64,000 nt of DNA. It comes from Candidatus Absconditabacteria bacterium (lineage in GTDB: Bacteria; Patescibacteriota; Gracilibacteria; Absconditabacterales; Absconditicoccaceae). The notes below the pieces were generated by a model. The model did not search any database. It saw nothing but the letters and a program-made list of their open reading frames with translations, and had not been told where the DNA came from. This document shows, in pieces, positions 1 through 64,000 of the stretch. The stretch spans positions 68,971-132,970 of the forward strand of contig JAQUVI010000002.1 in assembly GCA_028693445.1 (NCBI GenBank). The letters are read 5' to 3'. A program made the position numbers and the translations under genes. Position 1 is the first letter of the stretch, and every line of letters starts with the position of its first letter.

Positions 1-1016
1 TTGTTTAGTGGATCTGTTGCCTCTTCCAAAATTGCTTTCATTCTAGATTCAAATTCTCATCTATATTTTGTACCTGCAACGATAGTTCACATATCTATCA
101 TAAAGATTTTTTTATTTTTGAGTTTTTCAGGGACATCGCCTGCAACAATTTTTTGTGCAAGTCATTCTACGACAGCTGTTTTACCAACTCAAGCTTCTCA
201 TATCAAAAGTGGATTATTTTTATTTTTTCTCAAAAGAGTATAAATAATCTGATTTATTTCATTGTTTCTTCATATAATTGGATCAATTAAATGATCTTTT
301 ACTTCTTTGGTAAGATCAGTTCCAAAGTATTCTATTGTCATTTTCTTTTCTTCTTTTTTTGTCGTTTTGGTTGTGCTGTCACCTATACTTGATTCGTTTT
401 TATCCATAATTTCTTTATCTACTTCATCAAGTAGCATATTAATTTGTCATAATTCGTCAAATGTTTTGATATCCATAATTTCGATATTTTTTGGAGATAA
501 ATGTAATTTCTTGAAAAGTTTATCCAAAATATCCAAAAAAGCAAATAGTCATTGTTTGATTACGATAGGATTATTAGCTATGTTTTCACAGTTATTGATT
601 AGATTATCTATACTTATGTTGTTGCTGATAAGCTGTTTTTTAAATCTACTAGACAAATTGATCAATGAAATGCTTAATAAGTCTATAATGGATATTTTGG
701 TATCATTAGTATTTACATATTCTTTAATTTGTGTGTAAATTTTTTTTGTGAAACTTAAATATACGTCATTACTTTTTGTTGTTGTTGATACATTTTGTAT
801 GTTGTTTTTTGATGTTATTTCTTGAATTGAATTTTCTTTTATACCTGTAATTGCCAAAAATATATCATTATAATTTGATGTTTTGATATAATGATGTATT
901 CATAAAAATAGGTCATCACCGTTGATATATTTGTGTTTCTGATTCTGAGCAAAATTGTTTGCATAAAATAAACTTGTAACAGATTCTTTGCTGAGTATTT
1001 TTTGTTGATTTATCAT
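1..1016 (-). CDS. Clp-type AAA+ ATPase (ClpC/ClpB family), N-terminal part
   Basis: Protein-unfolding Hsp100 ATPase that would remodel aggregates or feed a ClpP-type protease. About 338 residues lie in the window; the 3' end is cut off by the window edge. After a divergent N-terminal region (about 1-150) comes a typical first AAA+ module: IDPIIGRNNEI, Walker A GEAGVGKT, VEGLAQKIVAGDVPE, then FMIDMGTIVAGTKYRGEFE with the pore-loop-like KYRGEFE. The start ATG at 1016 is the first Met of the open frame. ClpB versus ClpC cannot be decided because the middle coiled-coil and second AAA+ module are outside the window. Confidence 0.85.
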
Positions 1017-1137
1017 ATTTTTATGCTGATTTTGAATAAATAATTATCGTGAATTTTTATTCTATATTTTTGTATTGTAATTTCAATATTTTTGTTTAAT
1101 TTTTAGTTGTTTAAGTTGTTGAATCGATAATTTTAAT

Positions 1138-1290
1138 AAAAACAAAAACATCAATGTTCTCAGTTAAATTTATTAACGGTAAAAAATGCTAAAATCTACA
1201 GCCAAATCGGCTACAATGTATCTTTTACCTTCGGTCGCATTTTTTACCTAAAATTTAAGGCTTCACTTGTGATGTTTTTGTTTTATTACT
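1138..1290. repeat. Family A nested palindrome, copy A1 (long subtype)
   Basis: Outer arms AAAACAAAAACATCA and TGATGTTTTTGTTTT are complementary. Inside are AACGGTAAAAAATGC and GCATTTTTTACC, plus a GGCTAC/ATGTATC core. The same modular layout recurs at seven other places in the window. Confidence 0.8.
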
Positions 1291-1449
1291 TTATTTGTTC
1301 TTTTTATTGCTCGAATTATTAAGTTATTAATCTTTAGAACTTTGTCTCTCTGAGTCTTTAGAACTTTGTTTCTCTGAGAGTAGTCGAAGAGAATAAGTTC
1401 TCTTATTCATTTCGAGATTTCCTTCATTTTATTCAGGACTTTGGCTCAA

Positions 1450-1533
1450 TGAGACAAAGAGAATAAGTTGTATTTCTCCTAAGAATGACAAAGAGAATAA
1501 GTTGTATTTCTCCTAAGAATGACAAAGAGAATA
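1450..1533. repeat. Short tandem repeat (about 34 bp, two copies)
   Basis: Two direct copies of a unit running GACAAAGAGAATAAGTTG then TATTTCTCCTAAGAAT, with a partial third copy. It is intergenic. Related CTCTGAG/GACAAAGAGA text occurs at about 49.67-49.77 kb. Confidence 0.7.
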
Positions 1534-1571
1534 TCTAAACTATCTAATTATTTAATTTATAAAAATCTCTA

Positions 1572-2744
1572 ATGTTTGCTTGGATTAAAAAATTATTTTC
1601 ACCACGTTTGTATCCGATGAATATTGTATATGTTCATAGAAAAAATATTTTGCGTAATATACAATATTTACAGTCTTTGCAACCAAATTCTAATTTGTTT
1701 CCTGTATTGAAATCAAATGCGTATGGTCATGGAATCAAGCAGATGATAAAAATTTTGTCAAAAGTGGATGTCCCTTATGTAGTAGTTGATAGTTATCCAG
1801 AATATCAGATTGTAAGAAAAAATTCTGATAAGCAGATTTTGATTATATGAGAAACATTGCCTGATAATTATAAGAAATTTGACCTCAAAAGAACAGCTTT
1901 TGCTGTTTATAATGTTGAAGCGTTGGAAGCTTTGGGTAGCATTGGTAAAAATGTACGTATTCATGTTTTTTTAAATACTGGTATGAATAGAGAATGAGTT
2001 GATCCGGATAAATTAGCTTCTTTTATGGAAGTTTGTTTGAAATATAAAAAAATAGAGATTGAATGAGTCATGTCTCATTTATATTGAGCTGATGATATAG
2101 AATTTATTGCTGATTTGGATAAAGAGATTGGTGGTGAAAAAACTAGTATAGAAAAACAAATAGAGCTGTTTAAAAAAATGTATTATCAAATTTTGGAATA
2201 TGGTTATTCTCCGCTTCGAAGGCATATTTGAAATAGTGCAGGTATTTTTAAAATAAAAGAGGATTTTTTCAATGCTCGAAGGCCTGGATTGGCGATGTAT
2301 GGATATAATCCTTTGGTAGAGGATGATCCTTATTTTTTCTTGGGAAAAAAACTTAGTCCATCTTTGTCTATAATATCTAGAGTTATTTCTTTACATGAAG
2401 TCTGGCCTGGAGAATGAATTAGTTATGGGCATACTCATGTTGTAAAAGATAGAGAAATTATAGGTACGGTGCCATTTGGTTATGCAGAATGATTGTCTAG
2501 ATTATCTTCGGGTAAAATATATTTTGGGATGGGTAAAAAATCTGTACAACAACTTGGTAGTATTTGTATGAATTTGTGTAGCTTTTTGGCTGATGATAGT
2601 ATAGAAATTGGTGATGAAATTGAAATTATTTCTTGTAACCAAAAAGACAAAAATACACTTTTGACTTTGGCAAAAGCAAGTGAAACTATTCCTTATGAGT
2701 GTTTGATCAGATTTGATAGAGGAATGAGGAGAGAAATTATTTAG
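1572..2744 (+). CDS. alr: Alanine racemase
   Basis: PLP-dependent racemase making D-alanine for peptidoglycan. It is 390 aa, the usual length. The PLP lysine sits in LKSNAYGHG (about residue 47), the second catalytic Tyr in GISYGHTHV, and the C-terminal domain has GSICMN and GDEIEII. The usual CMD triplet reads CMN here. In-frame UGA codons fall at glycines such as GVMSHLYG and YAEGLSR, so the apparent fragments are one gene. The start ATG at 1572 is the first in frame. Its stop overlaps that of the small convergent gene by a few bases. Confidence 0.93.
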
Positions 2745-2967
2745 TTTTTTCTATATATTCTTTGTGTCGTGCTTTGAAAGCAATATAATATTTTTTTCGT
2801 TTGATGTATTTTATACTTAAATGGTCGTATATTTGATAAAATTGTTTTTTGGTGAATTTACTTATATCATCTTTGGAATCTGCCAAAAAAGAAAATCAAA
2901 TTATGATTTTGAGTAATATATTGTTTAGTGTTTTTTCTACTTTCTCTATTTTTTCTAAATTTTTCAT
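2737..2967 (-). CDS. Small hypothetical protein, 76 aa
   Basis: Lys-rich protein beginning MKNLEKIEKVEK and ending HKEYIEKTK, with one hydrophobic stretch (ILLKIIIGFSFLA, about residues 17-29) that could be a single membrane helix. It is convergent with alr. It contains one UGA read as Gly. No family was recognised. It is kept because the frame fills the gap between alr and pflB and has a plausible composition. Confidence 0.5.
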
Positions 2968-3123
2968 ATTTCATATTTTTCTTTTAAATCCTTATTTTAT
3001 TGAGTATTGATTTTTTGGCTTTTATCAAGTAAATTTTTATTTAATTTTTTCCTTGATAATCATGACTGAATTACTATATTCGCCAACTGTGTGTTTGATT
3101 TTTAAATTTTAAATATATTTTTT

Positions 3124-5319
3124 ATGTCAGATTTGATTATTGATGTTAGAAAATTTGTCGCTGAACATATTACTCCATATGAAGGTGATGGTTGTTTTTT
3201 ACAATGACCAACAGAAAAAACTAAACAGCTTTGGGCTGTTTGTAAAAAATTTTTGAAAGAAGAAAGAGATAATGACTGATGTAGAAGCATAGATACTCAT
3301 ACTATTTCTTCTATTACTAGTCATGGAGCTTGATATATTGATAAAGATTTAGAAACAATTGTTGGTCTTCAAACTGATGAACTACTCAAAAGAGCTATGA
3401 AACCATTTTGATGATATAGAGTAGTGGAAAATGCAGTAAAAGAAAGAGGTTTGGAAGTAGACCCTAAAGTAACTGAAATTTTCCATTATGCTAAAAATCA
3501 TAATGATGCTGTTTTTTCTGCTTACGATCCAGAAATAAGAAAATATCGTTCTTATCATGTAGTTACTGGTTTGCCAGATAATTATGCGAGAGGAAGAATT
3601 ATTTGAGATTATAGAAGATTGGCTTTGTATGGGGCAGATTATTTGATAGCCGCAAAAAAAGAAGATAAAAATGCTATTTGATGAGATATGATAGATGAGA
3701 AAGTAAGACTTAGAGAAGAGGTTTCTATGCAAATTCAAGCCTTGGAAGATATCAAAACTATGGCTACTATGTATGGTATAGATGTTTCTCAACCAGCTAA
3801 AACTGCTCAAGAGGCTGTGCAATTTGTTTATTTTGCTTATTTAGCCGCTATTAAAGAACAAGATGGAGCTGCTATGTCGCTTTGAAATGTTTCTTCATTT
3901 TTGGATATTTATATAGAAAAAGATTTGGAATCTGGTTTAATTAACGAGGAACAGGCTCAAGAATTTATTGATCATTTTGTAATGAAGCTTAGATTGGTTA
4001 GACACTTGAGAGCAGGAGCTTATGATGATATTTTTGGTGGAGATCCTACTTGGGTGACAGAATCTATTGGTTGACAACTTGTTGATGGAAGAACAAAAGT
4101 GACAAAAACTTCGTTTAGATTTTTGCAAACTTTGTACAATCTTGGGCCATCTCCAGAGCCAAATTTGACTGTTCTTTGGTCAGAAAAGTTGCCAGAATGA
4201 TTTAAAAAATTTTGTGCAAAGGTTTCTATTGACACATCTTCTGTGCAATATGAAAATGATGATTTGATGAGAAATAGTCGTGGTACAGATGATTATGGAA
4301 TAGCTTGTTGTGTTTCTCATCAAGAGATAGGAAAAAGAATTCAACATTTTGGAGCTAGATGTAATTTACCAAAGGCATTATTGATGGCTTTGAATGCTGG
4401 TTATGAAGAACATGAATGAGCTGAAATGATTCCTGGACTACCTGCTCTTTCTGATGGGCCATTACATTATGATGAAGTAATGAAAAATTTTAAAGTAGTA
4501 ATGGATAATGTTGCTAGAGTATATGCAAAAGCGATGTATATTATCCATTATATGCATGATAAATACTATTATGAAAAAGCACAAATGGCTTTTGTAGATA
4601 CGTATCATGGTATAGATATTGCTTATGGAATTGCTGGAATTTCTATTATTGCGGATTCGTTGTCAGCAATAAAATATGCAAAAGTAACTCCTATAAGAAA
4701 TGAAAAATGAATCACTGTAGATTTTCAGATTGAGTGAGATTTCCCAAAATTTTGAAATGATGATGATAGAGTAGATAGTATTGCAAATGAAATTGTAGAG
4801 TATTTTTCTAATCAATTGGCAAAACATAGAGCTTATAAATCAGCAAATCCAACATTGTCATTGCTTACTATAACTTCAAATGTGATGTATTGAAAAGCAA
4901 CATGAGCGACTCCAGATTGAAGAAAAGAAGGTGATGCGTTTGCGCCAGGAGCAAATCCAATGCATGGTCGTGATAGCAATGGTGCGCTTGCTTCATTAAA
5001 TTCTGTTGCAAAATTTGATTATCAATATGCACAAGATGGAATTTCAAATACTTTTTCTATTGTGCCAACAGCTCTTGGTGCAGATCAAAATGAACAAATT
5101 GAAAATTTGGTAAGTATGATGGATGGTTATTTTGGTAAAGACGCGCATCATTTAAATGTAAATGTCTTAAATAGAGATACATTGGTAGATGCTTATGAAC
5201 ATCCAGAAAATTATCCTCAATTAACAATTAGAGTATCATGATATGCGGTAAATTTTGTGAGATTATCTAAAGCTCATCAACAAGAAGTTATTGCAAGAAC
5301 ATTTCATCAAAATATGTAA
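3124..5319 (+). CDS. pflB: Pyruvate formate-lyase (glycyl radical enzyme)
   Basis: Converts pyruvate and CoA to acetyl-CoA and formate in anaerobic fermentation. It is 731 aa, close to the usual 740-760. The adjacent active-site cysteines are C395-C396 in GIACCVS. The glycyl-radical loop at the C-terminus reads RVSGYAVNF, with the radical glycine at residue 706 encoded by UGA (5239-5241). The PFL C-terminal block [15 protein letters not shown] is present. It is the first gene of the pflB-pflA-focA run; the activase starts 119 bp downstream. Reading UGA as stop would break the gene into many fragments. Confidence 0.96.
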
Positions 5320-5438
5320 TTTTATTAGAGCTTAGAACTTAGAACTTAGAGCTTAGTTTTTTGATTGGTATAAATTAATTTCTAAAAACTAAAGCAACGC
5401 GTTTCTAAGAACTAAGTGTAACTAATAACTTAAGAAAA
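5320..5438. repeat. CTTAG-rich intergenic repeat
   Basis: The gap between pflB and pflA contains repeated TTAGAACTTAGAGCTTAG units and further TTCTAAGAACTAAG text. Similar units occur at about 7278-7322, 49583-49606 and 51494-51518. Confidence 0.65.
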
Positions 5439-6167
5439 ATGCTTAGAATACATTCGATAGAAAGTTTTGGAACTCATGAAGGGCCTGGGATTAGGTTTGT
5501 ACTTTTTTTGCAAGGATGTTTTTTTAAATGTCTGTATTGTCATAATCCTGATACTATTTCTTTGGAATGAGGTAAAATGATGAGTGTTGAAGACATTGTG
5601 AAACAAGTTATCCAGGTGAAACCTTATTTCCGTGGAAAGTGAGGCTTTACTGTTTCTGGTGGTGAACCCTTGATTCAAGCCAAAGAATTGTTTCCTTTGT
5701 TTAAAAAATTGAAAAAAGAATGAATACATATAGCAGTTGATACAAATGGCTTTTGGCGAAACGATGATGTAAAAAATCTGATTCCTTTGGTTGATTTGTT
5801 TTTGGTTGATATTAAACATATAAACAACGATTGGCATCAGAAATTGACGGGAAAATCCAATGAAAATATATTGAAATTTGTAGATTATTTAGAATCTATA
5901 GGTAAAGCGATGCGAATTAGATATGTATTGGTTACGGGTTGGACAGATCAAGAAGAGTATATAAAAGAACTTGGTGAAAAGTTTTGATTTTATAAAAATA
6001 TAGAAAGAATTGAGATTTTGCCATATCATCAGCTTGGAGTTTATAAGTGGAAAGAATTGTGACGGAAATATTGATTGGAAGGAATTCCTTCTACGAAGAT
6101 AGAGCAAGCTGAAGAGGTAAAAAAACAATTGGAAGCGTATTTCAAAAAAGTCGTTATTAGAGCTTAA
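5439..6167 (+). CDS. pflA: Pyruvate formate-lyase activating enzyme (radical SAM)
   Basis: Installs the glycyl radical on PflB using S-adenosylmethionine and a [4Fe-4S] cluster. It is 242 aa, as in the family. The cluster motif CFFKCLYC (CX3CX2C) is at about residues 29-36, followed by the SAM-binding [21 protein letters not shown] near the C-terminus is typical of PFL activases. It directly follows its substrate gene on the same strand. Confidence 0.95.
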
Positions 6168-6191
6168 AACTGTTAGTATTTATGTTAGAAG

Positions 6192-6323
6192 AACAATAAA
6201 CAACCATACAATCGTTTGCAGTTATATTTTTTTAACGGCGAAAAATACAAACAAATACTTGGCTCTGTATTTTTTACGCCTAAAAATATAAGAGCTCACT
6301 TGTTGTATATTTGTTTATTGTTA
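6192..6323. repeat. Family A nested palindrome, copy A2 (short subtype)
   Basis: Outer arms AACAATAAACAACCATACAA and TTGTTGTATATTTGTTTATTGTT pair with a few bulges. The inner text is TTTTTTAACGGCGAAAAATAC, then TTGGCTCTGTATTTTTTACGCC. Outer arms differ from the other copies yet remain complementary. Confidence 0.8.
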
Positions 6324-6351
6324 TATTGTTTTGATTGATTTGTTGAAAAAA

Positions 6352-6436
6352 GATAAACAACCATACAACCGTTTGCAGTTATATTTTTTTAACAGTGAAA
6401 AATACAAACAAATACCTGGCTCTGTATTAAATTAAA
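6352..6436. repeat. Family A palindrome, copy A3 (left part only)
   Basis: Matches the left two thirds of copy A2 (GATAAACAACCATACAACCG through TGGCTCTGTATT) but breaks off and lacks the right arm. Confidence 0.75.
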
Positions 6437-6467
6437 TATAAGTTTTACTATCTAACATTATAAAAAA

Positions 6468-7277
6468 ATGGATGCGTTGAGTCCTGCGGAAATTACGGCG
6501 AAAGCTGAAGAAGTTGGTTATAAAAAAGCCAATGGTAAATTTTCTCATACTTTGGTTTCTGGTATACTTGCTGGTATGTATATCGCTTTTGGAGCAGTTT
6601 TTTCGATAACAAGTATTTCTGGGTTGGCTGGACATATACCGTTTGGAATTATAAAAGTTATTGCTGGATTGGCTTTTTCACTGGGGCTTATTTTGGTTAT
6701 GGTTGCAGGAGCGGAATTATTTACGTGAAATGCGTTGCTTATAATATCTTGGTTGAATAAAAAAATTTCGGGATTACAATTTATAAAAAATATGATTTTA
6801 ATTTGGAGTTCTAATTTTATTGGGGCGTTGATTGTTGTTGGTTTGGTTTATGTTTGATGATGGTATTTCTTTGGAAATTGAATTATTTGAGAAACGGCTT
6901 TGAATATTGGAGTTCATAAATTGGATTATGGATTTTTGCAGGCGTTGAGTTTGGGTATTTTGTGTAATATTTTGGTATGTCTTGGAGTTTGGCTTGCTTG
7001 GAGTTGAAGATCAACCGGAGATAAGGTACTTGGGATAATTTTCCCTATAACTGCGTTTGTTGCGTGAGGATTTGAACATTCTGTAGCAAATATGTTTTAT
7101 TTACCATTTGCTTATCTTTTGAAAATTTCTGGATTTGTGGTAGAAAATGTAGATACTGCACATCTTACTTTGAAATATATTTTTGTAAATAATTTATTGC
7201 CAGTTACATTGGGTAATATAATAGGATGAATGATTTTTGTGGGTATGGCATATTGGTGGTTATATGGTAGGAAATAG
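6468..7277 (+). CDS. focA: Formate/nitrite transporter family channel
   Basis: FNT-family pentameric channel, here most likely exporting formate made by PflB. It is 269 aa with six membrane helices. Signatures seen are GAELFTGN, a CNILVCLGVW helix with the two family cysteines, FEHSVANMF and NLLPVTLGNIIGG. Several of these glycines are UGA. The position after pflB-pflA supports a formate channel rather than a nitrite channel. Confidence 0.93.
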
Positions 7278-7440
7278 GGTTTAGCTTTTAGCTCTTAGTT
7301 TTTAGCACTTAGGTCTTAGGTGACAATCTGGATTGCCACGACCGCCTAGGCGGTTTCGCAATGACATTAATCTAATAGCCTAGATTTCCGCCCCAACTGA
7401 CAAGGCGGAAATGACAAAAACGGGAATGACAAAGTGCTCG
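7278..7440. repeat. CTTAG run and family C short palindromes
   Basis: Begins with TTTTAGCTCTTAGTTTTTAGCACTTAG, then short inverted units: GGATTGCCACGACCGCCTAGGCGG, TTTCGCAATGACATTA, and CCGCC...GGCGGAAATGAC. Similar units lie at 14.69 kb, 31.78 kb and 33.9-34.05 kb. Confidence 0.65.
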
Positions 7441-7484
7441 AATTTTCTATTAAATTACAATAATAAAAAAAAGTCTTTGATTTT

Positions 7485-7512
7485 TTGACAAAACAAAAAA
7501 ATAGATTATAAT
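7485..7512 (+). promoter_or_regulatory. Sigma70-type promoter of the 7557 gene
   Basis: TTGACA (7485-7490), a 16-bp AT-rich spacer, and TATAAT (7507-7512). It lies about 45 bp upstream of the ATG at 7557. Confidence 0.75.
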
Positions 7513-7556
7513 TTGATTGTTAAATTCCTTTATTTTATATTCTATTAAAAACAAAA

Positions 7557-7844
7557 ATGGAAAAAAAACAGCCAAAACATCGTAAAGTTGCGAAAGCAAT
7601 TATTAATCACCCAATTTATCAAAGAAAAAAAGCTAAATCAAAAGTTCCTCATAGATTTGATATGTGGGAAGATTCAGTAGTTGGTGGTCTTCACATCTTC
7701 GAATGGCTTGTAATTGGTCTAGTTTCTATCGTAGCTTTTGGAATCGTAGCTTTAAGTGTTAAGAGTTTTGCTGGAATACCTGTTGGATGAGGAACAGGAG
7801 TTTGTCCAACTTGTAAAACTGTGCCATCAGCATTGACTAGATAA
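7557..7844 (+). CDS. Small membrane protein with C-terminal CPTC
   Basis: 95 aa, family not recognised. It has a basic N-terminus (MEKKQPKHRK), one membrane helix (about residues 48-70, FEWLVIGLVSIVAFGIVALSV), then a short glycine-rich tail GIPVGGGTGVCPTCKT with a CXXC pair. It has a consensus promoter and its own strong terminator, so it is a monocistronic and probably well expressed gene. The tail contains UGA glycine. Confidence 0.7.
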
Positions 7845-7861
7845 TTTTAAATATTTTTTTA

Positions 7862-7893
7862 AAAAACTTCCATTGAAAATGGAAGTTTTTTTA
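7862..7893 (+). terminator. Rho-independent terminator
   Basis: Perfect stem ACTTCCATT / AATGGAAGT with a short loop, followed by a T run. It lies just after the 95-aa gene. Confidence 0.85.
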
Positions 7894-7943
7894 TTAAAAT
7901 ATATTGATATTATTTTAAAATATGTATACTATTTATTTTGGAT

Positions 7944-10097
7944 ATGGAAAAATTACATAATAAATCACAAAGGGAACTAAAAATAAATTGATATAAAACC
8001 TTTTATGGAATAGCTCTTTTTTCTTGTTTACTTTTTTTTGATTGAGATGAAATAAGACAAAAGGATGAAAAGTTTTTAAATAATAGTATTGAGTTAAATC
8101 TTTGAAATAATAAATTAGATAATGTAATTCAATCTAATGAATTGGTTTGTTGACTATCCTCAATTGAACTTATTGTTGATTCTCTTATTAAATCAGGTAA
8201 TTATAATAAAGCTGTAGATCTTCTTTTACAAGAAAAAGATTCTTTATTACAGAATAATATTGTTTGATGTGAAAAGGCGTTTCGAAATATTTATTCTTCT
8301 TTATGATTATCTTATTTAGCTTTGGAAAAATATGATATTGGTTTTGAATATTACGAAAAAGCATATAATTTAGCTGAAAATCTTTCCGATGATAGGAAAA
8401 AAATATTAAATTTGAATGATATTGCTTATTGATACATCAAATTAAAACAACATGAAAAATCTATTATATATTTGAATGAAGCTTATAGTATTTTGGAAAA
8501 AACTGATATTTCTTCTCCGGATATTGCATATACGGCTTATTTGATATATACTAATTTATCAAATTATTATGTTAATCAAAAAGATTATGATAAAGCAAAA
8601 ATCTTTTTTGAAAAATTTAAAAAACTTGTTTTTTCTGATGTTGGTTTTTGAGAAGAAACAAAGGTTGTAGTTTTGAGCTGAGAAGCTGATTTTCTTATTG
8701 CAGAAAAAAAATATAAAGAAGCAATTAAAATTTATGAAGAAGCTTTGTTTTTAGCTCAAAAAATAGGTCATTTGGAATATCAGGAATGGTTGTTAAATGA
8801 AATAAAATCTATATATATAAATCAGTATTGAGATTATAAATTAGCGTATGAATTTTTGGAAAAGTTTTCGGAAGTTCGTGATAGTCGTATTAATATAGAA
8901 TTTCAAAAATCTATTGCAGCAAAACAAGAAGAATATTGAACTAAAGAATTGGAGTATAAAAATGAAAAACAACAAGCTGAATTAGAAATTCAAAAACAAA
9001 ATAATATAAAACGAACAGTTTTTTGAGTTTCTGTCTCTTTAATAGCTTTATTAGCATGAGCCTTTTATGTTAATTCTAGAAGAAAAAACGCGCAATTGAG
9101 AGAAAAAAATGAAATTATTACAGAGCAAAAAGCTGAGGTAGAAAAGCAAAAAGTTGTAGTAGATCAAAAAAATCAAGATTTAGATAAAAAGAATCAAGAT
9201 TTGGAAAAGGCTAACAAAGAAATTATGGAGCAGAAAGCCGAATTGGATACGGCTTATGAAGAATTACGTGCTACAAATGAAAATCTGACAGAAACTAATG
9301 ATAAATTAGAAAGAGCAAATAACGATATTAATTCAAGTATAAATTATGCATCTAGAATACAAGCGTCAATATTGTATAATGATATTCAAGAACATTTTCC
9401 AAAATCATTTGTGTTTTATAAACCAAAAGATGTTGTTAGTTGAGATTTCTATTTTTCTGCAGAAAACTCTAAAGGGAAAAAAATTATTGCTGTAGCTGAT
9501 TGTACTGGACATGGTGTTCCTGGTGCTTTGTTGACTATTCTTGGAAAAACTGACATACAACAAATATTTGATAAAGTAGATGGACCAAACCAGATCATTG
9601 ATCATTTGGATAATCAATTTTTAGATTTACAAAAAAAATCTAAATTTAAAGATCATATGATGCATGATTCTATGGATATTGCATGTATTTTTTATGATAC
9701 AAAAACTAAAATATTGGATTTTTCTTCTGCTTTTAGACCTATTTTTATATTTAGAAAAAATTGAAATATAGAAAAAATTGAATCTACTACTCGTGCTGAG
9801 CTTTGATCTCAAACAAAAAAATCTGATTTTGATGGCTATAAAAATCTTGAAATTCAATTGTATTCTGGTGATGAGGTATTTTTGTTTACTGATTGATTGA
9901 GTGATCAGTTTGATAAACATGATAGAAAATTAAAATTAGTTGGTTTCAGAGATATTTTGTCATTGACTACTACTATTCCTATGGCAGAAAGAACTTCATA
10001 TATTCAAAAAATGTATGAAAATATGATGAAAAAACCAAATGGCGAATTGGTATCTCAAACTGATGATATGTGTTTGGTTGGGTTTAGAGTTGAATAG
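7944..10097 (+). CDS. TPR sensor protein with SpoIIE-type PP2C serine phosphatase
   Basis: 717-aa signalling protein. There is a hydrophobic segment near the N-terminus (about 16-33), TPR-like helical repeats (about 60-320, e.g. KAVDLLLQEKD, YEKAYNLAE, KEAIKIYEEALFLA), a membrane helix near 355-375, a long coiled coil (375-465), then a SpoIIE/PP2C phosphatase domain (about 475-717). Metal-binding motifs are visible: SGDFYF, AVADCTGHGVPGAL, FTDGLSD and SQTDDMCLVGF. Such proteins dephosphorylate STAS or SiaC-like partners. A SiaC-like protein is encoded at 34189, so partner switching is a plausible inference. It is not linked to the neighbouring metabolic genes by sequence. Confidence 0.85.
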
Positions 10098-10180
10098 TAT
10101 TGATTTTGTGTTTGGAAAATATATATCAAAATTTGATGCTTTTTTGTGTCAGATTTTTTATTTTTGTCTAAAATTTTATT

Positions 10181-10744
10181 ATGAGATTACCTATTTGAAT
10201 TTCTAATAGACATATCCATTTATCTCAAATTGATGCAGAGAAACTTTTTGGAAAAAACTATCAATTTACTGTTATAAAAGATCTTTCTCAACCTGGTCAG
10301 TATGTGTACCAAGAAACTGTTTTTTTGAAATGATCTAAAGGACAGATTGATGGGGTAAGGATTCTTGGTCCTTGTAGAAAGCAAACTCAAGTTGAACTTT
10401 TGTTAGCTGATAATTTTAAATTGGGAATTCAGGCTCCAATAAGATTGTCTGGAGATATTCAAGGAACACCTGGTTGTGAAATTATTGGCCCTGTTTGATC
10501 TATAATTTTGGATCATGGATGTATTGTAGCAAAAAGACACTTACACATTACTGTTGCTCAAGCTCAAGATGCAGGTCTTGTAGATGGACAAAAAATTAAA
10601 GTAAAAGTTCATGGAGAAAGATGATTAATATTTGAAAATGTAGTTGTGAGAGTGGGAGATAATTATGCTTTGGATATGCATATTGATTTCGAAGAAGCTA
10701 ATGCTGCTGGTCTTGGTGCTGGGGCATGGGGAGAAATTGTTTAA
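10181..10744 (+). CDS. pduL: PduL-type phosphate acyltransferase
   Basis: 187 aa. Converts acetyl-CoA (or propanoyl-CoA) and phosphate to the acyl phosphate; here it probably replaces Pta between PflB and AckA. Features of the two-barrel PduL fold are visible: the N-terminal GISNRHIHLS with metal histidines, the repeated second-domain CIVAKRHLHIT, and VDGQKIKVKVHGERGLIFENVVVRV. It lacks the N-terminal encapsulation peptide of microcompartment forms and no shell genes are nearby. ackA follows 58 bp downstream. Confidence 0.93.
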
Positions 10745-10802
10745 TTTTTATAGAGGCGCGATTAATCGCGCGTGTACGATTTGAGTTTATAAAAAATGTG
10801 AG

Positions 10803-11993
10803 ATGAAAATATTGGTATTGAATGCAGGAAGTTCGTCGTTGAAATATCAATTGATATCTATGCCAGAATGAGATGTCTTGTCTAAATGATTGGTTGATAA
10901 AATTGCTATAGAAGGGACTGTTATCAAGCATGTTTGAAAAGAAGGTAAAGTAGAAATTGCGGGAAATTTAGAGAATCATAGTGTTGCTTTGAAGAAAGTT
11001 TTGGAATTATTGGTTGATCCGACACATTGAGTATTAACTTCTTTGGAAGAAATCGATGCGGCTGGTCATAGAGTAGTTCATGGTTGAGAACATTTTGTCA
11101 ATTCTAGTAAAATTGATGACCATGCAAAAATAAAAATTGATGAATTGTCAGAACTTGCTCCGCTTCATAATCCTGCAAACTTGATGGGAATTTATGCGGT
11201 AGAAGAAGTGTTGCCAAATATTCCAAATATAGCTGTTTTTGATACTTCGTTTCATCAAACAATGGAACCGAGTGCGTATATGTATTCTATTCCATACAAA
11301 TATTATGAAAAATATAAAGTAAGAAGATATGGATTCCATGGAACTTCTCACAAGTACGTTTCTCATAGAGCTGCTGAAATGTTAGACAAAGATATAAAAG
11401 ATATGAATATTATTGTTTGTCATGTAGGAAATGGAGCTAGTGTTTCTGCTATCAAAGGTGGAAAAGTTGTTGATACGTCTATGGGATTTACGCCACTTGA
11501 AGGGTTGACTATGGGTACAAGATCAGGGGATTTAGATCCAGCAATTGTTGCTTTTTTGATGAGAAAAGAAAACATGACAATTGAAGATATAGATCATATG
11601 CTCAATAAGCAGAGTGGTGTACTTGGTATTTCTGGGGTTTCTAGTGATATGAGAGATATCGAAGATGGTCATATTGCTGGTAAAGTTCAAGAAACTTTGG
11701 CACTGGAAATTTATGTAAATAAGATTGTGAAATATATTGGTTCTTATACAGCAATTTTGAATTGATGTGATGCTGTGGTTTTGACTGCTGGGACTTTGGA
11801 AAATTCTGCGTATATTAGAAAAATGATAGCAGATAAATTGACTTGGCTTGGTATTTTTTTGGATGAATCAAAAAATGATTTTAGATGAGAAGAGAGAATA
11901 ATTTCTACACCAGAATCTAAATCTGTTTTGATGGTAGTTCCTACAAATGAAGAATATATGATTGCAAAGGAAACTTATGATTTATTAAAATAA
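10803..11993 (+). CDS. ackA: Acetate kinase
   Basis: 396 aa, full length. Makes ATP and acetate from acetyl phosphate, the last step of the fermentation block. Motifs: LVLNAGSSS at the N-terminus, [59 protein letters not shown], and PTNEEYMIA at the C-terminus. Many of its glycines are UGA. A terminator follows directly. A second, shorter acetate kinase lies at 26686-27717. Confidence 0.95.
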
Positions 11994-11997
11994 GGAT

Positions 11998-12026
11998 AAA
12001 GGCTGATTTCATGATCAGCTTTTTTA
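11998..12026 (+). terminator. Terminator after ackA
   Basis: Stem GGCTGAT / ATCAGCT with a short loop followed by six T residues, immediately downstream of the ackA stop codon. Confidence 0.8.
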
Positions 12027-12030
12027 TAAA

Positions 12031-12150
12031 AAAATATATATAGCCGTTCACTGCTATATTTTCTTAACGGCGAAAAACACAAACAAATACTTGGCTCTGT
12101 GTTTTTTGCGCCTAAAATATAAAGGCTTCACTTATGATGTTTCTTATTTA
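12031..12150. repeat. Family A nested palindrome, copy A4 (short subtype)
   Basis: Contains GCCGTTCACTGCTATATTT, TTAACGGCGAAAAACAC, TTGGCTCTGTGTTTTTTGCGCC and CTTCACTTATGAT. It sits between ackA and the convergent CAP-domain gene. Confidence 0.8.
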
Positions 12151-12170
12151 TCTTTGGTTAAGTATCTTTC

Positions 12171-12962
12171 TTAAAAATCTACGGAGTAGTGAGTTACTAT
12201 GAAGATTTTCTTGGTAGAAGGATTGATAGCTATACCGACTCACATTTGTGTATATTGAGTTCCCATGATTCATCTATAATGTGGTCAGTTATATGTTTTT
12301 TCGCTCATAAAGAATTGAAATCCATATTTTGTTCCAACTTCACCTTTGATTTTTGATATAAGATAATTTGTGCAATCAGATGAGTTACAGTTATAGTTTA
12401 ATCTATATACTATATTTTCTGTAAAATTTGAAGCTCTGTTTTTTTCTGCAGGGAAGATGATTCATTGATCTCAAAATCGGTCTCTGATACTATAATAAGT
12501 ATATCAATTGTCAGTTGATTCTCTTTCGTGTGTTGAATATCAAAGTTGGCTAAGATGTTGTGCTCGAGAAGTTGCTGTTTGTTCTAAGTCAATATTATAT
12601 GTATAAGGAGTTAGATCTTTTGTTGCTCTTTCATCATTGTGTAATTTTAATCGAATTTCTCTAATTTTTTCTTGATCTATATTGTCTATTTTTCATAATC
12701 ATTTATTCTTACTTACTGTTTGTAATTGTTCTATTTTTGCGTTTAGATATGTTATCAAAGCGTCTCTTACTCTTTGATCAATGATAGTTAATTTTTGGAT
12801 TTTTGGAATGTAATTTTGGAAATTCTGTCTTTTTTGAAGATCGGTTTTGTTGGTATTTGTTGTTTGGATGTCGTTTAGTACGATTGTTACTATTGTTTTG
12901 TAGTCTGCATGAGTGATAGATATTAGACTAATGATTATTATTCAGAATAAGAGTTTTTTCAT
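12171..12962 (-). CDS. Secreted CAP/SCP-domain protein
   Basis: 263 aa with an N-terminal signal sequence (MKKLLFGIIIISLISITHA). The C-terminal half matches the CAP (SCP/PR-1-like) fold: LEQTATSRAQHLSQLGYSTHE, then FTENIVYR, PHYRGIMGTQYTQMGVGIA and FIVTHYSVDF, with the conserved His and Glu residues in place. CAP proteins are extracellular; some bind lipid or act as proteases, and the substrate cannot be told here. Several family glycines are UGA. It is convergent with ackA. Confidence 0.8.
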
Positions 12963-12989
12963 TGAAAGTTTGTAATAGTATAAAATTAT

Positions 12990-13160
12990 TAGTTTATCTC
13001 GCAATAAAAAACAAATAAAATTCATCCATCATCAAGGCAGTATCATATTTAGAGTTATAGTCTAGTTATAATTGTATCGCTGCTTTTTGGCTACAAGCAA
13101 TGTTGATTTAATGATGATTTCCTTTTTTTATTTGTTATTTTTATTGCTCGATTCATTGAA
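12990..13160. repeat. Family B element with terminal inverted repeats, copy B1
   Basis: Left end CTCGCAATAAAAAACAAATAAA, right end TTTATTTGTTATTTTTATTGCTCG, inverted relative to one another. Internal landmarks are GGCAGTATC, TTGTATCGCTGC, TTTTGGCTAC and GATGATTTCC. The same landmarks in the same order recur at 49.53-49.82 kb. No coding capacity, so a MITE-like element is possible. The 13161-13317 remainder of this 355-bp gap shows nothing else clear. Confidence 0.75.
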
Positions 13161-13317
13161 TTTATAAAAACTATTAGGTTTGTTAATTTATTGAGAGTAT
13201 TTTAACTATTATTTGTTGATTATCAACTAAATGGAGTTGCTTTTTTGTCGAAACTTTGTATGTATATAGTGACCGATTGATAAAAGATCGGCAATTTATC
13301 ATTAAAAGCTATTCTTC

Positions 13318-13815
13318 ATGATTGCTTACGTTGTGGAGTCTATTATTGGATATTTTAGTCAATGAATTTCTATAAATCCATTTTTTTTGGTGCTTTTTGT
13401 GGGATGTTTTGTTCAATGACTAAAAGTTATTATAGATTTGTTTAAATATAGAAAATTTCGTTTTCATCATTTTTTTTCTTCATGATGATTTCCTTCGTTT
13501 CATACTGGATTATCTAGTAGTGTAACTATGTTAGTTCTGCTTGAATATTGATTTGATAGTGTGTTGTTTGTTGTGGTTGTAGCTTTTTCTTTGTTGTTTG
13601 CTTATGATGCAATGAATCTCAGATTTCAGACTGGTCAACATGCACATCTTATAAATAAGTTGAGAGTTGAATTACAATGATTATTCTCCAAAGAAAATAG
13701 TGATGTTTCTTGAAAACTTAGAGAAAGACTTTGACATACACCTTTGGAAGTTTTGTGATGATTTGTTATTTGATCTTTGTTGACGTATATATTGTATTAT
13801 TTATTCTTTTTGTAA
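13318..13815 (+). CDS. DUF212 (divergent PAP2-like) membrane protein
   Basis: 165 aa. DUF212 family, distantly related to PAP2 acid phosphatases. The diagnostic stretch GGFPSFHTGLSSSVTM (about residues 56-71) is a variant of the family's GGMPSSHSA block. AYDAMNLRFQTGQHAHLIN follows, and the C-terminus has GHTPLEVLGGFVIG. About four membrane helices. Function in the family is not settled. The FtsQ-like gene starts 12 bp downstream, so the two are probably co-transcribed. Confidence 0.85.
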
Positions 13816-13827
13816 TCGTTTTTTTAC

Positions 13828-14679
13828 ATGGTGCAATTTGCTGTTCAAAAAAAATTTATCAAGCAAAAGTCTGTTTCACCATCTCTTTCTTCATGAACAT
13901 CAATTGGGAAAAAGGCTTGATGATATATTCGTAAAATACCTGTTTTGTATTTTTGGATTTTTTTTGGAATATTAGTTGTTTTTTATGGTGGATTTTTATT
14001 GCTTAAATATACTATTTTTGTGCCAGAATATCGTATTTCAAAAATAGATTATGCTTTAAGTAGTGTGCAAGTTTATGATGATCCTTATTTGTATAAAAGC
14101 ATAAGTTCTTTGTTATTGTGAGAAAATCTTTATTTGATATCGTCTAATTCTAACAAGATTATAGGGAAAATAAAAAAAGATTATCCGTTTGTTGAAGATG
14201 TTATTATGGTTTATAAATGACCAAATACACTTCTTGTAAAGGTTTTGTTTAATCAACCAGAATTAATTTTGTTGCATGAAGATAAAAAATTTGGAATGTA
14301 TAAATGATATTTATTTGAATTGTTTTCTGGAAATTCTTTGGGGCTATCTGGTATTGTAAATTTGGAAATATTATCATTTAATTCTGGGGGAGCTTTGACA
14401 TGATTGTTTTTTTTGCAATCTCCAGATGATTTGATGGATGATATTCGTATAATCAAAGAATGATTTCCTGAAATTCAATGATTATCTTATATGCCTGGTG
14501 GTCATAGAATGTTAGTTGATCTTTGAAATAATAGAAAAGTATATATAAATAATGCAATTCCAATTGAACCGCAGATTGTAAATTACCAATTATTAAAAAA
14601 ATATTATTCAGATTTTAATTTGTTGAAAGAAATAGATTTGGGGAGTTTGGAGAGTGATAAAATTATTGTTAGGAAATAG
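13828..14679 (+). CDS. FtsQ/POTRA-like single-pass membrane protein
   Basis: 283 aa, topology as in FtsQ/DivIB: basic cytoplasmic N-terminus (residues 1-45), one membrane helix (about 47-68), then an extracytoplasmic region opening with a POTRA-like segment (ISKIDYALSSVQVYDDPYLYK, SLLLGENLYLISSNSNKI, YPFVEDVIMVYKGPNTLLVKV). A likely divisome protein. Sequence identity in the family is always low, so the assignment rests on layout and the POTRA pattern. No ftsA or ftsZ is in the window. Confidence 0.55.
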
Positions 14680-14687
14680 CATTCAGT

Positions 14688-14780
14688 CATTGCGAGATCA
14701 GCGTGGCAATCCAGATTGGTCATCTAATATTTAGATATTATAACTATGGATTGCTTCATATATATTCGCAATGACATGAG
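14688..14780. repeat. Family C inverted repeat
   Basis: GTCATTGCGAGATCAGCGTGGCAATCC on the left and GGATTGCTTCATATATATTCGCAATGAC on the right form an imperfect inverted pair between two genes. Confidence 0.75.
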
Positions 14781-14823
14781 TTGTTTAGTTATTAAGTAAG
14801 ATTTTAATTTATTAAAATAAACT

Positions 14824-15291
14824 ATGAATCAAGAATTTATGAGAGAGGCGATTAGATTATCGCAGGAAAATATGGAAAAAAATGCAGGTGGTCCTTTTGG
14901 TGCAGTAATTGTAAAAGATGGGAAAATTGTTGGAAAATGACGAAATAAAGTAACATCTACCAATGATCCGACAGCTCATGCTGAAATGGTTGCTATACGT
15001 GATGCATGCCAGAATTTAAAAACTTTTGAATTAAATTGATGTGAATTATATACTAGTTGTGAGCCTTGTCCTATGTGTTTGGGGGCAATTTATTGGGCTA
15101 GATTTGATAAAGTGTATTATGGAAATACAAAGGAAGATGCTGCAGATATAAATTTTGATGACCAATATATTTATGAAGAACTTGATAGGCCTTTGGATAA
15201 AAGGAATTTACCTATGCAAAAGTTGCTTCGTGAAGAAGCGATAAAAGTGTTTCAAAAATGGGCAGAAAAAGAAGATAAAGTTTTATATTAG
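14824..15291 (+). CDS. guaD: Guanine deaminase (cytidine-deaminase fold)
   Basis: 155 aa. Zinc-dependent deamination of guanine to xanthine. Zinc and catalytic motifs are TAHAEMVAIRDA (HAE) and SCEPCPMCLGAI (PCXXC). The segment after it (YYGNTKEDAADINFDD) and the C-terminal EEAIKVFQKW resemble Bacillus GuaD more than TadA, whose N-terminal and tRNA-binding parts differ. A nucleotide or tRNA deaminase relative cannot be fully excluded. Confidence 0.85.
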
Positions 15292-15301
15292 TTGTTTTTA
15301 A

Positions 15302-15450
15302 TTGTTAATAAAAATATATCACCGTTCGCAGTTAAATTTTTTAACGGCAAAAAATGCTAAAATCTACAAACAAAAAGGCAACATGTATCTTTTGCCTACG
15401 GCCACATTTTTTACCTAAAATTTAAGTGCTCACTTATGATATATTGATTT
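15302..15450. repeat. Family A nested palindrome, copy A5 (long subtype)
   Basis: Outer arms GTTAATAAAAATATATCA and TGATATATTGATTTATTAAC pair almost fully. The core has CCGTTCGCAGTTAAATTTT, TTAACGGCAAAAAATG and CATTTTTTACC. It lies between guaD and the SufS-like gene. Confidence 0.85.
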
Positions 15451-15494
15451 ATTAACTGTTATGATATGTCAATTTTACAATGTAAAATTAAAAA

Positions 15495-16685
15495 ATGTAC
15501 AAAAAAGATTTTCCGATATTTGAGCATAATCCATGATTAGTTTTTTTGGATAATGGTGCAAGTTGTCAAAAACCCAAAATGGTGATTGATTGAGTTTCTG
15601 ATTTTGTGTCGCATGATTATGCAAATATCCATAGATGATTGTATGAACTTTCAGAGAGGTCAGAAAAAGCTTATTATGATAGTAAAATTGCGGTTGCTAA
15701 TCTGTTGAGTTGTAAAGCAAGTGAAATATTTTATACTTACAATTCTACATATGGTATCAATATAATTGCTGGATCTTTGGTAAGATCCAAAGTTTTACAA
15801 AAATGAGATGCTGTTTTGATTGGGATTTGGGAACATCATGCAAATGTTTTACCTTGGCAAATTTTGGCAGAGGAATATGGTTTTGAAGTAAAATTTTTTG
15901 GAATAAAAAATGATTATAGTATTGATCGAGATGATTTTGTAATTAAGTATACAGATAATGTAAAAGTTGTTGCCTGTAGCCATGTTTCCAATGTAACAGG
16001 TCAGATTTATGATGTGAAAAAAGTAAAACAGCAATTGCGTGATGATACGTTTTTCTTGGTAGATTGATCTCAATCTGTGCCTCATTTTGTAGTTGATGTG
16101 GTGGATATTGGTTGTGATGCGTTGGTATTTACAGGGCATAAAATGATGGCTTATACAGGGATTTGATGAGTTTATCTTAAGAAAGAATGGCTTAAAAAAC
16201 TTTCTCCTATGATTGCTGGTTGATGAACGATTGAAGATGTCAGTGTTACTGGTCATACTTTGACTTCTGGAACAGATAAATTTGAAGCTGGTACGCCAAA
16301 TATTATTGGTGCTGTAAGTCTTTTGAAAGCTATTGAATATGTTGACAATATTTGATGAATGCAAAAAATATGGCAACATGAACAAGAAATTGTAAAAAAA
16401 GTTTTGGATTGATTTAAATTATTGGCTGGTAAGGTAGAATTGATCTGAACTTTTGTGTCAGAAAATAGGGTAGGGGCTTTCTCTTTTGTTTTGAAAAATC
16501 AATCAAATTTTAATAAAATCTGAGAAATTTTTGCTAGTCATAATATTGCTGTTCGTTGTGGATGACATTGTGCGTATCCATTGCATAAACAATTGGGATT
16601 GGGAGGTACGTGTAGAATGAGTACGTATATTTATAATGATGACCAAGATATTGAAAAGTTTTTTGAGGTTTTGAGTGGGATATAA
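15495..16685 (+). CDS. Class V aminotransferase, SufS-like cysteine desulfurase
   Basis: 396 aa, PLP-dependent. Motifs of the SufS/CsdA group: LDNGASCQKP and YANIHRGLYELS near the N-terminus, DGSQSVPH, PLP lysine in FTGHKMMAYTGIGG, GTDKFEAGTPNI, and catalytic Cys in RCGGHCAYP. It would release sulfur from cysteine (or selenium from selenocysteine) for Fe-S cluster assembly or tRNA thiolation. MnmA at 55991 is one possible sulfur acceptor. No SufU, SufBCD or IscU gene is adjacent. Confidence 0.9.
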
Positions 16686-16732
16686 ATGTTTAACTTAAAT
16701 ATTCGTAGTTTATATTTCTGAGCATAATCACA

Positions 16733-16852
16733 AACAAATATATCACCGTTCGTAGTTTATATTTCTTAACGGCAAAAAACACAAACAGATACTTGGCTCT
16801 GTGTTTTTTACGCCTAAAATATAAAGACCTCACTTGTGATATATTTGTTTGT
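16733..16852. repeat. Family A nested palindrome, copy A6 (short subtype)
   Basis: Outer arms AACAAATATATCA and TGATATATTTGTTTGTT; the core includes TTAACGGCAAAAAACAC and TTGGCTCTGTGTTTTTTACGCC. Confidence 0.85.
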
Positions 16853-16902
16853 TGAAATTTAATCATAAACAAAAAACATAACCGTTTGTAGTTTGATTTT
16901 AA

Positions 16903-17033
16903 TAATAAACAATATATAACCGCTCACTGTTACATTTTTTTAACGGCAAAAAACACAAACAAATATTTGGCTCTGTGTTTTTTACGCCTAAAAATGTAAG
17001 CGTTCGCTTGTTATATATTTGTTTATTATTTTA
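16903..17033. repeat. Family A nested palindrome, copy A7 (short subtype)
   Basis: Outer arms AATAAACAATATATAAC and GTTATATATTTGTTTATT; core nearly identical to copy A6, 50 bp upstream, in the same orientation. Confidence 0.85.
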
Positions 17034-17036
17034 TTT

Positions 17037-17105
17037 TTCTGCTTATTTTTTTCTCTAACTTTTCTGCTTATTTTTTCTTAAAATTTTCTGCTTATTTTCT
17101 TTTAA
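17037..17105. repeat. Short tandem repeat TTTCTGCTTATTTT
   Basis: Three copies of a unit of about 28 bp containing TTTTCTGCTTATTTT, directly after copy A7. Confidence 0.65.
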
Positions 17106-17219
17106 AATATATTACCAAAAATATGTCAAGTTAAATCTGCTGAGAAATGGCAGATTTTTTGGTTTTGAAAAGGTTTTGGAATATAATTATTTATAGTTAT
17201 TTTATTTATTTATTGATTT

Positions 17220-20200
17220 ATGAATTTGGTCGTTTCAAACCAGAAAAGTCCTGAAAAAAATGACAAACTTTACAATGAGTTTGATCATATAAAGGATAGT
17301 TTAAATGAACTAAAATCTCTGAAACAAGAGATAGATTTTTTTGATAATGAAAAAAAAGATTTACAAAAAGAGGTTTTGGAACAAAAAAGTAAGGAAATAG
17401 AACAAAAAAAATTAGACTTTGAAAATAAAAAAAAGGAAGTAGAAGAATCAATAAAAGAAGCTGATGAATTATTGAAACAAGAAAAAACAATTGATGAAAA
17501 ATTAATTTGATTGGAAGAAAAAATTGCTTTAGAAGCAGAATTGCTTACTTATAAAAAAGAATTGGAAAATCTCAAGCTTGAAGTTTGATTTTGGTGAAAA
17601 ATCAAAGAAACTTGAAATAATATTTGGGAATACGCAAAAGAAAATCCTGGAAAAACCGCTTTGATTGCTACTGGTGTTGGTTTGGCCATTTGGGGGATTT
17701 CCAAGTTGTTTAAGAAAAAAGAAAAAAAAGAAGGAGATGAGTCTTCTAATGAAAAACCATGATTTTTTAAGAGAGCTTTGAAATGGCTTGGTATATGAGT
17801 TTGATGAATTTTAGTTTGGAAAAATCGAGATTGGATAAAAGATAAAGCTAGTGATTTACGAAATTCAATAACTGGTAAAAGTAATGAGACAATTCCATGA
17901 GATGGTAATGTTGCTAGTTGAAGTTTTGAAAAACTATCAGAAGCTCAAAAACAAAAATACTTTCAACTTTCAGAAGATATATCTACTTTTAGTACTTCTT
18001 CTGAATCATCTTTTGATGTAAATTTATCTGATAATACAGAGAAAGACAAAGAATTAAAATGAGGTATGTTGCATTGATTGGATAAAAAACTTGGAAATTT
18101 GTCTAATTTTTGAAATAAAGAGATGCTGGATTTTATGTATGAAAAATCAACTGATGACTATATAGAAAAGATTTGACAATGGACTAAAAAACAAGTTCAT
18201 GAGCTTTTGTGAGATTATCTTGGTAGTATAGCCTCATTTCAACCATTTTGAACTAAATTTATTTCTGATCCAGTAGAAGCTATTAAAGATTGGCTTGCAG
18301 AATCTGTTGACCGTAAAGAGCAATTAGCATTGTTTTTTAAATTTTATTTAAATACGTTTAATTATGTATCAGAAAAGCAAAAGATTTTAAAAGTGCAATT
18401 TGCCAAATCTATAGTAATGTGAAAAGATCGTTTGAATCAAGAACAGAGTGATAAAGAACAAGATGCAATTGAAGATTTATTGTTTAGTGATGAATTTAAA
18501 GAGAATACCTATGTTGAATTTTTGAAAAAATATACATTGGCTGATGTTCCTCATTTGATGAATGAATATAATATTGAAGTAGACCAAATTTCAGAATCAA
18601 CTCAAGATTTACGTGATAATTTACAAGAAAATAGAGAAGATGCTTTTTCTACTGATGAAAATTGAGAAACTTGTATTGTTAGAGCTGAAGCTGAATTTTT
18701 GGAATGATGACTTAGTGAATGAATAAGATGAGAATTAACTGATCTTTGTGAGTGGATGTTGGATGATAGTTTAGTATGAACAAATAGAAAGAGCTTTTTT
18801 GATGCATATACTCATTTGATTACAGATATTTTTGCTGGAGATGAAGAATATGCAAAAAAGATTAGAGAAAAACTTGAAATCGAAAGGCTTGCAACTGAAA
18901 TTAGAGCAACATTGGTTTGATATCTTGAAAAACTAAAAAATAATACTTTTGATAAACAGGATCTTGATGAATTGAAATCTAAATCAGAATCTTATTTCAA
19001 TGTAAGAGAACGTATGGAAATTACTTTACATAATTTAGAAGATTATTCTGGTTGATTTTGAGTTGATTGGTGGAAATTAGCACAACTTCCTATAGATGCA
19101 TTTAAAGATGTTTGAAAAGCTTTTGGTTTATGAAAAACTAATTCTTGGTGGGAAAGAGTTGGTTATGGTCTTGGATGATTGTATGTTTCTGGTCATTCTT
19201 TGTATATAGCATCTAAAGTAATTCCTTGATGAAATGTTATAGGTTTTGTTGGTAGATGAGCAGTAGAAATTTGAAAACTACCAGTTACATGATTGCAAAG
19301 ATGATTTAGATTGGCGACTTGAAGAAGATATTTACCAGGGTTATGATTGGATTGATGGAGATGGCAATTATATCTTCAATCATCAGGTTTTACTAATGTT
19401 GAAAAATCTAGATTGTTAAAATATGCTTTTATCCATTGAGAACTAAATGAAAGACAAGCGCTTAGGATAGCTCAAAAACTTTCTGATGGTTGAACAGTTA
19501 CTCTCACTGATACTTCTGATTTGTTGAGATGGTTTTGAATTACAAATGATGAACATATAAAACTTTATGAAAAATATAAAAATAATAAAAACATTAGACA
19601 GATTCTTTTTACTAAATGAAAAAATATTAAAGCAGAATTGTATAATCCTAAAGAACTTTGGCAATATAATGTTACAAATAGAAGATTAAAAATTAATTAT
19701 ATTTATAATGTAGATCATTTTAATGAGCTTCAAAAAATTGATGAATTTTTATGAAAAGCTACTCATCAATGAAAAAAGGCTATTATTAATTGATTTTTGG
19801 AAACAACAAAATCTTTGAGACCAGAATTTATTGATGAAATATTTAAAACAAAAACCTTTGATCACATAATTGCTGAAGAATCAAAAAATATATGAAGAAT
19901 TTTGGGTAAACATATGCATAAATTCGATAAACTTGATGATTTCAAACAACGAGAATGATTTTTCTTTCGTCATTATAAAGATGCAAATGCAACAGAAGCT
20001 TTTGTAGCAAATTCTTTGAGAAATTGGAAAAAAATAAAATTATTTGGTGGTGATGCTACCAAAGAAGCTGCTTATATTTCAGAAAAATCTCTTCATAGAA
20101 ATGCTTTTCAAAAGCAAGTTGAATGGATGAAAAGATGATTTACTCAAGCTGCTGAAAAATTGAAAAAAATAAAAGTACCAAAACAATTTCAATCAAAAGT

Positions 20201-22103
20201 TTCTCAATCTGCAAATAATCTGACAAATCTTGCAAATACATCTGAAGAAAATTTTAGATTGTTACGCTGGGGATTGGGTGATCAGGCTTGGGCAAAAAAT
20301 ATGAAAAATAATAAATCTGTCATGGATGCATTTAAAAATGCGTTCAAAAATAAAGAAGTTATTAAAGCACTTAAAACAGCGACAACATCAAATGGTATAA
20401 AAGATGCTTTAAAACTTGGTTGAATATCTGATGATATTATAAATCAAACTCCTAAACAATTTTTGAAAGCGCTTGAATGTAGTAAAAATACTCATGTGAT
20501 TAAAGATTCTTTGAAATATGTAGATAAGATTGAAGATATTGGGAAGATATGAAAAATTCTTAAAAGCCCGTATATGAAAGTTGCTTGAAGAGTTGTAGGA
20601 AAAATTGTTGCTGTTGCAGCGCCTATTATGTGATGAATAAATGCTTTTATGACATATCAAGAAGCTAAAGAAATATCCAAACATAATCAAGAAAGAGGTG
20701 ATTTTAAAAGACAAAAGTGACATTGGGAGACAACAATGGCTGTACTTTGGTGAGTTGATGCTGCTATTGCTATATGATGAACAACTAGTGTTGTTTGAGC
20801 AATTCCTGCTTGGATTGTTTCGGGTGTTCTTACATGAATTTTATGATTAGCAGAATGAGTAAAATATTATGCATATGATTCTTTTGATAAATATAGTAAA
20901 AACTATTTGGATTTTGCTGGTGAATCAGAATTGATTATTAAACAACATATTTCAACTGTTTTGATGGGGAAAAATAAAATTGATACATGACTTTGAGATG
21001 TAATAGCTCGTCAATTCAAAGATATGTCTCACTTAGCCGATAAGACTAGTGGAGAATGAATTAAAGCGTTACTTTATACACAAGAACGAGAAAAAAATCC
21101 ACTTGCTATGGAAAATACTAATGATGTAGAAAGGATGAAACAATTATCAGCTATGCAGCCACCTATAACCAGAGAAATGATTGTGCAAGCACAAAATGAA
21201 GTTGATAGTAAGGTAAATCAAAAATATATGTATTTTGAGAAAAAATGTGGGACAGTTGATATAGATGGTAAAACTGTTATTAATATTCAAAAAATCATTA
21301 CTACTGACATTATTGAAAGAGGTGAAAGTATGAAAGAATTAGATAAACTTTTTAGAGAAGCAGAGTTTTCTGTAAATAATTTGGATATTGATCCAGATGT
21401 TTATAAATTGAGATTGGATGAGTATCCTGATAAGTATGATAAACTTGAAAAATTATGGAACACAGATATTAGAAGTCTGGTGTATTTCCATCGTTTTTCT
21501 TATGATTATAAACAATTAATGGAAAATTATCTTTTGGATGATGATTGAAATTCAATTGAAGATAAAAAAGAATTGATAGATCAGAATCTTGACTATATAA
21601 ATGATTTTGTTTCTTATAAAAGTTTGAGTACGTGAAAAGATATATCACTTTTGCTTCCACCTCAAAATGAAGAAAATGATATGGAAAAAATTAGAAATTT
21701 CTTGATAACTTTATCAATTGATAAACAACCTTCTTCCAAGGAAATATTTGGATCAGATAATAAATTTCAAAATGTATTATATAGAATTGCTACAGAAATT
21801 GTTGGTGCTCGTATTCAAAATACAAAAGAAGATTTATTGAAAATATTTGATGAAGAACACGAAAAAAAATATGGAATTTATTTCAAGAAATTAGATTTTA
21901 ATAAACTTTGTGTAAATGGGAATTATTTTGGTGATCAAGAATATGTAGTAAATACCTATAATATGCAAAAATTTAAAGAAGATTTGCAAAAGAAAATTGA
22001 TAAAAATGATCTGATTGATATTTGAACTTGAGATAAAATATTAAATAAAGAAATAGGCGATCGTTATATAAAAATTATCAATGAAGAAATAGAAAGAAAA
22101 TAA
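17220..22103 (+). CDS. Giant coiled-coil and membrane protein, 1627 aa
   Basis: No family recognised. Reading UGA as Gly gives a single frame of 1627 residues. Seen in order: a charged coiled coil (about 10-125, e.g. EQKSKEIEQKKLDFENKKKE), two membrane helices (about 146-164 and 187-203), a long helical middle, a hydrophobic Gly-rich stretch near 653-680 (VSGHSLYIASKVIPGGNV), then hydrophobic segments at about 1119-1147 and 1172-1213 that could be a membrane hairpin, and a soluble helical C-terminus. The M15 peptidase gene starts 23 bp after the stop, so the two probably form one transcription unit that ends at the terminator after it. A cell-surface or host-contact role is inference only. 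Confidence 0.75.
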
Positions 22104-22126
22104 CTTTAATTAATTAAAAAATTGTA

Positions 22127-23761
22127 ATGAGTAGTATAGAAGCACCAAACTTGTTTGAGGGAATTAATGAAACAGTTTCTTTTTTTACCAACTGACTATC
22201 TGAACTAAAAGATAGAATTTCTCTAAAAGAAGAAGGTGCTTTGTATAGAAATTTTATGTCTGTTAATACAAATGTAGATTCAAAAGATATAAAAGAAAAA
22301 AGTACTGGTTTTATGAAATGAATAGGGGATGTTTTCAATATTGATATACCTTTATTTTGAACTTTGGGTTGAGCTTTTGGTGCCAAATGGCCTGTTGATA
22401 TTTTTGGTAATAAAGAAAAAAGAAAACAAAGAAAGGTTATTAATAAACTTTTGGAATTTTTTGGAGTTAAATGATGACTTGAGGAATTACATCGAGATTA
22501 TATAGATCAAAATTTGAAATGAATAAACAAAGAATTTATAAAAACATCTTTTCAGAAATATAATGAATTAGAACAAAATAATAATGAAGTAAAAGATCTT
22601 TGGACAGTTTATTGATTGGAAGCAATGGCTTCTAACTTTACTGATGAGCAAAAAGATGTAATAAAAAGTAAACTTCCAAATTGAGATGAAAACTTAAAAA
22701 CTGCTTTGTTTGAATCTTTGGATTGAGATATATCTTGATTGAATTTAAATGTTTCTACTATTGCTTTATTGGGAGAAGATTATTTACAAAAAGATGAAAA
22801 TAATAATATTGTTGGTATTGATTATCAAAAAATTGAATCTGACAAATCTGGTTTTATAAATATATATTTAAATAAAATTATTCCTATGTTGGCTTTATCA
22901 GAAAATGATTTTGTTGCCTCTCCTTCTGTCAATAAAGATACTTTTGCTTTGGCTGTTTTTGGTTGTTTGGTAGGTGAAAGATATTTTATGGAATGACTTA
23001 ATATATGATTGATAGATGTAAATGAATATAAAGTTGCCCAGCAAATCCAAAAAGAAAAAGAAGAATTAGAGGAAAAGGAAGAATTAATAAAAAAAGAAAA
23101 TTCAGATTTTAAGTGGCCAAAATTACTTGTCTGATGATGAATTGTTAATATTACTCAAGAAGATATAGATAATGTAAATAATGAAGTTCCAAAAATTATA
23201 GAAAAAATAGAAATAAAATGAGGTTTTGCAGATATTAAAGAAATAAAACATAATTGAAAAGTTATTGCCAAATGTATGTGAAAAACTCCTAGAATTAATA
23301 AAGAAGCTTTAGAAGATTTTGTGTGATTTTTATTTCTATTTAATCAAAAAACCAATAAAAAAATGGTTATTACTAGTGCTTATAGAACACAAAAGCATCA
23401 AGAAGAACTGGTTGAACAAAATAAAGAACCTAGAGAATATAGGGATGCTCAGTGAAATAAAATAGTTGGTCAAGTACCTACTGCTGAAGTTGGTTATAGC
23501 TGACATAATCAGTGATTATCAATAGATTTACAAGATAATATATTGTGGAATTTGAGAACTACAGAACTGAAAAATCTCAGATGACTTCAAGAACTTGCTG
23601 GTAAATTTAATTTTAATAAAATTGATTCAGAAGCATGGCATTTTGATCATCAATTATTTACAGAACAACTTGCTCAAGAAAAAAGTAATGACAAAAAAAG
23701 AGATGATCGTTTTGCTCAGTCACAACAACTTGATCAAAATTATCAACAAAATCGAGCTTAA
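22127..23761 (+). CDS. M15-family (VanY/DacB-like) peptidase with long N-terminal region
   Basis: 544 aa. The C-terminal domain (about 400-515) carries the zinc D-Ala-D-Ala carboxypeptidase/endopeptidase signatures: VITSAYRTQKHQEEL, SGHNQGLSIDL (SxHxxGxxxD) at about 456-466, and EAWHFDH (ExWH) at about 502-508. The N-terminal 350 residues match nothing known to me, include a Gly-rich hydrophobic patch (LFGTLGGAFGA) and a charged coil (KEKEELEEKEELIKKE, about 310-325), and show no signal peptide. Such domains cut peptidoglycan stem peptides. The pairing with the preceding 1627-aa gene suggests a joint role at an envelope. Confidence 0.85.
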
Positions 23762-23762
23762 A

Positions 23763-23790
23763 AAAATCCCCTTTGTGGGGATTTTGCTTA
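23763..23790 (+). terminator. Terminator after the M15 peptidase
   Basis: AAAATCCCC / GGGGATTTT stem with a short loop, directly after the stop codon; it can work in both directions. Confidence 0.8.
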
Positions 23791-23834
23791 GTTACATATA
23801 AATGAAATTTATATTCCGCTAAAGCGGGATTAAA

Positions 23835-23875
23835 ACGACGTTGGACTTCTTTTGGAAGTCATGGCGTCTTATTTA
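23835..23875. promoter_or_regulatory. Two-stem element D, copy 1 (at the lexA 3' end)
   Basis: GACG-4-ACTTC-5-GAAGT-5-CGTC followed by TTATTTA, giving an inner and an outer stem. An element with exactly the same spacing precedes the uvrD-like gene at 52805. The right end overlaps the lexA stop codon. As a lexA-strand transcript it would be a 3' hairpin followed by GTTTTAAT. Confidence 0.6.
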
Positions 23876-24496
23876 AAAATTTTTAATAACTTTTTTGATA
23901 ACTCCTACGATTTTGGTTTCGTCGAATTTGCTGATTTCCATTTTGTCAAAGAATCTATTTACTGATTCTAAGTATCGTTTGTCTTCTTGTTTGACAACTT
24001 TTTTGAGTTTTGGTAGATCGTTGTGGACTACAAATACATATTCATTCTGATCATAATTATCTTGTTGTTGAATTAAAACCAAGTCTCCATCTTGAATTTT
24101 TGGTTCCATACTATTTCATTTTGCTCTGACAAAAAAACATTTACTAGGTTCTTTGATACCAAGCATTGTGGGTGTAACAGGAATTCTTTCTTGGGTATAT
24201 TCTTCGATTACTTTTTTACCTTGGTTTCCACATTGAGCGAATCCATAGATTGGAAGTTGAATCACATCGTTTCGTTGGTCGCTAATACTTTCTCTAATAA
24301 GATGATATCCAGATTCATCTTTGATGAAATATCATTTCAAAACTAATTGATTTAATTTGTTGAGAACTGTTTGTGGATGACTAACTCCGATAGCAGCTGC
24401 AATTTCTCTGAGAGTAATACCTTCGTTGTTGGTATTTTTTTTGAAAAATGCAATCAGTGCTCTTTGAATTTCATCCAGTAGTTGTTTTTTTAGCAT
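23873..24496 (-). CDS. lexA: LexA repressor
   Basis: 207 aa, transcriptional repressor of the SOS response and self-cleaving S24 protease. The N-terminal winged helix (about 1-65) has ITLREIAAAIGVSHPQTVLNKL; the cleavage region reads GFAQCGNQG (likely Cys-Gly rather than the usual Ala-Gly). The catalytic Ser is in GNSMEP (about 129) and the Lys in LPKLKKV (about 163). The start ATG at 24496 is the first in frame. Divergent from recA, with 447 bp and a family A repeat between them. The internal Met before EPKIQDGD would not be a real start. Confidence 0.92.
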
Positions 24497-24527
24497 GGGA
24501 AAGTTGTAAATGGATAAATTTATAAAC

Positions 24528-24681
24528 CATCAAATAATATATCATTGTTCGCTGTTAAATTTTTTAACGGCAAAAAATATTAAAATCTACAAACAAACCG
24601 GCTCCATGTATATTTTGCCTTCGGCCATATTTTTTACCTAAAATTTAAAACGCTCACTTATGATATATTTATTTGATATTT
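24528..24681. repeat. Family A nested palindrome, copy A8 (long subtype)
   Basis: Outer arms AAATAATATATCA and TGATATATTTATTT; core TTAACGGCAAAAAATATT, GGCTCCATGTATATTTTGCC, CATATTTTTTACC. It separates the lexA and recA promoters. Confidence 0.85.
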
Positions 24682-24739
24682 TAATTATTACAAATAAAAT
24701 ACATAAGATTGTATTTACACCTTATATATAAAAAAAGTT

Positions 24740-24812
24740 TTGACAAAATCAAGTCTTTTTTGACAAAATAATATTAATTTTTGACAAAAGACGATATTCT
24801 AGTTCTAAACTA
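24740..24812 (+). promoter_or_regulatory. recA promoter region with three TTGACAAAA repeats
   Basis: TTGACA begins at 24740, 24760 and 24781, i.e. spaced 20-21 bp, two helical turns. The last has a weak -10 (TCTAAA) at about 17 bp and is followed by TAGTTCTAAACTA. The units may be alternative -35 boxes or part of an operator; the sequence alone cannot decide. Confidence 0.5.
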
Positions 24813-24869
24813 ATAAAAAAAGTCTTGATTTTTCTAAAAAGAACAATAAAATTCTTTACGACGATGGAT

Positions 24870-24905
24870 GAGAATGATTTGAAACGTTTATGCGTTTACC
24901 TTCTC
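24870..24905 (+). promoter_or_regulatory. recA leader hairpin
   Basis: GAGAA (24870) pairs with TTCTC (24901) and AAACG with CGTTT inside it, about 40 nt before the recA ATG. No U run follows, so it is not a terminator. Confidence 0.4.
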
Positions 24906-24943
24906 TTTAGTCATTTCTTAGTTTTACACTCTATATATATAGT

Positions 24944-26032
24944 ATGACTTTACAAAAAAACAAACCGGAGTTGACCGAAGCACTCAAAACTATTGAAAAA
25001 CACTTCGGAAAATGAGCCATTATGAGAATGGGGGAAAATTCAAATGTTTGAATGGTAAGTACATTTCACAGTTGATCTTATGTTTTAGATCTTATTTTGG
25101 GTGGTTGATATCCAGAATGAAGAGTTGTGGAAATTTATGGTCCAGAATCTTCTGGTAAAACAACAATAGCTTTACATGCTATAGCAGAGATACAAAAAAG
25201 ATGACAAGTAGCTGCATTTATTGATGCCGAACATGCTCTTGATCCTCATTATGCTAGAACACTTGGCGTTGACACAGAAAATTTGTTTCTTTCTCAGCCT
25301 GATCATGGAGAACAAGCTTTGCAAATAGCAGAAGAATTAGCAAAATCTTGAGCTGTTAAATTGATTGTTATAGATTCAGTTGCAGCTTTGGTTCCTAGAG
25401 CTGAAGTGGAATGAGATATGTGAGATAGTTATATGTGACTTCAAGCAAGAATGATGTCTCAATGACTTAGAAAATTGGCTTCAGTATTGGCAAAAAGTGG
25501 TACTACTTGTGTATTTATCAATCAAATTCGTATGAAAATTGGTGTAATGTTTGGTAATCCAGAAACAACATCTGGAGGTAACGCACTTAAATTTTTCGCT
25601 TCTCAAAGAATTGAAATTAGAAAATGAGATAAAATTATGGACGATAAAGAACAAGTTGGTTATTATGCAAAAATTAAAGTTGCAAAAAATAAAATATTTG
25701 CTCCATTTAAAACTGCAGAACTTCCAGTAAGATGGAAAATGGGATATGATCGTGTTGCAGATTTAGTAGAGGCAGCTAGTATTCTCAAATTAGTTTCCAG
25801 ATCATGAGCTTTTTATACTATAGGTAGTCAAAAAGTTCAATGAAAAGAAAAATTAGTTCAACTTTTGGAAACTGATGAAAAACTTAGAAATTCAATCGAA
25901 AAAGATATTCAAGGTAAAATTAAAGAGATAAGAATGGGTAAAAAAGTATTAGATGATGATGCATTGGAAGCTGTTGAAGCGGAAATTGATGCGGAAAATA
26001 TTGAAGCAATTGAAGCTGGTGATTTAAAATAA
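24944..26032 (+). CDS. recA: RecA recombinase
   Basis: 362 aa. Strand-exchange ATPase and coprotease for LexA. Walker A GPESSGKT (about 66-73), Walker [11 protein letters not shown], the LexA/DNA loop region [23 protein letters not shown], and [26 protein letters not shown] are all present. Invariant glycines such as YPEGRVVEIYG and SQGLRKL are UGA; this gene alone is a strong proof of the recoding. It has its own terminator and lies divergent from lexA. Confidence 0.97.
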
Positions 26033-26057
26033 AAGAATATATAAAAGTAACAAAAGG

Positions 26058-26086
26058 ATCTCTGTACGATGTGCAGGGATTTTTTT
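26058..26086 (+). terminator. Terminator after recA
   Basis: 10-bp stem ATCTCTGTAC / GTGCAGGGAT (two G-T pairs) with loop GAT, followed by six T residues. Confidence 0.85.
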
Positions 26087-26103
26087 AAAAGGACTTGATT
26101 TTT

Positions 26104-26140
26104 GTATATACTTTGTATATACTTGTTTTAGTTTGATAAT
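26104..26140 (+). promoter_or_regulatory. Promoter and double operator of the toxin-antitoxin pair
   Basis: Two copies of the self-palindromic GTATATAC at 26104-26111 and 26115-26122, 11 bp apart. The second overlaps a -35 box (TTGTAT, 26113-26118), and the -10 GATAAT (26135-26140) follows after 16 bp. The layout is what is expected for autoregulation by a ribbon-helix-helix antitoxin. Confidence 0.65.
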
Positions 26141-26148
26141 GTATATTT

Positions 26149-26409
26149 ATGTATTATCGAAATGAAGAAAAAAATAATTTATTAAAAAGAACAAGAAATG
26201 TTTGTTTTGAAGATGTTCTTTTGGCTATAGAGACTAATAATTTATTAGCTATTATTGAGCATAGTAATCAAATTAAATATATGTGACAAAAGATTTTGAT
26301 AGTAAAAATAAATAATTATGTATATAGAGTTCCTTATATAGAAGAAAATAATAAAATATTCCTCAAAACTATATTTCCTAGTAGAAGAGATACAAAATTT
26401 TATTTATAA
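26149..26409 (+). CDS. BrnT/DUF4258-like toxin of a toxin-antitoxin pair
   Basis: 86 aa. Small RelE-fold-like toxin, probable ribonuclease. The pattern is FEDVLLAIETNNLLAIIEHSN, KILIVKINNYVYRVPYI, FLKTIFPSRRDTKFYL, typical of toxins in this group, with C-terminal basic and Ser/Arg residues (PSRRDTK). It precedes its antitoxin by 12 bp, the BrnT-BrnA order. The start at 26149 is chosen because upstream ATGs are in other frames. Exact subfamily is uncertain. Confidence 0.75.
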
Positions 26410-26421
26410 AATATATTGCTT

Positions 26422-26676
26422 ATGAAAAAAAATAATCTTACTTCTGAAGAAAAAAAAATAAATAAGGATATTTCTAAATGAAAATATGTTCCTGTTAAAA
26501 ATTTTGAAAAAGAAAAAAAAGTATTACAGCAATATGTCAAAGAATACCGTTCTTTGATAAGTTTGAGGGTCCCTCAAAAAAATCTTGATAAACTAAAAAT
26601 TTTGGCAAAAAAAGAAGGTATTCCTTATCAAACTTTAATTAATTCTATTCTTCATAAATATGTTGTTTCTAATTAA
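26422..26676 (+). CDS. Ribbon-helix-helix antitoxin (BrnA/CopG-like)
   Basis: 84 aa. The acidic/basic N-terminal half would bind the toxin; the C-terminal half has the RHH-type pattern SLISLRVPQKNLDKLKILAKK, then EGIPYQTLINSILHKYV. It would neutralise the preceding toxin and repress the operon through the GTATATAC operators. It ends 10 bp before the stop of the convergent acetate kinase. Confidence 0.8.
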
Positions 26677-26685
26677 TAAAATTTT

Positions 26686-27717
26686 TTATTTTAAGTTTTT
26701 GCAGGTTTTGGCGATCTGGAATTCTTCGTCAGTTGGGATTACGAGAAATTTCGTCTTCGCCAAGAAAGTTAGGTTTTTGGTGATTTTTTGGCGGATTAGG
26801 AGTCACCTTTCACCGATTCATCATGAAAAAATCACCGCGTCAATTCCGTTTGCAAGGGCAGTGTAAGCACCGATGTACTTGATGATACTGTTGACAAACA
26901 TATCTATAGCCAACTTGGATTTGGAATCTGATTTATATTTTTCTATAAGTGTTTTCATATCGTTGGTCTTCTCGGAAATTGCGAGAAGTCAGCTTTTTTT
27001 GTTTAGGATGTCAGAAATCTCTGATGGGGACAACGACTCTTTTTGAGCAAGGAAAGTGATAATCGCTGGGTCTATCGACCCACACCTTGTCCCCATAATC
27101 ACTCATTCCAACGGGGTAAAACCCATAGAAGTTTCGATAACTTTTCCGTTTCTGATAAGCGCCAAACTGGCTCAATTTCCTAGGTGACAAGTGATAATTG
27201 TATGAGATTTTTGGTTTTTTGGAGCAAAATCTTTTTTGTATTTTTCTCGTAAATATTGGTGAGAGGTGCCGTGGAAACCGTATCTTCTGATTTTATATTT
27301 TTGGTAATATTTTTTGGGGATTGCGTAGAGAAAATTTTCTGGTTTCATAGATTCGTGGAAAGCTGTATCAAAAACTGCGATATTTGTGATTTTTGGAAAA
27401 AGTTTTTGGCAGATTTCGATTCATTTGATGTTTACAGGATTGTGTAGGGGAGCTAGGTCGTTGAGTGTTTTGAGCTTTTTGAGGACCTGTGGGGTGATTT
27501 TGGTTGGTTTGGTAAACATTTCTCATCCATGAACAACGCGGTGTCCTATTACTGATAGTTTGTTTAGTTGCTCTTTTGGTAATGAGGAGAACAGTGTTTT
27601 GAGAGCTGTTTCGTGGTTGATAATATTTTCTAGATATCAAGATCAGATTTTTTTGAGTTGTGTGGAAAATAATGAATATTTGATAGAGGAGCTTCAGAGG
27701 TTGAGGGTGAGGATCAT
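26686..27717 (-). CDS. Second acetate kinase, short form
   Basis: 343 aa against 396 for the AckA at 10803. Conserved: [98 protein letters not shown] and LVIPTDEEFQIA. The missing length is mainly in the N-terminal domain (between GSSSIKY and GHRVVHGG) and in the C-terminal domain. All catalytic motifs appear intact, so it may be active with acetyl phosphate or another acyl phosphate. It stands alone between a toxin-antitoxin pair and a Bro-N gene, suggesting independent acquisition or duplication. Confidence 0.9.
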
Positions 27718-27858
27718 GTTTGATTTTAAGTTTTAAATTGATTTTATTGTAATTTAGGTGTTTGTTGAGAGAAAGCAAGATAATTTTGTCAAAAAAATAT
27801 TTGATTTTTGTTTATTTTTTGTTATAATTGTAAAAATTTAGTTATTAACTATGTTGTC

Positions 27859-28680
27859 ATGGATGAATTTTTAAAAGAAAATAGTATTATAGTATTTGAA
27901 AATAAAAAAATTCGTCGTGTTTGGTATGAAAATCAGCGATATTTTTCTATTGTTGATGTGATTGAAGCTTTAACTAATTCTAGTATTCCGAGAAGATATC
28001 GAAGTGATTTAAAAATAAAATTAACACATGAATGAAGTCAGGTGTACGAAAAAATCGTACAACTGAAATTATTATCTTCTGATGGTAAAAAATATCTTAC
28101 AGATTGTGCTAATACTGAGCATATGTTTCGTATTATTCAATCAATACCATCTCCAAAAGCAGAACCATTCAAAAGATGGTTGGCAAAAGTTTGATATCAG
28201 AGAATTCAAGAGATAGAAAATCCAGAATTGTCGCAAGAAAGAATGAAAGAACTTTACGAGCAAAAATGATATCCAAAGGATTGGATAGATAAAAGAATCC
28301 GTGGAATTGCAATTAGACAAAATTTGACTGATGAATGGAAAGAAAGAGGTATTACATTGAAATCTGATTTTGCTATATTGACAGCTGAAATTTCCAAAGC
28401 TACTTTTGGTATGACACCTCAAGAATACAAAGAATATAAGTGATTGAATGAAAAATGAAAAAATTTGAGAGATCATATGACAGATTTTGAACTTATTTTT
28501 ACTATGTTGGGAGAAAAGGTTACTACTGAAATTTCTCAGCAAGAAAAACCAGAAACTTTTGAAAAAAATAAAAAAGTTGCATGAAGATGATGAAAAGTTG
28601 CTGGTGTTGCTAGAAAAGAAACTGAGAAAGAATTATGAAAGAGTGTTATTTCTTCAAATAATTTTTTACCGAATAAATAG
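27859..28680 (+). CDS. Bro-N domain protein (phage antirepressor-like)
   Basis: 273 aa. N-terminal Bro-N-type DNA-binding domain (about 1-110): FENKKIRRVWYENQRYFSIVDV, then IEALTNSS, PRRYRSDLKIKL, and LTDCANTEHMFRIIQSIPSPKAEPFKRWLAKVG. The C-terminal half (DWIDKRIRGIAIRQNLTDEWKERG, YKGLNEKGKNLRDHMTDFELIF) matches the part seen in chromosomal Bro-N proteins of many bacteria. The tail is Gly/Lys-rich (VAGRGGKVAGVARKE). Bro-N is typical of phage and mobile DNA, but no phage genes surround it. Promoter-like TTGATT-16-TATAAT lies about 25 bp upstream. Confidence 0.8.
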
Positions 28681-28721
28681 TTTGTAATTTTGATTGATTT
28701 GTAGATGGGAAATTAGAAAAT

Positions 28722-30821
28722 TTAAGCAGTAGGAGGTCTGTCTTGTCGAAGTCATTCTTGTTCTAATAATTTTCCAGGATTTGGATTTGTTATACTTTCT
28801 GATAGTGTTTCTGGTATTTTATCTAAATTTGGTTCAGCTTTTTGTGTTTCTAATACAGTTTTTTTGAGAAGATTTATGTCTATAATTTTTTTTCATTCTT
28901 TTTGAATGCTTAATTTCTCTATAGTATCCAATAAATTTTTTGTGTTTTTTTCTTCGGTTTCTATTGTGCTTTTATTTTCTTGTTTTTTAAATAATTTTCT
29001 AAAAAATTTACCTATTATATTTTGTTCTCATTGTTTTTCTGTTGATTCTTGTATAAATTTTGTCAATGTTCCAATATTTTCTCTAAATTCTTTGCTTTCT
29101 GAAATAGTATAGTTTTCCAAAGAATCGTCTAATATTTTTACAAGATTAAATAATTCTGGTTTTTCTTGTTTGTTGAAATTGTTTCAATAGATGTTTTTAT
29201 TTTCGGGGCTTATTATACTTTTGAAGTCGCTTAGGGTTTCTTGCGCTGCTAGGTTTTTTTGAACAGATTCTTTGATAAATGTTCTTACTATATTTTTGTT
29301 TTTTTGGAAATTTCTCATCAGTCATTCGTGGATTTTCACTTCTAGGTTTTGTTTGTATTCGTTTATATCTTTACTGGATTTGAGAATTGAGTCTTGATTA
29401 TTATCCAAAATTTTTGTTGCATCATTTTGGAGTCTTGTTATTGATGGTAAGCTAATTCATAATTTTTCAAAATTTCATTTTCAAAAGTTTAAAACATTTT
29501 TGTCTTTTGTTTGGAAAAGATAGTCTTCGATTGATAAATTGTTTTCAAGTTTTCAAAGATTGTATCTAATATTTATAAAGTTGTTTTCAATAACTCATCA
29601 TAGAGTTAGTTCGTTTCAATTTATATCAAGTCAGCTTCATATTTTTAAATCATCTTTTATTTCTTTTTCTGAAAAATCAAAAAAACTTGCTAATCAGCTA
29701 ATTGATGAGCCAAATACTCTTTGTTGAAATATTTCTTGTGTGTTGGCTTCTATTTGTCAAATTCTGTTTATAATTTGGTATTTGAAATTTTGATCAATAT
29801 TTTCTCGAGTTTTTCATTGTTTTAATTTCCAATTATTATCAAAATTTTCTTTGTATGTATCCGTATTTTCTAAATCAGTAAGAAAATTTTTATATTTTTC
29901 AAAATTATTGTCTTTTAGAAAATTATTTATTTCTTTTGGCCCTTCTGGAATCTCTTTTGATGGGGTTTTTATAGATGTGACATAATCGTTTATTTTTTCT
30001 TTATTGTCAGAAGTTTGTATAAGAGAGTTTGTAGCTCTTATTGCGTTTTCTGGTTTCCCGCTAAGATCACTGATTTTTTCTGGTCTAAATGATCTGGATT
30101 GTATTTCTTTTCATCATACAAGTTTATTTAAATTCTCAAAACTTTTTGTAAAATCTGAGTATTTTCATGTTTCTATACTTTTTTGATAAGTTTTTTGCAT
30201 AGAAAGAATTTCTTCTATTGAGACTTCTGTTTCTGGTTTGATTTCGTTTATTTTTTTTACTTTTTCTTGGGCATCTTTTCGTTCTTGGCTATCTTGCTTG
30301 ATATCGCTTATATCAACTAATTTGTCTTCTTCTGGAATTTTTGCAAAATTAGCTCTAGTTTCAGCTAATGCTTTTGCTATTTCTTTATATTCTTCTGAAC
30401 TTTCTTCTTTTTGTTCTAAATCAGAATCTTTTTGTTCTAAATCAGAATCTTTTTGTTCTAAATCAGAATCTTTTTGTTCTAAATCAGATATAGTTGATAT
30501 ATTTATATCTAATCATTTTTTATTTATAAAAAATTTTAAATCAGAAATAATATATTCTTCTAATTTTTCTTTTTCTAAAAAGCTATTTATTCACTTTGAT
30601 TTTAAATTATCTTTTATGTAATTATTTATATTATCTTCTCATAGGTCTCTTAGATTATCAAAAGTATTATAAAGTTTATTTATTGCATTAGTATTTCATC
30701 AAAATTTATTTTCTAATGTTTGTTGTATTGTATCTTTTTTTTCTGTTTTTGAAGAAATATCTTCTGGTATTTGAAGTTCTGGTATTTGTTCTTGTAATTT
30801 AGGTAATCATTCTGGATTCAT
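28722..30821 (-). CDS. Large coiled-coil protein, cassette 1 (699 aa)
   Basis: No known family. 699 aa, hydrophilic, no signal peptide. N-terminal region about 1-110, then a heptad tandem repeat DLEQKDS x4 (about 111-138) encoded by a 21-bp DNA repeat, then helical sequence. It resembles the 415-aa protein at 31756-33003: both contain NDYV/NNYV blocks and a conserved block (QRVFGSSISGLASFFDF here, QKRVFGSTISGLTSFFDF there); the other protein ends soon after this point while this one continues about 300 residues. It ends RQDRPPTA. Own promoter and 5' hairpin upstream. Confidence 0.7.
30409..30489 (-). repeat. 21-bp tandem repeat in cassette gene 1
   Basis: About four copies of TTTTTGTTCTAAATCAGAATC on the + strand, in frame, encoding DLEQKDS heptads on the - strand. 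Copies are nearly identical, so length change by slippage is likely. Confidence 0.9.
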
Positions 30822-30882
30822 AGCAAAAAAGAGCAGTAAAAGAATCTGCTCTAATTATAATTTTTTATGTAAAATTTGTCAA
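30822..30882 (-). promoter_or_regulatory. Promoter and 5' stem-loop of cassette gene 1
   Basis: On the - strand TTGACA (30877-30882 region), 17 bp, TATAAT (30854-30859), then AGAGCAG...CTGCTCT followed by TTTTTT ending just before the ATG. The expected start of transcription falls at the stem base, so the mRNA would open with this hairpin. It could be a 5' stabiliser, an attenuator, or the terminator of the preceding gene. Confidence 0.65.
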
Positions 30883-30890
30883 ATTTTCGG

Positions 30891-31706
30891 CTACTTAATT
30901 ACAGAGAATAATTTTTCTGTGTGAAGTGATCATTTCCGTCAATTTTCTTGAAAACCTTGTTTTATTTTTTTGATATTATCGTATAAGTATTGATTTTCTA
31001 TAACTTGTTCTGGAGTAAAGACCGATAATGATTCGTTTATTGATTCTATATTTCTTTTGATGTTTTGTTCTCTATTTTGAATACTTTGTTCTCTATTTTG
31101 AATACTTTGTTCTCTATTTTGAATACTTTGTTCCATTTCTTTTATTCTTTGTTGTAATTTTACAAGGTTTTCATTGAATTGTTTTTCGTATGCGGTAAAT
31201 CGATCTATATATTTTTTTTTGAATGTATTATAATATATATCTTCTTCTTCTGTATAATCTTCTGGTCGATATGTGTCTGTAAATATAGTTCATTTTGATA
31301 TTATATCACATTCTGTTGTTGAAACAATAAATGTAATTATGTCTTTTTCTCAATATGTATTTCATCGTTGAATTGATTTAAATATTTTATTTGCTTGTTC
31401 AATTTGAATCTTTCATCGAGTTGAATTTAATTCTTTTCTAAGTTTTGTTATATGCTCGTTTACTTTTGGGTTGTTTTTGATAGGGTAGTATTTGTTTATA
31501 TTATCAAAAGCATATCCGATAGGATTATTAGTATTACGTATATTTATATTGTTTGCTGCTTGATTGTTTTCAATTTGAGCTTTATTCTTCTGATTACTCG
31601 CTATATTCTGAGCCAAAGCATCCTTACTTGTTAATAAAAATCCAGCAAGTAAACTTGCTCAAAAACCTGTTTTGTGAAGTATTGATTTAATGTTGTTTTT
31701 CATCAT
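30891..31706 (-). CDS. Small secreted protein with heptad repeats, cassette 1 (271 aa)
   Basis: 271 aa with a signal peptide MMKNNIKSILHKTGFGASLL...LTSKDALAQ (cleavage likely after ALA). Downstream about 33-160 is a mixed region, then a coiled coil with EQSIQNR repeated 3-4 times (about 190-213, 21-bp DNA repeat), and a C-terminal FTPEQVIENQYLYDNIKKIK. The signal peptide and first mature residues (GFLLTSKDALAQNIASN, KNKAQ) are nearly identical to those of the 261-aa protein at 33083-33868, and both have FTPxxV after the coil, so they are paralogs. Function unknown. Confidence 0.75.
31064..31133 (-). repeat. 21-bp tandem repeat in cassette gene 2
   Basis: About 3.3 copies of TTTGTTCTCTATTTTGAATAC on the + strand, encoding EQSIQNR heptads on the - strand. 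Confidence 0.9.
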
Positions 31707-31736
31707 TGTTGAGTAAACGATAAATTTATTTTTTGT

Positions 31737-31764
31737 ATTATAATTATTTGTCTAATTATGTCAA
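31737..31764 (-). promoter_or_regulatory. Promoter of the 271-aa secreted protein
   Basis: On the - strand TTGACA (31759-31764), 16-bp spacer, TATAAT (31737-31742), about 30 bp before the start codon. It overlaps the stop codon of the upstream gene. Confidence 0.75.
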
Positions 31765-33003
31765 ATTAAAAATGTGGATTGCCACGCTGTCGCTCGCAAT
31801 GACTGAGAGATGTTCTTTTTGTGCAATAGAAAAATCAAAAAAGCTGGTTAATCAACTAATTGTAGAACCGAAAACTCTTTTTTGTATTGTTGATTGTGTT
31901 TGTTCTTCTAAATTATTTATTTCTAGTAAAATATTACGTTGTCGCTTTGTTTTTTCTTGTAAATTTTCTTCTGTGGTTTTGTTTTCATCTTCTTTTGGTT
32001 CTTGAGGTAGTAATGTTTTGTATTTATTGAAAAGTTCTTGATTTTTTTCTTTGTCGAATTCTTCTTTGATTTCATTATTGTTTAGTTTTTTTATTTCTTT
32101 TGATTTCTCTTGATAATTACTAGATCATCAATTTATTTGTTGTACGTAATTGTTTATTTTGGGATTATTATCTATTATTGAGTTTGTTGTATTAATAGCA
32201 TTTTCTCATTTAAAATCTTCTGATTTTACAATTCATCTTTTGGGGAATAATTTGTTTTCTAATTTTTCATATGATTTTGCAAATTCAGTATCTTTTAATT
32301 CTTCTTTATGATTGGAATAGGTGTAATTTAATGATACGTAATCATTGATTTGATCTTCTGAAAATCCCTTATCTTTAAGTTTGTTGAGTGTTTTATCTTT
32401 TTCTAAAATCTCTTTTTGTTTTTTTAATTTTTCTTGATCTTCTTTATTATCTTTATTTAATTTATATTTATTAGGAAGATTTTCGTAATCTTTTTGTGCT
32501 TGTTCTAGAAGTTGTTTTGTCTCTTCATCTATTTTCTCTTCTGTTTCTATTTCACTTTTTTTACCTTCTATTTCACTTTTTTTACCTTCTATTTCACTTT
32601 TTTTACCTTCTATTTCACTTTTTTTACCTTCTATTTCACTTTTTTTACCTTCTATTTCACTATATGTATCTATTATTGATTGTCTTTGTTTAAGATCAAT
32701 TTGGTCTATAATTTTCTTTTCTTCAATTACCTTTTCAGAATCACTAGCCATTGACAATAAGAAAAAATCATTTCAATTTATGTTTTTAATATAATCTAGT
32801 AAATCGTTTTGATATTCTTTTGGTAATTTGTTTTTTATATTTTTGAAGAAAGTTGTAATATTTTTTTGTTCTTCTTCTCCTATTTGGTTTTCTTGGCATT
32901 TTTTTTGTATAAGAAAATTAACATCTTCTTTATCTTGATTTTGAGAAGGAGTTTGTTCTTTAATCTCTTTTTTAATTTCTTGATTTTCTCCTGTTTCAAC
33001 CAT
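31756..33003 (-). CDS. Coiled-coil protein, cassette 2, C-terminally truncated (415 aa)
   Basis: 415 aa, no signal peptide, acidic/basic N-terminus (MVETGENQEIKKEIKEQ). It contains SEIEGKK repeated five times plus a partial copy (about 115-155, 21-bp DNA repeat), then helical sequence with the block QKRVFGSTISGLTSFFDF shared with the 699-aa paralog. Immediately after that block the frame runs into a family C repeat (coding VIASDSVAIHI) and stops, whereas the paralog continues about 300 residues. So this copy looks truncated by repeat insertion or by recombination at a repeat. Two UGA codons (32773, 32233) are read as Gly. Confidence 0.75.
31775..31806. repeat. Family C unit inside the truncated coiled-coil gene
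   Basis: GGATTGCCACGCTGTCGCTCGCAATGACTGAGAGA matches the intergenic units at 33.94-34.01 kb and forms the last codons of the 415-aa gene. Confidence 0.8.
32546..32661 (-). repeat. 21-bp tandem repeat in cassette gene 3
   Basis: Five to six near-perfect copies of TTTTTTTACCTTCTATTTCAC on the + strand, encoding SEIEGKK heptads on the - strand. It is not a CRISPR array: no spacers, and the copies abut. Confidence 0.92.
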
Positions 33004-33045
33004 TAATTTTTAAAACAAATAAATACAGATAAAGTCTCGGTATTT

Positions 33046-33074
33046 ATTATATTGGAAATTGGTTGATTTGTCAA
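33046..33074 (-). promoter_or_regulatory. Promoter of the 415-aa coiled-coil gene
   Basis: On the - strand TTGACA (33069-33074), 17-bp spacer, TATAAT (33046-33051), about 40 bp before the start codon at 33003. Confidence 0.75.
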
Positions 33075-33082
33075 ATTTTTGA

Positions 33083-33868
33083 CTACTTTAGAGCGTCAAA
33101 AAGAGAAATTATGTGTGGATTTGTTGGCGTTTGTCCTAAATTTTTATATCTTTGTTGTCGTCTTATAATAATATTTCTAATGTTTGGATCTGATTTTACC
33201 ATATCTGGAGTAATAAATTGCATTGTGTTTTCTATTTCTAGGCGATTTTTTTCTAATCTTTCTCTTCATTGTTCTATATCTTTTTTTCATTGTTCTATAT
33301 CTTTTTTTCATTGTTCTATATCTTTTTTTCATTGTTCTATATCTTTAATCATTTGATCTAGATTACTTTTGTATCGATCCATAAAAGCCTTTCAAAACTT
33401 CATAGAAGCCTTGAAGTTTGCTGCTTCTCTTGATTGATTATTCTTTGAAAAGATATTGGTAACGTCTCTATCTCATCCAAATACATAACGTTCTAATGCG
33501 AATATAATTGTCCGAATTTGTTGTTTTGGATCTGAGATGTTGTTGACAATGCTTTCTATGATAAGTTGGTTTACTTGATTTCTAATAGTTCATTTACCAA
33601 GTCTGTTTATCAAAAAATTAGCTTGATTTATACTTTCTTGATCTGGGAAATAGTTTTGTATGTTTTGTTGTGTAAAAGCCAAAGGATCGGTGTATGCTAG
33701 AGAATTTGCGTTGTTTGTAACTCAATCTGTATTTTCAGTTTGAGCCTTATTTTTATCATTACTCGCTATATTCTGTGCCAAAGCATCTTTGCTTGTTAAC
33801 AAAAAACCCGCAAGTACACTTGCTCCTAACCCTGCTTTGTGCATAGCTGATTTTAGTTTGTTTGTCAT
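33083..33868 (-). CDS. Small secreted protein with heptad repeats, cassette 2 (261 aa)
   Basis: 261 aa with signal peptide MTNKLKSAMHKAGLGASVL... ending TSKDALAQ, nearly the same as the 271-aa paralog. The mature part has INRLGKGTIRNQVNQLIIES and IRTIIFALERYVFG, then KDIEQGK heptads repeated four times (about 175-202; the Gly is UGA within the 21-bp repeat), and FITPDMVKSDPNIRNIIIRRQ. Function unknown; a secreted or periplasmic coiled-coil partner of the neighbouring large protein is inference. Confidence 0.75.
33265..33346 (-). repeat. 21-bp tandem repeat in cassette gene 4
   Basis: About four copies of ATTGTTCTATATCTTTTTTTC on the + strand, encoding DIEQGKK heptads on the - strand, with one UGA glycine in each unit. 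Confidence 0.9.
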
Positions 33869-33899
33869 CAATGATAGGTGATGAGGTAAATTTGGTTAG

Positions 33900-34050
33900 T
33901 TTTGGATTCCCGCTCCAGCTTCGCAACAAGGCGGGAATGACTGAGAGCTGGATTGCTTCGCTGACGCTCGCAATGATTGTTGATTGCTTCGCTGACGCTC
34001 GCAATGACTAAGAGAGATTCCGACTCCAACTGGCAAGGTCGGAATGACAT
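33900..34050. repeat. Family C repeat array
   Basis: Contains GGATTCCCGCTCCAGC, AAGGCGGGAATGACTGAGAG, two copies of GGATTGCTTCGCTGACGCTCGCAATGA-type text in tandem (about 33951-34008), and GATTCCGACTCC...GGTCGGAATGAC. Each unit is itself an inverted repeat. Confidence 0.8.
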
Positions 34051-34069
34051 TAGTCACTTATATGCTTTT

Positions 34070-34097
34070 ATTATACGTATTTGAATTTAATTGTCAA
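34070..34097 (-). promoter_or_regulatory. Promoter of the 261-aa secreted protein
   Basis: On the - strand TTGACA (34092-34097), 16-bp spacer, TATAAT (34070-34075). It would give a leader of about 200 nt containing the family C array. Confidence 0.7.
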
Positions 34098-34188
34098 ATA
34101 AAAACGAAATATGGTTGACTTTTTTGGGTAAAAGATTATGGTATTGGTACAAAACAAAAATATAATAATAACTAAAAATATTATAATT

Positions 34189-34575
34189 ATGGAAAATCTA
34201 ATTATTCTGCAGGTTCCAAGAGAAACTCCATCTATTAATTTTGATTTTTCTACTGGTGTTTTGACAATGGAGGATGAGTCATTACCAGAGGATGCAAAGG
34301 TATTCTATGATCCTATTATAGAAAAACTCAAGGAGTATTTGGCAACTAAACCTAAGAAAGTTGTTTTTGAGATGAAAATGGTATATTTTAACACTTCATC
34401 TTCGAAAAAATTATTGGATATATTTGATTTATTTCTAGATTATCCAGAAATTGATACTACTATCAAATGGTTTTGTCCTGATGAAGATATGCGGGATGCG
34501 GGTGATGAATTCTTCTTTATTTTGGATAAGAAATTGACATTTGAGTTTATCTCTATTGAAGAAAGTACTTCGTAA
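34189..34575 (+). CDS. SiaC-like (DUF1987) partner-switching phosphoprotein
   Basis: 128 aa from the ATG at 34189, which begins at the conserved strand ENLIILQVPRETPSINFDF; an upstream in-frame ATG at 34138 would add 17 AT-rich codons and is less likely. It matches DUF1987/SiaC: GVLTMEDESLPEDAKVFYDPI, VVFEMKMVYFNTSSSKKLLDIFDLF with the phosphorylatable Thr/Ser stretch NTSSSK, and IKWFCPDEDMRDAGDEF. In characterised systems SiaC is phosphorylated by SiaB and dephosphorylated by the PP2C protein SiaA. The TPR-SpoIIE protein at 7944 is a candidate partner. Confidence 0.85.
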   Translation: MENLIILQVPRETPSINFDFSTGVLTMEDESLPEDAKVFYDPIIEKLKEYLATKPKKVVFEMKMVYFNTSSSKKLLDIFDLFLDYPEIDTTIKWFCPDEDMRDAGDEFFFILDKKLTFEFISIEESTS

Positions 34576-34596
34576 TATCGAAGTACTTTTTTTTAT
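34563..34596. terminator. Bidirectional terminator
   Basis: AAGTACTTCG / CGAAGTACTT stem with loop TAATAT and a T run, overlapping the stop of the SiaC-like gene and next to the stop of the convergent DUF192 gene. Confidence 0.85.
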
Positions 34597-35045
34597 TTTA
34601 TAATTTCTATATTATCTCAGACTTTTATTCCATATTTCTCACTTATTCAGCTATTGAGTTCTAGGACATAAAGTGCTGGTCAAGATGGTTTGTAGCTAGG
34701 ACAAGGATCTGTAGTACATGGAATTGCTTGTTGTATATCTATAATTTTTTGGTCTTGATCTATCCAAATCATGTCTAATGGGATTAGTGTATTTTTCATC
34801 CAAAATCCGTATGGAGATGATTGCTCAAATACGAAAAGCATACCTGATTTTTCTGGTAGATGTTTGCGATGCATAAGTCAAATTTGTCTTTCTTGTGGAG
34901 TTTCTGCTATTTCGATAGAAAAACAAGTATTATTTATACAGACTTGTGGTTGTTTTGGATTGAGATTTTTGGTATAGATGATGATCCCTGCTATGAATAT
35001 TATTAGGAGAGATATAGGAATAAGTATTTTTTTGATAATTTTCAT
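34593..35045 (-). CDS. DUF192 family protein, membrane-anchored
   Basis: 150 aa. N-terminal membrane helix (about 6-24), then a DUF192 domain: FSIEIAETPQERQIGLMHRKHLPEKSG, MLFVFEQSSPYGFWMKNTLIPLDMIWID, with the conserved GLM, FWMKNT and PLDMI blocks. An outward-facing small beta domain of unknown activity; present in many bacteria. It starts just before the stop of the SIMPL gene, so both are probably one unit. Confidence 0.88.
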
Positions 35046-35048
35046 TGG

Positions 35049-35810
35049 TTATTTTAATTCATAAACGATATTTACTCTAGCAGTAAGTTCTAGTTGTCCA
35101 GGTGAAAGAGCTGCTTCGTTCATTGCGTTTCACATTCCAGCGTCCATAGCCATTTCTTTTGCGTACATTGGTCTATCGTAGTAGTATTGAATTTCTTGTT
35201 CGGTGATCATCGTTGGTTTTCCTAGAGTTAGTCAACCAAGTTTTGCAAGTTGTTCAGCTTTTGCTTTTGCATCATTAAATGCTTTTTCACGAGCTTCTTC
35301 CATAGATTTTGATTTGTCATCTACAATGAAATTTACGTTATTTACGTTGATTTCTCCGATTTCTGATATTTTATTCATAATATTTCCACCTTTTTCCGCG
35401 AATCAATCTCATTGAACTTTGATGTTTAGATCTTGTTGAGATCTGTATCCAAGAAGTGTTCTTTTATTATCAGATCGATCGTATTCTGTATATACATTTA
35501 CATTTGTAGTCTGAATATTTTGTTTTGGAATATTAAATTCTTTGAGAACTTCTTTGATTTTTGTGATTTTTGCATTTGCTTTGTCTTGAGCTTCTTTGGT
35601 TGTTTTACCAAGTTCTGAGATCTGGATATTTATAGAAAGGGTATCAGGAGCTGTGAGACTTTTACCTTCTCCAGCAACACTTACTGTGTTTGTAATTCCT
35701 TGTTGGCTAGGAATTTGTTGTTTGTAAGGAGTTTTGATAACATATCCTACAAAGATAAGAGTAGCAGAAAGTACTGCAGTTGAAATTAATCAGAGTCGTT
35801 TTTTGTCCAT
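35049..35810 (-). CDS. SIMPL (DUF541) domain protein
   Basis: 253 aa. N-terminal signal anchor (about 5-25), then a DUF541/SIMPL domain: SVAGEGKSLTAPDTLSINI, TKEAQDKANAKITKI, LKEFNIPKQNIQTTNVNVY, SMEEAREKAFNDAKAKAEQLA, KLGGLTLGKP. SIMPL proteins are envelope proteins with no agreed biochemical role. The gene ends 4 bp before the start of the DUF192 gene. Confidence 0.9.
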
Positions 35811-35883
35811 TGGTTTTTATTAAAAGAATAAAAGTTTATATTTATTATACGTATGTGAGATAAAAATGTTACAAGATTTTTTT

Positions 35884-37410
35884 TTATTCTTCTTCACCAT
35901 CAAAATGCTTTTTGATTAGTGGCATAAAACGAAAATATTCTAGTAATTGTAATCACGTAAACCTACCTACGAATATATGCATTACCAAAACTAAGATAAT
36001 ACTTTCTGGGTACGATAATAAAATATGTTTCATCCATCATCGATTGAGTAATCCAAATACAGAAAAACTTACTATTAAAAATTCTGCAAATGAAATCCAC
36101 CAACCTATACTAAATAATTTGAATCCTTCATTGAATACTTTGTCTGTAACAATAATAATAAACATAATAGGGAATATAATAAAACCGTTGTTGAAAATAT
36201 CCAGATTTATTATGTTTGTATTTAGAATTTTATCTAGCCCAAGAACTATGATTATTAATAGAAAATAAAGCACAACTAGAACTGATAATTTAGCATTGAA
36301 AAGAAGATATATTTTTTTGTTCAAAATATTAGTTAATAACTTGGCTAAAATTCATATTGCCAAAAGAAATAGACTAAGTTTTACATTTAGAATTGCCATA
36401 GTAAGTCAAAACAATAATGGACTATATATTCAAAAAACTGAGAATCATATTACTTGCCTAAAGATACTTATTACCAATGTTGCTATACATAAAATAAGTA
36501 ATATTCCGATTAAATCTACAGGAAATCAGTTGTAAATTAGATTATCAATAAGATAAGAAATAAGAACATATTTTGGTGTTTCTTGAAATGATAAAGAAAA
36601 TGTAGTTATTATTTGATCTTCTTGTAAATCTTTATTGAAAGATAGTTTGGAAATTATACTAAAAAAATCTTTATCATTTACTGTATAAATTTTTTCAATT
36701 AATATTATGTTCATATATTTTGCTAAAATTCTTTTGAGAAAATGCTTGTTTAGGTCTGTAATTAGGTATATATCTTTTTTGTTGAGGTTTAATGTGTCTG
36801 TTTTGTTTATATTTCCCAATGTTTGAAACAAACTATCGAAATTATTTGTATTTATTATTATTGTAGAACTATTTTTTATGTATGGAATATTCTCTGATAT
36901 TTGTCAAAAAAGTTCATCTTCTCCAAATAGTTTTTTTTCTTTGATTATAATTTTTTTGAAAAGAGTGTCATATTTTTGAAAATTTTCATCAAATTCTGGT
37001 TGTAAATCGTTGCTTTCTTTCCCTAGATAGAGAATTATTTTTTCGTGCACATTTATGTCTTTGGTAATTTTGTTATAACAATTTTCGTTGTCTACACTTT
37101 CTACTTGTAAAGTATATTTCCCTAATTCTGTAGGTGTAAATCAAAGTAAATCAGTATTTGATTTTTGTATGGTTTTATTGTTTTTAGTTAATGTGAAATT
37201 TACTGATTTTAAAGAAATTGGTCCTAGATATTTGTCTTTTGCTCGAATCATATTGTATTCAGCGGTTTGGCCTTTTTTGATATCGCTTAGTCATTTTATA
37301 TCGTAAATTCTATTCTCGCATCAAGGAGAGTTATGAGTTTGTTCTTGTGCAAAAATAGGGAAACCGATTATTCCAAAAAGTCATATAATAATTAATAATA
37401 GTTTTTTCAT
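35884..37410 (-). CDS. Membrane protein with 7TM domain of the inactive-transglutaminase type
   Basis: 508 aa. Signal peptide (about 1-21), an extracytoplasmic region of about 270 residues that begins with an Ig/PKD-like segment, then about seven membrane helices (about 290-495). The C-terminal pattern SYPESIILVLVMHIF, GRFTGLQLLEYFRFMPLI resembles the 7TM domain usually fused to an inactive transglutaminase. That family is found beside RimK-related ATP-grasp ligases, and one is encoded 2.2 kb upstream here. The ectodomain does not look like the usual transglutaminase-like one. Family assignment of the 7TM part is moderately sure; the ectodomain is unassigned. Confidence 0.65.
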
Positions 37411-37476
37411 GTCAAAAAAAGAGGCAAGTAAATCGCCTCGTATTTAATTGATTTGGGTAGAGTAGTCAAGGGAAAG

Positions 37477-39153
37477 TTATTCTTTATCTTTGATAGAATT
37501 TTGTTTTATTAATTGTAATATTTTTATTAATAATCTTTTCTGTTCTATTGTAATATCTTTTTCTGTTTTTATTAGTTTTCTCAAATCGTTTTCCAACATT
37601 TTTTCTTTGTCTAACTTTCATTTAAATAATTTCCAATAAATAATTTTACCTGCAAAAATAGGGAAATTAGGTTCTAGTTTATCTAATTCTTTTATTCATT
37701 CTAAAATATTGTCGATGTCTTTAATTCATTCGTATCATATTTTTGTGGAATAAATAGCTTTTGCATATTTATTTAATTTTTCTATTCATTCTTGTGTTTT
37801 TGTCAAAGTTTCTAATTCTTTTATTATCTCTTTTCAATTACCATATGTTAAATCTTTTCTTCTTGATCATTTTTCTCAAATAGGTACTCACATTTTTATT
37901 CTTTTAGACCTTCATTCAGAATCTTGTCATTTTTCTTTATTTAATTTGAAATATAATTCTAAAATCTGTTTTGTTTCTATTTCGTCGAAGTTCTCTCAAA
38001 TAAACATTCAAATATCTCAGATACTTGTTTCATAAAGTTCTTTTATATCTTTATTTTGAGCCATTTTTTGGTTGAATAAGGCTATTCATTCTTCTAAATC
38101 ACCTCTTTCAGGGTCCTTTATATATATGTTGTTGAAATTTCCCATACCTGTATTTACATGAGTAGAAACCTCGTGATCGTATATTATTGGAAGAACTTTT
38201 TCTGTTATATTATATTTACCGTTTATACTTGCAGATAAGCTTATTTCGTTTTTTTTGAAGTTGTCGTTTTCTTTGCTTATATCTACACTATTTCCTCATA
38301 GTTTTTTCTTGATTATTTTGAATTTTTGTCATATTCATTGACTATCAAAATAATCATATATTTCTTTGCTTTTTCGATTTGATGGTATCTCATATATACC
38401 GTCTTCTTCAGCTGGATTTTTGGCTTCTGAAATATCTTTTATTTCTATTTTTATTATATTTCCTTTTTTGAATCATTCTATTTGTAATATTAGAGAGACT
38501 AGATCAAAGATGTGTTCTTCTCATATATAAAGATCTTTTTCTCTTTCTGTATTTTCTTCCCCATTTGTATTTAAATCTGATATTGGAAATTTTTCTAGTA
38601 TTTTTTGTTCTCGAATATTTTTTTCTTCTGTTGTTAGTTCACTTTGATTTTCTTTATAAATTTTATGAAATTTTTTGATTACTTGGTTTTTTCTATCATC
38701 TAATTCTATTATTGATTTTCAATATAATAATTTTTCTATTCTTAATACTTCATTTCTAAAAAATATTCTATCTTTATTTGATAAAGGATAACCAGCTTTT
38801 TCTGCTTCTATATATATAGTGTTTTGATGATATTCGTTTGATAATATAGATCTTTCAATAAGATCTTTTAATAGTTTTTTTTGCGCTTCATTTAATATTT
38901 CTTCATTTTCTATTTGTTGATAAGTTTCTTTTAATTCTTTATTTATTTTATTTGCTTCTTGTATTTGACTATCTATATATTCTTTTGTTATTTTTTGTCA
39001 TTTATTAAAATATGCTTTATTGTAAATTAAATCTCACTCTTTTTCATATCATAATCCAGAAAATAATTTTCCTTTTATTTTCTCTATTAATGAATTATAC
39101 TTATTTATAGTGTTTATTTTATCATTTGCTTCAATATATTCAATTTTTTCCAT
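37477..39153 (-). CDS. DUF1704/MATCAP-like metallopeptidase
   Basis: 558 aa, soluble, helical N-terminus. The central zinc-peptidase motif is YDHEVSTHVNTG with HEVSTH at about 327-332, followed about 20 residues later by DLEEGIALFNQ, the counterpart of the QEGLA motif that names the DUF1704 family. The family includes animal MATCAP tubulin carboxypeptidases, which remove C-terminal Tyr or Glu. The gene lies between the 7TM gene and the GNAT/ATP-grasp-peptidase genes, all on the - strand, with a 66-bp gap to the 7TM gene. A role in trimming a peptide tag is inference. Confidence 0.75.
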
Positions 39154-39226
39154 TTTTGAAAAATTTATAACATAAAACACAAAACATATTATATATATTT
39201 TTGAAAATTAAGCAAATTTTGTTGCC

Positions 39227-39667
39227 CTAAATATTTTTCTCTAAATATTTTTCATCTTTTGGTATAAAACCAAGTTTGATATAGAAATTGTAAGCATATT
39301 TTGATGATTTTAGATGTATGTTTTTTGATCACAATGATTTTGCTATTTTTATATATTTATCTACTAATTTTTTTCAGATTCATTTTCATTGAGTATTTGT
39401 GTCTATATATAAATTAATTATTTTTTCTTTACTTCACCTAATCATTCAATTTATAGTTCATTCTTCTTTTGAAATCAAAACTATTTCTGATTCTTTTAGA
39501 AGGTTTATAGCTTCGTCTTTTGTGCTGTTTTCTCAAAAAACTCTTTTCATTTTTTCCTTTAATTTTTCTGAAGAATCTTGGAAATTGCATGATAAGAATG
39601 TCCTATATATAAGATTTATAGTTTCTATTAAATCTTTTTTGTTGTTTATATCTAGTTTTTTGATCAT
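39227..39667 (-). CDS. GNAT-family N-acetyltransferase
   Basis: 146 aa. GNAT pattern: EIVLISKEEGTINGMI (beta 4 region), then IINLYIDTNTQGKGIGKKLVDKYIK with the acetyl-CoA loop QGKGIGKK (glycines UGA), and KNIHLKSSKYAYNFYIKLGFIPKDE at the C-terminus. The start codon is 2 bp after the stop of the ATP-grasp fusion gene, so translation is likely coupled. Substrate unknown; an amine of the same modified peptide is possible. Confidence 0.85.
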
Positions 39668-39669
39668 AA

Positions 39670-42102
39670 TTATACAATAAAATCTAAATCTTCTATTTTA
39701 ATTTTTCCTTTGTACATATTTTCTAAATCTGATTCTTTGATCTCTTTTTTTATTTTTTCGAAACCATCAAGATATATTTTGTTTTGTGTTGAATTTGTTC
39801 AGATACCTGTTTTTGATGTATCTATTAATCACCTTTTTATTCTAATAGCTGTTTTAAATAATCATTCATTACTTCTTTCTGGATAATAAAATCTAGCTGT
39901 TTCACATAGTCTTTTGAAATCCATCTTTCCTCAATCATTTATCAATATGTATTTCTTGTATATACTATCTTTTTCGTAATCTTCTGGTAGATATTTACTC
40001 GCGTTGTAAATTGCTAATCATTCTTCGTCTTTGAGGTAATAACCAGTTCATGATTTAAATATATTTCGTCAGGATTTAAGTCAATTGAGATATCTTATTA
40101 AATGTGTATCTATTTCATGAGCCAATATAGAAATTATTTCGTTTTCTCTAAATTTACCATGTTTTGATATATTAATTTTGATTTCTTTTCACATAATTAC
40201 TGAAATTCTTGATAGGTTTGAATAATTAAAAACGATATCTACTCAATAGATTTTTTTTTCGGCCAAGTAGCGCTCTATAAGATTTTCTATTTCTGATAAT
40301 TTCATAGCTTCTCATAGTAATTCTTGATTATTTTCTTTTTGAGAAAAAACCTTTTCTTTGGATAATTTGAGTAAATCTTCGTCAAATCATCAAAAAAGTT
40401 TTTCGTTGTATAAAGCTATGTTTTTGAAATCTTGTTTGATATATGCTTGTAATAGATTTTGTTTATTTAGTAATTCATCGATTTTTTCTAAGAAAAGATG
40501 TTTCATTGGACTTTGGATTTTATCAGTCCTTTCTTGAAGTTTTTCTAATTCGATCTTGGTTTCTAATAATTTTTCTTTTGTAGGTTGTTTATATTGAAAA
40601 ATTGGGTTGTAGTTTCATTTTCGTGTGATGAAATTATCAAGTTCATTGAAGTAATTTGTAGGTCTTAGTTTGGATGAAAGATTTAATCTTTTGGAAAGTT
40701 TTTCTAGTTTTTCGTCTATGATATGGAGTTCTCTGGTTTCTAGTGGAATAATTTTGTCAGCAGCTATTATTTCGATTTTTTCAAATGTTTTGTGAAGTGG
40801 TTTGATAAGAAAGTTTTCTGCTGTCTTTTTTCCCAAAATTATTTTATTCTCTTCTAATTGTTCTTTTTCAATAAATTTTGTTTTTTTTAGAATTATGTCG
40901 TTTTCGTATAAATCCAAAAAGAAATCAGATTTTTGTTTGATTTTTTCATAGAAATTTGGATGTATATAATTGTTTTGCTTATTTAGATCTATTTCTACTA
41001 TCATATCATTTATTTCGTTTTCTTCTCATTTGAAAACTAGTTTTGCATATTGTGAAAGATAGAGTATTTTTTGTTGTTTGATAAGGTCTGAAGATTCTTT
41101 GCTAAATAATGTTTTTGCTATTTCCACCCCTTTTTCGGGATCTTGAATATTTAGATCTTCAATTTTTTTGAGAATTTTTTCTAGAGGAGCATTTGTTACT
41201 TTTTGTACTTCTAAACCTGCTCTAGCATTTATTTCCAAAAGTTTTGGTCATTCGTTGGTAATTACTCGATCAAGTGCTAAATATCCAAGATTTACATAAT
41301 ATTGAGCCTTTGAAGATAGGAAAAGAATATCTTTCCGATATGGAATTTGTTTGCCAAAAAAATGTGAAAATTCTTTTGGGAATTTGTGAGTATAGATTTT
41401 ATTTTTCCAAATCATTGAGGTAATTTTACCTGTTCAAATTTCTATTCCAAGACCAAGACCTCATTGTGCTAAGTTTGCTTTACCTCCAGAATATTTTGTT
41501 GGAACTCTGATCATTGTTGCTATTGGAACTAGGTTGAAAACAATAATTCTAATATCTGCTAATCATTGTTCGCAAAATTCTTTGAACAATTCTCCTGGAA
41601 GAAGTTTTTCTTCTATAATTACTTTATCTCAACCCATAGTCATAGAATATTTTCAATCTATAATATCCAATAAATATCTTCTAAAGGTTGGATCATTGAT
41701 TTTTTCTTCTCATATATTATATATTTCCTTTTTATGGGTTGGTATTGTTTTGTAAGGAGTTATTTTTTCTTTTCGTTTGTTTATAAAATTTATAAATTTA
41801 TTTTCTTGTAATTTTTCTTTTGATTCTTCTTTTGTTATATCTTTTACTATAAGAATTCATGCTCATTTACTTCATTGATTTGGTTTTATAACAAATGTTT
41901 TTTTTGGTAAATAGGAAAAATCGAAATCGTAAAGTTCATTACGATTTGAAATTATTCCATATGTTTTAGCGAAGGGGATTCCTCTTTCTGATAAGAAGTT
42001 TTTTGTCTCGAGTTTGTTATTCGCTAGACGAATTGCTTTTTTATTGTTGAATTTTTTGATATAGAGAAGATTTCTCGCGTTGTTTCATAGAATTCAAAAC
42101 AT
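39670..42102 (-). CDS. RimK-related ATP-grasp ligase fused to DUF1704-type metallopeptidase
   Basis: 810 aa with two enzyme modules. Residues about 1-320: ATP-grasp of the RimK-related alpha-L-glutamate ligase-like type, with GILGNNARNLLYIKKFN, NKLETKNFLSERGIPF, KTFVIKPNQGSGGAGILIV, GGDKVIIEEKLLPGE, NLAQGGLGLGIEIGTG and KLLEINARAGLEVQ. Residues about 400-810: DUF1704/MATCAP-like peptidase, with ILAHEIDTHLIRYLNG (HEIDTH about 662-667) and LKDEEGLAIYNA (about 690-700). A ligase that adds amino acids and a carboxypeptidase that could remove them are thus in one chain. UGA glycines occur in both halves. The GNAT gene follows 2 bp later. Confidence 0.85.
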
Positions 42103-42268
42103 ATTAATTTATAATTTATGATATAAGCAATAATTTTGTAGTGGGAGTGTATGGAAATACATAGAAAATGCAATCTTTACTATAAAAAAATCAGATTCTT
42201 AATTTTTGTTTGATTTTTGTGCTAATATGCCTATATCATTACTGTTTCTTTATTATTATTTGTTATAT

Positions 42269-43666
42269 ATGAAATTGTATCTTTACAACACACTTACTCG
42301 TCAAAAAGAAGAATTTGTACCTATTATTCCTGGTAAAGTTGGAATGTATAGTTGTTGACCTACAGTATATCGAGATCCTAGTATTGGTAATTATAGAGCT
42401 ACATTTACAGCTGATTTAATTAGAAATACACTTAAATTGTTATGATATCAAGTAACTGCTGTTATGAATATTACTGATGTATGACATCTTACTAGCGATG
42501 CTGATGATGGCGAAGATAAAATGGAAAAGTGAGCTAAAAGAGAATGAATTTCAGCTTTTGATGTTGCAAAAAGATATGAAACAATTTTTAGAGATGGTAT
42601 GAAACAATTAAATATTGATGAATTTGATGTGATGCCTAGAGCAACTGAACATATTGTAGATCAAATAGAACTTGTAAAAAAATTGGAAGAAAAATGATAT
42701 ACTTATGTAGTTGAGGGTGATGGAATTTATATGGATACTACAAAAGTAGAAGATTATGGAAAACTTATGTGACCTAATTATAAAAAGCGTTTGGAAGAAT
42801 TGAATGCGTGAGAAAGGATAAATATGTGAGGGAAAAAACATCCTACGGATTTTGCTTTGTGGAAGTTTTCACCTGTAGGAGAAAAAAGGCAAATGGAACG
42901 AGAAAGTCCACGATGAATTGGATTTCCAGGATGGCATATAGAATGTAGCGCAATGTCTAGTAAATATTTGTGACAACAATTTGATATTCATCATGGATGA
43001 GCTGATCATATTACGATCCATCATCCAAATGAAATAGCGCAATCTGAATGTGCTTTTGGTAAGTATCCTTGGGTTAAATATTGGATCCATAATGAATTTT
43101 TGCAGGTAGATGGTGGTAAAATGAGTAAGTCACTTTGAAATGTATATAATCTAAAAGATATAGAGGAGAAAGGTTTTTCTCCGTTGGATCTTAGATATTT
43201 CTATTTTATGGCGCAGTATGGAAATTTCCAAAATTTTACCTGGGATTGATTGGAAGCTGCTAAAAATGCGAGAAGATCGTTGATAAAAAAACTTAAATGA
43301 AAATATGTTTCTGTAAATAAAAGTCAGATTGAAACTTATGAATTTTATAAAAAAATAGAGGAGTTTATTTGTGATAATATAAACACTCCAAAATTGTTTG
43401 CAGAGATAAACAATGGTCTAAAAGAAAATGTTGATTGATTACATCATGTGATATCTTATTTAGAAGATAAATTCTTGAAGTTAGGGTTGTTCGAACAAGA
43501 AATTGTTACCGAAATTCCTGCCGAAATAACAGCTTTTGCTGATCAAAGAATTCAGGCTAAGAAAGATAAAAATTATGCATTGGCTGATGAACTCAGAAAT
43601 AAAATAACTGAGTTATGATGGAATGTGAAAGATAATAAAGATGGTTATGAAATAGAGAAAATTTAA
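42269..43666 (+). CDS. cysS: Cysteinyl-tRNA synthetase
   Basis: 465 aa, class I synthetase, full length. Catalytic motifs: [15 protein letters not shown] (HIGH-type region), [37 protein letters not shown] with zinc ligands, [22 protein letters not shown], and KMSKSLGN (KMSKS loop). The C-terminal part ends [23 protein letters not shown]. It is divergent from the ATP-grasp gene. UGA replaces GGN at several invariant glycines. Confidence 0.96.
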
Positions 43667-43678
43667 TATGATTTTACA

Positions 43679-43713
43679 AAAAAAAGAGCCTTTTGATCGG
43701 CTCCTTTTTTTTA
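43679..43713. terminator. Bidirectional terminator between cysS and the M23-like gene
   Basis: GAGCC / GGCTC stem, A run on the left and T run on the right, between two convergent genes. Confidence 0.85.
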
Positions 43714-45624
43714 TCTCTTGAAACTTTGGGTTTTTAATACTTCAACTAATTTTTGATGTTCTTCTTTTAGATTTGGATTTGTTCATGTTCTAAAAGGATA
43801 GTCTTCTGGAATATAAAATCATTTTATTTGTGAAAGACATTTGAGAACATTGGTTTGCCAGTTGATAGGGGATGATGCATAAATTTTTCAATCAGAATTT
43901 CAATATCTTGAAAGCTGATTAATAGTGTGATAGTGACCTAAATGTTGATTATTTAGTGTGAGTGCAATTGATCTTGCTCCACCTAAAGCACTTTGCATAG
44001 GAACTCTATTTCAGCTATCATCATTTCCTACGTTTCAAATGTTGTTTGCTGTACTTAAATATTTACCAAGTGTAGATTCGGCAAAAGCTATACAAATTAC
44101 CACATCTCTATCAATATTTGTGTTTTTTACTGCGTCTTCTCGAAATTGAAGATATTTATATATACCGACTCCATATAATCCTAGAAAATTATGAGCTCTT
44201 TCATCTACAGTATTTCATTCCATTATTTTTAAATTTGTCACATCTATTGGCCTAGCATACTTATCTCTAAGATATTTTATGTGATATCATTCTGGTAAAA
44301 CTGATTTGTCTTGTACTTGACTGGCATCTAATAATTCGAAAGGATCAATAGCTATTCAATTTTTGAAAACCATAAATGTAAGATTTGGTCATTTTGAGAT
44401 GAATCATGCTCATCTTGTTCCAGGTTCTCATCAACTATAACCAATAATTTGTCATCTTCTTACTATATCACCAATACTAATTGTTGTTCTATTTAAATAT
44501 TCATAAACTGTTACGTATCCATCTGTATGAATTATCATAGCTCGATTAATTCAGATTTCTTCGTTATCAGCTACAAGATAAACTATTCAATCACGAGCTG
44601 CATAAACTGGAGTTCATTGCTGGGCTTTGATTTGTATTCATTGTTGTGGAAATCAATGTTCTTTTTGAAAATCAATATCTCAAAAGTAACTTTGTATGTT
44701 ATATATTGGATATAAAGGCCAAGCTATAGAATATTTTGAATTATTATTGTCCATGTCTTCTAATTCTTTTAATTTTTTATCCATATTGAAATCTCATTTG
44801 TATATTTCTTTTTTGATATCTTGTAGAGATTCTTCGACTTTGTCGTAAACACTTTTTGTACTTTCAAATAATTGAGCTATAGTATATTTTCTTTGATCTT
44901 TGTCACTTTTATATAGACCTAAAAATTGTATTAAATAACTTTTTTGTTGTTGAAGTTTTTCCAAATCTGTTTGATATTCTTTGAGTTTTGCTTGAGCTTG
45001 TTTTTTGAGATTGTTGAATTTTTGCATGTTTTCTATTTGATATTGTTCTTCTTCATCGAAATTTTTTATAAGATTGTTGAGTTGTATAATCATTGATTGT
45101 ACTGCATAATCATTTGCTAAAGTACGAGGAATGTTGTCAGAATTTATTAATAATTTTATAGTATCTATTTTACTTCAATCGTTGCTATATAGTTTTTTGT
45201 CTATTTTATATATCACATTTAAAAATTCTTTTATTTGTTCTTTTGAATTTTTACTACCTGATCTTGATGTTTTAACTTCTTCATTAGCTTTTATTATTTC
45301 TTTTTTATACAAAGCTATTTGTTGTATTATTTTATTAACTTTTTCTGTTGTAATATTTATGCTTTGAATAACTTCTACTATTCAATTTCTCATTTCTTTA
45401 TATTGGTCGAAAAGTCATTCTTCGGTTTTTTGCTTTTCATCTAATATAAATAATTCTTTGGTAATATTATCTATACTACCTTTTAGATCTTTTATACTAC
45501 TGTTTGCATTGTTTATGTCAAAATCATCAATAGATTCTGTTGATATTGATTGACCATGAATATATGTAATGTTTATTCCTAAAAGAAGTATTGCTGTTAT
45601 AATTTTGTAAGTAATCTTTTTCAT
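43711..45624 (-). CDS. Secreted coiled-coil protein with degenerate M23 and lysozyme-like domains
   Basis: 637 aa. Signal peptide (about 1-24), long coiled coil (about 40-280), an M23/LytM fold (about 305-415: GIQIKAQQGTPVYAARDGIVY, MIIHTDGYVTVYEYLN, GDIVRRGQIIGYSGG), then a lysozyme/transglycosylase-like C-terminal domain (AFAESTLGKYL, ANNIGNVGNDDSG). The M23 zinc ligands are lost: the usual HxGxD reads QQGIQ and the usual HLHF reads NLTF. The layout (coiled coil plus inactive LytM) recalls EnvC-type amidase activators. The Glu in AESTLGK suggests the last domain may be active on glycan strands. Confidence 0.75.
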
Positions 45625-45734
45625 ATATGTTTTCTATAAACTAAAATTGATTGCTTTAAGTATATTCTAAAATGTTAAAAAAGAAAAAAACTCACCTATT
45701 TTTTGATGAGTTTGAGTTGACATTTTTTGTAAAA

Positions 45735-46892
45735 TTATTTAATTCTTCTTATAAAAGGTATTATTCCTGCTAGGATTATTCCATATACAGTAAAACTTGT
45801 ATATATTCCTCGTTTTTTTGTAGCATAATCACCAAAAAGCATTATAACAAAAATACAAATACTTGTAATAATTCAATAAGCGGCTGATCCAAATTCTTTC
45901 CTATTGTCTTCTCATATTTTATGATAAAATCTTCATTCAATTAAATTTACTATTATTCAAAAGACCAATCATAAATATGCACTGTAAGCCATCATAAATA
46001 AAAATGTATCTTTTCTTTCCAAGAATCATGGAAAAAACAAAGTACTTATTGCTAATAAAATTGTTAATAGTGTTGAAATTGTCTTTTTTCTTTGGTTTAT
46101 ACTTGTTGATAAAATATGTCATAATATAGCTCATCACATAGAGACAACAATTACTATTATTCATTTAGTTGGCTCTTTATTCATTACATCAATTCATATC
46201 TCTAACATTTTTTGTCAAACAGCAGTAGAAATTGCTCGTAAGATTCATATTGGTATTAAAAATAGAAAATATTTTTTTATTGCTCAAACTATATTTGGAA
46301 TATTTTTTGTAATAGCACTATGTAACGTATATTTCTTGAAATTATTATCATAATTAGTAAAGGTAATCATAATTGTAGCCAAAGATACTGTTAGTATAAG
46401 TCATATAACACCTATACCTTGTAAACGTTCATAAATATCAAATCACCAATAAGCACCTACTAATAATCATATAAATATTACAATATTTATTGTAGCATTG
46501 ATTTTTGTTTCGCTTCGTCAAGATTCCATGATTTCAACTGTTGTTAATATTCCTTTTATAGTCAACCATAATCCATAAAAGAATCACATAATACTTATGA
46601 TAAAAGCAAAGTTTTTGAGTGGGAAGTAGTCTGTCATATAACCATATATTAGACATCAAATTACTATTATTCAAGATAGTATTACTATTGGTTTTTTACG
46701 GAATGTATAAGTTATTGCACCACCAACTAAATAAGATAATGCTGATCATAGGCTTATATATCAAGCTATTTCTTCTAAGGTTCTGTTGTCTTCTTTGAGT
46801 GCAAATCGAAGAAAAAATTTTGCCATTCACAAAAATACGCTTCGTAAGAAAGTTATTGTCAATAATATAATTAAATTTTTGTGTTTTTTCAT
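45735..46892 (-). CDS. MFS-like multi-pass membrane protein
   Basis: 385 aa, about 11-12 hydrophobic helices through the whole length, with short loops and a basic loop (YTFRKKPIVIL) between helices 2 and 3 as in the major facilitator superfamily. No transport signature tells the substrate. Several helix glycines are UGA, for example GSLGLSALSYLVGG-type text near residues 48-60. It lies 72 bp after the SbcC-like gene and 110 bp before the M23-like gene on the same strand. Confidence 0.65.
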
Positions 46893-46964
46893 CCTTATCA
46901 TAATAATAAATATTAGCGAAGTAGGATGATAATAAAAAATAATTTAATTTCAAGCTTAGTAATT

Positions 46965-49487
46965 TTATCTAGATATTTCCAATACTTTATCTCGTATTTG
47001 CATATCTTGAATTTGTTGATTATGGGTAACTGTATAGAATTTAATATTTCTTTGTTTAATAAAATCTTCCAAAAGATCGGCGACTTTGCTTACTGTTTCA
47101 GAATCTAGATTATTTATTGTTTCATCTAGAAATAGTAATGGTGATCTCATATAAGACGATATAGAAAGCATCCAAATAAGTTTTAAAATAATTTTTTGTC
47201 ATCAGCTGAGACTTTTTATTTCTCTTTCTCATTGTTGATCAATAATATTTGCCTCTAATTCCAGTTTATCACTACTTGTTTTATTTAATTTAAGTGATAT
47301 TTGATAGTCAACAATTTGTGATAAATAATTATTAATTATATCATTTAAAATCGGTAAATGGTCTTGTAAAACCAGAAGAAGTAGTTCTTTTGAAAAAATA
47401 TTGTAGAGATTTCCTATTTGTTTCTCTTGTCTTTTTAAAACTTCTGTTTCTCTTTGAATTATTTTAAATTCTTGTATCATATTTTCTATATCACGTTGAA
47501 GTATTATACATTGATTATTGTATTTTTCTAGTTCTTCTATTCATTTGTTTTTATTATTTTGTATTTGTTCTTCTACTATTTCTTTTTGATTTTCTAAAGT
47601 TTTTGATTCAGATTCGTATTCTTTTATTTCTTGTTCTGATATTTTTATTATTTCATTGTTTTTTTCTATTTGTATCATGTATTCTTCTTTCTTTTTTTGT
47701 TCATTTTCAATTTCTTTTAGTTGTTGCTCTTTTATGACTTTTTCTTTTTTGAGTCATATGTATAGTTGATAATTTGTTTCTATAGATTTCCGATCTATTT
47801 CATTTAAGAAATTTTTTATTGATAATGTTATTTGTTCTTGTTGTTTTATATTTTTCTCTAAAATATCTATTTCTTCTAGAAAATTATCGTTGTCTATATT
47901 AGATTTTTGTAGCTTTATTTTTTTTATTTCATCTGATTTTTGCTGTAATTCGTTTTCTAAATTTCATTTCTTTTTGAGAAAGGTTTGTTTTTGTTCTTCA
48001 AATTGATCGAATGTTTTTTTGTTTATAGCTTTGATAAAAGGGCAATTTGATTCTATTTTTTCACAAAAAAAAGTTGCTTGTTGTTTTATATTGTCTTCAA
48101 AGTTTTTTAAATGATCATTTATTTCGTTTATTTGTTTTGTGAGAGATGTTTGTTGTTCTATCAATGATTTTTCTTGTTGAACAAGGTTCTCTTTTATTGA
48201 TTTTTGTTCTAATTGTTTATTTTGTATCATAAGTTGGTTGTTTTTTATTTTCTCGTTTAGTGATTTACCTTTTTCTATCAATTGTTTAATTATGCTATAT
48301 ATTGATTCTATTCAATATATTTCATCTTCTGTATAAAATTCTTGCAATTCTTGATCATATTTATTGCTTTCTAAGAAAGTTTTAAGTTTTTCGTAGTTTT
48401 GTTCAGTATCTTTTTGGTTAATTGTTTTTTGAATTTCCTCTAGTTCTTTTTTTATGTTTTCAAAATTGTTTGTTTCTATTTTTTTGATGTTTTCTGTTAG
48501 TTCTTGATTGTTTTTTTGAAGATTAAATAGATTTTGTCTTTTGGAGTCTACTTTGTTTTTTATGGTTTTTATTGATTCTTGTATGTTTTCTAACTGATTT
48601 TTTATTTTTTTTTGTTTGTCTTTTTCTAGTTGAATTATTGTATCTATTTCTCTGTTTATGTCTGGTAAAAAATTGCTTATGTCTAAATCTTGTATCGTTA
48701 TTTTTTCTTGAATAAGCTCTATTTCTTTGATTGTATCATCTTTTTTTTGAACTAATCAACTAATTTCAGAAAATTCATTTTTTTTAAGTTTGTTGTGATT
48801 ATCTATTAAATTTTTTATTAATGATTTCGTCTTTTCATCAAATTTGCTTGTGTCTGAATAAGTTTTTAGTTTATAATTTATCTCTTTTTTCTTTTCAGCT
48901 ATTATTTCTTTTGCTTCATCTATTCATAATAATCAAAATACGTTTTTTAGTACAGTCAATCTTTCACTTGGAAGTAATTCAAAAATATTATCTGAATCTT
49001 GCATTAAAAAAACTGTATTTACAAAAACTTCTTTGGGTGGTAGAAAAGAAAGGAACGTTTGTTGTAAATCTGTTTCGTTTTTGAATTCTATTTTTTCTAA
49101 ATTTGCTCAAGATTTTCTGATTATATTTTCTATATCTTCATTTTTTTTGATAATTTCATCTTCTGATATAGTTAGGTTTTCTATTTTATAAAGCGATGAA
49201 GTACAGGATTCTTTTACTTTTGCTTTTGTTATTTGTCTGATTATTAGTCGAGTTTCGTTTTCAAAAGTAAAAACTATTTTGATAAAACCTTCTGATGAAG
49301 TATTGTTTAGTAGGTTTCTTGTATTGTATTTGTATAATCCATATATTGGGCCATCAAAGAAAAGAAAACTTTTTCCTGTTCATATTGGTGCTTTGATAAG
49401 ATATTTTCATTTTTGAAAAAACAAAGAAATTGGATTTCATTTGAATGGTCAAATATTTTTATATGAGATTGCTATTATATCTAGCAT
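46965..49487 (-). CDS. Rad50/SbcC-like SMC ATPase
   Basis: 840 aa. Split ABC ATPase with long antiparallel coiled coils. Walker A at about 31-38 (APIGTGKSFL), coiled coil arms about 190-420 and 450-720, ABC signature SLSGGQKIILK near 757, Walker B PLLFLDETINNLDSE near 785, and a terminal TVTHNQQ His-loop. At the coil apex (about 425) a single NCPFI replaces the CxxC zinc hook. No SbcD/Mre11 nuclease gene is next to it. A role in DNA end processing is plausible; a host-defence role is possible but unsupported. Confidence 0.85.
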
Positions 49488-49962
49488 AGATTGATTTAAA
49501 GTTGTAAAGTCTATTTTAATTATTTATCGAGCAATAAAAGACAAAAAAATTTATTTCTCATTAGGGCAGTATCTTTTTTTAGAACTTAGTGCTTAGAACT
49601 TAGATTTGTATCGCTGCTTGCCTGCTTGCCGGTAGGAAGGGTAGGTAAGCTTTTGGGCTACCTAAGCTCTGAGCTTTGTCTCTCTGAGCCAAAGTCCTGA
49701 GTGTAGTCGAAGGAGTAGTCGAAGAGAATAAGCTCTCTTATACTCTTCATTATATTCAGAGTGACAAAGAGAGATGTGTGATGATTTTCTTTTTTTATTT
49801 GTTCTTTTTATTGCTTAATTTAAAAAAAGTTTATTTTTTTCGACTTTGATTATATAAATATCTTTATAGTTTTCAATCTTAGTGTGAAATATATTATGTT
49901 GTCTTGAAAAATTAGAAGGAAAGTATATCAAGGAATCAGACTTTATTTTTTTATGATAGTAG
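49488..49962. other. Gene-free stretch with a composite repeat
   Basis: 475 bp between two divergent genes. Mostly a family B element carrying further repeat text: CTTAG units (49583-49606), TGCTTGCCTGCTTGCCGGTAGG...GGGTAGGTAAGC (49617-49653), and CTCTGAG/GACAAAGAGAG text (49665-49775). The rest up to metG is AT-rich with no clear promoter. Confidence 0.65.
49523..49822. repeat. Family B element, copy B2, with other repeats inside
   Basis: Left end TCGAGCAATAAAAGACAAAAAAA, right end TTTTTTATTTGTTCTTTTTATTGCT. Shares GGCAGTATC, TTGTATCGCTGC, TTTTGGGCTAC and GATGATTTTC with copy B1, but has extra repeat text of other families in the middle. Confidence 0.75.
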
Positions 49963-51495
49963 ATGGCAAAGAAATTTTTAGTAACGACACCAATTTATTA
50001 TCCCAATTGATATCCTCATATAGGTCATGCAAATAGTAGTTTTATTGCAGATGTATATGCAAGATTTAAAAGACTTTTATGATATGAAGTTAAATTTTCT
50101 ACGGGAAACGATGAGAATAGTCAAAAAATTCTTCAACAAGCGGAATCTGAATGAACTCCTGTTATGGAATATCTTGATCATATGGCTCAAAAATGGGAAG
50201 AAGTGTGGCAAGCACTTTCTATTACCTATACAGATTTTATTAGAACAACAGCTCCACATCACAAAGAACTTGTACAAAATGTTTTGCAAAAAGCCTATGA
50301 TAAATGAGATATTTATGAATGAGAATATAAATGATATTACTGTGTGGGTTGTGAAAGTTTTAAGAAAGAAACAGATTTGATAAAAAATGAAAAAGGAGAA
50401 TTAATATGTCCAGACCATTTGAAAACTCCTGATATTTTGACAGAAAAAAATCGATTTTTTAAACTTCAAAAATATGAACAAGCAATCAAAGATTTTTACA
50501 AAAATTATCCCACATTTGTAGAACCTGGATATAGATTTAATGAAGTTAAGTCTTTTGTAGAAGGGTGATTGGAAGATTTTTCTGTTTCGAGAGAAACTAA
50601 TACGTTTGGTATTCCACTTCCTTTTGATCCAAGTCAGGTTACTTATGTTTGGTATGATGCTTTGTTTAATTATGTAACGGTTTCTGAGCAAGAATGATTT
50701 TGGTCTGAAGATGTAGAAAAAGTACATATTTTGGGTAAGGATATTGTTAGATTTCATGCAATTTTTTGGCCTGCTATGTTAGCAAGTGCAGAAATGGCGT
50801 TACCAAATCACGAATATGTGACTTGATATTTCACGGTTGATGGACAAAAAATGAGTAAGTCACTTTGAAATGTAGTTGATCCTGTAGAAATGGTCCAAAA
50901 ATACGATAGAGATGCTGTAGTGTTTATGTTGATGTATGATGTACCTATTTGATCTGATTGAGATTTTTCTGAAGAAAGACTTGGAAATGTATATGATAGT
51001 ATGGTCATTTGATGATGGTGAAACTTGGTAAATAGAGTAGTGAGCTTGTGTAGTAAATATGGAATAAGTGAATGAAAATGTATGGATAATAATTTCTTTG
51101 ATTGATTTGATATTTTGAAAATAGAAGAAAAGTACCTTAAATCTTGAAATATTCAATGATATCTTCAGGATCGATATAGATTGGTTCAATCAGCAAATGA
51201 ATTTATAACCAAAGCTGAACCATGGAAAAAATATAAAGATGAAGCAACTAAAGAAGAGGCAATTTCAGATTTAAAATTTTTGTTGTATATTGTAAAAAAC
51301 CTAGCCTTGTTGTCAGCACCTTTTTTGGTAAATGGATTTGCCAAGATTCAAACTATGTTTGAAAATGAATTATTGTCTAAAATAGACTCTTCTAAAAATA
51401 TATTTAACGATGATTTCCAAAAAGCTTTTGATATGAAAGAGTTTACAGTAGATTTGAAACCAGAAATTATTTATAAGAGAGTAGATGCTATTTAG
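49963..51495 (+). CDS. metG: Methionyl-tRNA synthetase
   Basis: 510 aa, class I synthetase. [19 protein letters not shown] (HIGH = HIGH), [10 protein letters not shown], zinc region [41 protein letters not shown] and KMSKSLGNVVDP (KMSKS) are present, then the anticodon-binding helices. The length matches the short form without the C-terminal dimerisation domain. The gene ends next to a CTTAG repeat. Confidence 0.96.
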
Positions 51496-51518
51496 AACTT
51501 AGTGCTTAGAACTTAGAA
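51494..51518. repeat. CTTAG-rich repeat
   Basis: AGAACTTAGTGCTTAGAACTTAGAA, the same text as at about 49583-49606; it begins at the last base pairs of the metG stop codon. Confidence 0.7.
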
Positions 51519-51544
51519 TTAATTTTATAACATAAAATTAAATT

Positions 51545-52486
51545 ATGTTTATTCATCTTCATTGACATAGTACGTTTTCATTTTTGGAAGCTATTGGTAA
51601 ACCAGCAAAAATTGCTGCAAGGGCCAAAGAACTTGGAATGTCTTCGATAGCAATTACTGATTATAACGGCATGTTTGGTGCTATTAAATTTTTTCAAGCA
51701 TGTAAAGATGAGTGAATTAAACCTATTATTTGAGTTGAACTTGGTTTTGTTTTGGATGTAAGTTCTACAAATCCTGTTGATTCTATTTGAAATCTTGTAT
51801 TACTTGCAAAAACAACTAAATGATATTCATCACTTTTGGAGCTAACTTCTTATGCAAATACTATATGAGTAAAAAATAAACCAAAAGTTGATCTTGCTGC
51901 ACTTCGTAATTTTTCTGATTGAATTGTTTGTTTTTTCTGATGAATTCAGTCTTGGATTGGAAAAATGATTTTACGTGATGAACCTCGTGAAAAAATAATA
52001 GAAATAATTCGTATGTTGCAATCTATTTTGGGTGAAGATGCTGTTTATTGAGAAATTATTGCTCAGCTTCATAGTGAAAACAAAGAGTTAGAGCGTGTAA
52101 ATCAATATATTTTTGAATTATGTCAGGAACTTGATATTTTATGTATTGTTAATTCAAATTACCATTATATCAAAAAAACCGATAAAGAAGCTTGGGAAGT
52201 TGCTTTGGCAGTAAAAGATGCAAAAAAAATATATGAAAATGATAGAAGGCAGCCCAAAGGTGAATATTATATTATGGAAAAGGAGGATGTTGTAGAAATT
52301 TTGGAAAAGAATTGATATAATTTAGATCAAATTGAAAAAATGATTTCAAATAATTTAAAATTAGCAGAATCTTTTGCTGTAGATATTGCTTTATGACAAG
52401 TATTGTTTCCTAATTATGAATCACCAGAAAGTATTTTAGAAATTTATGAAAAAGTAAAAAACGATTTAATAGAAAATGTTGATTAA
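51545..52486 (+). CDS. Free-standing PHP domain of DnaE type
   Basis: 313 aa. It matches only the N-terminal PHP domain of DNA polymerase III alpha: LHGHSTFSFLEAIGKPAKIA, AITDYNGMFGAIKFFQACK, GIKPIIGVELGF, NSNYHYIKKTDKEAWEVAL, PKGEYYIMEKEDV, and LFPNYESPE, where the polymerase domain would follow. The frame stops at UAA soon after. Metal residues are partly changed (TDH reads TDY, and the later N-D-x-H reads N-S-N-Y-H). It may be a split polymerase, a PHP phosphatase in its own right, or a truncated gene. No polymerase domain was seen in the next 375 bp. Confidence 0.8.
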
Positions 52487-52861
52487 TTTGATCCTAAATA
52501 TCAAAAAATTCGCATAATTATTCATGCTGCTGTTGGCATATATATCGCATCTCGTCAGATCATAATTTTGATTGGTTAGTTAAAATTTAATTTTATTTTT
52601 TATGTTTGTTGTAGCAAGGGATCTTATATTGTTTCATTGGACAATTATTTATTATAATTTATTTGATATTGACTCTTTGGTTAATAAAAAGCATTTTGTC
52701 AAAATTTGAGTTGACAAAAGATAATAGATTCTTAAAAATCAATTGTATATTATTGTAGTTTTTTATGACTATAAACGTTGTTTACACTAAAATAGTATAA
52801 AGTCGACGTTAAACTTCTGATTGAAGTTTCTTCGTCTTATTTATTTTTGAAATTATTATAA
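52487..52861. other. Gene-free stretch before the helicase gene
   Basis: 375 bp. Contains an inverted pair TTTTGTCAA / TTGACAAAA (about 52694-52719) and element D (52804-52850). Nothing resembling the polymerase part of DnaE was found in any frame. Confidence 0.6.
52804..52850 (+). promoter_or_regulatory. Two-stem element D, copy 2 (5' of uvrD-like gene)
   Basis: GACG-4-ACTTC-5-GAAGT-5-CGTC followed by TTATTTA, in the same spacing as copy 1 at 23835. It ends about 12 bp before the helicase ATG and follows a TATAAA at 52796, so it could form the 5' end of the mRNA. Confidence 0.6.
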
Positions 52862-55120
52862 ATGGATATTAAGAAATATATTGAATCACAATTAAATCAA
52901 GAACAATCAAAAGCTGCATTACATATAGACACATCAAGTCTGATTATTGCTGGTGCTGGTAGTTGAAAAACACGTACGCTTACATACAAAATTGCGTATC
53001 TTATTTTTGGTAAACAAATTCATCATAACAATATTTTGGCAGTTACTTTTACCAACAAAGCTGCAGCTGAGATGAAAGAAAGGCTTGTGAAAATTGCACA
53101 AGATTTACAATCGCAATGATCTGTAATTGTTGATGAAAATCAAAAGTCAGATTATTCTTGAGATAGTATTGATGATTTTATTAGTCATATCCAATCTACA
53201 ACTCCTTCTTCACCTCGTATTTTAGATTGAAATTCGTTTAAATGGATTGGTACTTTTCATAGTATATTTTTGAAAATGCTAAAAGAAGATATAGAAAAAC
53301 TTGAAATGAAATATACTAAAAATTTCTGAATTTTTGATACAAATGAATCTCAATCAGTTATAAAAGATGTCCTCAAACAACTTTGAATGGTTGATATTTT
53401 TAAGCCACAGGAAGTTAAGTCGTTTATTTCATCTCAAAAAAATAATTGATTTGATCCCAAAATGTTTTCTAAACAAGCTAATTCTGATTATGATCATAAT
53501 ATGTATATGATATATCAAAAATATCAGGAAGCATTGGAGTTGGCAAATAGTTTAGATTTTGATGATTTGTTATTATTACCATATTTATTATTTAAAAAAC
53601 AACCAGAGGTATTGCAAAAATGGCAAAAACAATTCTCTTATATTTTAGTTGATGAAGCACAGGATACAAACCGGATACAATTTGAATTGATGAAAATGTT
53701 GTCTTGAGAATCTGCAAATATTACTTTGATTGGAGATGATTTTCAAAGTATTTATGGATGGCGTGGTGCATTGATGGAAAATTTTTTGAATGTAAAAAAA
53801 TATTGGCCAGATATTCAAATGTTTAAATTACAAATAAATTATCGTTCTCGTCCTCATATTGTAGATGCAGGAAATCAAGTGATAAAAAACAATACAAATC
53901 AATATCAAAAAGATATTGTTGCTCATAGAACATGAACAGATAAAATAGTTTGTTTTTCTCATGGAAGTGAAATTGATGAGGCGGCAAATCTAGTTGATTT
54001 TATCAAAAAAATGAAAGATACTGATAAAATAAAAGAGCGAGGCCAGGTTGCAATTTTATATAGAACCAACGCTCAATCATCTCCTTTCGAACAAATTTTT
54101 TTGCAAGAATGAATTCCTTACAAAGTTTTTGGTGCATTTAAATTTTTTGAAAGAAAAGAAGTAAAAGATATATTGGCTTATATAAAATATATTATAAATC
54201 CACAGGATAGTGTTTCGTTAAAAAGGATTTTAAATATTCCTGTGAGATGAATTTGAAAAACTACTATAGATAATATATCGACATATGCTGTGTCTAAATG
54301 AATTAGTTTCCATGATACTTTACAGCAACTTCATACTGATGTTATAAAAATCACACCTAAAGCAAAATCTGGATTACAAGAATTTGTTGGTATTATTCAT
54401 GATCTTAGAAATCAACTTCTAAATTTGGTTCCGGCACAATTTATAGAAAAAATGGCTAAAGCTATAAAATATAGAGATTATCTTGTAAAAGAAGAATGAT
54501 GAGAATCACAGGCAGATGAAAAATATGAAAACGTATGACAGATTATAAATATGGCAGAAAAGTATCAACAAACAGGAGATGAAGCTTTGAGACAATTTAT
54601 GGAGGAAGTTGCTTTGTTGTCTGATATTGCAGAAAATTCTAATTGAGCTTTGGATGCCGTAAAATTGATGACTGTACATTCTAGTAAATGATTGGAATTT
54701 CCATTTGTTTTTGTTGTTTGATTGGAAGATCATATTTTCCCGTTATCAAATTCTTTGATGGATACAAAATTATTGGAAGAGGAAAGAAGACTTATGTATG
54801 TAGCTATTACGAGAGCTGAGGATCATCTATTTTTTTCATATGCAAATAGTAGAATGACACGATGACAAACAAAAATGAATCCACCAAGTAGATTTTTGGA
54901 TGAAATTTCACAAGAATTGATGAAGAAATATGATTTATGATGATGATCAACATCTAGTGGAGAAGCTTCATTTGTTAGTGAATGAGATATTGTAAAACAT
55001 AAATTATTTGGTACATGATATGTTCTTGAGGTTTGGAAATGATTAGCTATTGTGAAATTTCATAATCCAAAATTTGGTGTTAGAAAAATAGAACAGAGAT
55101 TTCTTATTATAGTTGAATAG
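52862..55120 (+). CDS. UvrD/PcrA-type superfamily 1 helicase
   Basis: 752 aa, full-length 3'-5' DNA helicase for repair and replication. Motif I AGAGSGKTRTL, Ia [14 protein letters not shown], motif [69 protein letters not shown], and [27 protein letters not shown]-terminal Tudor-like tail ([23 protein letters not shown]) is as in PcrA. Invariant Gly of motif I and V are UGA. Whether it is SOS-regulated could not be judged. Confidence 0.95.
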
Positions 55121-55172
55121 ATTAAGCTATCAATATTTTATTTTATGTAAACTTTATTTCTAATAAAAAATA

Positions 55173-55547
55173 ATGATAGATAAAAATTTTATTTATGCAT
55201 TAGTGGGTGCATCAACAAATCCAGAAAAATTTTGAAATAAAATTTTAAAAGATTTGATAGAATGATGATACAAGGTAATACCTGTTAATCCAAATGAAAA
55301 AGAAATTTTTTGAATTAAGAGTTATTGTTCCTTATCTCAAATTCCGTTTTCTATAGATGTTGTTATTTGTGTTGTTCCTTCTGTAGTCACAGAAAAAATA
55401 ATAGATGAGATAATTTTGTTGTGAATTAAAAATGTATGGATGCAACCAGGATCTGAAAGTGATGTTGCAATACAAAAATGTTTGCATAATTGAATTAATA
55501 TTGTTCACAATTCGTGTATTATGATACAAAGAAAATCAGATATGTAA
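55173..55547 (+). CDS. CoA-binding domain protein (YccU-like)
   Basis: 124 aa, a single Rossmann-like CoA-binding domain: YALVGASTNPEKFGNKILKDL, GGYKVIPVNPNEKEIFGIKSY, IDVVICVVPSVVTEKII, VWMQPGSESD, GINIVHNSCIMIQ. The conserved Cys in NSCIM matches the family (xNxCxM). The role is not defined; it may sense CoA or acyl-CoA. It lies 52 bp after the helicase gene. Confidence 0.88.
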
Positions 55548-55693
55548 ATAACTTTTTTTGGTAATACTATTTTTGTGTGCTTTTTAACTATAATTTCTGC
55601 TTGTCATTTTTTTTAAAAAAATGTTAATTTGATTGCTTTTTCTTTTTTTATAGATATATCATTAGTGTTACTTTTATTTTTTCTTAATAAATA

Positions 55694-55924
55694 ATGGCAG
55701 TTAAAAAACCAGTTGCTAAAAAAGTTGCAAAAAAACCAGCAGCAAAAAAAGTTGTAAAAAAAGTTGTAAAAAAAGCTGTAAAAAAAGTTGCAAAAAAACC
55801 AATAGCAAAAAAAATTGTAAAAAAAGCTACAAAAGCAGTTAAAACCGTAAAAAAAACGGTTAAAAAAGTTGCAAAAAAGGTTGTAAAGAAACCAGCAGCA
55901 AAAAAAGTTACAAAAAAGAAATAG
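55694..55924 (+). CDS. Histone H1-like Lys/Ala-rich DNA-binding protein
   Basis: 76 aa made of AAKKVVKK-type repeats (KKPAAKK, KKVVKKAVKK), without aromatic residues; net charge is very high. It resembles the C-terminal tail of histone H1 and the Hc1-like proteins of several bacteria; it would coat or condense DNA. Its own terminator follows, so it is monocistronic. The DNA repeat structure could permit length change. Confidence 0.85.
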   Translation: MAVKKPVAKKVAKKPAAKKVVKKVVKKAVKKVAKKPIAKKIVKKATKAVKTVKKTVKKVAKKVVKKPAAKKVTKKK

Positions 55925-55945
55925 TTTTGATTTGAAAATATAAGC

Positions 55946-55977
55946 GAAAAACGTATCTTCATGGTACGTTTTTTTTA
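55946..55977 (+). terminator. Terminator after the histone-like gene
   Basis: AAAACGTA / TACGTTTT stem, loop of nine bases and a run of T, just before mnmA. Confidence 0.8.
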
Positions 55978-55990
55978 ATAAATAGTATTT

Positions 55991-57025
55991 ATGCGTATAT
56001 TGGTTTGATTATCATGATGAGTTGATTCTGCAGTTGCTGCGTATCTCTTGAAGCAACAAGGTTTTGATGTTGTTGGATGATTTATGAAAAATTATGTATC
56101 GGATAGTTGAACATGTACAACATATGATGATTCGCAAGAAGCTATTAAAGTTGCTGATTTTCTTGGAATAGAACTTTTATCCTTTGATATGCAGCAAGAA
56201 TATAATGACAGAATCATACAATATATCTATGATGGATATTCTAAATGAATAACTCCAAACCCAGACGTGCTTTGTAATAGTCTGATTAAATTTGATGTGT
56301 TTTTGGAAAGAGCATTGGCGTTGTGATTTGATAAAATAGCTATGTGACATTATGCTAGAATAGTTGAAGATTGATGACAATATAAATTGTTTAGATGAAT
56401 TGATTATAATAAAGATCAGAGTTATTTTTTGGCATGACTCAATCAATATCAATTGTCTAAATCATTATTTCCTTTATGAAACCTTACAAAACCAGAAATT
56501 AGAAAGATAGCACAAGAAATTTGATTGCCAAATGCTGATCGTCCAGATAGTCAATGACTTTGTTTTATTGGTAATGTACCTATCAAACAATTTTTGGAAC
56601 AAAAATTACCTAAGAAAACTGGAAATATTGTTTTGTCTGATTGAACTATTGTTGGGCAGCATGAATGATCTTGGTTTTATACAGTAGGGCAGAGGCATGG
56701 TCTTGGACTTAATTTTAAATGTTATGTTGTGAAAACTGATGTGATTACAAATACTGTTGTTGTAGGTGAAAAATCGCATGAAGAATTATCACATACTTCA
56801 CTTATTGCGTTAGATTGGCATTGGATTTGAGAAAAATATGATCTTCCTTTGCAGGTTAAAACAAAAATTAGATATAGACAAGAGCCACAACCGGCAATGC
56901 TTGTATCGTTTGAAAACAATAAGATTAATATTTCTTTTGATGAACAACAATGGGCGATAGCTTCTGGGCAAGTAGTAGTCGCTTATATATGAGATGAATG
57001 TATAGGAAGTTGAATTATTAGATAG
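55991..57025 (+). CDS. mnmA: tRNA-specific 2-thiouridylase MnmA
   Basis: 344 aa. Thiolates U34 of tRNA Glu, Gln and Lys. N-terminal ATP-pyrophosphatase P-loop VGLSGGVDSAVAAYLL; TPNPDVLCNSLIKF with the first catalytic Cys (about residue 94); AMGHYARI; NKDQSYFLAGLNQYQLSKSLFPLG; GLCFIGNVPIKQFL with the second catalytic Cys; and TVGQRHGLGL. The sulfur donor is possibly the SufS-like enzyme at 15495. UGA is used for P-loop glycines. Confidence 0.95.
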
Positions 57026-57059
57026 ATTAGAAAGTAAAACGTCTTTTTCTATTTAAAAT

Positions 57060-57087
57060 TTGCTTTTTTTAGCTTTTGGAGTATAAT
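57060..57087 (+). promoter_or_regulatory. Promoter of the 57119 gene
   Basis: TTGCTT, 16-bp spacer, TATAAT (57082-57087), about 30 bp before the ATG at 57119. Confidence 0.65.
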
Positions 57088-57118
57088 TTAGTATCTTTAT
57101 TTGATATATTTTGTGGGT

Positions 57119-58324
57119 ATGAAAATTATTCATAAGAAAAAAGCTTCTAAAAATTTAAAAAATAAGTTTCAAAGCCAACTTTCTTTTTGAGAAATACTCA
57201 AAAGATTTTTTGTATTTTGGTTTCTTATGTTTTTTTGTGCACTTGTAATTAATCAACAGGAATCATTTTTATTAAAAATATCAAATAATCCTCAAGAAGT
57301 TATTTTTGTCTTTCCTGGTAGTCCAAATGATTGGTGAATAGATGAAAATGAAATATTAACTCATTGAGCAGCAGATGATTGGTGATATCTTTTTGAAGAT
57401 GAAGTAACTGATGAACAGATATTTAAACCTATTGAAACAACAGATAATCAAGATAATAATTCTGTTTCTGTAGAAAAAGATTTTATTTCTCATGATAAAG
57501 ATTATTTCCCTAATGATAAAGATATTTTTTCAGATAATAAAGACAATTTTTCAGATGATAAGGATATATTTTATGAATGAGTGGATATTTCAGATATTGT
57601 TATTGAAGATGAAATACCAGATGATCAAGATCAATTAAAAGTGTGTATTACTCCATGGTGAGAATACGTTGCTAATTGAGATTTTGTTTTGGCTTATGAA
57701 CAAAGAAAAGATGTAGATAATCTTTGTAATGTTCAAAGAAGATTCTGTTATGATTGAATACTTGATTGAACATATATTCAAAAATCATGTAAAGAAAATA
57801 CTTTGTATTCTTATGTAAAACCTGATGCGATTTCATATACACAAAAACCTGTAGATACATTTGTACAACCAAATCAACCATCTTTGAGTTGAGCTAATTT
57901 TGATACGCATTGAAAAATAGATTGAACGACAAATTCTATAGATGTTTGGGGGTTACCTGGTTCTGGTAGACCAGTTGATATTGTTTCAACTTCTCAAACA
58001 TCATTATCAAATACTGTATGTATTACTCCATGGTGAGAAAAAATAAAAAATTGACAATTTGTGAAGGCATATAAATCTTCAATTGGTCTTATTGATTTAC
58101 CGTGTGAAGTTGAGCTAAGAATGTGTGTTGGTTGAAATTTGAAAGGTTATTATGAAAATAGAACTTGTACATTTAAAAAAATGACTTATAGAGATTATTT
58201 ATCTGAAAATTATGATTTAGATAGTCCTACTATTTGAGATCTTATAAATACTATTGATACAGATGAAAAACAAACTACCTATAAAAATCGATTATTTTGG
58301 AAATGGTTAGATAAATATTTTTAA
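57119..58324 (+). CDS. Membrane-anchored protein with two CxTPWGE repeats
   Basis: 401 aa, no known family. Basic N-terminus and one membrane helix (about 28-47, FVFWFLMFFCALVINQ), then an acidic low-complexity stretch with DKD repeats (about 120-155: NDKDIFSDNKDNFSDDKD), then two homologous Cys-rich modules of about 55 residues starting VCITPWGE (near 177 and 300) and sharing RRFCYDG/RMCVGG and a CxxK-type end. Ends with KNRLFWKWLDKYF. Probably exported. Cys pairs suggest disulfide-stabilised surface modules. Confidence 0.65.
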
Positions 58325-58477
58325 AAATCTGATTTTATTTTTGTCTATATAAGTGATGATTTCATTACTTTTTTTATTTTTGTCAAATATATTTGTTTAT
58401 TAACTTGTTTTTATCGTGAAAATAGAAAGTAATTTATTATACTATTTCAGCTTAATTTTTATTGTTTATTTTGAATT

Positions 58478-59905
58478 ATGAATTTTATAAAAAAAACTAA
58501 AATAATAGCGACTATATCTGATATCAATTGTTGAGAAGAAAAATTAATTGAATTATATAAAGCTTGAACAAATATTATTAGATTTAATTTTTCTCATGCA
58601 CAACATGAAGCTGTTTCTAAAATATTAAATATTATAAAAGAGCTTAATTTGACATGAAAGACTAATTTAAGTACCTTATTGGATACAAAATGACCTGAGA
58701 TAAGAACTGGTGATATTCAAGAAAAAATATCGGTTAAAAAATGAGAAAAATTTAATATTTTTGTAGACGAATCTTTGGTAAAATTAAAAAATGATATTTA
58801 TTGTGATTATAATTATTTGTTGGAAGATGTGAAAAAAGATCAGATTATTATTATTGATTCTTGATTATTGAAAGTGAAGGTTGTGAGTCTTACAAAAACT
58901 CATGTTGTTGTAGAAGCATTGAATAATCATTTGATTTGATCTAGAAGGCATGTTAATTTGCCTGGTGTTTCTCTTAAATTACCTGGTATTACTTATAAAG
59001 ATGAAAAGGATATTTTGTTTGCTATAAAAAATGGTATTGATTTTATTGCTGCATCATTTATTAGACATCAAAATAATGTTCTTGAAATAAAGAGTTTGTT
59101 AAAAAAATATAATGCTAATCATATACAGATTATTTCAAAAATAGAAAATCAAGAAGCATTGGAAAATTTAGATTGAATTGTAAAAGAATCTGATGGAGTT
59201 ATGGTAGCAAGAGGGGATTTGGGTGTTGAAATTGAAATTTCAAAATTACCTTATTATCAAAAATTTATTATGGATATTTGTTTTACTTATGGTAAGACAA
59301 TAATTGTTGCTACAGAACTTTTGAAAAGTATGGTTGAATCTCCTTTCCCTACAAGAGCAGAAATTTCTGATGTATATAATTGTGTTGTTTTGAGAACTGA
59401 TTGTACTATGCTTTCCGATGAAACAGCTGTAGGTAATTTTCCTATTCAATCTTGTCAAATGATGACTGATGTTATTTTGGAAGCAGAACAACATACTAAC
59501 AATAAACATAAGGATTTTGAAATCACTTTTACAGAAAATTATGCTTTGGATAAAAAAATGATAGCAAAAAATGCTTTAATTATTGCTGATGAAGTGAAAG
59601 CTGATTATATTCTTTTGTTTACTAATTCATGATTTTTAGCAAGAATAGTTTCTGCTTTTAAGCCAAATCATACGGTATTTGCTTTTACCAAAGATGAAAA
59701 AGTTTTGAGATCTATGAATTTCTTGTTTGCAATTTATCCATTTTTAATTGGTTCTTGGGGAAAATATCCTTTGGAAGATGAAAAAAATGCCCTTTCTTAT
59801 TTGGAATTAAATTGATTTGTTAAGAAAGGACAAAAAATAGTTGTTATTAATGATGTTGTCGAATGAAATGCAATGTCTCCTTATGTTAAAATAATTAATA
59901 TCTAA
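58478..59905 (+). CDS. pyk: Pyruvate kinase
   Basis: 475 aa. Makes ATP and pyruvate from phosphoenolpyruvate and so feeds PflB. Motifs: KIIATISDINCGEEKLIELYKAGTNIIRFNFSH (abridged: IRFNFSHA), LLDTKGPEIRTGD, LPGVSLKLPGITYKDEKDI, FIAASFIRH, ISKIENQEALENLDGI, MVARGDLGVEI, ATELLKSMVESPFPTRAEISDV and LSDETAVGNFP. The conserved motif usually reading MLESM reads ELLKSM. The stop overlaps the stop codon of the convergent CHAP gene. Confidence 0.95.
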
Positions 59906-61245
59906 TTTATTAAAACAGGAATTGTTTGTATTTTTTCGTCATCTATTGTTAATAGAATTGTACTTGTTCAATTTTCTTTTGCTTTAAAAGAAATTATGTT
60001 TTCATTGTTATGTATAAGTTGTAATGTTTCTAATGTTCATTCTAAATTTTTGTTTTGACTTATACTATTTAGAATAAATGGTAAAATTCATTGATATGGT
60101 TCTTTTGTTTCTTTGTTTGTAACAGTTATTTTTAATAAAACAGTTTCTCAAATACTAATTATATTTTTTCTAATTATTTTTATTTCCATTTCATTTTGAG
60201 ATAAGAAATGGTTTGCAATATCAGAAAATTTTTGATTTGGTTCTATAATTATTTTTTCTTCAGTTATATTATTCGTTTTTTGATAAAAATCGTTATTTTC
60301 TTGCTCTTGTATTATAATTGGTTCTGTTGGTGCTGAATCATGTGTTTGATTGTTTTCTATTGAATCATTTTTTTGATTGTCTTCTAATGTATCAGTTAAG
60401 TTTCCTCAAGTTACTATAGGTTTATTTGATCATGTATTTATTATTGATCATGTTGTAGGTGTTATTATTGTACCTGTATTTATATTTCATGTATTTGTAT
60501 TAAATTTATCATTATTATTTGTATTGGTATTTTCTGTTGGTTTATTTGTATTATTTGTTGGTCATTTTGGATAAATAAAACATTTAATATTTGAACTATT
60601 AGCTTCTTCCCAGCGATCTGTCCAAAAGAATTTTTTAACTCGGTTCATATCTCTTATTATCATTGATTTTTCTTTTTGATTGTAGTATATTACTTTTCAT
60701 ACGTGTCAAAAACCTCAATTATTGATTTCTCATTTATATACTATAAGAGCTCATACGCTTGGAGTGTTTCATATTTTAAATCATGTTGAACTTGCATTTT
60801 CACATCGATCTACAGCATTACCTCATCGTGTTCTTTGTTGTGTTTTTTCTTCTACAAAAGGAAAAATTTCAGGAGAGATTAAAGCTGCTCATCGAGTACA
60901 ATATCACGGAAAAAAAGTATTATTTACTTCTAATCTACTTGTTTCTTGCCAAATAGATATTATTTTGCTTTGATTTGATTTTGGCTTTTGTTGTTGTATT
61001 GCTTTTGTAAATGCTTGAGCTATTTCTTCAGAACTGTTTCTATAATAATTTGTATAGGAGCTATCATAGCTAGCATGTATCATTGTAAAAGCTCCAATAA
61101 CTCAAACAATTATAAGTTCACTTATATGAATTAATGAGTGATGAGTATGTGCCCAAGTATGTAAAAATCTCTCCATATGTCTTTTTTTGACTTTATGGAT
61201 GTGATTATATAATTTGGCTTTTGTTGATTTTATTTTGTTTTTCAT
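59902..61245 (-). CDS. Secreted or membrane-anchored CHAP-domain hydrolase
   Basis: 447 aa. A membrane helix (about 40-58), then a CHAP amidase/endopeptidase domain (about 100-215): FPWYCTRGAAL with the catalytic Cys, GNAVDRCENA, IGNTPSVGALIVY, GGFGHVGKVIYYN with the catalytic His, and MIIRDMN. Next is a long Asn/Thr-rich linker (about 235-330) and a C-terminal beta domain (ISIGETVLLKITVTNKETKEP). It would cut peptidoglycan peptide bridges outside the membrane. Consensus promoter 50 bp upstream. Convergent with pyk with overlapping stop codons. Confidence 0.85.
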
Positions 61246-61273
61246 GTTATTATCCAAAAATAAATCTTATATA

Positions 61274-61302
61274 ATTGTATTTAGAAATTGTTTTTTTGTC
61301 AA
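61274..61302 (-). promoter_or_regulatory. Promoter of the CHAP gene
   Basis: On the - strand TTGACA (61297-61302), 17-bp spacer, TACAAT (61274-61279), about 28 bp before the ATG. Confidence 0.75.
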
Positions 61303-61465
61303 ATTTTAGCAAAGAAAATTTCATCCATCCTTCAATGATGAAAAATCAAGTAGGATGTATCAAATTTTTGAGGTTTTTTTTGGTTTTTTGTTTGACTATT
61401 ATCACTTGAAACTAATAATTATATCGATAAAATGCTTTTGTTTTGATATTTTGTAAAAAAGACCA

Positions 61466-62605
61466 ATGAAAAAGCGCATATTGTTGTTTTTGGATTATTA
61501 TTTACCTCATCGTGGGTGAATTGAAACTGTTTTTGAACAAATAATTCAAAGATTAACAAAGAAATGATATTATATAACACTTGTTACAAGTCATTTTGAT
61601 AAAAAATTAAAAAAATATGAAAATTTTGATAATTTAGAAATATATAGAGTCTGAGTTGATAGATTTTCTTTTTTGTTTTGAGCTTTAATTAAGGGTTTTT
61701 ATTTGTTGAAAAGACAAAAATTTGATATTATTCATGCAAGTACATATGTTGCATCTTTCCCAGCTAGCTTATTGGGATTGTTTTTTGCTAAAAAAGTTGT
61801 TTTAACTGTTCATGAAGTGTTTTGAAAATTATGGATACTTTATAAAGGTTGGTTTTTTTGAAGAATTTATCTTTTTTTTGAAAAAATACTTTTTTTGATG
61901 CCTTTTACTGTATATCACTGTGTCTCTAGATATACGATGAATTGTTTGAGAGTTTTATATGGTATTAGTGATAATAAATTAAAGGTTATACATAATGGTG
62001 TAGATTATGATTTTTGGAATAAAAATAATGTAGATGATAATCAAATATTGAACTGGAAAAAAGAATATGAGTGGAATGGTAGATTTATTGTTTTGTATTA
62101 TGGTCATGCAGGTAAATCAAAATGATTGGATTCTTTGATAGATTGTATTCCACAAATGATAAAATATGATCCTACCGTTTTGTTTGTTTTCAATATTATA
62201 GCATCAAAAAGAAAAAATAAAATATTGAATCGTTTGCGTTTTTTGGAAAAATTTTGATTTGCTCGTCAAATTCAGATTTTTCAATGAGTTGATAAAAAAG
62301 ATTTACGTACTATGGTAGCTTCTTGTGATGTCGTTGTTGCACCATCTCTTTCGGAGGGTTTTGGTTCTGTACACACAGAAACAGTTGCTATGGAAAAACC
62401 ACTTATTACTACATCTGTTGCTTCTTTGCCTGAAGTTCTTTGATGAGCTACGATATTTATTCAAGCAAACTCTTCTCAACAACTTTTGGATTCTATATTG
62501 ATGATTAAAGAAAACCAGCAAGATATTGAAATCTTGCCGGTAAAGAAATTTGATTGGGATACTACTATAAATATGATTGAGGAAATATATGATAGTATGT
62601 TGTAA
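61466..62605 (+). CDS. GT4-family glycosyltransferase
   Basis: 379 aa, GT-B fold. N-terminal domain DYYLPHRGGIETVFEQ (the acceptor-side Gly-Gly loop), FDIIHASTYVASFPAS, VVLTVHEVFG; hinge LKVIHNGVDYDFW; C-terminal YYGHAGKSKGLDSLID, the nucleotide-sugar motif APSLSEGFGSVHTETVAMEKPLI (EX7E) and SVASLPEVLGG. It transfers a sugar from an NDP- or GDP-activated donor to a cell-envelope glycan; donor and acceptor cannot be told. It is a lone gene, not in a visible polysaccharide cluster. Confidence 0.9.
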
Positions 62606-62606
62606 A

Positions 62607-64000
62607 TTATTTTTTAGGATTGTTTTTGTTTATATGATCTTGAAGTATTTTTAATGTATCAAATAATTTTGGTACAACCATATTATATGATCAGAATTTT
62701 CCTGTTGTTGTTTTAAATAAATTATAAATTTTACCATTTGGTGCTTTATATGGTGATGTACTTCGAGAATTATCCACTGTGTAGTTTAGAGAATTTCAAG
62801 GATTGTTTTTATCAATAAATTCTTCTATATCTTTTTTGCTAGCAAAGTATTTTGTTTGATTTGAAACACTAAAATTTATTGAAGAATATCATAATCATGC
62901 TTTATAAGCTACTGAATATTTTTTACCATTTGGTGCTGTATATATATAATCTTGATTATTGTTTATATCTTCTACTAAACGATCATATATATAACGTAAT
63001 TTTGCTATTTCTTTTGCACTAGCTCATTCTTCTTCTAATTCGTCTATTTTTTCTTCCATCATATCTTTTAATGTTTTTTTAAGATTATTATCTAAATTTT
63101 CTATTAATAAATATAATCATTCTAATTCTATTATTTCATTTACTGATAGATCAAAATCATCATCTTCGTCATCATAATCAGAGCTTTTTTCTGTTATTAA
63201 TTTGAATACGGCAGCTTGATCTGCTATAGTTAATGTTGATGTTGTAACCTCGTAATATTCTTCACTAGATCTTAATTCTATATAAAGAACATCTCAATTT
63301 TTTACTAAAGATTGTTTGTTTATATTTGCTCAATTTACGAATAATGTTCATTCATCTATACTTGCTGTAACCAAGGTATGAGTACTTAATCAAGATATAA
63401 CAATTGAATTTGATCTGTATATTGTATCTCTTTCTACATCAGTTTGTCTAGAAAAAGTAAATTGTTCTGGTGATGTATCTGGAATACCTGTATAATTAAA
63501 CATAGCAGATTCTGATCGATTACTATTGTTGCCTATATAATCTATTGCTTGCACTTTTATTGTAAAAGTTCATTGCAATCATAATTCCATATTTTCTATT
63601 GTTATTGATGGATTTGTTCATGTTCAGGATTTTATAGTTGTTGTTCATTGTTGTATTGTATAAATATATTCTTTGACTCAAGCTCAATCATCTGTGGATT
63701 CTGGCCGTGTTAAAACAATACTTCATGTATAATTTTGATTATTTATATTTGTGAGATTTGGTTTACTTGGTGGTGTTGTGTCAAAAATCACAGTTTGTTG
63801 TGAATATATTTTTGCTCAAACAGGATCTTCAAACTCTATATAAATATTTTTTTGTCATTCTCATGGAGTAAGCGTTATTGGTGTTGATCTATTTCAAGCA
63901 AGTATTTGTTCATTTATTATTGCTAAATTATTTGGTCAAACAATATTTCATGTTATTGTTGCCTTTGTTATGTTGTTTATATTTGTTTCTAGTGTTATAT
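62607..64000 (-). CDS. Large surface protein with Ig/FN3-like domains, C-terminal part
   Basis: The last 464 residues are in the window; the N-terminus lies beyond 64000. Seen are beta-rich Ig/FN3-like segments with typical linkers (VIFDTTPPSKPNLTNIN; FTIKVQAIDYIGNNSNRS; FTFSRQTDVERDTIYRSN), then an acidic helical part (DYDDEDDDFDLSVNEIIELEGLY, NNLKKTLKDMMEEKIDELEEE) and a C-terminal stretch with two copies of YxAPNGKxY (YIYTAPNGKKYSVAYKA, PYKAPNGKIYNLF). Likely an exported adhesin- or S-layer-like protein. No anchor was recognised. Confidence 0.7.

Follow-up and report, generated by a model that had tools for sequence, protein, structure and literature searches.

Paired genes of Absconditabacteria with unrelated 21-bp heptad arrays at matching sites and a helix whose length shifts in whole heptads

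Size-variable surface lipoproteins of mycoplasmas, such as Vlp of Mycoplasma hyorhinis, Vsp of M. bovis and Vsa of M. pulmonis, form sets of paralogues with a conserved signal region, divergent bodies and in-frame tandem repeats of varying number, and the length of the repeats influences adhesion and immune resistance (PMC12815946). Intragenic in-frame tandem repeats (VNTRs) that are polymorphic between strains also occur in Legionella and other pathogens (PMC2639597). In the lineage studied here, the Absconditabacterium Vampirococcus lives as an epibiotic predator and has a fibrous surface; a role in a fibrous contact surface has been proposed for its giant membrane proteins and those of other CPR bacteria (1392–4163 aa), most of which have known interaction domains (PMC8080830). 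Here we analyze a stretch of 64,000 nucleotides of an Absconditabacteria genome (the window), which contains two copies of a previously undescribed gene pair. In our comparison the pair most resembles the size-variable surface proteins of mycoplasmas, yet it is not a member of that group.

The organism reads TGA as glycine (NCBI table 25) in all four genes of the two pairs; a reading with table 11 was dropped, as it fragments the ORFs and makes the genes look broken, while code 25 leaves all four open. One of the relatives used below, G015, is assigned to candidate division SR1, that is, Absconditabacteria. The genes are transcribed from the minus strand in the order S1, L1, S2, L2, as two tandem pairs of a small, putatively secreted protein (S) and a large partner (L). 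S1 (33083–33868; 261 aa) has a candidate signal peptide, ...DALAQ/N, and its code-25 ORF also matches the S-family profile, as that of L2 (28722–30821; 699 aa), the full-length large partner, matches the L-family profile. S2 (30891–31706; 271 aa), the second small and putatively exported protein, and L1 (31756–33003; 415 aa) were assigned as code-25 ORFs. L1 is truncated after VFGSTISGLTSFFDF. It stops a few residues past a VFGSxISGLxSFFDF block, inside a copy of a dispersed repeat (..GTCATTGCGAGCGACAGCGTGGCAATCC..; 31771–31810, minus strand) that supplies its end, and its final residues, QKEHLSVIASDSVAIHIFNLT, derive from this repeat. L1 therefore lacks the conserved C-terminal domain and is about 300 residues shorter than L2 and its relatives. 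The dispersed repeat, of the TCATTGCGAGCGTCAGCGAAGCAATC type, is also present upstream of S1 (33930–34030) and in many copies elsewhere in the genome.

The sequence-only reading of this stretch had described four genes that each carry their own near-perfect, in-frame 21-bp array coding for a heptad, and this description holds. The arrays, all on the minus strand, encode KDIEQGK in S1 (33251–33346; 4.6 x 21 bp, 96%), SEIEGKK in L1 (32545–32661; 5.6 x 21 bp, 100%), EQSIQNR in S2 (31064–31133; 3.3 x 21 bp, 100%) and DLEQKDS in L2 (30406–30488; 4.0 x 21 bp, 100%). When the entire 1,166,583-base assembly was scanned (951 predicted genes with 100 aa or more), only six genes had a strong 21-bp coding array, and four of the six were the S and L genes of the window (Fisher p = 4e-10, a test picked after the locus was known, for which the relatives described below are the cleaner version). 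The other two arrays are proline-rich: QPVPTEA x 13 (G000:C7:137062–137883) and PTQPEEE x 6 (G000:C3:83249–83575). The same genome (G000) also contains TTAGAAC-type 7-bp satellites with periods of 7, 14, 21 and 42 (for example, C1:50789–50993 and C8:62466–62553), and a degenerate heptad-like array of five 21-bp units (72%) lies at 57476–57580 of the window, in a gene for a 407-aa protein with an N-terminal hydrophobic segment.

How do these genes compare with the systems described above? As with Vlp, Vsp and Vsa, the signal region is common to the paralogues: the leaders of S1, S2 and the S of sister species G002 are ~80% identical and the bodies ~30%. Unlike the mycoplasma lipoproteins, the S leaders of the window and of most relatives, inspected by eye, have no lipobox Cys and show A-x-A type sites (DALAQ/N), the S repeat is always one heptad within a phase-locked helix, and S has a large partner, L, with an array of its own. 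A sequence relation of S or L to Vlp, Vsp or Vsa was not found. With the Legionella VNTR genes, S and L share repeats that are in-frame and lie in coding genes, but at the S/L site nearly every lineage has a heptad of its own, new and unrelated to the others, and this holds in two adjacent genes. The lineage and a proposed role at the contact surface are shared with the giant proteins of Vampirococcus; S and L differ from these in being small to medium in size and in having no known domain.

When 353 genomes of the class were searched with profiles, the cassette turned up in about 20, which belong to one Absconditabacteria (SR1) family. The L profile matches 22 genomes, all from the window's family, and S adjoins L in most of them; the S profile gave a single marginal match outside the family (E = 5e-4), and no convincing S–L pair was found outside it in these 353 genomes. 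The window shows the features of this family, a leader and a central long helix in S, followed at the same locus by an L with its C-terminal domain. The S-then-L order is kept in most of the roughly 20 genomes, at differing chromosomal sites: two genomes of the window's genus each have one pair near acetate kinase, and other genera have it elsewhere, for example near clpC/alr-like genes (gene names by eye). In the window, a BRO-N/DinD-like gene (27808–28680), which matches the PADLOC candidate PDC-S13 (E = 2e-118) and phrog_15286, lies between L2 and acetate kinase, and it is absent from the corresponding place in the two same-genus genomes. An L-like protein occurs without S at L092 (6236–11641) and L035 (5221–10488), with flanking genes that look by eye like ribose-1,5-bisphosphate isomerase and RuBisCO.

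Searches of Pfam, PHROG, NCBIfam, PADLOC and PDB found no relative of S or L and no recognized adhesion domain in either. Matches to YscO, SPAM, FlbB, MutS2, RNase Y and others were rejected as coiled-coil noise, as almost all of them are confined to the heptad region and they score below curated cut-offs. The same kind of noise was all that PADLOC offered toward an identity as defense proteins and all that PHROG offered toward a phage origin, and IMG/VR contained no S or L relatives. Among open-licence papers, we found no description of a coiled-coil or tandem-repeat surface protein of Absconditabacteria or Patescibacteria.

In the relatives, a strong 21-bp array is present in 21 of 47 cassette genes and in 2 of 221 flanking genes (p = 3e-16), and one of these two flanking genes is actually a third S copy. 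About half of the cassette genes of the relatives have no visible DNA array. The units are mutually unrelated (EGEQIRK, QQELAKN, KDIDTNK, SNIDNTK, TELKEKQ, EGEQLKA, NQGQEEA, QTEMETT, STIDTNT, AQERAQE and SELEQSR, among others), and the arrays built from them occupy the same part of the S or L alignment. The earlier suggestion of independent repeats at matching places thus gains support from unrelated arrays that share a site in S and L of about a dozen further genomes.

Helix length in S was taken as the spacing between the conserved R in the YxxRF motif and the F in FTxxDV, leaving out members that lack the F anchor (n = 9). The spacing is 33, 40, 40, 47, 54, 54, 54 and 61 in eight of the genes, and the remaining one has 57. 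In S1, the anchor was placed on the T of x-T-P according to the multiple alignment (placed on its F, the distance would be 53). Eight of the nine values, including those of genes with no visible DNA repeat, equal 5 modulo 7 (P about 1e-5). The aliphatic core residue of the array has the same phase relative to the downstream F anchor in all five S genes compared, and the sister S proteins of G047 and G015, which are 45% identical, differ at the helix by one clean 21-residue gap. In eight of the nine genes, the length of the S helix thus shifts in whole-heptad steps with its register kept. As controls, the C-terminal segment is constant at 32–33 residues, and the N-terminal segment takes only the lengths 85, 86, 92 and 96, which makes it no strong negative control. 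The stepwise spacing also strengthens the proposal that variable-length coiled coils are selected.

The strongest rival to selection on length is non-adaptive turnover with a phase constraint: the arrays would lie in tolerant helical linkers where 21-bp units are gained and lost by slippage, only whole-heptad indels survive and length itself is unselected. The whole-heptad constraint by itself accounts for the S spacing, some family members have no arrays, and one published paper reportedly argues that trimeric autotransporters evolve non-adaptively (PMC7688925). Such turnover fits less well with the near absence of arrays from the genome's other genes, several of which encode coiled-coil-like proteins (for example, the 840-aa protein at 46965–49487), with their recurrence at the same site in both genes of the cassette, and with the association between the presence of an array in S and in L (p = 0.009). 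We regard this explanation as a serious but doubtful one.

The AlphaFold model of S2 (seven-sequence alignment; mean pLDDT 73) consists of a helical domain (62–146), a helix (153–227) that includes the EQSIQNR array, and terminal helices; Foldseek found no match to it. The long helix may well form a coiled coil or stalk, although most array units offer a single aliphatic residue per heptad, which is weak for a canonical coiled coil. From the signal peptide, recognized by eye, and hydropathy, S is probably exported. As in the trimeric autotransporter adhesins YadA and BadA, stalk length would vary by repeat units. The stalks of these adhesins have an I..N/T polar-core pattern, which the L units STIDTNT and KDIDTNK resemble. 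Unlike them, S and L contain no recognizable YadA-type anchor or head domain (Pfam, NCBIfam), and L is without a signal peptide. When judged as exported coiled-coil stalks, S combines a signal peptide (by eye) with a predicted long helix, while L, by its sequence, is not exported.

S1 and S2, and likewise L1 and L2, behave as paralogs, as had been proposed: the S1 and S2 leaders share 137 bp at 82% DNA identity, L1 and L2 share the VFGSxISGLxSFFDF block (82 bp at 77%) and are homologous at the protein level (E about 1e-16 to 1e-18), so that significant similarity exists within each of the two proposed paralog pairs. The sequence-only reading had placed the arrays after this duplication. Their independence at matching places gains support, but duplication as their origin does not, since relatives with a single copy also carry arrays. 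The S tree places S2 with the lone S of G002 (99/93), nearer to it than to S1; the window pair is therefore not a fresh duplication. Further duplications are present in G007, G003, G030 and G047.

It is also possible that tandem S or S–L copies with constant 5′ blocks serve as a reservoir for recombinational exchange of S bodies, in the style of antigenic variation. This is well visible in G007, which has three S copies (L098, 7375–11125 and 15783–16717), the third ~5 kb away. Two of them are 95–96% identical over the first ~285 coding bases and are followed by L starts that are 92–93% identical, while their bodies diverge to unalignable DNA and carry different arrays; two L starts in this genome are left as fragments. 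The upstream cassettes of G000, G007 and G003 retain only a truncated L, and the S duplications in G030 and G047 would also suit such exchange. As a general explanation it appears improbable, given that S1 and S2 of the window share just the short leader and are old copies and that G001, G002, G015 and G037 have a single S–L copy. Exchange between tandem copies may nonetheless add to the variation.

S and L diverge far faster than neighboring genes. Between the window and sister species G002, RecA and LexA are 94–95% identical, and the S bodies (outside the leader) and L are about 26–35% identical, with L at 26% and the S bodies at about 30%. Between the L proteins of G017 and G034, the N-terminal array part is 32% identical and the remainder 79%. 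The genes are also set apart by their promoters. Perfect (12/12) sigma-70-type TTGACA–TATAAT matches occur four times in the region, once per S or L gene and nowhere else, all on the minus strand: with 16-bp spacers for S1 (34070–34097) and S2 (31737–31764) and 17-bp spacers for L1 (33046–33074) and L2 (30854–30882). Counting relatives and window together, a perfect promoter precedes 15 of 50 cassette genes and 3 of 291 others, with a spacer of 16 bp for S (15 of 17) and 17 bp for L (8 of 9). A hairpin and T-run just 5′ of the L2 start codon (30854–30822) lies on or immediately after the −10 box, as it does at L starts in L033, L029 and L091, so that a read-through transcript of S could end where the L transcript begins.

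The perfect promoters suggest that S and L are abundant, as might be expected of an internal or envelope scaffold (for division, shape or a secretion apparatus) requiring a length-setting rod and playing no part in host contact. Such a scaffold would also suit an L that looks cytosolic and a family-restricted distribution that is not tied to a known host. However, conserved scaffolds rarely outpace their neighbors in evolution or hop between loci, and we consider this possibility very unlikely.

L itself is less well defined. Sequence inspection revealed neither a signal peptide nor a membrane segment, so S and L may occupy different compartments; the missing signal peptide is the weakest point of the view that the two act together at a contact surface. 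Phase-locking of the L arrays to the following helix was not significant, and compared with the S arrays they are more acidic (p = 0.005) and poorer helix formers (p = 0.002). The structure prediction for L is poor (pLDDT 58), with helices and a five-strand sheet at 399–453. Its best Foldseek match, C1QBP/p32, was rejected (E = 0.08, TM 0.2, poor L model).

The explanation we favor, with confidence that is evenly balanced, is a lineage-specific S and L system in which an exported, adjustable helical stalk and a co-evolving partner act, probably at the contact surface. S would be made from a strong promoter and then exported, and would run from a conserved leader through an N-terminal helical domain and the long array helix to a small cap at the C-terminus. 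This helix would be a stalk or spacer, and expansion and loss of 21-bp units would reset its length by whole heptads, changing the distance between the two end domains but keeping their faces in register. L would be the partner, in which a fast-evolving N-terminal region includes a polar heptad array and the C-terminal domain is better conserved. S and L evolve rapidly, probably under diversifying selection, most likely because they act where the cell meets a host bacterium or neighboring cells. A contact surface is the likely place because Vampirococcus, as noted above, is both predatory and epibiotic and has a fibrous surface. We infer the S–L interaction, the diversifying selection, the host contact and the change by slippage. 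The earlier idea of a surface or host-contact fiber is plausible and unproven: the export signal of S, seen by eye, speaks for it, and the lack of a signal peptide or membrane segment in L speaks against it.

Some Absconditabacteria prey on other bacteria, and S and L are candidates for part of their poorly known contact machinery, as a pair that is probably abundant and fast-evolving. Position, period and phase of the repeat are conserved in two adjacent genes across many species and its sequence is not, and lengths modulo 7 provide a quantitative handle on selection for coiled-coil length. A bolder and rather unlikely proposal is that this epibiotic lineage has a dedicated, continually renewed length-tuning system, in which the same site in two partners is time and again refilled with newly expanded heptads of new sequence and S length is heptad-quantised. 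If this is true, stalk length, and with it perhaps the gap to the host cell or the identity of that cell, would be an evolvable trait independent of stalk sequence.
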